Assembly: GCA_003221895.1 (NCBI GenBank)
Contig: QHUJ01000126.1
Coordinates: 1 to 34,659, forward strand
Reading direction: 5' to 3'
DNA length: 34,659 bases
Origin: Gemmatimonadota bacterium
GTDB lineage: Bacteria; Gemmatimonadota; Gemmatimonadetes; Gemmatimonadales; GWC2-71-9
Shown here: positions 1-34,659 of the stretch, in pieces
Numbering within the stretch: position 1 is the stretch's first letter
How the letters are laid out: each line of letters opens with the position of its first letter
Program-made: the position numbers and the translations under genes
Notes under the pieces: model-generated
Seen by the model: the letters and a program-made list of their open reading frames with translations, nothing else
Databases searched by the model: none
What the model was told of the DNA's origin: nothing

Positions 1-261
1 CCCAAGCGCGCGCCGTTTCTCGTCGCGCTCCCGCACGCCCAGCAGCGCGGCTCGCTGCAACGCCGCTTCCAGGGAACGCCCCTCGAAGGTCGCGTGCTCG
101 CGAAAACCGGATCGATCAATCGGGTGAACACGCTGTCGGGCTACATCGAGAAAGCAAACGGGCGGGTCATCACATTCTCGATTCAGGCGAACGCGCACAA
201 CGTGCCCACGCGTCAGATGCTAGCCCAAATAGATTCGCTTGTTGTGCAACTTGCACGATAA
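1..261 (+). CDS. dacB: D-alanyl-D-alanine carboxypeptidase / PBP4 (peptidase S13), C-terminal fragment
   Basis: The window opens inside this gene; only the last 86 codons are present and the frame runs from base 1 to a TAA at 259-261. The fragment carries the KTG box of penicillin-binding proteins (residues VLAKTGSINRVNTLSGY), followed by a short strand-rich tail, as in the S13 family. By family, the enzyme is periplasmic and trims or cleaves peptidoglycan cross-links. The SxxK and SxN motifs would lie upstream of the window, so activity cannot be judged here. The gene is convergent with the reductase gene at 294, with 32 bases between the stop codons and no clear terminator hairpin. Confidence 0.8.
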   Translation, partial: PKRAPFLVALPHAQQRGSLQRRFQGTPLEGRVLAKTGSINRVNTLSGYIEKANGRVITFSIQANAHNVPTRQMLAQIDSLVVQLAR

Positions 262-293
262 CCGTGTAGCCATTTCGGAACGTGCTTGGCGCT

Positions 294-1316
294 TCAGTCG
301 TCCTTCTGTCCGAACAACGCCATGTTCGATGAATGCCCGGGCATGACCTTCGCCGCGGGATTCAAGAAGTGCGCAATCTGGTTGACGGCAATACAGGCCT
401 CTGAGAACCCCGTCGCGATGAGTTTGAGCTTCCCCGGATAGGTGGTGATATCCCCGGCCGCATAGATGCCGGGGATGTTCGTTTCCATGGTTTGCGCCAC
501 CTTGATGTCGCCCTTCTCGATCTCGAGCCCCCATTCGGCGATCGCGCCGAGTGAGGAGATGAAACCGAGCTGGGGAATCACGCAGTCCATCGCCAACGTC
601 TCTTCTTCTTTCGTCTTGCTGTTGACGATCGTCACCCGCTCGATTCTGCTGGACCCGCCGATATCCTTGAGCTCCCAAAATGTCCGGAGCTCCATCTTGC
701 CGGCCGCCGCCAGCGCCTGGACTTGATCGACCGTCGCCTGATGCGCGCGGAAGCCGTCGCGGCGGTGAATCATGACGATCGATTTCGCGATCCCCTGGAG
801 GTTCACCGCCCAGTCGAAGGCCGAGTCGCCGCCGCCCACGATGAGGATCCGCTTGCCGGCGAACACCTGCGGGTTCAGCACGCGGTCATGCAGCCCTTTG
901 TCGTTCCACCGATCGGCGTCTTTGAGCGGGAGTTTGCGCGGCGTGAAGGCGCCGATCCCGCCGGCGATCAGGACGGTGCGCGAGGGATACTCGTCCGTGT
1001 CGGTGGCGATCGTGAACTGGGGCTTGCCGTTCTCCTCGCCCCTCCGCAGCCCGGCGACTTTCTCGCCGAGCCGGACCTGTGGCTTCCACTGGAGGCCCTG
1101 CTCCGCCAGCGCCTTGACCAGGTCCTTGGCAAGGATCTTCGGGAAGCCGGCGACGTCGAAGATGTATTTCTCGGGATACAACGCGGTGAGCTGTCCGCCG
1201 ACCTGATCGAGATTGTCGATCAAGCGGTGCGAAGTGCCGCGCATGCCGGCGTAGAACGCGGCGAACAGACCCGTCGGGCCCGCTCCAATGATCGTGATAT
1301 CTTTCGCGTCTTGCAT
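294..1316 (-). CDS. Ferredoxin/flavodoxin-NADP reductase, thioredoxin-reductase-like (YumC type)
   Basis: This 340-residue flavoprotein has an N-terminal FAD-binding GAGPTG motif (about residues 11-16), a central NADPH-binding segment (VGGGDSAFDWAV, about 160-171, followed by HRRDGFRAH) and the C-terminal AAGDI motif (about 286-290) that contacts the flavin. It has the length and layout of low-molecular-weight thioredoxin reductases but no CxxC redox pair in the NADPH domain. That is the hallmark of the ferredoxin-NADP reductases found in Bacillus and Chlorobium. The predicted role is cytosolic electron transfer between NADPH and ferredoxin or flavodoxin. The ATG start at 1316 overlaps, head to head, the proposed TTG start of the lipoprotein gene at 1311. 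Confidence 0.9.
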   Translation of the reverse strand: MQDAKDITIIGAGPTGLFAAFYAGMRGTSHRLIDNLDQVGGQLTALYPEKYIFDVAGFPKILAKDLVKALAEQGLQWKPQVRLGEKVAGLRRGEENGKPQFTIATDTDEYPSRTVLIAGGIGAFTPRKLPLKDADRWNDKGLHDRVLNPQVFAGKRILIVGGGDSAFDWAVNLQGIAKSIVMIHRRDGFRAHQATVDQVQALAAAGKMELRTFWELKDIGGSSRIERVTIVNSKTKEEETLAMDCVIPQLGFISSLGAIAEWGLEIEKGDIKVAQTMETNIPGIYAAGDITTYPGKLKLIATGFSEACIAVNQIAHFLNPAAKVMPGHSSNMALFGQKDD

Positions 1317-2243
1317 CGCGCGAACGCTAGCGTCCTACTCGGTCTCGGGCTACTGGCTTGCGCCAGCGGGGGGGGGGGCGCGAGAGGCCACGGCGCGGCG
1401 CTCGGATGGAGCCTGGGCGGCGAAGCGCACGTCTTCGTCGCGGACGATCGCTTTGCCCGCGACTTCTACCGCGAGCTGACGGGCTCCGGTCGGCTGCAGG
1501 ATACCCTCGCAGAGCGTCCGCTCATCGCGGTGGAGCCGCGCGCCGTGCGCGGCGCGACGGTGCTTTCGGCCCGCGGCGCGGCGCCCGCGCGGCTCACGCT
1601 GGTCCGCTTCCACGCCGCGGAAGCATGTGGGGCCAGGGATCTCGTCACGGAGCTCGTGTTGGCGTTCCCGCCCGGCAGCGGAGCCGGACGCATTACGCCG
1701 CCGTCCCACGTTACGGTGGTCGCGCTGCTCGACGTGCCGCCCTTCACGAGCAGCGCGCGTCCTCAAGGCGCGTTGCTCTCCCGCGTGAACGCGCTCGAGC
1801 TTGTCCGGCAGGTCGCGCAGCGCGCCGAGACGCATGGGACGTTGCTCAGCTCGTTTACGCTGGACCCGGACAAGGCAGCGGACGCCGGCGAAGTCATCAC
1901 CGTGAGCAAGGGCCGATATGCGGTGGGATTTCGCGCCCGCTTTCTCGTCGGCGGAGACGACACGCTCCTCGTCACCGGTGTCGCACTCACCGACACCGGG
2001 GCCCGCGACCTCCGCTGGGTGATGCGGCCGGTACGTTCTCGACTCACGAATGGCATGATGTCATCAGGCAGCGGCGCGAGCCGTTATTCGCTCCGCGGCG
2101 CCGTGGCCGGCGAGGGTAGTGGAATGCTCCTCGTACTCGATGAGATCGCCGACGTTTCGCCGCGCGATTCCCGCGCCACCGCCGTCGATCCCGAGACCGG
2201 GCATGTCGTGGCCGCGCAGCCGCTCGCGCTCCGTTGCCCCTAA
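1311..2243 (+). CDS. Putative lipoprotein of unknown function
   Basis: The open frame extends further upstream, but that part is antisense to the reductase gene. The first start that gives a sensible protein is TTG 1311, producing 310 residues. The N-terminus is then a short basic stretch, a hydrophobic core and a lipobox-like LLAC (residues about 8-17: VLLGLGLLAC), so the mature protein would begin at that Cys and be lipid-anchored. The rest is rich in beta-type segments with no motif that I recognise. A tract of ten G residues at 1369-1378 encodes Gly just after the lipobox and could be a slippage site. It ends 15 bases before the cobalamin adenosyltransferase gene and may be co-transcribed with it. 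Function unknown; the start is inferred. Confidence 0.6.
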   Translation: MHRANASVLLGLGLLACASGGGGARGHGAALGWSLGGEAHVFVADDRFARDFYRELTGSGRLQDTLAERPLIAVEPRAVRGATVLSARGAAPARLTLVRFHAAEACGARDLVTELVLAFPPGSGAGRITPPSHVTVVALLDVPPFTSSARPQGALLSRVNALELVRQVAQRAETHGTLLSSFTLDPDKAADAGEVITVSKGRYAVGFRARFLVGGDDTLLVTGVALTDTGARDLRWVMRPVRSRLTNGMMSSGSGASRYSLRGAVAGEGSGMLLVLDEIADVSPRDSRATAVDPETGHVVAAQPLALRCP

Positions 2244-2258
2244 CGGTACGTTCGGCGC

Positions 2259-2810
2259 GTGAAGATCTACACCAAAACCGGTGATGAAGGCGAAACGGGT
2301 CTCTTTGGCGGCGAGCGCGTGCCGAAGGACGATGCGCGCGTGCGGGCGTACGGCGAAGTCGACGAAGCCAATGCCGCGATTGGCCTCGCGGTATCGCTCG
2401 AGCCCACCGGCTTCGAGTCAGCGTTGCTGCAAACGATCCAACGCGACCTGTTCACGATCGGCGCCGAGCTGGCAACACCCGATCCATCCAAACTCGGGAA
2501 GGCGCTCGCGCGCAGCGGCTCCGCTATCGGGCCTTCGGAGGTCGGCGCGCTCGAAGACGTCATCGATGCCCACGACGCACGACTGAAACCGCTCAAGAAC
2601 TTCATTTTGCCGGGTGGCACACCCAAGGCCGCGGCGTTCCACCTGGCGCGCACCGTCTGTCGCCGCGCCGAGCGCGCCGTGGTGTCCCTGGCGCGCGCGC
2701 AACCGATCAACCCGGCGATCCTTCACTATCTCAACCGGCTCTCCGATCTGCTGTTCGTGCTGGCTCGCGCCGTCAACGCCCAAGCCGGTAAAGCGGATGT
2801 GACGTGGTGA
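2259..2810 (+). CDS. pduO: PduO-type ATP:cob(I)alamin adenosyltransferase
   Basis: The 183-residue product begins with the family signature YTKTGDEGETGLFGGERV and continues with RVRAYGEVDEANAAIG (about residues 31-45). Near the C-terminus it has FILPGGTPKAAAFHLAR and CRRAERAV, the ATP- and cobalamin-contacting region of PduO-type enzymes. The enzyme transfers the adenosyl group from ATP to cob(I)alamin, making coenzyme B12 for mutases or ribonucleotide reductase. The GTG start at 2259 lies immediately before the conserved MKIYTKTGD, so it is well placed. Its stop overlaps the start of aroB by seven bases, which suggests coupled translation of two otherwise unrelated pathways. Confidence 0.92.
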   Translation: MKIYTKTGDEGETGLFGGERVPKDDARVRAYGEVDEANAAIGLAVSLEPTGFESALLQTIQRDLFTIGAELATPDPSKLGKALARSGSAIGPSEVGALEDVIDAHDARLKPLKNFILPGGTPKAAAFHLARTVCRRAERAVVSLARAQPINPAILHYLNRLSDLLFVLARAVNAQAGKADVTW

Positions 2811-3910
2811 CGGTCCGCGTCCCCCTCCGGGAGCAGCGGGATGCGTCCTACAACATCCTCATCGGCTCGGGTTTGGTCCGCGAGCTGGACAAAATCCTGG
2901 CCCGCGACTGCCCGGCAGCGGCGTACGCGATCATCTCGGATACGCACGTCGGCAAGCTCTATGGAGAATCGCTCGCGACAGAGGTGTCAGGTGCCGGGTT
3001 TCAGGTAGAGCTGTTCACCTTTCCGACCGGTGAGTGGAACAAGACCCGCGACACATGGGCTTCGCTGTCTGATCGGATGCTCGCGGCGCATTTCGGCCGC
3101 GACTGCGCCGTCATCGCACTCGGCGGCGGCGTCGTGAACGACATCGGCGGATTCGTCGCGGCGACGTACCTCCGCGGCGTGCCGCTCGTCCAGGTCCCCA
3201 CGTCACTGCTGGCGATGATCGATTCGTCGATCGGGGGGAAGACAGGCGTGGATGTGCCCGCCGGCAAGAACCTGCTGGGCGCATTTCATCAGCCGCGCGT
3301 CGTCGTCGCCGATCTCGACCTGCTGGGCTCGCTCTCGAGCGTGCAGCTCTCGGCGGGTCTCGCGGAGGCGGTGAAGCACGGTGTGATCGCCGACGCCGAA
3401 TACTTCACGTTTCTCGAGCGCGAGTACGCCGCGATCTTCGCGAAGGACGCGCGCGCCCTGGAGCGCGTCGTGCAACGCTCGGTCGAGATCAAAGCCCACG
3501 TGGTCGCCGAGGACGAGCGCGAGGCAGGCAAGCGCGCGATCCTCAATTTCGGCCACACGATCGGGCATGCGATCGAGGCGACGTCACAGTACGAGGTGCT
3601 GCATGGCGAAGCCGTGGCGATCGGGATGGTGTACGAGTCGCGTCTGGCGCAAACCCTGGGCATAGCGGCGCCAGGAACGGCGGAACGCGTCGCCACGGTG
3701 CTCGAACGGTTACATTTGCCACTCGAGCGGCCCGATGAGAGCCGCGTGGATGACCTGATCGAGGCAATGCGGGGTGACAAGAAGGTGCGGGCGGGGGCAA
3801 TCCGCCTGGCCCTGCCCAACCAGATCGGAGTTCCGCACGGAAACGATGCGGCGGGCTGGACGGTCGCGGTCGACGAATCATCGCTACGTCAAGTTCTGGT
3901 CAACAGATAG
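2804..3910 (+). CDS. aroB: 3-dehydroquinate synthase
   Basis: A 368-residue NAD- and metal-dependent enzyme of the shikimate pathway that converts DAHP to 3-dehydroquinate. The NAD-binding core is clear: ALGGGVVNDIGGFVAATYLRG (about residues 104-124) and VPTSLLAMIDSSIGGKTGVD (about 130-149). Metal-ligand segments follow: EAVKHGVI, FGHTIGHAIE (about 249-258) and HGEAVAIGMV. Length and motif order match the family. The start is GTG at 2804 (a second GTG follows at 2807), overlapping the end of the adenosyltransferase gene. No other aro gene lies nearby, so it belongs to a mixed housekeeping operon. Confidence 0.95.
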   Translation: MVTVRVPLREQRDASYNILIGSGLVRELDKILARDCPAAAYAIISDTHVGKLYGESLATEVSGAGFQVELFTFPTGEWNKTRDTWASLSDRMLAAHFGRDCAVIALGGGVVNDIGGFVAATYLRGVPLVQVPTSLLAMIDSSIGGKTGVDVPAGKNLLGAFHQPRVVVADLDLLGSLSSVQLSAGLAEAVKHGVIADAEYFTFLEREYAAIFAKDARALERVVQRSVEIKAHVVAEDEREAGKRAILNFGHTIGHAIEATSQYEVLHGEAVAIGMVYESRLAQTLGIAAPGTAERVATVLERLHLPLERPDESRVDDLIEAMRGDKKVRAGAIRLALPNQIGVPHGNDAAGWTVAVDESSLRQVLVNR

Positions 3911-4187
3911 CCCACATTCCTTTCCACCTCTCCACATGCCAGATTTCATCCTTCGGATGGAGTCCGTGTCACACTGGAGCGGGTCACCCACCCGCCATTT
4001 TCCACAGAAAGTGTGGATAGTGGACAAACTTCGGAATCACCATAGGTCTAACAATTTGTGATGTGGAAAACTGCGGTGATTTGCACCAAATGGCAGGAAG
4101 TCCTATATTGGCGCGTGTTTAGTTGGCCTCTTTGGCGGCAAGTCACGCCCGTTTCCACACACAACATGGGTTCGGGGAGTCCTCTGC
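3911..4187. other. Intergenic region with DnaA-box-like sites upstream of the sigma gene
   Basis: This 277-base gap is more AT-rich than its surroundings. It contains TTTTCCACA at 3998-4006 (+), TGTGGATAG at 4012-4020 (reverse complement CTATCCACA, one mismatch to TTATCCACA) and TGTGGAAAA at 4062-4070 (reverse complement TTTTCCACA). A weaker GTTTCCACA lies at 4151-4159. Three match or nearly match the DnaA-box consensus TTWTNCACA within 73 bases. The first two also form an inverted repeat TCCACA-5-TGTGGA that could fold into a small hairpin. Candidate readings are DnaA-controlled expression of the sigma gene, a DnaA titration site or part of an origin; nothing here decides between them. Confidence 0.45.
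4081..4109 (+). promoter_or_regulatory. Promoter of the RpoD-like sigma gene
   Basis: TTGCAC at 4081-4086 and TATATT at 4104-4109 are separated by exactly 17 bases, a good match in geometry to a housekeeping sigma-70 promoter (the -10 matches 5 of 6). Transcription would start near 4116, giving a leader of about 72 bases. The start codon ATG 4188 is preceded by GGGGAG at 4174-4179, a Shine-Dalgarno sequence at 8 bases spacing. The DnaA-box-like sites lie just upstream of the -35. Confidence 0.6.
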
Positions 4188-5081
4188 ATGGCTAGGTCGA
4201 CCAACGGCAAGGCTAAGGCCTTTTTCCGTACTACTCCCTCCGGCGCTTTCGACCAGTACCTGCAAGACATCCAGAAGTTACCCCTCATCAAAGATCCAGC
4301 AGAAGAACGACGTCTCGCTCGTCGCGTGCAACGCGGCGATGAAAAAGCCGCCGAGCGTCTCGTCACTGCCAACCTCCGTTTCGTCATCTCCTACGTCAAA
4401 AAATATCAGGGCCATGGACTCGATCTCTCGGAGCTCGTCGCGATCGGCAACGAGGGACTGCTCAAGGCCGTCAAGAAATTCGATCCCGACCAGGGCGTAA
4501 AATTCATTTCGTACGCGGTGTGGTGGGTGCGGCAGGCGGTGTTGAAGGCGCTCGCCGAGCAGACGCGGAGCGTGCGTATCCCGCTGAATCAAAACTCGCA
4601 GCTCATCCGCATGAGTCGCACCGAGACGTATCTGTCACAAGAGCTCGGTCGCGAACCCACCGATAATGAAATCGCGCAAGCGTTGGAAGATTCAGTCGAG
4701 AACGTGCGCACCGCACGTCGTATGACGGCGGCGGAGCTGTCGCTCGACGCGCCGGTCGATCGGACCGATAAGGATGCGGCGACGCTGGGCGAACGGTTCG
4801 CGGGCCAGGAAGGCGGCGAGATCGAGGAGCGCACCGACGGCAAGCTGATGCGCGAATTCATCGATCGCATTTTCCAGAAGTACCTGACGCCGCGCGAGCG
4901 CAAGATCCTCTATCTCTACTACGGTCTCGAAGAGGGCAGCGAGGCGATGACGCTCGAGAAGATCGGCGCGCTGATGGGCGTCACCCGTGAGAGAATTCGG
5001 CAGATCAGAGAACGCGCGTTCGAGAAGCTGCGCGAGTCGCCAGATGGGAAGGCGCTCAAGGGATTCTGGCGAGCGGCGTAG
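4188..5081 (+). CDS. rpoD: RNA polymerase primary-type sigma factor (RpoD/SigA, short form)
   Basis: A 297-residue sigma-70 protein without region 1.1 or the non-conserved insertion, like the short primary sigma factors of Bacteroidota and relatives. Region 1.2 is at about residues 20-45 (FDQYLQDIQKLPLI). Region 2 is at about 60-130, with the core-binding and -10 recognition helices NLRFVISYVKKYQG, GNEGLLKAVKKFD and FISYAVWWVRQAV. Region 3 is at about 135-200. Region 4 is at about 233-285, with LTPRERKILYLYYGL and the -35-binding helix GVTRERIRQIRERAFEKLR. The intact regions and strong expression signals suggest the housekeeping sigma, but a group 2 paralogue cannot be excluded. It is monocistronic: own promoter before and strong terminator after. 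Confidence 0.9.
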   Translation: MARSTNGKAKAFFRTTPSGAFDQYLQDIQKLPLIKDPAEERRLARRVQRGDEKAAERLVTANLRFVISYVKKYQGHGLDLSELVAIGNEGLLKAVKKFDPDQGVKFISYAVWWVRQAVLKALAEQTRSVRIPLNQNSQLIRMSRTETYLSQELGREPTDNEIAQALEDSVENVRTARRMTAAELSLDAPVDRTDKDAATLGERFAGQEGGEIEERTDGKLMREFIDRIFQKYLTPRERKILYLYYGLEEGSEAMTLEKIGALMGVTRERIRQIRERAFEKLRESPDGKALKGFWRAA

Positions 5082-5102
5082 ACGCGAGAAGAGAGAGGAT
5101 CT

Positions 5103-5134
5103 GAGGGGCCAGGAAGACAACTTCCTGGCCCCTC
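5103..5134 (+). terminator. Intrinsic terminator after the sigma gene
   Basis: A perfect 14-base-pair inverted repeat (5103-5116 with 5121-5134, arms GAGGGGCCAGGAAG and its complement) around the four-base loop ACAA starts 21 bases after the stop of the sigma gene. It is followed by TTCGTT, a weak U-tract. The stem strength makes it a convincing end of the sigma transcript and isolates it from the glc operon. Confidence 0.8.
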
Positions 5135-5169
5135 TTCGTTGGGCGGCTACTATGCGGCTACTATATAGT

Positions 5170-6597
5170 ATGACCGCGCCCAGTCCACTTGCCCGCGACC
5201 TCGCCGCCATTGTGGGCGCAAAGCACGTGCGCGAAGCGCTCGCAGCGCGCGTGACGTACGCGATGGATGGACTGCCGACGCACCGCCGCGTTCCCGACCT
5301 CGTCGTTCTCCCGGGCACTCGCGAAGAACTGATCGCCGTCGTGCGCCTGCTCGCCGCGCTCGACGTGCCGTTCGTGCCGCGTGGCGCTGGAACGGGACTG
5401 TCGGGCGGTGCGCTCGCCGGCGAGGGTACGGTGCTCATCGTGCTGACGCGATTGAACCGGATCGTGCGCATCGATCGCGCCAACCGCCTCGCCGTCGTCG
5501 AGCCGGGCGTCGTGAACGCGAAGCTCACCGCCGCCACCAAGCCTCTCGGATTGCATTACGCCCCGGATCCCTCGAGCCAAACGGCATGCACGATCGGCGG
5601 CAACGTGGCCGAGAATGCCGGCGGCCCGCACTGCCTGAAGTACGGCGTCACCGCGAATCACATCCTGGCACTCGAAGTCCTGCTCGCCGACGGCTCGCTC
5701 GTAGAGCTCGGCAGTCCGGGCGGGGAGACGTGGGGACCCGACCTCGTGGGCGTGTTCGTCGGCTCGGAAGGCAATTTCGGCGTCGCCACGCGCATCACCG
5801 TGCGGCTTACACCCGTGCCGCGCGCCGTCAGAACGCTGCTGGCCGACTTCACCAGCATCCGGACCGCCGGCGAGGGCGTCTCGGCGATCATCGCCGCGGG
5901 CATCGTTCCCGCCGCGCTCGAGATGATGGATCAGTCGTGCATCCGCGCCGTGGAGGACTCGGTGTACGCGGCCGGCTATCCGCGCGATGCGGCGGCGGTT
6001 CTCCTCGTCGAAATCGACGGCCGGAATGCCGATGCGGTCGTGGCGGAGGCCGATGCGGTCGCCGATCTGCTGCGGACCGCGGGCGCCAGAACTGTGAGAA
6101 CCGCGGCCAGCGAGGCCGAGCGTGAGCGGCTGTGGCAAGGACGCAAGAAAGCGTTCGGTGCCATGGGCCGTCTGTCGCGCGATCTTGTGGTACAGGACGC
6201 CGTCGTGCCCCGCTCCGCTCTGCCCGACGTGCTCGAAACCATCTACGGGATCGCGCAGCGCTACGGTCTGGTGGTCAGCAACGTGTTTCACGCCGGCGAC
6301 GGCAACCTCCATCCCAACATTTCCTTCGATGCAACCGATCCCGCGCTCAAGCAGCGCGTCGAAGCCGCGAGCGCCGAGATCATGTCGACGTGCATCGCCG
6401 CAGGCGGTACGATTACGGGCGAACATGGGGTGGGTCTCGACAAACTGCGGTACATGCCGTTGATCTTTGATGCGGAATCGTTGGGAGCGATGCAGGCTCT
6501 GCGTCGCGTGTTCGATCCGGAGGAACGGGTAAACCCAGGCAAGGTGGTACCGGTGCATGCGTGCCGTGAGTGGGCTTCCTTGGCGAGAGCGTCATGA
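5170..6597 (+). CDS. glcD: Glycolate oxidase subunit GlcD (FAD-linked oxidase)
   Basis: A 475-residue FAD-binding type 4 oxidoreductase that oxidises glycolate (or a similar 2-hydroxy acid, such as D-lactate) with GlcE and GlcF. The PCMH-type FAD domain shows PRGAGTGLSGGA (about residues 73-84), SQTACTIGGNVAENAGG and GVTANHILALEVLLADG. The C-terminal oxidase cap has VVSNVFHAGDGNLHPN (about 370-385) and ends with GEHGVGLDK, the GlcD/D-lactate dehydrogenase signature. ATG 5170 is chosen; an in-frame ATG at 5152 is also possible. Neither has a Shine-Dalgarno sequence, and a -10-like TACTAT (5159-5164) lies just before 5170, so a leaderless message is possible. The stop overlaps glcE by ATGA. Confidence 0.9.
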   Translation: MTAPSPLARDLAAIVGAKHVREALAARVTYAMDGLPTHRRVPDLVVLPGTREELIAVVRLLAALDVPFVPRGAGTGLSGGALAGEGTVLIVLTRLNRIVRIDRANRLAVVEPGVVNAKLTAATKPLGLHYAPDPSSQTACTIGGNVAENAGGPHCLKYGVTANHILALEVLLADGSLVELGSPGGETWGPDLVGVFVGSEGNFGVATRITVRLTPVPRAVRTLLADFTSIRTAGEGVSAIIAAGIVPAALEMMDQSCIRAVEDSVYAAGYPRDAAAVLLVEIDGRNADAVVAEADAVADLLRTAGARTVRTAASEAERERLWQGRKKAFGAMGRLSRDLVVQDAVVPRSALPDVLETIYGIAQRYGLVVSNVFHAGDGNLHPNISFDATDPALKQRVEAASAEIMSTCIAAGGTITGEHGVGLDKLRYMPLIFDAESLGAMQALRRVFDPEERVNPGKVVPVHACREWASLARAS

Positions 6598-7802
6598 CCA
6601 TTCTCGAAAAGGTTACCGCACTGTTGGGTGAAGGCGCCGTCCTCGAGGCCGGCACCGACCGCGTGCCCCGCTTCGCTCCGGGATCGCCGGACGCGGTCGC
6701 GCTGCTGCTCGGCACCGCCCACCAGGAGGGATGGCGCGTTCGCATCGAAGGGGCCGGCACGTGGCTCCAGAGCGACGCCCCCGCCGACCTCGCCCTCACC
6801 ACTCGCCGTCTCGACCGGATCCCGGCGATCGAGCCTCCCGATCTCACGGCGACGGCCGAAGCAGGCATCGGGCTCGACCAGCTGCGCCAACAGCTCGCCG
6901 ACCGCGGCGCCTGGCTCGGCATCGATCCGCCTGGCCTCGCCGGCCGGACGCTGGGCTCGGTCGTCGCAACCGCGTCGGCAGGACCGCTGCGCCACGGCTT
7001 CGGTCCCATCAAGGATCACTTGCTCGGCGTCACGTTCGTGACCGGGGACGGCCGCATGGTGCAGAGCGGCGGCCGGGTCATGAAAAACGTCGCGGGCTAC
7101 GATCTCACGCGGCTGCAGGCGGGAGGGTTCGGCGCGTTCGGCGTCATCGTGCTCGTGCATCTGCGCCTGCGTACCCTGCCGCGAGCGGACGTGACCTACC
7201 TGCTCGAAGGCGCGCGCGAGGATCTGACGCAGGTGGGCGAAGACGTCGCCGCCGCGGGCCTGACGCCGGCGGCCCTCGAGCTCGTCTCGCCGGCGCTGGC
7301 CCGGCGCGACCGTTGGGTGCTGGGCGTGCGCCTGGCGGGATCGCCCGCGCTGGTCGCGGCCGATGAGGCGGGGCTTGGTGCCGCGAGCGGCGGCGGCCGA
7401 TTCACGCCGCTGCGCGCCGAAGAGGCGCACGCCTTCTGGATGCGGCTCGCCGAGGGATTCGCCGTGCGGCCTGTGACGTTCCGCATCGGTGGCGTGCCGT
7501 CGGCCAGTGACGAGCTGCTCGACTTGCTGCAGCATCAACTCGGCGATGAGTGGATCTCCGCCTCGCCTGCCGCCGGCTCGATCCGCTGGACGGGCGAAGC
7601 GAGCATCGACCGGCTGCAGCGGTTGCGCCGCACCCTCGCCGGGCTCGAGGTGCCGCTGACGCTCGAGCGGGCGCCCTGGCCGCTGCGCAGCGCGGTCGGT
7701 CATTTCGGGGCCTACCGCGAGGGCGTCGGCCCGCTCGTGACGGGGCTGCGCCGCACGTTCGACCCCGGGGCCGCGCTCGTCGTGGCCACAGAAGGCGAAT
7801 GA
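6594..7802 (+). CDS. glcE: Glycolate oxidase subunit GlcE (FAD-binding)
   Basis: A 402-residue FAD-binding type 4 protein, shorter than GlcD and with a degenerate N-terminal half, as is usual for GlcE. Its recognisable core is PGLAGRTLGSVVATASAGP (about residues 118-136), then HGFGPIKDHLLGVTFVTGDG and GGRVMKNVAGYDLTRL (about 155-170), the conserved GlcE segment. The C-terminal part resembles the end of the fold and finishes with RRTFDPGAALV. The ATG at 6594 overlaps the glcD TGA (ATGA), which decides the start over an upstream GTG. The stop overlaps glcF in the same way. Expected to form the flavin part of the membrane-associated GlcDEF complex. Confidence 0.88.
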   Translation: MTILEKVTALLGEGAVLEAGTDRVPRFAPGSPDAVALLLGTAHQEGWRVRIEGAGTWLQSDAPADLALTTRRLDRIPAIEPPDLTATAEAGIGLDQLRQQLADRGAWLGIDPPGLAGRTLGSVVATASAGPLRHGFGPIKDHLLGVTFVTGDGRMVQSGGRVMKNVAGYDLTRLQAGGFGAFGVIVLVHLRLRTLPRADVTYLLEGAREDLTQVGEDVAAAGLTPAALELVSPALARRDRWVLGVRLAGSPALVAADEAGLGAASGGGRFTPLRAEEAHAFWMRLAEGFAVRPVTFRIGGVPSASDELLDLLQHQLGDEWISASPAAGSIRWTGEASIDRLQRLRRTLAGLEVPLTLERAPWPLRSAVGHFGAYREGVGPLVTGLRRTFDPGAALVVATEGE

Positions 7803-9040
7803 GGGAGGGCAAAGAAGGAAGAGGAGGGTTTGAAGGGCTGGATGCATGCGTGCACTGCGGCTTCTGCCTGCAAGCCTGCCCCACGTTTCTTGCCACCGGA
7901 GACGAAGCCGATTCGCCCCGCGGCCGCATCGAGTTGATGCGCGCGCTCGAGCGCGGCGACCTCACCGCCTCTGACCCGGCGCTCGCCTACCACCTCGATC
8001 GTTGTCTCGGTTGCCGCGGCTGTGAGCCCGTCTGTCCGTCGGGTGTGCAGTACGGCATCGGCCTCGAAGCCGCACGGCAGCGTATCGCGGAAGCTCGCGG
8101 CGTGTCCCGGCTGGCGCGCCTGGCGTTGTGGGCGTTGACGTCGCCGAAGGTGAGTCGAGTCGTGTACTGGTTTGCTCGTGGGTTCCGCGCGACGGGGATC
8201 CCGCGGAGACTCGCTGGCTGGGGACGGCTCCGGTTTGCCATGGGGATGCTGGCTGCTACGCAGGGCGGCGAAATGCGAACCAAGGCGCGGAAAGTCCTTT
8301 CGCCGCCTTCGCCCGCATTGTTGTTTCGTGGCTGTGTCCAGCAGGGCCTGTTCTCCCACGTCCACGACGCGACCGTGCGCACCCTGGGCGTGAACGGCTA
8401 CCAGGTGGGCGAAGTGAAAGGCCAGGTCTGTTGCGGAGCGCTGCATGCCCATGCCGGGCTGCTCGATGAGGCGCGAGCCCTGGCGCGTGTCAACGTCGCG
8501 GCGTTCGGGGAGGGTGACGAACCCATCGTCGTGAACAGCGCGGGCTGCGGCGCCCTTATGAAGGAATACGGCCACCTACTGTGCCATGAACAGGGAGAGC
8601 GATTCGGTGCGCGAGTGCGCGACGTGACGGAGCTGCTCGCCGGTGACGCCATGCGCGGTCCAATCGGGGGCGCACCGCTGGACATGCACGTCGCGTACGA
8701 TCCTCCCTGCCATTTGCTGCATGCCCAGGGTGTCGCCGTGCCGCCGCTGAGATTGTTCGCCGCGATTCCGTTGCTCGAGCTGGTGTCCGTGCCAGGCGCG
8801 GCTGAGTGCTGCGGCAGTGCGGGCCTGTTCACCTTGCTCGAGCCTGAGATGTCGCGCGCCGTGCTCGCCGCGAAGATCGAGCGGCTGCGTGAAACCGCGC
8901 CGCAGGTGGTCGCCACGGGGAATCCGGGCTGTCAGATGCAGATCGGCGCCGGACTCGCGGCGGCCGGCGTCGCCACGCGCGTGCGCCATCCCGTGGAGCT
9001 GCTGGACGACGCGTATCGGGCCGCGGGGCGCTACGAATGA
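7799..9040 (+). CDS. glcF: Glycolate oxidase iron-sulfur subunit GlcF
   Basis: A 413-residue protein that passes electrons from the GlcD/GlcE flavins to the membrane quinone pool. The N-terminal ferredoxin domain has two 4Fe-4S clusters: CVHCGFCLQACP (about residues 17-28) and CLGCRGCEPVCPSG (about 68-81). Two CCG domains follow; the first contains CCGALHAHAGLLDEAR and the second PPCHLLHAQGV and AECCGSAGLF, matching heterodisulfide-reductase-like ligands. The ATG at 7799 overlaps the glcE stop (ATGA) and starts a short polar lead before the first cluster; the open frame upstream of it is antisense or out of frame with glcE and was discarded. The gene order glcD-glcE-glcF is the standard one. 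Confidence 0.93.
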   Translation: MREGKEGRGGFEGLDACVHCGFCLQACPTFLATGDEADSPRGRIELMRALERGDLTASDPALAYHLDRCLGCRGCEPVCPSGVQYGIGLEAARQRIAEARGVSRLARLALWALTSPKVSRVVYWFARGFRATGIPRRLAGWGRLRFAMGMLAATQGGEMRTKARKVLSPPSPALLFRGCVQQGLFSHVHDATVRTLGVNGYQVGEVKGQVCCGALHAHAGLLDEARALARVNVAAFGEGDEPIVVNSAGCGALMKEYGHLLCHEQGERFGARVRDVTELLAGDAMRGPIGGAPLDMHVAYDPPCHLLHAQGVAVPPLRLFAAIPLLELVSVPGAAECCGSAGLFTLLEPEMSRAVLAAKIERLRETAPQVVATGNPGCQMQIGAGLAAAGVATRVRHPVELLDDAYRAAGRYE

Positions 9041-9056
9041 GGTTGAACGAGACACC

Positions 9057-9728
9057 GTGATCGAGGCCGTGCTGTTCGATTTCAACGGCGTGCTGGTGGA
9101 CGACGAACCGCAGCACTGCGAAGCGCTGCGCCGCGTGTTGGCGAGCGAAGACATCGTGCTGTCACGCGAGGAGTACTACGCCCACTATCTGGGCCTCGAC
9201 GACCGCACGGGGTTCGTGGAGGCGTACCGCCGGGCGCACCGCACGCTGACGACGGACGTGATCAAGCGCCTCATCGAAACCAAGTCGCGCATCTATCAGC
9301 AGCTGATCGAGCAGTCGCTCACGATGGTCTCCGGCGCCGCGGAGTTCGTCCGTGACGCCGGCGAGCGCTATCGCCTCGGCATCGTGTCCGGCGCGTTACG
9401 GCATGAGATCGATCTCGTCCTCAGCCACACGACGATCGCGGATCGATTCGAGATCATCGTCGCCGCGGGCGACGTGCAGCGGTCCAAACCGGATCCGGGC
9501 GCCTATCTCGCCGCGCACGCGGCATTCAATCGCAAGCGTCCGATAGCGGCTCGCGCGTGCGTGGTGATCGAAGACTCACTGCCAGGACTCGCGGCGGCGC
9601 GCGCCGCCGGCATGCCGTGCGTGATGCTCACGACCAGTCATCCCGCCGACACGCTGCGACAGCGTGGCGCGGCACTCGTGTGGGACTCGCTAACTGGTCA
9701 CACTGCTGCGGAGCTGGCCGCGTTGTGA
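9057..9728 (+). CDS. HAD-superfamily phosphatase/phosphoglucomutase-like, with DxN motif
   Basis: A 223-residue haloacid-dehalogenase-fold hydrolase with an alpha-helical cap inserted after motif I (subfamily I). Motif I is LFDFNGVLVDDE (about residues 6-17): the nucleophile Asp is present, but the second Asp of DxD, the usual general acid/base, is Asn. Motif II is IVSGA, motif III the Lys in RSKPDPGAY, and motif IV VIEDSLPGLAAARAAG. The GTG at 9057 is the only start next to motif I. It follows glcF by 16 bases, so a role in phosphoglycolate removal feeding glycolate to GlcDEF is a natural guess. The substrate is not shown by the sequence; beta-phosphoglucomutase-like or sugar-phosphatase activity is equally open. 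Confidence 0.75.
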   Translation: MIEAVLFDFNGVLVDDEPQHCEALRRVLASEDIVLSREEYYAHYLGLDDRTGFVEAYRRAHRTLTTDVIKRLIETKSRIYQQLIEQSLTMVSGAAEFVRDAGERYRLGIVSGALRHEIDLVLSHTTIADRFEIIVAAGDVQRSKPDPGAYLAAHAAFNRKRPIAARACVVIEDSLPGLAAARAAGMPCVMLTTSHPADTLRQRGAALVWDSLTGHTAAELAAL

Positions 9729-10792
9729 GCGAGCTCTTCCCCACCGTCCCGCCACCGACGGTCACCCGGCTCGAACCGCAGGACGTGCCCGCCGAGGTGG
9801 TCGATCGGCTGCGCGCGGGCGCGATCGTCGCGACTGCCGACGTGGGCGTCGTCGACCTGGAAGGACCCGGCACAGGCGCCGTGACGTGCTTCCAGGGACT
9901 CCTGACGAGCGATATCGAGAAACCGGGCGACGGCGCGTTTGTGTACGGGGCGCTGCTCACCCCCAAAGGCATGATCGTGGTGGATGGGTGGGCTGCGCGA
10001 CTGGGGTCGCGCGTGCGGTTCACCGTACCCGCCGAGGGTCGCGAACGCGCGCTGGCAATCTTGCAGCGGTCAGTCCCGCCGCGACTGGCGCGCTCCACGG
10101 ACCGCACGGCGGACACCGCGGTTCTCCGCGTGGCCGGCGATCACGCCGTCGCGGTAATGGGTGCCGCCGGGCTGCCGGTGCCGCCCAGTTCCAATCGCGC
10201 AATCGACGCGAAGGTCGGGACCGTTCTGATCGAAGTCGCCCGGACCGCCGAGCAGCCAGCCTTCGTCTTTCAGATCACGATGGCGGCCGATCAGCGCGAC
10301 ACCGTGCTGCAACGACTCGCCGGTGCGGGCGCGTACCGCGCGAGTTCCGCGGCGCTCGAACTGACCCGCATTCTCGCGGGGTGGCCCCGTCTCTCGTCGG
10401 AGGTCGACGAGAAGACGATCCCGCAGGAAGTGCGGTTCGACGAAATCGGCGGGGTGTCATACACCAAGGGCTGCTACACAGGCCAGGAGACGGTGAGCCG
10501 GCTGCATTTTCGGGGGCACGCCAATCGCCAGCTGCGCGGCCTCCACTTCGAGACGGACCATCCGGCGGCGCCCGCGAGCGGGTGGAGCGCGGTGACGCAC
10601 GAGGAAAAAGACGTGGGTCGGGTGACGAGCATGGCCTGGCTCCCGGACGGCGGGGGCTCCCTCCTCGGCCACTGGATCGGACTCGCGATCGTTCGCCGCG
10701 AAGTGCCGGTCGGCGCGATGGTGCGCGCGGCCGGGCGGGAAGCGCGCGTCGTGGCATTACCGTTCGCGCTCCCCAGCGTTCGCCCCGCGTGA
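9725..10792 (+). CDS. ygfZ: Folate-binding protein YgfZ / Caf17 family (iron-sulfur cluster maintenance)
   Basis: A 355-residue member of the aminomethyltransferase-fold family. The signature KGCYTGQE of YgfZ/Caf17 proteins is present (about residues 250-257), including its conserved Cys. It is preceded by PQEVRFDEIGGVSYT and followed by a small barrel-like C-terminal domain. These proteins bind folate and support assembly or repair of certain Fe-S enzymes. Its position behind an Fe-S oxidase (glcF) in the same operon is consistent with that role. The start is GTG 9725, overlapping the HAD stop (GTGA). It lacks features of true GcvT enzymes, so glycine cleavage is unlikely. Confidence 0.85.
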   Translation: MSELFPTVPPPTVTRLEPQDVPAEVVDRLRAGAIVATADVGVVDLEGPGTGAVTCFQGLLTSDIEKPGDGAFVYGALLTPKGMIVVDGWAARLGSRVRFTVPAEGRERALAILQRSVPPRLARSTDRTADTAVLRVAGDHAVAVMGAAGLPVPPSSNRAIDAKVGTVLIEVARTAEQPAFVFQITMAADQRDTVLQRLAGAGAYRASSAALELTRILAGWPRLSSEVDEKTIPQEVRFDEIGGVSYTKGCYTGQETVSRLHFRGHANRQLRGLHFETDHPAAPASGWSAVTHEEKDVGRVTSMAWLPDGGGSLLGHWIGLAIVRREVPVGAMVRAAGREARVVALPFALPSVRPA

Positions 10793-11814
10793 CGCTTCTC
10801 GTCACCGGGGGCAGCGGCCTCGTCGGCACGCATGTCCTCGAGGCACTGCGACAGCGAGGGGAACGTCCACGCGCCCTTGTCCGCGACCGGTCACGGGACG
10901 TGGTGGAAGCGTTCGGTGCCGAGGCGGTCATCGGAGACGTTACCGACCCGGTGGCGTGGCAACGGGCGTCCGCCGGCGTCCACGTCATCATCCACGCCGC
11001 CGCGCTCGTCGCGTCGCACGACTCCCTCGAGGAATTCATGCGCGTCAATGTCGGCGGCACGCGCCTCGCCATCGCGACCGCGCGCCGGACCGGGGCCCGC
11101 CTCATTCACATCTCGTCGGTGGCTGTGTACGGACGGACTGCGGTGTTCGAGGCCGGCGTGCGAGGCGTCGCCGAGGACTACGGGTTCCGGCCACTGCCTG
11201 ACAGAGATTTCTACGCTCGCAGCAAGCGGGCGACGGAGCAGGTCCTGGAGGAGGAGGCGGCGCGCGGAGACCTGTCGGTCATCGCGATTCGGCCGAATGT
11301 CATCTACGGCGAGCGGGACCTGCTCTTCACCGGCCGCCTCGTCGCACATCTGAAGCGTCGCTTTCTGCCGGAGATCGGTCCTGGGACGAATCATCTCTCG
11401 TGCGTCTACGCCGGCAACGTTGCCGCGGCGGTTCTCGCGGCGCTCGACGCGCCGGTCAAGCCGGGTTTTCGGGCTTACAACGTGACGCGTGATGCGCGGC
11501 CACTCCTCACGCAGCGTGAGTTCTTTCAGACGTTCGCCACAGCACTGGGTGTGAGGCCGGTACGCGTGCCCGTGCCCGCTCCGCTGATCCGCGGCGGCGT
11601 CGTAGCCTGGAGCGCCTTGATGCGCCTCCTGATGCCGGGTCGCTACACCGCGCTCGGGAATGCCGCAATGTCGTTTATTCTCGGAGAGAACCCCTACTCG
11701 ACCGAGCGCATAGAGCGGGAGCTCGGATGGTCCCCACCGATCGACACGCGCACGGCCATCGCACGCTCGGTGACGCGACAATCCGGTTCTTGGAGGAGGG
11801 GGAGCTCGCGGTAA
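10789..11814 (+). CDS. NAD-dependent epimerase/dehydratase (extended SDR)
   Basis: A 341-residue extended short-chain dehydrogenase. The N-terminal Rossmann motif TGGSGLVGTHV (about residues 5-15), the segment VHVIIHAAALV (about 65-75), the catalytic HISSVAVYG (about 104-112) and YARSK (about 141-145) give the full Ser/Tyr/Lys set. RPNVIYGERD follows. The C-terminal half resembles 3-beta-hydroxysteroid dehydrogenase/isomerase-like or nucleotide-sugar epimerases; the substrate cannot be assigned. GTG 10789 overlaps the ygfZ stop (GTGA), placing it last in the glc operon. A strong hairpin starts six bases after its stop. Confidence 0.85.
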   Translation: MTLLVTGGSGLVGTHVLEALRQRGERPRALVRDRSRDVVEAFGAEAVIGDVTDPVAWQRASAGVHVIIHAAALVASHDSLEEFMRVNVGGTRLAIATARRTGARLIHISSVAVYGRTAVFEAGVRGVAEDYGFRPLPDRDFYARSKRATEQVLEEEAARGDLSVIAIRPNVIYGERDLLFTGRLVAHLKRRFLPEIGPGTNHLSCVYAGNVAAAVLAALDAPVKPGFRAYNVTRDARPLLTQREFFQTFATALGVRPVRVPVPAPLIRGGVVAWSALMRLLMPGRYTALGNAAMSFILGENPYSTERIERELGWSPPIDTRTAIARSVTRQSGSWRRGSSR

Positions 11815-11819
11815 AACCA

Positions 11820-11845
11820 GAGCCCGGGGGGGCGGCCCCGGGCTC
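11820..11845. terminator. Bidirectional terminator between the epimerase and a small lipoprotein gene
   Basis: A perfect 10-base-pair GC-rich inverted repeat (GAGCCCGGGG at 11820-11829 and its complement at 11836-11845) with a six-base loop lies between two convergent genes. Read on the minus strand it is followed by TGGTTTTACC, a T-run serving the lipoprotein gene; read on the plus strand it begins six bases after the epimerase stop but lacks a clear T-run. It probably ends both transcripts. Confidence 0.7.
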
Positions 11846-11870
11846 GATCTACGCGACGACAGCGCGTCGC

Positions 11871-12125
11871 TTACGGCTTCCGCGCCGGAGCCTTCTTCGC
11901 GGGGGCAGGGGCGTGCGCGGGGGCGGGGGCGGGGGCGGGGGCGGGGGCCATGTGCGCCTTCGCCGTATCGCCCATCATGTGCGTGGTGTCGCCGGGCGCC
12001 ATCTTCATCGAGTCGGCCATTCGCGTCGTGGTGTCAGCAGCCATGCCGGCATTGCTGTTCTGCGCCTTCTTGCAAGCACCCGCGGCCATGACGACGACCG
12101 CCACGGCCAATGCAATGCGCTTCAT
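11871..12125 (-). CDS. Small Met/His- and Ala-Pro-rich lipoprotein
   Basis: An 84-residue protein starting at ATG 12125, with a good Shine-Dalgarno AGGAGA seven bases upstream; the longer open frame is not needed. The first 18 residues form a lysine/arginine start, a hydrophobic core and a lipobox ending in AGAC, predicting a lipid-modified Cys at residue 18. The mature part has many Met, His, Thr and Asp residues (TTRMADSMKMAPGDTTHMMG), then an Ala-Pro repeat and a basic tail KKAPARKP. It may be a metal-binding or cell-wall-contacting envelope protein, but no family is recognised. The Ala-Pro part is encoded by a tandem hexanucleotide repeat. Confidence 0.75.
   Translation of the reverse strand: MKRIALAVAVVVMAAGACKKAQNSNAGMAADTTTRMADSMKMAPGDTTHMMGDTAKAHMAPAPAPAPAPAHAPAPAKKAPARKP
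11919..11948. repeat. Hexanucleotide tandem repeat (GGGGGC) x5
   Basis: Five perfect tandem copies of GGGGGC lie inside the small lipoprotein gene. On the coding strand each unit reads GCCCCC and encodes Ala-Pro, so gain or loss of a unit changes the length of the Ala-Pro stalk by two residues without shifting the frame. Imperfect units continue on either side. Confidence 0.9.
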
Positions 12126-12168
12126 GCTTTCTCCTGTTAAGGGCCCTGTGGGTCGGAAGAGACGGCGA

Positions 12169-12196
12169 AACGTACATAGGGGACCTGCACAGTCAA
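12169..12196 (-). promoter_or_regulatory. Candidate promoter of the small lipoprotein gene
   Basis: On the minus strand TTGACT (12196-12191) and TACGTT (12174-12169) are 16 bases apart. The -35 matches 5 of 6 bases of the sigma-70 consensus, and the -10 keeps the key T-A-n-n-n-T. Transcription would begin near 12162 and give a leader of about 37 bases containing the AGGAGA ribosome site. The 93-base gap is shared with the divergent glycosidase gene. Confidence 0.45.
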
Positions 12197-12218
12197 GCAG
12201 CGGTAACTTATAGGAATT

Positions 12219-15161
12219 ATGCTCCCTTTCGACCGACGGACATTCCTCGGATGGCTCGCCACACTTCCCGCGCTGCGCCGTGTGCAACGCGAAACGGAAC
12301 AGCAACCGATAATCGAAGTGCGGCCGACCGCGCTGTTTCAACAACCCGATGGGCGCAAGAACATGGTCCGCGTGACGATCGCGGGACTCGGCGCACCGGC
12401 CGCGCGGGCGCGCGTGACCGATCGCCGCGGCGCGCTCGTCGGCACCGCGGGACTCCTCCCGTCACCCGAGAGCACCTCGCTCGGCGGCGAGGTCTGGGTG
12501 CCGCTCTCCGAGCCGTCCGACTTTCAGGTCGACGTCGAGGTGGGAAAGGATCGCGTCGCGCGCCGGCGCGTGCGCCTCACCCCGCCGAAGCGCTGGACGC
12601 TGTATTGGCTGTCCTCGATTCACACCGACGTCGGCTACACCGATCTCCAGGAGCGCGCGCTCGAGATTCATCGGAGAAATCTCGACGCCGCGCTCGCGCG
12701 GCTCACGACCAATCGCGACTTTCGCTTTACCGCCGAGTGCGCGCTGCAGGTGTTGTCGTTCCTCGAGAACCGGTCGGCTGACGCGGGTGACGCGCTGCTG
12801 CAGGCGATTCGCGACGGCAAAGTCGCCTGGCACGTGTTGTTCGCAAACATGCTCACCGGCCTGCTCGATCACGAGACATTTGCGCGGCTCGTGTGGCCCG
12901 CCGGCAAACTCGCGCGCGAGCGCGGGCTGACGTTCTCGACAGCGCAGATCACCGATGTGCCGGGACAGCCCTGGACATTCCCGACGCTGCTTGCGGCAAG
13001 CGGCGTGAAGTACCTGGCGAGTGGCGCGAATCCCGAGCGCGCCGTGCCGCTGCTGCCATCGACGCCAGAGGGTGAGGGCACCGGCTACCCGCAGCTCTAC
13101 TACTGGGAGGGTCCGGACGGCAGTCGCGTTCTGCATTGGCGGGGGCACCACTACGGCGACGGCTCTCGCTTTGGGTTCGATGCCGGCCCCGAGGAGATGG
13201 CCCACCGCCTGTCAGAGTGGCTCCTCAATCAACCCGCCCTGCTCGCGCAGAACTGGCCGTATGACACGGCGCTGCTGTACGGGGCGGACTGGCAGGACAA
13301 CGCTCCAATGAAAGAGGCGATGGTGGCCAACCTCCAGGAATTCGCCCGCCGCTACCTCTTTCCTCGCATCATTCCCGGCCGTGCCGAGGATTTCTTTCGC
13401 GACGTCGAGCGCCGCTTTGGGCCGCGCATTCCCGTGCGCCGGGGCGATACGGGCGTGTACTGGGAAGACGGCGCCGCCTCGACTGCGGCGCAACTGGCGA
13501 CCTTCCGAGCGGCTCAACTGAGCGCTCGTGCGGCCGAGATCGTGAGCTTGTGGGATGATCGCATCGAGCCGCGCGATGCGGATGTGCTCGTGCAGCGGCG
13601 CGAACGGGCCGGGGAACGGACCGCCATGTGGCGGGATCTGCTCCTGTTCGGCGAGCACACGTGGGGCGCCGATGTCAGCGTCTCCGACCCCACGTCACGC
13701 CAGACCATCGCCCAGTGGGAGTATAAGCGGCGCTTCATCGACGCCGGCACCGCGGCGGCCCGCGATCTGTTGAGCGACAACCTGCTGCGGCTCGGGCGAG
13801 CGACCCGCACGGGACGCGGCCGCCTGGTGTTCAATGCCGGAGCGTGGGAGCGCACCGACGTCGCCCGCGTCCCGCGAGGCGCCGGTAAGACGCTCACCCT
13901 GGAGGGCCGAGATCTCCCGTCCGTCGATCTCGAAGACGGCGACGCCCTCGTCCTGTTCCGCGACGTGCCGCCCCTGGGCTATGTGGCGCTGACCGAATCC
14001 GATCGGGAGCCTCGGGCCCCCACATCCGACGGCGAGGCGCTCGATGCAAGCGCTGGTGGCTTCAAGGTCCAGCTCGATCCCGCCAGCGGCGCGATCCGGT
14101 CGTTCTCCGGACCCGACAACAAGGAGCGCGTCAAACCGTCCGACTGGTCAGGCGTGAACCAGCTTGTCTATGCCCGCGGTGGCGAGCGCAGCGCCCTGTG
14201 GACGACCGGCAATCGCGACGATCTCAAGAACGCGCCAGAGCTCGACATCACACAGGCCAAGCACGTTCGCACGCGCCGTGAGAAGCTCCCGGGCATCGGC
14301 GTGCGGCTCGTGACGGAGCGTTCGCTCGAGGGACTCACCTCGATCGTGTCTACGGTCACGCTCTACGACGAGCTGCCGTGGGTGGACATCGAAAACCGGA
14401 TCGTGAAAACCCCGACGCTGGCCAAGGAAGCGCTCTACGTCGCTTTCCCATTCGCGTTCCTGAAGCCCATCGTCGAGGTCGAAGTACCGCTCGGCCGCAT
14501 GACGGTCGAGCGCGACCAACAGCCGGGCAGTTGTCGCGACTGGTACTGTCACGCGCATTGGGTCTGGTTGCGCGAAGGATCCGAGGGCGTCCTGTGGAGC
14601 GCCCCCGACACACCATTGTTCACGCTCAACGACCTGTTCCGAGGCGCGTGGCGGCGCAGCATCGTGCCGGATGGCACACTGTTCGCCTATGCGATGAACA
14701 ACTACTGGCACACGAACTACGCGGCATCGCAGGGTGGTCCCGCGACGTTCCGATTCAGATTGTCACTGCTCGCGCCCGGCGACACCGCCGAGCCGGTGCG
14801 CCGCGGCTGGGCGGCCTGCGATCCACTCTATCTCAGCCCATCGTACAGCAACGACACACCCGGCCCACTGATCGGCAAGGATCGCGCCCTGTTCTACGCC
14901 GACAAAAACGTCATGATCGTCGGGGCCAAGCCGGCCGATGATGGGGATGGGGTGATCGTGAAAGTGCTCGACGTCGCGGGGCAGGCGCGGTCTGTCGGCC
15001 TGTGGCCGGCCGCCTACGCATTCAAGCTTGCGCGACGGACGAACATCGTCGAACAAAATGGGGATCCGATCGCGATCGGCTCCGACGGCAGAGCGAGTGT
15101 CGACATAGCAGCGTGGGGCGTCGGCGCGGCTCGGCTGTCTACGCCCGCTGAGGGCTCCTGA
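12219..15161 (+). CDS. Tat-exported GH38-like glycoside hydrolase (alpha-mannosidase family)
   Basis: A 980-residue protein. The first 20 residues (DRRTFLGWLATLPAL) look like a twin-arginine signal, so it is probably folded before export. The putative GH38 catalytic domain starts near residue 125: SSIHTDVGYTD supplies the His and Asp zinc ligands, ITDVPGQPW (about 246) the Asp that acts as nucleophile and ligand, and FGEHTWGADV (about 483) the last His ligand. The C-terminal 400 residues are beta-rich, as in GH38 enzymes, and include a Trp/Tyr-rich segment (CRDWYCHAHWVWL). The exact sugar is unknown; alpha-mannoside-type substrates are the family norm. It is divergent from the small lipoprotein gene and 4 bases ahead of, or overlapping, the ppc start, depending on which start is used. 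Confidence 0.75.
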   Translation: MLPFDRRTFLGWLATLPALRRVQRETEQQPIIEVRPTALFQQPDGRKNMVRVTIAGLGAPAARARVTDRRGALVGTAGLLPSPESTSLGGEVWVPLSEPSDFQVDVEVGKDRVARRRVRLTPPKRWTLYWLSSIHTDVGYTDLQERALEIHRRNLDAALARLTTNRDFRFTAECALQVLSFLENRSADAGDALLQAIRDGKVAWHVLFANMLTGLLDHETFARLVWPAGKLARERGLTFSTAQITDVPGQPWTFPTLLAASGVKYLASGANPERAVPLLPSTPEGEGTGYPQLYYWEGPDGSRVLHWRGHHYGDGSRFGFDAGPEEMAHRLSEWLLNQPALLAQNWPYDTALLYGADWQDNAPMKEAMVANLQEFARRYLFPRIIPGRAEDFFRDVERRFGPRIPVRRGDTGVYWEDGAASTAAQLATFRAAQLSARAAEIVSLWDDRIEPRDADVLVQRRERAGERTAMWRDLLLFGEHTWGADVSVSDPTSRQTIAQWEYKRRFIDAGTAAARDLLSDNLLRLGRATRTGRGRLVFNAGAWERTDVARVPRGAGKTLTLEGRDLPSVDLEDGDALVLFRDVPPLGYVALTESDREPRAPTSDGEALDASAGGFKVQLDPASGAIRSFSGPDNKERVKPSDWSGVNQLVYARGGERSALWTTGNRDDLKNAPELDITQAKHVRTRREKLPGIGVRLVTERSLEGLTSIVSTVTLYDELPWVDIENRIVKTPTLAKEALYVAFPFAFLKPIVEVEVPLGRMTVERDQQPGSCRDWYCHAHWVWLREGSEGVLWSAPDTPLFTLNDLFRGAWRRSIVPDGTLFAYAMNNYWHTNYAASQGGPATFRFRLSLLAPGDTAEPVRRGWAACDPLYLSPSYSNDTPGPLIGKDRALFYADKNVMIVGAKPADDGDGVIVKVLDVAGQARSVGLWPAAYAFKLARRTNIVEQNGDPIAIGSDGRASVDIAAWGVGAARLSTPAEGS

Positions 15162-17878
15162 GCGGCGCGCGAGGCGAAGTCGAGTTCGCGCCGAAAGATG
15201 TCCCGTTGCGCGATGACGTCCGCACGCTGGGGGCTCTCGTCGGTGATGTGCTGCGCGAGCAGTGTGGCGAGCAGTTCTTCCAGCTCGTGGAGCGCGCCCG
15301 CCGTGCCGCGATCGCCTCGCGCGGGGACGAGCTCGATGCCCTGGTCAAGGGCCTGCCGGCGCGCGATGCCGAAACGCTGATCCGCGCGTTCGCCACGTAC
15401 TTCGAGGTCGTCAATCTCGCAGAGCGCATTCATCGCATCCGGCGCCGGCGCGACTATCTGCGCGGCGCTGCCGATCCCCAGGAGGGGAGCCTCGCGGCCA
15501 CTGCTCAACAGCTGGCCTCGGCGGGCGTCAGCGCGCCGCAAGTCGTCGCGTTGCTCGAGCGGGTGCTGGTCGAGCCGGTGTTCACAGCGCATCCCACCGA
15601 AGCGACGCGACGCACGCTGCTCGAAAAGGAACAGGTGATCGGCCGGCTGCTCGTGGAGCGGCTGGATCCGTCGCGCACGCCGGACGAAGAACGCGCCGCG
15701 CTGGCGCGGATCCGGGAAGAAATTACGGCCACCTGGCAAACCGACCCCCAACCGTCGGCGCGCCCGACCGTGATGGACGAGCTCGAAAACGTGCTCTTCT
15801 ACCTGACCGACATCGTGTACCGCATCGTCCCGCCGTTCTCGGAAGAATTGGAGCAATCCGTTCGGACAGCTTTCCGAATCGACGCGCAAGCCTTTCCCAC
15901 GCGTCCCATCGTGCGCTTTGGGTCCTGGGTCGGCGGCGACATGGACGGGAATCCCAACGTGGGCGCCGGGACGCTGCGGGCGGCGCTGGGTAGGCAGCGC
16001 GAGCTCGCGCTCGAGCGCTATCGTCGCGAGGCAACGGAGCTCGCGAGCCGGCTGTCGCAGTCAGGCGCGCGCACGGGCGTGAGCGACGCCGTACGCGAGC
16101 GCGTTGCGACGTACAGCGCGGAGTTCCCCAAGATCCTCGCCGAGATTCCGGCGCGCTATTACGACATGCCGTACCGGGTGCTGTTCAGCCTGATTGCCGC
16201 ACGCCTGGACGCCACGCGGCGCGACGCAGCGGGCGGCTACACGGGGGCCGGGGAGCTCGAACACGATCTGGATGCGGTCAGCGCGAGCCTGCACGCTCAT
16301 CACGGCGAGCATGCGGGACTCTTCGGCGTGCAGCGCTTCCTGCGTCGAGTCCAAACGTTCGGCTTTCATCTCGCGACGATCGACGTCCGGCAACACGCGC
16401 AGGTGCATCGTGCGGTGCTGGCCACGCTCCTCCCCGATCAGCAGTGGACCTCACGGTCCCCAGCCGATCGCGCCGTACGGCTCCGGCAGCTGCTCGAGCG
16501 AGGCGAGAAGCCACAGGGCTCGGCAGATGACCAGGCGACACGCACGCTGGCCGTGTTCAAGGCGATCACGGACTGCCGCGCGCGGTTCGGGCCTCATGCC
16601 GTGGGGCCGTACATCATCAGCATGGCCCAAGGCCTGGATGACGTGCTGACCGTGCTCGTGCTCGCCTGTTGGGGTGGGCTCGCGGAGGGGCAAAGCGTGC
16701 CGCTCGATGTCGCTCCCCTCTTCGAGACAGTCACCGCGCTTCAGGGCGCTCCAGAGGTGATGCACTCACTGCTCGCCGATCCTTGGTACCGCGCGCACCT
16801 GGCCGAGCGAGGAATGCAGCAGATGGTGATGATCGGATACTCCGACAGCAACAAGGACGCGGGGATCGGCGCGGCCCGCTGGGCGCTGCAGCAGGCTCAG
16901 GCCGGGCTCGTCGAGACGGCCGGACGCGCGCAGGTAGATCTCACGTTCTTTCACGGCCGGGGCGGAACGGTCAGCCGCGGCGGCGGGAGAATCACCAGCG
17001 CGATCCTCAGCGCGCCGCGTGGCTCGGTTCGGGGACATTTTCGACTCACGGAGCAGGGTGAAACGATCAACGCGAAGTACGGCCTCCGCGGCATCGCCAT
17101 GCGAACGCTGGAGCAGACGGTCAGTGCGGTCATGCTCGCGACCGCCCGGCCTCCTGCCCCGGATGCTCGCGAAGCCGGGTGGGCCGGCATCATGGACGGC
17201 ATCGCGCGCGACAGCCGCGCGGCCTATCGCGCACTCGTGTATGATGACCCGACTTTCGTCGAGTACTTCCGGCTGGCGACGCCGATCGACGTCATCCAGC
17301 GAATGGAAATCGGCAGTCGCCCTGCCTCGCGGCCGGGTAACGCGGAACAGGCGCTCGAGATCGAAGGACTACGGGCAATTCCGTGGGTGTTCGCCTGGAC
17401 GCAGAGTCGCCATCTGGTGCCCGGATGGTATGGAGTCGGCACGGCATTGAATCGAGCGATCGAGCGCCACGGCTCGCAGGCGTTGTGCGAAATGGCTCGC
17501 GAGTGGCCGTTTCTCCGGGCGCTGCTCGACGACGTGGAAATGGTACTGGGCACCGCCGATCTCTCCATCGCGGCGCGCTACGCGCGTCTCGCCGGTGCGC
17601 TCGGCGATCACTACTTCCCTGCCATTCGCGCGGAGTTCGATCGCACCGTCGCCGCCGTGCTCGCGGTGAAACAGCAGCAGGCTCTACTCGACTCCGATCC
17701 GGTGCTCCAGCGCTCGATTCGACTGCGTAATCCGTATGTCGACCCGATGAGCCTGTTACAAATCGACCTGCTGGCGCAGTGGCGTGCCGAGGGACGGGGC
17801 GGACCCGACAACGATGTGTTCCGGGCGCTGGTCGCAAGTGTCCGTGGAATTGCGCAAGGGTTGCAGAGCACGGGTTGA
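15158..17878 (+). CDS. ppc: Phosphoenolpyruvate carboxylase, probably starting at CTG
   Basis: A roughly 906-residue PEP carboxylase that fixes bicarbonate onto PEP to make oxaloacetate for the TCA cycle. Active-site motifs are intact: VFTAHPTEATRRT with the catalytic His, GYSDSNKDAGIGAARW, FHGRGGTVSRGGG with the catalytic Arg, and a C-terminus ending STG near the usual NTG. The only ordinary start in the frame is TTG 15206, which begins inside the family-like N-terminal segment KDVPLRDDVRTLG. The frame is closed by TGA at 15149, and the only other candidate is CTG 15158, overlapping the glycosidase stop (CTGA). I chose CTG because the geometry matches the other overlaps in this window; TTG 15206 remains possible. 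Confidence 0.85.
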   Translation: MSGARGEVEFAPKDVPLRDDVRTLGALVGDVLREQCGEQFFQLVERARRAAIASRGDELDALVKGLPARDAETLIRAFATYFEVVNLAERIHRIRRRRDYLRGAADPQEGSLAATAQQLASAGVSAPQVVALLERVLVEPVFTAHPTEATRRTLLEKEQVIGRLLVERLDPSRTPDEERAALARIREEITATWQTDPQPSARPTVMDELENVLFYLTDIVYRIVPPFSEELEQSVRTAFRIDAQAFPTRPIVRFGSWVGGDMDGNPNVGAGTLRAALGRQRELALERYRREATELASRLSQSGARTGVSDAVRERVATYSAEFPKILAEIPARYYDMPYRVLFSLIAARLDATRRDAAGGYTGAGELEHDLDAVSASLHAHHGEHAGLFGVQRFLRRVQTFGFHLATIDVRQHAQVHRAVLATLLPDQQWTSRSPADRAVRLRQLLERGEKPQGSADDQATRTLAVFKAITDCRARFGPHAVGPYIISMAQGLDDVLTVLVLACWGGLAEGQSVPLDVAPLFETVTALQGAPEVMHSLLADPWYRAHLAERGMQQMVMIGYSDSNKDAGIGAARWALQQAQAGLVETAGRAQVDLTFFHGRGGTVSRGGGRITSAILSAPRGSVRGHFRLTEQGETINAKYGLRGIAMRTLEQTVSAVMLATARPPAPDAREAGWAGIMDGIARDSRAAYRALVYDDPTFVEYFRLATPIDVIQRMEIGSRPASRPGNAEQALEIEGLRAIPWVFAWTQSRHLVPGWYGVGTALNRAIERHGSQALCEMAREWPFLRALLDDVEMVLGTADLSIAARYARLAGALGDHYFPAIRAEFDRTVAAVLAVKQQQALLDSDPVLQRSIRLRNPYVDPMSLLQIDLLAQWRAEGRGGPDNDVFRALVASVRGIAQGLQSTG

Positions 17879-17896
17879 AGGGTTTAACGTCGTGAC

Positions 17897-19387
17897 ATGA
17901 CGCAACCGACGACACTCGCCGAGCTGAAGCAGACGGAATGGGCGAGCCCCGCCCGCCGCCAGCGCACCGTCAAAGACGAAATGCGGGAAAACCTCATCTG
18001 TTTACTCGAGAACGGCTCGCCGCTGTTCCCGGGCATCGTGGGGTATGAGGAGACCGTCATTCCGCAGCTCGTCAACGCGATTCTCTCGCGCCACAACTTC
18101 ATCCTGCTGGGCCTGCGCGGGCAGGCGAAGAGCCGCATCCTGCGCCAGCTCGTCACGCTGCTCGACGAAGAGATCCCCATTCTCGCGGGCAGCGAGGTCA
18201 ACGACGATCCGTTCGAGCCCATTTCGAAATACGGCCGTGAGCTGATCAATGAACGCGGCGACAAGACGCCAATCGCCTGGCTGCCGAGCGAGCTGCGGTT
18301 CGTGGAGAAACTGGCCACGCCGGACGTAACCATTGCCGACATCATCGGGGATGTCGATCCCATCAAGGCGGCCCGCGGCGGGCACCTCCTGTCCGACGAG
18401 CTGACGATGCACTTCGGCCTGCTGCCGCGCGCCAATCGGGCCATTTTCGCGATCAACGAGCTGCCCGATCTCGCGGGCAAGATTCAGGTGGGTCTCTTCA
18501 ACATCATGCAGGAAGGCGACGTCCAGATTAAGGGCTATCCCGTCCGCCTCAATCTCGACGTCGCGCTCGTGTTTACCGCCAACCCAGAGGACTACACCGC
18601 GCGCGGCAAGATCATCACCCCGCTCAAGGACCGCATCGGCTCCGAGATCACGACGCACTATCCTCTCAGCGTCGAGCTCGGCACGGCGATCACGCAACAG
18701 GAGGCGTGGGTCGACCGCAACGGCGGCGGGAACCGATCGATTCGCATTCCTGATTTCATGGCTGAGCTGATCGAGCGCATCGCGTTCGAGGCACGCGAGG
18801 ACAAGCGTGTCGATCGCCGCAGCGGCGTCTCGCAGCGCCTGCCGATCAGCGTGCTCGACAACGTCGTCTCCAACGCGGAACGCCGCACCATCGCCACGAA
18901 GGAAAAACAGGTCGTCCCGCGCATCTCCGACGTCTACGCCGCCCTGCCGGCCATCACCGGCAAGCTCGAGCTCGAATACGAAGGCGAGCTGCAGGGCTCG
19001 GAGACGATCGCCAAGGACCTGATCCGGCGCGCAGCCGGCCGCACCTTCGAGGGCCGCGTCGGCGGCGCCAACGTCGACGACATCGTCCACTGGTTCGATG
19101 AGGGGGGCGCGTTGAAGATTACGCCGGACGAGCGCTCTGAAGCGCTGCTCAAAGGCTTCACGGTGGTTCCCGGTCTGTTGGATCTCATCGATCAGGTCGG
19201 ACTCGCGGGCAAGAAGGATCCCGCCACGCTGGTCTCGGCGTGCGAGCTCGTGCTCGAAGGTCTGGTCGCTGAGAAGCGCATCGCGCGCAGCGAAGAGCTC
19301 GGGTACGTGCGGGCGCGCTCCGAGCCAAAACCCCCCTTCGGCAAAGGACAGACCGGACCGGGAGCAGGACCCAACCTCTTCACGTAA
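17897..19387 (+). CDS. AAA+ ATPase of the magnesium-chelatase/MoxR type
   Basis: A 496-residue AAA+ protein. Walker A is [10 protein letters not shown] (about residues 72-81), the Walker B-like strand [11 protein letters not shown] (about 181-191) has Asn where Asp is usual, and sensor 1 is [10 protein letters not shown] (about 223-232). [22 protein letters not shown] is the magnesium-chelatase ChlI/BchI-like core. The C-terminal lid helices and a Gly/Pro-rich tail ([15 protein letters not shown]) follow. There is no chlorophyll pathway nearby, so it is better read as a MoxR-like chaperone ATPase working with a VWA protein; one lies at 22917. It starts 18 bases after ppc and is followed by the SPFH gene, probably in one operon. 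Confidence 0.82.
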
Positions 19388-19411
19388 CCTCCTCCACATC
19401 CGGGAGTCGCC

Positions 19412-20338
19412 ATGGGCGAACTCGTCTTTGGACTGGTACTCCTCGCAGTTGCCTTCTTCGTGCGCCTCGGCGCCGCCACCGTCCGCGCCGAGAGCGCTGG
19501 CGGCCGTTCGATCGGCGGCGTGCTGCGCGTGCTCAGCTACGTCGCGCTGGCGATCGGGGTGATCACCGTGCTTGGCGCGACCACAGTCGTAATCAACGCC
19601 GGCGAGGTCGGCGTACGGCATGCGTTCGGCACGGTCGATCCCACGCCATTGCTCCCAGGGATCCGGCTGGTGACGCCCTGGTCGTCGATCGAGCGCTTTA
19701 CGACGCGCGAAGAGCAGTATCCCTTCTCCGGAGAGCAGGTCGAGGAGATCGCGGCCCTCTCCAGTGAGCAGATGGGCATGACGGTGGACGTGGGTCTCCG
19801 CTGGCAGATCGATCCCCAGCAGGCGTCACGGATCTACACTGAGATCGGCATCGAGGACCAGATCCACAGCGCCGTCCGCAACGCCATCCGCAAAGGAGTG
19901 CGGGACGGCATGGTGCAATACTCGATCAACGACATCTCCAAACGCACGCAGATCGCCCGGACCATGGAAGCGCTGGTCGACTCTGCGCTCGTCACACAGC
20001 CGCGGGCGGGTGGACCGCCCTTCCGGATCGCGACTGTGACCGCGTTCTTCCTGCGGGACCTCCAGCCGCCGGCGCAGGTCGTCCAGGCGATCAACAACAA
20101 GATCGCGCAGGAGCAGCAGGTCGAGACCGAGCGCCACCGCGTCGAGGTCGCGCGGCTGCAGGCCGAGCAGCAGCGGCTGCTCAACACGACGCTCACGCCG
20201 GAGGCGCTCACGCGCCAGTACTTCGACGTGCTGCGCGAGCTGAAGTCGTCGAACAACCTCGTGATTCTGGTGCCAACGCAAGGCGGCATCCCGATGCTCA
20301 ACATCGGAGATCTCCGACGCAATCTCCGGCAGCCGTAA
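19412..20338 (+). CDS. SPFH/prohibitin-family membrane protein
   Basis: A 308-residue protein. Two N-terminal hydrophobic segments (about residues 3-18 and 37-62, LSYVALAIGVITVLGATTVVI) are followed directly by the band 7 domain: INAGEVGVRHAFGTVDPTPLLPG (about 62-84), then LRWQIDPQQASRIYTEIG. A long charged, Gln-rich coiled-coil helix follows (about 220-260, AQEQQVETERHRVEVARLQAEQQR). Prohibitin-like proteins form ring or scaffold assemblies on the membrane, often around AAA+ proteases. Here the preceding gene is an AAA+ ATPase. The start ATG 19412 has GGGAG upstream at suitable spacing. The stop TAA forms part of the sequence GTAA that seems to be the start site of the next gene. Confidence 0.85.
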   Translation: MGELVFGLVLLAVAFFVRLGAATVRAESAGGRSIGGVLRVLSYVALAIGVITVLGATTVVINAGEVGVRHAFGTVDPTPLLPGIRLVTPWSSIERFTTREEQYPFSGEQVEEIAALSSEQMGMTVDVGLRWQIDPQQASRIYTEIGIEDQIHSAVRNAIRKGVRDGMVQYSINDISKRTQIARTMEALVDSALVTQPRAGGPPFRIATVTAFFLRDLQPPAQVVQAINNKIAQEQQVETERHRVEVARLQAEQQRLLNTTLTPEALTRQYFDVLRELKSSNNLVILVPTQGGIPMLNIGDLRRNLRQP

Positions 20339-20973
20339 AGCCGCTCGTCACGTTCACGCGGCAGTACGCGTCCGGCGGGTCGGCGATCGCGGGGCGCGTC
20401 GTCGAGCGGTTGGGAGACGGTTGGACCCTGGTCGACAACGAGTTCGTCGATCAGGTGGCGCGCCGCGCCGGTTTGCCGCGCGACGAGGTGGCGCGTCGTG
20501 AGGAGCGGGCGCCGGGACTGCTGGAACGCCTGGCGCGCACGCTCGCGGTCGCGGCGCCGGAGATGCTCATCACCGGCGATCACGCGATTCCCGTCGAAAA
20601 GGATGAAGAGACGATCGTCAAGATGACGGAGCGCGTCATCGCGGAGGCGGCCTCGGAAGGCCGCGTGGTGCTGGTGGGCCGCGGCGCGCAGGCGATCCTC
20701 GCCACTCGCCCCAATGCGCTGCACGTCTATGTGGTGGCGTCTCTGCCGTTTCGTCGCAAGGTTGCCGTCGAGCGTCTGGGCGTCGATCCCGCGAGCGCGG
20801 ACAAGGTCATCGCGGAGACGGACCAGCAACGCGACCAGTATGTGAAGTCACACTACGGTCGCGACCGGCAGGACTTGACCCAGTACGATCTTGTGTTGAA
20901 TGCGGAGCGGTTGGGGTTTGAGGGAGCGGCTGAACTGATCGTGGCGGAAGTGAAGCGACGGGCATGGGGGTAG
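20335..20973 (+). CDS. Cytidylate-kinase-like protein, start codon apparently GTA
   Basis: A 212-residue P-loop-kinase-like protein of the cytidylate-kinase-like family. Its expected N-terminus, KPLVTFTRQYASGGSAIAGRVVERL (first strand and the phosphate-binding loop), lies upstream of the first ordinary start (TTG 20410). Only by starting near 20335 is that loop kept. Later segments are VDNEFVDQVARRAG, VVLVGRGAQAILA and HVYVVASLPFRRKVAVERL, then KSHYGRDRQDLTQYDLVLN, typical of the family. The codon at 20335 is GTA, overlapping the SPFH stop TAA as GTAA. A G-to-A change from GTGA would explain this. It may be a poor but working start, a sequencing error or a damaged gene. Substrate unknown. Confidence 0.65.
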   Translation, partial: VKPLVTFTRQYASGGSAIAGRVVERLGDGWTLVDNEFVDQVARRAGLPRDEVARREERAPGLLERLARTLAVAAPEMLITGDHAIPVEKDEETIVKMTERVIAEAASEGRVVLVGRGAQAILATRPNALHVYVVASLPFRRKVAVERLGVDPASADKVIAETDQQRDQYVKSHYGRDRQDLTQYDLVLNAERLGFEGAAELIVAEVKRRAWG

Positions 20974-21000
20974 GATTCCGGTCTCAGACCTGCCGACGTG

Positions 21001-22242
21001 TTACGTGTGTCTCAACTCAGGCACCGCTAGTCCGGTAATAACCACCGCCATCGCTACGATCGCGCCGCCGCCCGCGATGGTGGAGGGGGCTCCGATGTGT
21101 TCCGCCACCAGCCCGAAGAAAAACGCGCCGAACGGCGCCATCCCCACAAACACGAACGAGTAGAACCCCATGATCCGGCCGCGCAGGTGATCCGGCGCGG
21201 CCGTCTGCAACAGGGTGTTGGTGAGGGAATTGTTGACGATCATCGCGCAGCCGGCGAACGCGAGCAGCACCATTGAGAGCGCGAGCGAGCGCGACGCCGA
21301 GAACAGAATGAGCAGGATTCCGAACACCGTACCCCCCACCAGCATCAGTCGTCCCCGCCTGCGAATCCGTGAGGAGGCGAGCGCCACGCCGAGCGCGCCG
21401 ATGACCGCGCCGATCCCGATTGACGACGTCAGTGCGCCGTACCCCGTGGCCCCCCGATGCAGCACGTCGCGCGCGAAGACCGGCATCATCGAGATGTAGG
21501 GGAAGCCAAACACGCTGAGAATCGAGGTCAGGATCATCAGCGAGCGGAGCCCACGATTGCCGTTGAGAAACGTCAGGACCTCGCGAAATCCGCCCCAGGT
21601 CGATGTCGTCTTCACGGTGCGGACAACCGGGGGGAGGCGCATCATCAGGAGCCCGACGATCACCGCGATGTAACTCAGGCCGTTCAGGAAGTAGCACCAC
21701 GCGATGCCGAGCGCACCGATCAGGAGGCCCGCGATCGCCGGGCCGATCACGCGTGCGCCGTTGAACACCGATGAGTTCAGCGCGATCGCGTTCATCAGGT
21801 CTTCTTTGCCCACCATCTCCACCAGGAACGACTGGCGCATCGGAATGTCGAAGGCGCTCGCAATCCCGAGAATCGTCGCGAGCACCAGGACCTGCCACAC
21901 CGCGACCACACCGGTCCACACCAGAATCGCGACGGTGAACGCTTCGAGCATGAATGCGATCTGCATGAAGATGATGACACGCCGTTTGTCGACGCGGTCG
22001 GCGATGACGCCGGCATAGAGACTGAACAGCAGTACGCCGAGCGAGCTGAGCGCCGAGGTGAGGCCGACGTAGAACGGCGAGTTGGTGAGCGTGAGGATGA
22101 GCCATCCCTCCCCCACGTTCTGCATCCACGTTCCAACAAGCGAGATGCCCTGACCGACGAAGAAGAGGCGAAAGTTGCGGTGGGAGAGAGCCCCGAGTCC
22201 GTAGCGCCGTGCGGCGGGACGGGGTGGGAGGGCCTCGGTCAT
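21001..22242 (-). CDS. MFS exporter (EntS/MFS_3 type)
   Basis: A 413-residue integral membrane protein with about 12 hydrophobic segments. The first is in NFRLFFVGQGISLVGTWMQ, a typical opening of the MFS_3/enterobactin-exporter-like family. The cytoplasmic loop between helices 2 and 3 carries motif A as GVIADRVDKRRVI (about residues 77-89), and an equivalent basic loop (SSRIRRRGRLML) sits at the middle. The family exports small molecules such as siderophores, drugs or macrolides; the substrate is not evident. Its start is 20 bases from the start of the divergent HAD gene, and it is convergent with the kinase-like gene. Confidence 0.85.
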   Translation of the reverse strand: MTEALPPRPAARRYGLGALSHRNFRLFFVGQGISLVGTWMQNVGEGWLILTLTNSPFYVGLTSALSSLGVLLFSLYAGVIADRVDKRRVIIFMQIAFMLEAFTVAILVWTGVVAVWQVLVLATILGIASAFDIPMRQSFLVEMVGKEDLMNAIALNSSVFNGARVIGPAIAGLLIGALGIAWCYFLNGLSYIAVIVGLLMMRLPPVVRTVKTTSTWGGFREVLTFLNGNRGLRSLMILTSILSVFGFPYISMMPVFARDVLHRGATGYGALTSSIGIGAVIGALGVALASSRIRRRGRLMLVGGTVFGILLILFSASRSLALSMVLLAFAGCAMIVNNSLTNTLLQTAAPDHLRGRIMGFYSFVFVGMAPFGAFFFGLVAEHIGAPSTIAGGGAIVAMAVVITGLAVPELRHT

Positions 22243-22249
22243 TGTATCA

Positions 22250-22255
22250 AATTTA
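22250..22255 (-). promoter_or_regulatory. Candidate -10 box of a leaderless MFS transcript
   Basis: The 20-base gap between two divergent start codons leaves almost no room for leaders. On the minus strand TAAATT lies exactly seven bases before the MFS ATG, the spacing of a leaderless transcript, matching the -10 consensus at 4 of 6 positions. No convincing -35 is seen. The gap also carries TAGGGTA, which recurs in the other tight divergent gap at 25598-25631. Confidence 0.3.
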
Positions 22256-22262
22256 GGGTACT

Positions 22263-22910
22263 GTGCAAATCCATTGTGCGGCGTTTCTCTTTGACCTGGA
22301 CGGGGTGCTGGTCGATTCGCGCACCGTCGTCGAGCGCGTGTGTCGCGCCTGGGCCGCTCGCCTGGGTGTCGAACCGGACGCGCTTCTGCGAATCGCGCAT
22401 GGCCGGCGCACCCGGGACACGGTCAGAATCGTGGCGCCGCACGTGGACGCCGACCGGGAAGTTGAGTGGATCGATAACGCCGAGCTCCTCGACACCGAGG
22501 GACTGGTGGAGGTGGCCGGCGTGCGCCGGTTTCTCGCAGGTCTTCCCGCGGGACGCTGGGCTGTGGTGACCTCCTGCGGGCGTGCCCTCGCTCGGTTGCG
22601 TCTTTCTTCGGTCGGCCTCCCCATCCCGGAGATCGTGGTCACCAGTGAGGACGTGTCCAACGGGAAACCCGCACCGGACTGCTATCGCCTCGGCGCGCAG
22701 CGGCTCGGGTTCGACCCGGCATCATGCATCGTATTTGAAGACGCGCCGCCCGGTATCGCCGCAGGGCGCGCGGCCGGCGCGCGGGTTGTGGCGCTTCTCA
22801 CGACGCATCCGGATGCCGATCTCTCCGGGGCTGCGGCGGTAATCCCCGATTTCACCCGCCTCAGTGTGCGCCGCGACCACGATGGGTACGTCCTTTCAGT
22901 GCTAGATTAG
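22263..22910 (+). CDS. HAD-superfamily sugar-phosphatase-like hydrolase
   Basis: A 215-residue HAD hydrolase with the canonical motif I FLFDLDGVLVDS (about residues 8-19, DxD intact). It also has motif II VVTSCG (about 100-105), motif III Lys in SNGKPAPDCY, and motif IV VFEDAPPGIAAGRAAGA. The helical cap between motifs I and II is typical of the sugar-phosphatase/glycerol-1-phosphatase group (YfbT/DOG-like). The GTG start at 22263 is set by its position five residues before motif I. It is likely co-transcribed with the VWA gene, whose start follows its stop by six bases. The substrate is unknown. Confidence 0.82.
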   Translation: MQIHCAAFLFDLDGVLVDSRTVVERVCRAWAARLGVEPDALLRIAHGRRTRDTVRIVAPHVDADREVEWIDNAELLDTEGLVEVAGVRRFLAGLPAGRWAVVTSCGRALARLRLSSVGLPIPEIVVTSEDVSNGKPAPDCYRLGAQRLGFDPASCIVFEDAPPGIAAGRAAGARVVALLTTHPDADLSGAAAVIPDFTRLSVRRDHDGYVLSVLD

Positions 22911-22916
22911 GAATCG

Positions 22917-24215
22917 ATGCGCTACACAACCTACAGCCGCTACCTGCCCGGCCTGCTCGAGACGCTCAACCTCCAGGCGTTGCTCGACCAGCTCGCCGAC
23001 TTCCTGTTGCAATCTGGATTCGCGGGTGGCCCCTACTCGCATCCGTTCTGGGGCGAATTCGGCGAGGAAGATCCCGACCGCTCGCTCGACGCTCTGCGCC
23101 AGGCGATTCTCCAGGCCCTGATGGATTCCGGGCAGCTGACGCCCGACATGCTGAACGTGTTGCGCGGCGACTCGACCGGCGACGCCCAGAAGGATGCGCA
23201 GCTCCAAAAGCAGCTCGCCGACCTCCTCGATCAGATCGTGCAAAAACTGATCGATGAGGGCTATCTGAATCTGCAGCAGGCGCCCAAGATGCCCGGCGCG
23301 CAGCAGCCGCTCCTCGGCCCCGGCGGGATGGCGAAAGAGGCCGCCCAGCAGGTGCAGTTCAATCTCACCGACAAGGGCATCGACTTCCTCGGCTACCGCA
23401 CGCTGAAGCATCTGCTCGGCAGCATCGGGAAATCGAGCTTCGGCGCGCACGACACCGAACACCTCGCGACCGGCGTGGAGGCCGAAGCGGCGAGCAAGCG
23501 CTACGAGTACGGCGACACGCTGAATCTCGATGTGAACGCGACGCTGTCGCACGCGTTGAAGCGTGAAGGGCTGGGCGTACCAATCAATCTCGAGTACGAC
23601 GACTTGATGGTGCATCAGGCCGAGTATCGCTCGTCATCGGCGACGGTGCTGATGCTCGACTGCTCGCACTCGATGATTCTGTATGGCGAGGATCGCTTCA
23701 CGCCGGCGAAGAAGGTCGCGCTCGCGCTGACGCATCTGATTCGGACGCAGTTCCCGGGAGACACGCTCCGCGTCGTGCTGTTTCATGACACGGCGGAGGA
23801 GATTCCGTTGGCCCAGCTGGCGCACGCGCAGGTAGGACCCTATCACACCAACACCACGGAAGGGCTGAAGCTCGCGCGTCGCATCCTGCTGGGGCAGCGC
23901 AAGGATATGCGCCAGATCATCATGATCACCGACGGGAAGCCGTCGGCGCTCACGCAGCCCGACGGCCGGATCTACGTGAATTCGATGGGGCTCGACCCCC
24001 ACATCCTGCAGGCGACCTACCGCGAAGTCGCGCTGTGCCGCCGGAGCGGCATTCTGATCAACACGTTCATGCTGGCGCGCGACCGCAGCCTGGTGGAGTT
24101 CGTGAAGAAGGTCTCCGCGATCTGCCGTGGCAAGGCGTATTTCACGAACACGATGACCCTCGGGCAGTTCATTCTAATGGACTTCATGAGGAGGAAGACC
24201 CGGCGAGTCAGCTGA
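22917..24215 (+). CDS. VWA-domain protein, probable partner of the AAA+ ATPase
   Basis: A 432-residue protein. The N-terminal half (about 1-200) is helical and charged, with Gln/Leu-rich stretches ([20 protein letters not shown]). The C-terminal half is a von Willebrand factor A domain with a complete metal-ion-dependent adhesion site: DCSHSM (about residues 245-250), Thr in HTNTTEG (about 310), and ITDGKPS (about 339). No signal peptide is seen, so it is cytosolic. VWA proteins of this type pair with MoxR/ChlI-like ATPases, and the likely partner is at 17897, separated by the SPFH, kinase, MFS and HAD genes. Confidence 0.82.
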
Positions 24216-24305
24216 CTGTGACTTGTGGGGCGTTCCGGTGAACTTCCACGCCCATCCGCAGTACCAAATCGCAGACCTCAGCTTGGAACCCCGCCAGCAC
24301 CTGCG
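24216..24305. other. Gap between convergent VWA and PII genes
   Basis: This 90-base gap lies between two convergent stop codons. It holds a weak inverted repeat, GGGCGT and ACGCCC separated by 14 bases, which might act as a terminator in either direction, but no T-run follows it. I see no gene here. Confidence 0.4.
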
Positions 24306-24701
24306 TCATTCCGCATCGGCGGCCCGCAGGGCCGCCTGCTGTACCTCGTCGGCGTTTACCGCCGTCAGTGCGTCGTTGTTTTGCTCGCCCGTCCGGATGC
24401 GAATCACCCGCTCGATCGGCTGCACGAAGATCTTGCCGTCCCCCACCTCGCCGGTGCGCGCCGACGAGAGGATCGCGTCGATGCAGGGCTGCACGAACGG
24501 CTCCGAGCACACCATCTCGATCTTCACCTTCTCGTGGAACTCCATGACGAGGGTGGTGCCGCGGTACTGGCTCACGATCTCGTGCTCGCCTCCGTGACCA
24601 CTGACTCGGCTCAGCGTGATGCCGGTGATCCCCGCGCGGAACAGCGCTGCCTTGACCCCGGGCAGCCGCTCTGGCCGCACGACGGTGGTGATCAGCTTCA
24701 T
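24306..24701 (-). CDS. glnB: PII-family nitrogen regulatory protein with altered T-loop
   Basis: A 131-residue PII protein aligning without gaps to E. coli GlnB over the first 58 residues. Conserved parts include GITGITLSRVSGHG (24-37), QYRG with Tyr46, KVKIEMV with Lys58, and TGEVGDGKIFV and IRIRTGE at the nucleotide-binding C-terminus. Two hallmark residues differ: Gln39, the 2-oxoglutarate ligand, is Glu, and Tyr51, the uridylylation site, is Leu. A 19-residue extra tail follows the usual end. It should bind ATP/ADP, but its signalling cannot run by Tyr51 uridylylation. It overlaps the upstream serine-hydrolase gene by ATGA. No glutamine synthetase or ammonium transporter is in the window. 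Confidence 0.85.
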   Translation of the reverse strand: MKLITTVVRPERLPGVKAALFRAGITGITLSRVSGHGGEHEIVSQYRGTTLVMEFHEKVKIEMVCSEPFVQPCIDAILSSARTGEVGDGKIFVQPIERVIRIRTGEQNNDALTAVNADEVQQAALRAADAE

Positions 24702-25597
24702 GGCGCGCTCCCTATCTTCCCCGATCGCGACTCGAATACCAGCCGGGACAAATCGCGCACCAGCGCGTACGCATCATCGTTCTTCGCAATGCCGGCGGTC
24801 AGCACGACCAGCACATAGCGGCTGCGGGCCGAGGGCTCGACCAGCGCCGCATCGTGATACACCACCTGCTCGATCCAGCCGGTCTTGTGATAGACCCGCG
24901 TTCCGGCGGGAAGCCCCGCGGGAATGCCCTCGTTGAATTGCTGCCGCGACAGAATCGCGAGCATCTCCTGGCAGGATGCGGGCGATGCCGCGGTGCCGTT
25001 GGCGATGGCGGCGAGCAAGACGCCGAGATCGCGAGCCGTGGTCGTATTGTTGAGGCCGGCGCGGTAGGCTTTGCCATCTTCAACGCCGCGCAGCACGACA
25101 AGCGAATCGGCGCCCAGGGAGTGCGCGGTGGCGTTGGCGCGCTTGGCGCCCACGCGTTCGATCAGCAGGTTGGTCGCGAGATTGCTCGACACGGTCTCCA
25201 TCAGCTCGATGAGCTGGCGAATGGAAACGCGCTGTCCAATTCCCTTGTACAGCGTCGAATCGGAGTCGTCGGACAGGTCGAGCTGGTACGGCGAGCTGTC
25301 CACAATAGACCGAAACGTGTTCGTCACCGTGATGGAATCATCGAGCTTGAGCAGCCCGGCATCGCGATCGCGGAACAGCTGAATCATCACCGGCACTTTC
25401 ATCGTGCTGGCAGCATGGAACCGCAGCGCGGACCCCACGGTTAGGGAGTCGCCTGACCCGGTCGTCAGATCGCGATAATAGAGGCCGACGGCACGTGCCG
25501 GCGCCTGAGCAATGCGCGCCTCGACGCGAGATCGAAGATTCCCGGAATCCGGGGCCTGGAGCGTCAGCAGCAGCAACGGGATAGTGAGCAATGACAT
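24698..25597 (-). CDS. Class A beta-lactamase-like serine hydrolase
   Basis: A 299-residue secreted protein with an N-terminal hydrophobic signal (SLLTIPLLLLTLQA). The active-site Ser is in STMK (residues 64-67), the second motif is SSN in TVSSNLATN (about 137-139), an omega-loop-like GVEDGKAYRAGLNN supplies a candidate Glu, and KTG (about 239-241) occurs as YHKTGWIEQ. These are all the class A beta-lactamase/PenP elements. Whether it hydrolyses beta-lactams or is a peptidoglycan-related hydrolase is not decided by sequence alone. The start lies 34 bases from the divergent kgd start. Its stop overlaps the PII gene, a translationally coupled and unusual pairing. Confidence 0.8.
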   Translation of the reverse strand: MSLLTIPLLLLTLQAPDSGNLRSRVEARIAQAPARAVGLYYRDLTTGSGDSLTVGSALRFHAASTMKVPVMIQLFRDRDAGLLKLDDSITVTNTFRSIVDSSPYQLDLSDDSDSTLYKGIGQRVSIRQLIELMETVSSNLATNLLIERVGAKRANATAHSLGADSLVVLRGVEDGKAYRAGLNNTTTARDLGVLLAAIANGTAASPASCQEMLAILSRQQFNEGIPAGLPAGTRVYHKTGWIEQVVYHDAALVEPSARSRYVLVVLTAGIAKNDDAYALVRDLSRLVFESRSGKIGSAP

Positions 25598-25618
25598 ACT
25601 GCGAAATAAGATACCCTA

Positions 25619-25624
25619 TAGATT
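25619..25624 (+). promoter_or_regulatory. Candidate -10 box of kgd, near-leaderless
   Basis: TAGATT lies exactly seven bases before the GTG start of kgd at 25632, the spacing of a leaderless message, and there is no Shine-Dalgarno sequence. ATGACA at 25591-25596 resembles a -35 (5 of 6) but is 22 bases away, so the pair is not canonical. The 34-base gap (25598-25631) must also serve the divergent serine-hydrolase gene. Confidence 0.3.
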
Positions 25625-25631
25625 CTAGGCC

Positions 25632-28600
25632 GTGAGCGAATTCGTTTTCGGTACCCACAACGCCGCGTTCGTACAGGTCATGTACGAGCAGTACCTCCGC
25701 GATCCGACGTCCGTCGGTCAGGAGTGGCGGGACCTGTTTGATAACGGAAAGCTGGCGGAGCTCCCGGTGATCCCCGTGCCACGGGAAACGGGCACTCCAA
25801 GCCCGCCCAAACCGGCTCAGTCACCCACGTCTCCCGTTTCCCGTGTCCCGCCTCCCGGTGCAGTTCCGATCACCGGCACCGCGGCTCGCCTCGTCGCCAA
25901 CATGACGGACTCGCTCACAGTCCCGACGGCGACCTCGTTCCGCGACATCAACGCGACAACACTCGATACGCGTCGCAAGGCGTTGAACGCGCAACTCGCG
26001 TCAAGCGGCCGCAAGATCTCGTTCACGCATCTGATCGGCTACGCCATCGTGCTGGCCGCGAAGCGCTTCACGGTGATGACGCACGTCTTCCAGGAAATCG
26101 ACGGAAAGCCACATCGCGTCGACCCCGGAGCGATCGGGCTGGGCCTGGCCGTCGATGTCGAGAAGAAAGACGGTAGCCGGGCACTCGTCGTCCCGGTGAT
26201 CAAACACGCCGAAGGAATGGATTTCGCCGCGTTCCACGCCGCGTACGAGACACTCGTCGAGAAGGCCAGGACAAACCGGCTGATGCCCGACGACTTCGCC
26301 GGCGGCACAATTCAGCTGACGAATCCCGGGACATTGGGCACCGTGGCATCTGTGCCGCGGCTCATGAAGGGCCAGGGCTCGATCATCGCGACCGGCACCA
26401 TCCGCGACATCGCGGGTGCGAAGATCATCACGATCACGAGCACGTACGACCATCGCATCATCCAGGGCGCCGAGTCCGGGATGTTTCTCCGCGCGCTCGA
26501 TTCCCTGTTGCAGGGAGAGGAACGGTTTTACGAGCAGGTTTCCGAGAGCTCGAGTGCGCCATCCGCGGCCCGTAGCGCGCCCGAACCCACCCCCCTTACT
26601 CCGCCATCCAGCGCGCCCACGCACGACGCACCACGCACCACGGACGATGCAGGCGCCGACGACTTCAAATACGTCGCCGCCGCCTACGCGCTCGTCCGTG
26701 CCCATCGGTACTTCGGTCATCTGGCGGCACGGCTCGATCCCCTCGGCAGCGAGCCGCCGGGCGATCCCTCGCTCGATATCGGTCGTCTCGGACTGACGCC
26801 CGAGATCATGGCGCGCATACCCGCCGACGTGCTGCGCATCTACGTGCCGGGCAAGACGCTGGCCGAGGCGCTCCCGAATCTGCGCGCCACCTACTGCGGC
26901 ACGATTGCATACGAGGTCGAGCACATCGGCAGTCACGAGGAACGTCTGTGGCTGCGGCAGGTGATCGAATCGGGCCAGCACCGCCGACCGCTCTCGGCTG
27001 ATGGGAAGCGGCAGCTGCTCGCCCGGCTGACCGCCGTCGAGACGCTCGAGCGTTTCCTGCACAAGGCGTATCTCGGGCAAAAGCGCTTCTCGATCGAAGG
27101 CCTCGACATGACGGTGCCGATGCTCGATTTCACGATCGAGCTCGCCGCGGTGCACGGCACGCGCAAGGCGGTCATCGGCATGGCCCACCGGGGACGGCTC
27201 AACGTCTTGGCGCACGTCGTCAACGTCCCGTATGAGACCATCCTCGCGGAGTTCGAGGGTGGGGGTCGCGAAGAAACCGCGGAATCCGAAGGTTGGAACG
27301 CCGGCACGGGCGACGTCAAATACCACCACGGCGCCGAAGGGGCATATCGCACGGCGGACGGCAAGGACGTCGCCGTCACGCTGTCACCCAATCCCAGCCA
27401 TCTCGAGTCGGTGAATCCGGTGGTCGAAGGGCGCGCGCGCGCCAACCAGACCATTCGTAACGGCGCCGTTATTCAGCACGACGTCAACGTGGCTCTCCCC
27501 GTGCTGCTCCACGGCGACGCCGCCTTCCCCGGCCAAGGGGTCGTGGCGGAGACATTCAACCTCGCGCGGCTTCGGGGATACACGACCGGCGGCACGATCC
27601 ACATCATCCTCAACAATCAGATCGGTTTCACCACAGACCCGCGCGAGGGGCGCTCCACCGACTACTCGAGCGATCTCGCGAAGGGCTTCGATGCGCCGAT
27701 CGTGCATGTAAACGCCGATGATCCCGAGGCGTGTCTCGCAGCCGTGCGGCTCGCGATGATGTATCGCGACAAATTCCACGGCGAGGTCGTTATCGACCTC
27801 GTGGGCTACCGGCGCTACGGGCACAATGAAGCCGACGAGCCCGCCTATACCCAGCCGACGATGTACGAGCGGATCAAGCAGACGCCGAGCGTGCGGCAGA
27901 AGTACGCGGAGCAGCTGGCTCGCGAAGGCGTCGTCGAGGCGGCGAAGGCGGAAGCGGACGCGCAGGCGGCCTACGATCGGTTGGCGGACGTGCAGCAGGC
28001 AGTGAAGTCGGGCCATCGCGAGGAGCCGCAGCGCATCACGAAGCAGAGCACGCCCGAGCCGAACACCGCTGTCGTGCCCGATCTACTGAAGAAGCTCAAC
28101 GACGAGCTCCTCGCCGTGCCCGCAGGCTTCACGGTGCATCCCAAACTGCTGAAGCAGCTCGAACGGCGGCGAGACGCGCTGACATCCTCGGAAGGCATCG
28201 AATGGGCGCACGCGGAAGCGCTTGCGTTTGCGTCGCTCGTGACCGAGGGGACGCCGATTCGGCTGACCGGACAGGACACCGAGCGCGGCACATTCAGCCA
28301 GCGCCATCTCGTGCTGCACGACATCAACACCGGCAAGCGGTATGCGCCGGTCCAGAACCTCCCCGACGGGCAAGCGACGTTCGAGCTGCACAACAGCCCG
28401 CTGTCCGAGTACGCCTGCCTCGGCTTCGAGTACGGCTACGCCGTGGAGGCCGACAGCGCGCTGGTGCTGTGGGAGGCGCAATTCGGCGACTTCGCCAACG
28501 GCGCCGAGGTGATCATCGACCAGTTTCTCATTGCGGGACTGGCCAAGTGGGGTGAGACCTCCCGACTGACACTCCTCTTGCCGCACGGGTACGAGGGTCA

Positions 28601-29225
28601 GGGCCCGGAGCACTCGAGTGCCCGGCTGGAGCGCTTCCTGGCGCTGGGCGCCGAGGGCAACATTCGCGTGGCGAACTGCACGACGCCGGCGCAGTACTTC
28701 CACCTGCTCCGCCGCCAGGCGCGCCACACCGAGATTCGTCCGCTCGTCGTGATGACCCCGAAGAGCCTGCTGCGGCTGCCGGCGGCGACGTCACAGCTCG
28801 ATGATCTCGTGCTCGGCAAGTTCAGAACGGTGCTGTGGGACAAGGTCCGGACCTGGCCGGAAAAGGTCACGCGCCTGCTGTTGTGCAGCGGCAAGATCTA
28901 TTACGACATCGCACAGTCCCCACGCCGCGCGCAGACACCGCACGTCGCGATCGGCCGTGTGGAGCTGCTCTATCCATTCCCCGGCTCGGAAATCGGCGAG
29001 TATGCGCGCCGCTACCCGAATCTCAAGGAAGTCGTGTGGGTGCAGGAGGAGCCGCGGAACATGGGCGCGCGCAAGTTCGTGCTTCCCAAGATTCGCGATG
29101 TCCTACCGCAATCGGTGGCGCTGCTGGATGTGTCGCGTCCCGAGCGCTCGAGTCCCGCCGAAGGGTATCCTGCGGCGCACAAGGCCGAACAGGAACGGAT
29201 TGTGAGCGCGGCCTACGGAGGGTGA
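25632..29225 (+). CDS. kgd: Multifunctional 2-oxoglutarate metabolism enzyme (KGD, E1-E2 fusion)
   Basis: A 1197-residue protein of the KGD type (mycobacterial KGD is of similar size). Residues 1-45 are the E1 N-terminal helix (SEFVFGTHNAAFVQVMYEQYL). After a Pro-rich linker (about 50-75) comes an acyltransferase E2 catalytic domain (about 75-300) ending with TYDHRIIQGAESG, whose active-site His is in DHRII (about 274). No lipoyl domain is present. A second Pro/Ala/Thr-rich linker (about 305-345) leads to the thiamine-diphosphate E1 part, with AHRGRLNVLAHV, GDAAFPGQG (about 628-636), NNQIGFTT and YGHNEADEPAYTQP (about 725-738). It converts 2-oxoglutarate in the TCA cycle. GTG 25632 is the start. 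Confidence 0.92.
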   Translation: MSEFVFGTHNAAFVQVMYEQYLRDPTSVGQEWRDLFDNGKLAELPVIPVPRETGTPSPPKPAQSPTSPVSRVPPPGAVPITGTAARLVANMTDSLTVPTATSFRDINATTLDTRRKALNAQLASSGRKISFTHLIGYAIVLAAKRFTVMTHVFQEIDGKPHRVDPGAIGLGLAVDVEKKDGSRALVVPVIKHAEGMDFAAFHAAYETLVEKARTNRLMPDDFAGGTIQLTNPGTLGTVASVPRLMKGQGSIIATGTIRDIAGAKIITITSTYDHRIIQGAESGMFLRALDSLLQGEERFYEQVSESSSAPSAARSAPEPTPLTPPSSAPTHDAPRTTDDAGADDFKYVAAAYALVRAHRYFGHLAARLDPLGSEPPGDPSLDIGRLGLTPEIMARIPADVLRIYVPGKTLAEALPNLRATYCGTIAYEVEHIGSHEERLWLRQVIESGQHRRPLSADGKRQLLARLTAVETLERFLHKAYLGQKRFSIEGLDMTVPMLDFTIELAAVHGTRKAVIGMAHRGRLNVLAHVVNVPYETILAEFEGGGREETAESEGWNAGTGDVKYHHGAEGAYRTADGKDVAVTLSPNPSHLESVNPVVEGRARANQTIRNGAVIQHDVNVALPVLLHGDAAFPGQGVVAETFNLARLRGYTTGGTIHIILNNQIGFTTDPREGRSTDYSSDLAKGFDAPIVHVNADDPEACLAAVRLAMMYRDKFHGEVVIDLVGYRRYGHNEADEPAYTQPTMYERIKQTPSVRQKYAEQLAREGVVEAAKAEADAQAAYDRLADVQQAVKSGHREEPQRITKQSTPEPNTAVVPDLLKKLNDELLAVPAGFTVHPKLLKQLERRRDALTSSEGIEWAHAEALAFASLVTEGTPIRLTGQDTERGTFSQRHLVLHDINTGKRYAPVQNLPDGQATFELHNSPLSEYACLGFEYGYAVEADSALVLWEAQFGDFANGAEVIIDQFLIAGLAKWGETSRLTLLLPHGYEGQGPEHSSARLERFLALGAEGNIRVANCTTPAQYFHLLRRQARHTEIRPLVVMTPKSLLRLPAATSQLDDLVLGKFRTVLWDKVRTWPEKVTRLLLCSGKIYYDIAQSPRRAQTPHVAIGRVELLYPFPGSEIGEYARRYPNLKEVVWVQEEPRNMGARKFVLPKIRDVLPQSVALLDVSRPERSSPAEGYPAAHKAEQERIVSAAYGG
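25780..25845. repeat. 13-bp perfect inverted repeat in the first KGD linker
   Basis: CACGGGAAACGGG at 25780-25792 is the exact reverse complement of CCCGTTTCCCGTG at 25833-25845. Both arms and the 40 bases between encode the Pro/Thr-rich linker between the E1 N-terminal helix and the E2 domain. The flanking text is made of variants of CCCGTN and resembles low-complexity intergenic DNA. Confidence 0.85.
26626..26639. repeat. Heptanucleotide duplication in the second KGD linker
   Basis: Two tandem copies of ACGCACC followed by a partial ACG occur in the part of kgd that encodes the Ala/Pro/Thr linker before the main E1 domain. Seven-base units shift the frame with each copy, so translated text differs (APTHDAPRTT) although the DNA is repetitive. 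Confidence 0.6.
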
Positions 29226-29250
29226 AGTTCACGCCGTTCTGCGGTACGCC

Positions 29251-29793
29251 GTGTTCGGGATCGTTGTGCTCGCCGCGCTCGCGGCGCTCGGCTCGTGGCT
29301 CGTTCGCACGCGTCGCGTCTCGCCGTTCAGCTTCCTCGGACGAACCCTCCGCTCCGCCACTGATCCGATTGTGAGACCCGTCGAGCGCCGGGTCGTTCGT
29401 ATGGGCGGCAATCCCACGCACGCCGGCGGATGGCTCATCGTCGTCACGGCCGTGGCCGGCATCCTGCTGTTGTCGCTCGCCGGTTGGCTGGTCTCCACGT
29501 TTCTCTCCGTGCAAGCCGCGGCGCTCGGCGGGCCGCGCGCCACGGTTTCCCTGATCGTCGAGATCGTTTACCGCATCCTGATTTACGCCCTGATCGTGCG
29601 CGTGATCGCATCGTGGTTCGGCCTGTTTCGCTACTCGCGCTGGGTCCGCCCGGCCTACATCCTCACCGATTGGATCGTCGAGCCGCTCCGCCGCGTAGTG
29701 CCGCCCCTCGGCACCATGGACGTCAGCCCGCTTATCGCCTGGCTGGGCCTATATCTCATCCGCTTGGGCCTCCACACGGTCCTGGGGGGCTGA
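29251..29793 (+). CDS. YggT-family integral membrane protein
   Basis: A 180-residue membrane protein. A first hydrophobic segment (about residues 2-16) is followed by a basic loop containing RTRRVS and RPVERRVVR. Two YggT-like halves each contain membrane segments: WLIVVTAVAGILLLSLAGWLV (about 55-75) and VEIVYRILIYALIVRVIASWF (about 96-116), then SPLIAWLGLYLIRLGLHTV. The motif ILTDWIVEPLRRVVPPLG is the conserved YggT signature. GTG 29251 is the first start in frame. YggT followed by DUF167 is a common pairing; its function is unknown, perhaps cell-envelope or osmotic related. Confidence 0.82.
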   Translation: MFGIVVLAALAALGSWLVRTRRVSPFSFLGRTLRSATDPIVRPVERRVVRMGGNPTHAGGWLIVVTAVAGILLLSLAGWLVSTFLSVQAAALGGPRATVSLIVEIVYRILIYALIVRVIASWFGLFRYSRWVRPAYILTDWIVEPLRRVVPPLGTMDVSPLIAWLGLYLIRLGLHTVLGG

Positions 29794-30056
29794 CGGCGCG
29801 TCTCGTCCTGCATGTCGTGCCGCGCGCCGCCACGACCGCCGTGGCGGGCCGCCACGGCGACGCCATCAAGATCAGGATTGCCGCTCCACCCGTAGACGGG
29901 GCCGCGAATGATGAGCTGGTTCGTTTTCTCGCACAACGGCTGGGTATTCCGCGCAGCGCGATCAGGATCACAGCGGGGGAATCTGCGCGGCGCAAGACTG
30001 TATCGATCGGCGGTATTGCTACGGCAGCGGCGATTCGTCTCCTGGAGGGCGTATGA
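29790..30056 (+). CDS. DUF167 / YggU-family protein, probably starting at CTG
   Basis: An 88-residue small cytosolic protein. The family core is present throughout: ARLVLHVVPRAATTAVAGRHGD, then IKIRIAAPPVDGAANDELVRFLA, with the C-terminal helix-strand GESARRKTVSIGG. The first ordinary start in frame near this point is GTG 29817, inside the first beta-strand; it would remove conserved residues. CTG 29790 overlaps the YggT stop (CTGA) and gives (M)TARLVLHV, matching the usual N-terminus. The open frame upstream is antisense-like shadow of YggT without a close start. No catalytic function is known for the family. Its stop overlaps the next gene by ATGA. Confidence 0.75.
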   Translation: MTARLVLHVVPRAATTAVAGRHGDAIKIRIAAPPVDGAANDELVRFLAQRLGIPRSAIRITAGESARRKTVSIGGIATAAAIRLLEGV

Positions 30057-30208
30057 AACTGCTCAAGTCACTCGTCAGCTTCGTGGTCGGAACTATCGTA
30101 GGGACGTTGGGCAACAAACTCATCGGGCCATTCGGCGCAGTGTTGGGATTCGTTGCGGGAGGAGTCGCGGCCTGGTGGGTGGTCGCGCGCATTGGGATCT
30201 TTGAGTGA
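30053..30208 (+). CDS. 51-residue glycine-rich membrane microprotein
   Basis: ATG 30053 overlaps the DUF167 stop (ATGA) and opens 51 codons to TGA 30206-30208: a basic start (MKLLKSL), then a Gly/Val-rich hydrophobic run with small-residue spacing (VVGTIVGTLGNK and FGAVLGFVAGGVAAWWVVARIG). This predicts two short membrane segments or a glycine-zipper hairpin. I recognise no family. Conserved coupling behind YggT-DUF167 would argue that it is real; the overlap and the membrane-like composition support it here. The stop lies inside a perfect palindrome. Confidence 0.65.
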   Translation: MKLLKSLVSFVVGTIVGTLGNKLIGPFGAVLGFVAGGVAAWWVVARIGIFE

Positions 30209-30223
30209 TCCATCATGGATCAC
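30205..30223. repeat. Perfect 9-bp palindrome at the end of the microprotein gene
   Basis: GTGATCCAT and its complement ATGGATCAC flank a single central C, and include the stop codon of the microprotein gene. It is directly followed by a heptamer repeat block. No T-run follows, so it may be a repeat element rather than a terminator. Confidence 0.7.
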
Positions 30224-30244
30224 GATCATTGGTCATTGATCATT
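30224..30244. repeat. Short heptamer repeat block (TTGGTCA/TTGATCA type)
   Basis: Three 7-base units with the core CATTGGT/CATTGAT run from 30224 to 30244, just downstream of the palindrome and reaching into the stop codon of the minus-strand DUF2231 gene. The units are of the same type as the longer array at 31107-31169, so this gene is bracketed by two blocks of one repeat family. Confidence 0.75.
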
Positions 30245-31085
30245 AATTACCGATCGTTCGTTCTCGCTCCTTGATGCGCTGTTGCACGTCGGGGAACGCA
30301 GCCGCGAGCCGCTCGAGCACGGCCCGAGCGGAGTCGGGCTTTCCCACAGCGACGTACGCGTCGGCCTTCAGGAAGCCCACGCGAAGCTGCAGCCGCCGAT
30401 CATCGACCGCCACCCGGAAGCGGGACAGCGCTGCCAGCGCCGCCCGGCCGTTGTGCTTATCGCGCACGAGCGACTCGATCGCGAGCAGCCGTACGGTCGT
30501 GTCGTTGGGGAATTCCCGTTCCAGCTGGCCGAACAGCTCCGCCGCGCGCGCGCTGTCATGCTGGGTGCGGGCCTGCTGCGCGGCCTGATACACGCCGGCG
30601 AGGTACAATCGCGTGACGTCGGCCGTGTCACCGGAGCGAATCCCGACGCCGCCCGCATAATTGTACACGAGGTCACCACCGCGATCGGCGGCCTTCGCGA
30701 GGGCCGCGACGCCGAACACGCACACCACAGCTGATCCCCACAGCGCGCCGCGCGCGACATTCAGATTGCGTCGTCTGGCAATGAGTGCCGCAAGCTCGAG
30801 CGCCGCGACGACCAGGAAGACATTGCGAGCCCATTCCCCGGCCTCCTCGTGATCGCCGACCGCCTGGCGCGCACCGGGAATGCGCTCGACCGGACCGTGC
30901 GCATTCAACCCTGAGTGGACAGCGAGCGCGGCCGCGAGCGCCCCGGCGAGCAGCAGGGTGGCCGCGGCCGGCCCGGTGAATGCCGCCCGGCCGCTGAGGG
31001 ACACCCAACGGAAGATCGCGCCCACGATGAGCAGCACGATCGCAAAGTGCACGATGATGGGATGGTAGGAGCCGATATTGGGCAT
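30243..31085 (-). CDS. DUF2231-like membrane protein with C-terminal TPR-like part
   Basis: A 280-residue protein starting at ATG 31085 (MPNIGSYHPIIVHF). A longer start at 31142 would translate the heptamer repeat and is rejected. The N-terminal domain has about four membrane helices with the DUF2231 pattern: HPIIVHFAIVLLIVGAIFRW (about 8-27), then DHEEAGEWARNVFLV, and GGDLVYNYAGGVGI (about 148-161). The C-terminal 110 residues are soluble and helical, with TPR-like pairs such as ARTQHDSARAAELFGQLEREFP and VAVGKPDSARAVLERLAAAFP, probably periplasmic or cytosolic depending on topology. DUF2231 proteins are often linked to redox or heme proteins; the combination with TPR helices is unusual. Function unknown. 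Confidence 0.7.
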   Translation of the reverse strand: MPNIGSYHPIIVHFAIVLLIVGAIFRWVSLSGRAAFTGPAAATLLLAGALAAALAVHSGLNAHGPVERIPGARQAVGDHEEAGEWARNVFLVVAALELAALIARRRNLNVARGALWGSAVVCVFGVAALAKAADRGGDLVYNYAGGVGIRSGDTADVTRLYLAGVYQAAQQARTQHDSARAAELFGQLEREFPNDTTVRLLAIESLVRDKHNGRAALAALSRFRVAVDDRRLQLRVGFLKADAYVAVGKPDSARAVLERLAAAFPDVQQRIKERERTIGN

Positions 31086-31106
31086 GGGGAAGAAGATCAG
31101 CGAACA

Positions 31107-31169
31107 ATGACCAATGATCAATGACCAATGATCAATGGTCATTGGTCATTGGTCATTGGTCATTGATCA
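31107..31169. repeat. Heptanucleotide repeat array forming a long inverted repeat
   Basis: Nine contiguous 7-base units: four of type ATGACCA/ATGATCA, one ATGGTCA and four of type TTGGTCA/TTGATCA. Since ATGACCA is the complement of TGGTCAT, the two halves are inverted relative to each other and can form a hairpin of about 26 base pairs with one mismatch. It sits in the gap between two minus-strand genes, upstream of the DUF2231 gene. The units resemble the short tandemly repeated heptamers known from filamentous cyanobacteria. Confidence 0.85.
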
Positions 31170-31177
31170 TTCGGCCG

Positions 31178-31831
31178 CTACCGGGGTCGAATAGCGTCGC
31201 GCACGATGTCGTCTACGGCGAACTTGATGAACTCCGAGCGGTTATCCCGTCGGCGCTGATTCTCCGCACGCACGTCCGCGAGCCGGCGCTCGATGTCCGC
31301 CACCTCGAGCGCGCGCAGCTGATCCTCCAGATCGAAATGCTGCGTGATCAAGGCTTCGATTTGCTTGCGGATAGCGGGACGTGAGGCATCCGACGCACTG
31401 TGGTATGACCGCTGGTGCGCCCGGGCGTTTGCTTCCAGGCCGAACATCTTCCCGACGAGCACTGCGCGCACGCTGTCGCGCTGGCTGAGCTTCTGGACCA
31501 TGTCAAACTGCACCGTCAATTGCGCGACCTCGGCCCAATATTGGTCAGAGGATCGATCAGTCGCCGTCTGCGGAACCCCCTCGATGACGACGATCGGCCG
31601 GTTCTGCCCCCCGCTCGGGGCCGTCTTGAGCGAATCGAGCGTGTTTTCAAGGTTCGGCGCGACCAGCATGAGGAATGCGCGGGCTGCGGCTTCCGCCTCG
31701 CGTGGCCGCTGCTGCATGATCTGCTGCATCTGCATCTGCATCGCCTGCGGATTCGGCATGTCCTGAGCCGCGCCGCGCGCGGCCCCAAGGCAAGCAACTA
31801 CAGCGATAAGAGCACTAATTCGGCCGGCCAT
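31178..31831 (-). CDS. Exported Met/Gln-rich helical protein of an ECF operon
   Basis: A 217-residue protein with an N-terminal signal peptide (SALIAVVACLGAARGAAQ, cleavage near residue 22). The mature start is Met/Gln-rich (MPNPQAMQMQMQQIMQQ), then a mainly helical, charged body (EALITQHFDLEDQLRALEVADIERRLADVRAENQRRR) that resembles Spy/CnrX/ZraP-like periplasmic sensors in overall style. I cannot assign it to a family. The ATG at 31831 overlaps the anti-sigma gene by 17 bases and is preceded by a strong ribosome site (GGAGGGGGGAG). Its place behind sigma and anti-sigma genes suggests it senses an envelope signal, such as metal or unfolded protein, that releases the sigma factor. Confidence 0.7.
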   Translation of the reverse strand: MAGRISALIAVVACLGAARGAAQDMPNPQAMQMQMQQIMQQRPREAEAAARAFLMLVAPNLENTLDSLKTAPSGGQNRPIVVIEGVPQTATDRSSDQYWAEVAQLTVQFDMVQKLSQRDSVRAVLVGKMFGLEANARAHQRSYHSASDASRPAIRKQIEALITQHFDLEDQLRALEVADIERRLADVRAENQRRRDNRSEFIKFAVDDIVRDAIRPR

Positions 31832-32213
31832 AATACCGCTCCCCCCTCCGTTCCAGTCGAGTGAGTTGCGCGTCGATATCCCGCATCGCCTGCCCGCCTG
31901 TCACATATCCCGCGTTCGCCGACCAGGTCGTCATCGGCGCCCAGCGGGCGGGTGGGTCGCGAGAAGGTCCTGACCTGGTGAACACGACCCCGATCACCGC
32001 GGCAGTAGCCAGAGCCGCTGCGGCCCAAACGATCGCCGAGCTGCGCCGGCGCGGCAGCGCTATACCCAGTGCGACCCGACCACTGTCGAGCCGTGCGAGC
32101 TGTTCCGCACACGCGCGGCAGGCAGCGAGATGCGACTCGATGTCCGTGGCTCGCTGCTCCGGAAGCTCGCCATACGCGAAAAGCAGCAGCTCGTCTTCTG
32201 TCGGATGTTTCAT
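31815..32213 (-). CDS. Anti-sigma factor with zinc-finger (ZAS) domain and one membrane helix
   Basis: A 132-residue protein. The N-terminal cytosolic part (about 1-45) has the HxxxCxxC motif ESHLAACRACAEQL of zinc-associated anti-sigma factors. A membrane helix follows (AIVWAAAALATAAVIGVVFT, about residues 60-79), then a periplasmic tail with DIDAQLTRLERRGERYY. By family it holds the ECF sigma factor inactive at the membrane until a signal arrives. It overlaps the sigma gene by ATGA, the usual co-translation of such pairs, and overlaps the next gene by 17 bases. Confidence 0.85.
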   Translation of the reverse strand: MKHPTEDELLLFAYGELPEQRATDIESHLAACRACAEQLARLDSGRVALGIALPRRRSSAIVWAAAALATAAVIGVVFTRSGPSRDPPARWAPMTTWSANAGYVTGGQAMRDIDAQLTRLERRGERYYGRPN

Positions 32214-32722
32214 CGGTAGTCCTCTAGAGCTTCGCCGATCTTGGCGATTGCGGCGCGCATCTGTGTGAGCACGGTGCCCAATGGACGGTGGAGTCGATCC
32301 GCGATGGCCTGGAACGTCAGCCCGCGCTCCTGACGCATCTCGACGACCTCGCGCTGCTCGCGTGGCAACGCGCTCACGGCACGGCGCACGGCCTCTCGCA
32401 GCTCCCGCTCCAGCAGCCGGGCATCGGTGGGCGGCACGGGCGGCGGCACCTCCGCCTGCAAATGAACCACCGCTCGGCGACGCACCAACTCCCGCCGTAG
32501 ATGATCGTGCCAGACATTGGCAGCGATCCGGAACAGGTACCCCCTGGCGTTGCCGTTCAACGAAACCCTCGGCGCCGCGGCGACTAGGCGCGCGGAGACC
32601 TCCTGCAGCAGCTCGGCAGCCAGTTCGTCGTCCCGGCAGCGCGCGCCCAAAAAGTTACGGAGCGCCGGCGCGTGTTCGGCGAGCAGCTCCTCGACAACGA
32701 CATTGCGGACTGGGGGCGACAT
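32210..32722 (-). CDS. ECF-family RNA polymerase sigma factor
   Basis: A 170-residue extracytoplasmic-function sigma factor with region 2 at about residues 20-80 (ELAAELLQEVSARLV, NARGYLFRIAANVWHDHLRR) and region 4 at about 110-165 (ALPREQREVVEMRQERGLTFQAIADRLHRPLGTVLTQMRAAIAKI). The recognition helix is in the last segment. It lacks regions 1 and 3, as expected. The next two genes encode its anti-sigma and an exported protein. A plausible self-promoter lies upstream, overlapping the riboswitch promoter region on the other strand. Confidence 0.9.
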   Translation of the reverse strand: MSPPVRNVVVEELLAEHAPALRNFLGARCRDDELAAELLQEVSARLVAAAPRVSLNGNARGYLFRIAANVWHDHLRRELVRRRAVVHLQAEVPPPVPPTDARLLERELREAVRRAVSALPREQREVVEMRQERGLTFQAIADRLHRPLGTVLTQMRAAIAKIGEALEDYR

Positions 32723-32733
32723 GGCTATCTAAG

Positions 32734-32763
32734 AGTACGTCTTGATCGACACATTATTTTACA
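32734..32763 (-). promoter_or_regulatory. Candidate ECF-type promoter upstream of the ECF sigma gene
   Basis: On the minus strand TGTAAA (32763-32758) and CGTACT (32739-32734) are 18 bases apart, resembling the -35 and -10 of ECF sigma promoters (the CGT in the -10 is typical). It would make the operon self-activating. The spacing is one or two bases longer than usual, so confidence is low. Confidence 0.3.
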
Positions 32764-32773
32764 AACAGGATTC

Positions 32774-32825
32774 GTGGCGATTTGCGGCATATTGCGGGCC
32801 ACGCTAAAGAACCCGCTAAAAAGCC
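32774..32825 (+). ncRNA. SAM-II-type S-adenosylmethionine riboswitch aptamer
   Basis: Stem P1 is CGTGGC (32774-32779) with GCCACG (32799-32804). Its loop opens GATTTG, as in SAM-II, and contains both 5' strands of a pseudoknot: GGC (32787-32789) pairs with GCC (32823-32825), and GCGG (32795-32798) pairs with CCGC (32814-32817). Between them ATATT faces TAAAA, the AU-rich binding pocket. The linker CTAAAGAA and the segment GCTAAAA are characteristic of the class. It lies ahead of a methionine-synthesis gene. A weak -10 (TATTTT, 32755-32760) would start transcription near 32767, just before P1. All pairings were read by eye; no covariance search was run. Confidence 0.85.
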
Positions 32826-32829
32826 TGGA

Positions 32830-32862
32830 CCCCCGCGGGCTTGTCGCTCGCCGGGGGTTTTT
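32830..32862 (+). terminator. Riboswitch-controlled intrinsic terminator
   Basis: An 11-base-pair stem (32830-32840 with 32846-32857, one bulged C and one G-U pair) with loop TTGTC is followed by five T residues (32858-32862). No plus-strand gene lies upstream, so it must terminate the leader of the following gene. CCCGC of the aptamer (32813-32817) can pair instead with GCGGG in the 5' arm (32835-32839), which would break the terminator. SAM binding should lock CCGC in the pseudoknot and allow termination. Confidence 0.85.
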
Positions 32863-32942
32863 CTCTAGAGACTGGGAGCTTGAAGCTTGAGGCCAATTCG
32901 CACCTTCGCCGTCTGCGCAACGTCTTTTGGAGCTAGAGTCCT

Positions 32943-34659
32943 GTGGCTGTGACCTTCCGCCAGCTGCTCGAGGATGGTCGCGTCCATGTGTTCGATGGCG
33001 CGATGGGCACGATGCTGTATTCCAAGGGCTTTTTCCTCAACGTCTGCTACGACGAGCTGAACCTCAAGCAGCCGCGGCTGGTGCAAGAGGTGCACGCGGA
33101 GTACGTACGCGCCGGCGCCGAGATTCTCGAGACCAACACCTTCGGCGCCAATCCGCTGAAGCTGAACAGCTACGGCCTCGCGGACGAGACGGAGAAGATC
33201 AACCGCACGGCTGCCGAGCTGGCGCGCGCCGCCGCCGGCGGCCGCGCGAGCGTCCTCGGCGCCATCGGGCCCCTCGGGATTCGCCTCGAGCCCTTCGGCC
33301 CAACGTCGAAAGCAGAAGCAGAGACGGCGTTCGCCAGGCAGGTGCAGGGCCTGCTCGCGGGCGGTGTCGACGGCTTCATCCTCGAGACGTTCAGCGACAT
33401 GGACGAGATCCACGCCGCGCTCCAGGCGGTGCGCGCCGCGTCCGATCTGCCTGTCGTCTGCCAGATGACCGTGGGGACGGACGGTCTCACATACTACGGC
33501 ACCGACCCGGAGACGTTCACCAAGCAGCTGACCGCGTGGGGCGCCGATGTCATCGGCGTGAACTGTTCCGTCGGTCCCGCCGGCGTGCTCGAGGCGGTCG
33601 AGAAGATCGTCAAGGCGACTGACCGGCCCATCTCCGCGCAGCCGAACGCCGGCCTGCCGAAAGACGTCGGGGATCGCAAGATCTATCTCGCCTCCCCCGA
33701 GTACATGGCGAGCTATGCGCGTCGCATGATCGAGGCGGGCGCGCGCTTCGTGGGCGGCTGCTGCGGCTCGACGCCCGAGCACATCAAGAAGATCCGCGAC
33801 TACGTCGCGAGCGTGGTGCCACGGCAGCCGAGCGTCGTCGTCTCGCGCGCACAGGTGCAGGCGCCCGCGGGCGTCGTGCCGGTGCCGATCGCCGAGCGGT
33901 CCCGTTGGGGCGCGAAACTCGCCCGTGGCGAGCTCGTCACGAGTGTCGAAATCGTGCCGCCCAAGGGCGTGGACCCGGCGTCGATGCTCGCGCAGAGCCG
34001 CGCGTTGAAAGCGGCCGGCGTCGATGCGGTCAACGTGCCCGACGGCCCCCGCGCGCAGAGTCGCATGGGCGTGCTGCCCTCGGCGATACTCATCGAGCGG
34101 GAGGTCGGCATCGAGACCGTCATTCACTACTGCTGCCGCGACCGCAACCTGCTCGGCATGCTCTCCGACATCATCGGCGCGCACGCCGCGGGGCTGCGCA
34201 ACATTCTCATCATCACGGGCGATCCGCCGAAGATGGGCCCGTATCCGGAAGCGACCGCGGTATTCGACATCGACTCGATCGGTCTCACGAATCTGGTGTA
34301 TCGCCTGAATCAGGGGCTCGATCCGGGCAACAATCCGCTCGGCGGCGCGACGCAATGGGTCATCGGCGTCGGCGTGAATCCCGGCGCCGGCGATCAGGAT
34401 CGCGAGCTGTCGCGCTTCGCGTGGAAGGTCGATGCGGGGGCGGAGTTTGCGGTCACGCAGCCGGTGTTCGACGCGGGCCAGCTCGAAACCTTCTTGAAGA
34501 AAGTCGAGCAGTTCAAGACGCCCATTGTGGCGGGCATCTGGCCGCTCATCTCGCTGCGCAACGCCGAGTTTCTCGCAAACGAAGTCCCCGGCGTTTCGGT
34601 GCCCGACGAAGTATTGGCGCGGATGCGGAAGGCGCAGGACAAGGGAAAGGAAGCGGCGC
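32943..34659 (+). CDS. Homocysteine S-methyltransferase / methylenetetrahydrofolate reductase fusion (3' end missing)
   Basis: The frame is open from GTG 32943 to the window edge (572 codons). The N-terminal homocysteine methyltransferase domain (about residues 1-285) starts VFDGAMGTMLYSKG, contains ETNTFGAN, IGVNCSVGPAGV with the first zinc-ligand Cys, and GGCCGSTPEHI (about 273-283) with the last two. The C-terminal methylenetetrahydrofolate reductase domain (about 320-572) has VEIVPPKGVDP, NILIITGDPP and FAVTQPVFD. Such fusions (YitJ-like) have no B12 domain within the part seen. GGAG at 32929-32932 gives a ribosome site 10 bases before the GTG; a second GTG is at 32949. The gene makes methionine precursors and is controlled by the SAM riboswitch. 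Confidence 0.92.
   Translation, partial: MAVTFRQLLEDGRVHVFDGAMGTMLYSKGFFLNVCYDELNLKQPRLVQEVHAEYVRAGAEILETNTFGANPLKLNSYGLADETEKINRTAAELARAAAGGRASVLGAIGPLGIRLEPFGPTSKAEAETAFARQVQGLLAGGVDGFILETFSDMDEIHAALQAVRAASDLPVVCQMTVGTDGLTYYGTDPETFTKQLTAWGADVIGVNCSVGPAGVLEAVEKIVKATDRPISAQPNAGLPKDVGDRKIYLASPEYMASYARRMIEAGARFVGGCCGSTPEHIKKIRDYVASVVPRQPSVVVSRAQVQAPAGVVPVPIAERSRWGAKLARGELVTSVEIVPPKGVDPASMLAQSRALKAAGVDAVNVPDGPRAQSRMGVLPSAILIEREVGIETVIHYCCRDRNLLGMLSDIIGAHAAGLRNILIITGDPPKMGPYPEATAVFDIDSIGLTNLVYRLNQGLDPGNNPLGGATQWVIGVGVNPGAGDQDRELSRFAWKVDAGAEFAVTQPVFDAGQLETFLKKVEQFKTPIVAGIWPLISLRNAEFLANEVPGVSVPDEVLARMRKAQDKGKEAA

Follow-up and report, generated by a model that had tools for sequence, protein, structure and literature searches.

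SAM-II riboswitches (RF00521, SAM_alpha, also called the metA element) have been placed in alphaproteobacteria, with scattered occurrences in other proteobacteria and Bacteroidetes (PMC1273637, PMC2258182). Marine metagenomes are also among the published sources. In Sinorhizobium meliloti, an intrinsic terminator stands close behind the metZ SAM-II aptamer, and SAM-dependent termination is predicted (PMC9373788). SAM-V resembles SAM-II in forming a comparable H-type pseudoknot that receives SAM in its major groove (PMC6061858).

The window analyzed here is a stretch of 34,659 nucleotides from the genome of a Gemmatimonadota soil bacterium. It carries an element with the same P1, L1, pseudoknot P2, pocket GCUAAA and methionine-gene context as RF00521, and the terminator arrangement is like that of S. 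meliloti metZ. It differs in its host, which belongs to Gemmatimonadota and not to the alphaproteobacteria, in a loop that falls three bases short of the Rfam consensus and in one G inserted before the P1 3' strand. Judged by its sequence, the element is a SAM-II riboswitch, ordinary in kind but widespread outside the proteobacteria. We put at about 85% the probability that it controls its gene by transcription attenuation, a reading suggested by an RF00521 score above the cut-off, the lack of a rival RNA family, a strong terminator and the methionine gene behind it.

The SAM-II aptamer and its gene

The RF00521 model matches the window at 44.5 bits against a curated cut-off of 36, with an E-value of 5e-7 in the whole window and 3e-9 when a 206-base stretch is searched. 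A search of all Rfam families against the short stretch returned no other SAM family at E<=10, SAM-V included. SAM-V and the other SAM families were rejected as the identity of the element on this ground, in line with the original prediction of SAM-II.

The P1 stem with the conserved L1 GAUUUG is present, as is the pocket strand GCUAAA (32815-32820; GCTAAA is invariant in a 42-sequence alignment). The P1 loop and the 3' strand form an H-type pseudoknot (P2) in which every pair is standard. In the original prediction, P2b (GGC 32786-32788 with GCC 32823-32825) was overlooked. The CCGC strand had been assigned to 32814-32817 and really lies one base further left, and a supposedly short pocket strand with four As was a miscount, as there are five.

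Table 1. Features of the riboswitch locus in window coordinates
Feature	Position	Strand	Basis or remark
Divergent ECF-type sigma factor	32210-32722	-	TIGR02937 over cut-off
Candidate -10 element TTATTTT	32754-32760	+	Also within promoter region of divergent sigma-factor gene
SAM-II aptamer per RF00521	32764-32839	+	44.5 bits; last 14 bases outside conserved core
P1 stem and loop	32773-32803	+	CGTGGC 32773-32778 / GCCACG 32798-32803; RF00521 alignment
L1 GATTTGC	32779-32785	+	Includes conserved L1 GAUUUG
P2b 5' strand GGC	32786-32788	+	Pairs with GCC 32823-32825; pairs checked
P2a 5' strand GCGG	32794-32797	+	Pairs with CCGC 32813-32816; pairs checked
CCCGC	32812-32816	+	P2a 3' strand (32813-32816) and originally predicted antiterminator strand
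L3 pocket strand TAAAAA	32817-32822	+	T and five As; sequence
AAGCCTG, preferred antiterminator strand (candidate)	32821-32827	+	Overlaps L3 and P2b 3' strand GCC 32823-32825
Intrinsic terminator	32828-32862	+	Core CCCCCG 32830-32835 / CGGGGG 32852-32857; U-tract 32858-32862
GCGGG in terminator 5' arm	32835-32839	+	
CGGGCTT in terminator 5' arm	32836-32842	+	
GGAG, likely Shine-Dalgarno	32929-32932	+	Sequence, putative; about 100 bases from aptamer
Bifunctional homocysteine S-methyltransferase/methylenetetrahydrofolate reductase	32943-34658	+	GTG start; cut by contig end

The pseudoknot was compared over 99 distinct relatives. The alignment model knew only P1, and the P2 pairs were placed by reading the alignment first, which makes this a check and not a blind test. 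Pairing in the P1 and P2 structure reaches 95.7%, whereas slid versions stay at or below 40%. Both sides change in 60 cells; shuffles give 23.6 +/- 5.5 and slid versions no more than 32. P1 is paired in 99.8% of cells with an invariant core and, because it hardly varies, says little about covariation. The P2b outer pair changes on both sides, from G-C to C-G, in 22 relatives. The third P2a pair, which lies across a bulge, also covaries (G-C in 35, A-U in 19, C-G in 18, and G-U) and agrees with the additional pair that Barrick and Breaker predicted to join the final base of the loop to a position downstream (PMC2258182). Covariation in homologous leaders, proposed at the outset as a check, is thus found as two-sided changes in P2.

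The downstream gene is an NF006396 equivalog (687.7 bits, cut-off 453), which confirms the expected methionine gene. Its start codon lies 118 bases 3' of P2b and 80 bases separate the terminator from the gene. The closest public relatives of the protein are 91-92% identical and come from Gemmatimonadetes soil assemblies. The divergent sigma-factor gene upstream of the riboswitch, which comes with a possible anti-sigma gene, served as the synteny anchor for comparison with relatives. A scan for sigma-70 consensus promoters found none on the riboswitch strand. By eye, TTATTTT is common to two riboswitch-bearing relatives (G266 and G022) and to the six species without the riboswitch leader described below, and is a candidate -10 element.

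The source genome encodes a second SAM-II before an aminotransferase-like gene (named by eye). Elsewhere in the window, positions 25632-29225 (+) encode a fused oxoglutarate dehydrogenase/decarboxylase with a succinyltransferase domain (NF008907). A phage origin was rejected, as there was no meaningful match.

The terminator and candidate antiterminators in the window

An intrinsic terminator stands between the aptamer and the gene, as had been anticipated. Its hairpin folds at -24.3 kcal/mol, far below shuffles (-14.5 +/- 2.6; 0/1000 as low). An automated terminator scan found nothing, which an inner bulge in the hairpin probably explains; folding shows the hairpin clearly.

We propose that bound SAM would hold P2a, P2b and the pocket strand in place, so that the terminator folds and transcription stops, making the element an OFF switch. 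Without SAM, the aptamer 3' strand (CGCUAAAAAGCC and its flanks) would be freed and could bind the terminator at its 5' arm and loop. The pairing in this state is most likely AAGCCUG with CGGGCUU, possibly together with CCCGC and GCGGG, and it may slow terminator folding enough to allow read-through. Neither antiterminator stem approaches the terminator in stability (-9.7 or -7.8 versus -24.3 kcal/mol), so that the effect would have to be kinetic.

The two stems were compared with dinucleotide shuffles of the terminator arm. AAGCCUG and CGGGCUU form seven pairs, including one G-U, and are equalled in 2.5% of shuffles (p 0.025). It is also how the 3' strand folds best with the terminator 5' arm alone, at -9.7 kcal/mol. 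On these sequence grounds it is the better antiterminator candidate.

The pairing of CCCGC with GCGGG as the antiterminator, as in the original prediction, appears doubtful. The complementarity exists: five Watson-Crick pairs, all G-C, give -7.8 kcal/mol and exclude both P2a and the terminator. However, 23% of shuffles equal it (p about 0.23), which is chance level in the window, and relatives of the same subtype center their pairing on GC(UAAAxx)GC, with a coverage of 0.98-1.0 at GC versus 0.2-0.5 at positions -4 to -2. CCCGC/GCGGG is therefore probably not the main pairing.

Candidate antiterminators among relatives

We extended the comparison to 161 related loci, in which terminator-like hairpins were called by our own criteria; a shuffled background was computed for the window alone. 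Such a hairpin lies downstream in 135 loci and starts no more than 25 bases from the pocket strand in 110 of the 161. The loci were sorted by a simple pattern into three loop types (A, B and C), and the window belongs to type A. Genes behind the aptamers encode homocysteine methyltransferase-type proteins in 86 of 159 cases (protein clusters named by eye). Others, also named by eye, encode threonine synthase, MetY-type sulfhydrylase, MetX, MetF, homoserine dehydrogenase, aspartokinase and MetK. Loci of cluster 1 (for example L023) carry SAM-II before panB-like genes (ketopantoate hydroxymethyltransferase, by eye), a folate-linked target that is unusual for SAM-II.

A pooled swap test of the terminator 5' arm and loop against the 3' strand was null (z -0.2). 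It turned informative only once subtypes were treated separately and a longer part of the hairpin was taken in, a choice made after the pooled null. Among the 50 type A loci, binding of the 3' strand scores -13.4 with the hairpin of the same locus compared with -11.9 for other type A hairpins, none of 2000 swaps was as good, and the pairing is centered on GC(UAAAxx)GC. The type C hairpin likewise pairs with this part of the 3' strand, which reaches -14.7 with its own type versus -10.3 with A and -8.8 with B hairpins; swaps within the type were no worse.

Type B behaves differently. Its 3' strand showed no preference for its own terminator over swapped ones (p about 1) and was dropped as the type B antiterminator after this test. 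The likely partner is the loop strand, in which GCCGCC appears to pair with GGCGGC of the terminator arm. The loop strand gives -14.4 with its own type versus -12.0 and -10.2 with the other types, and p 0.07 within the type. In the S. meliloti copy L247, the arm ACCGG looks complementary by eye to the loop strand CCGGT, as in type B; the type to which the window belongs pairs instead with the 3' pocket strand.

Where a hairpin carries a [C/T]NNTTT word, the word matches the two variable pocket bases of the same locus in 30 of 37 loci, against 13.5 +/- 2.3 when permuted. With near-duplicates collapsed, the match holds in 23 of 29 (11.7 +/- 1.8 permuted); relatives share descent and are not independent, so the permutation figures overstate the evidence. 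The window hairpin itself is without this word. A pocket-strand antiterminator unique to Gemmatimonadota was dropped as an idea, since a Rhizobium metA copy (L249) shows TCGCTA/TAGCGA by eye.

These comparisons bear on a rival reading, in which a plain terminator follows the aptamer with no dedicated antiterminator, and SAM acts through folding time, through stacking of P1/P2 beside the terminator, or not at all. In its favor, the antiterminator stems in the window are short and near chance, the pooled test was null and the S. meliloti metA terminator is not predicted to respond to SAM (PMC9373788). We nevertheless regard this reading as unlikely for the window, because terminator words follow changes of the pocket strand in type A and C relatives. 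Comparison across the family, rather than the window sequence alone, supports a terminator/antiterminator mechanism. It likewise sustains the general idea that a pseudoknot strand competes with the terminator, while the exact pairing first named stays at chance in the window.

We give even odds to a broader proposal. In many Gemmatimonadota SAM-II elements, the SAM-contacting strand GCUAAAxxGC may itself be the antiterminator, which would set ligand and terminator against each other for these bases, with the terminator word coevolving with the two variable pocket bases. Expression platforms would turn over fast, with terminator, ribosome-site and leader-lost versions of one gene inside the genus of the window. 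The hundreds of natural SAM-II variants come with a clear prediction of the antiterminator strand.

Leader variation in the genus and distribution across phyla

The homocysteine methyltransferase/methylenetetrahydrofolate reductase gene is present in all ten sampled species of the genus. The window (G000) and G266 have both aptamer and terminator. G022 and G267 carry the aptamer but no terminator, and P2b is followed immediately by a G-rich stretch. The remaining six (G002, G138, G195, G364, G395 and G396) have no leader; a shared TTATTATTTT stands five bases ahead of the start of the gene, which is possibly leaderless. The leader-lacking loci (L225-L228, L232 and L233) share the synteny of the window. 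The riboswitch is present in two outgroup loci whose proteins are 85% identical, which makes loss of the leader the simpler reading. A branch of a DNA tree separates the six species from the others, with support of 72/81 that is not decisive. The genus allows a direct comparison of riboswitch loss and platform change.

Translation control, with the ribosome binding site masked by the aptamer in the manner of the Sargasso Sea metX RNA, is probable for G022 and G267, where GGGG or GAGGG directly follows P2b and the terminator is missing. Direct occlusion is also the best studied SAM-II mode (PMC10907184). For the window it is very improbable, as the distant start codon has its own GGAG and the terminator lies between. 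Least probable of all is a chance or decayed sequence that no longer senses SAM: selection may be weak on a leader absent from six of ten species, but the invariant core bases, the 44.5-bit score and the intact terminator are all retained.

RF00521 matches 262 of 395 sampled Gemmatimonadota genomes, 221 of them over the cut-off; the 14 control genomes gave no match. Two thirds of the sampled genomes thus carry SAM-II, often two or three copies each, before methionine genes. Seven loci titled Acidobacteria or Pyrinomonas (L042, L045, L048, L050, L055, L067 and L074) score over the cut-off before the same kind of gene as in the window. In Acidobacteriota, the phylum of L048, 38 of 297 sampled genomes have a match, 26 of them over the cut-off.

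A literature search found no paper linking SAM-II with Gemmatimonadota; Rfam's own species list lay outside this comparison. Relative to the surveyed literature, Gemmatimonadota and Acidobacteriota thus appear to be new territory for SAM-II and not a new class. The suggestion that a non-proteobacterial host would extend the class holds in this sense: the host is indeed a member of Gemmatimonadota, within which the element is common.

SAM-I (RF00162) is over the cut-off in 61 of the 395 Gemmatimonadota genomes, mostly in other families of the phylum. A 2007 survey listed no species with both SAM-I and SAM-II (PMC2258182). Here, twelve genomes of one genus (g74) have both over their cut-offs. 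In the few of these that were read, the genes behind SAM-I are MetX-like or belong to the aspartate pathway, and the one behind SAM-II is MetH-like (named by eye).

Some SAM-II matches occur in pairs on the same strand, about 125-150 bases apart (G450:C64:9738-9950, G462:C128:9976-10173, G633:C91:42643-42858 and L201). These are possible tandems with weak scores, mostly under the cut-off. Locus L003 carries divergent SAM-II elements at 1511-1576 (-) and 1784-1848 (+), about 210 bases apart.
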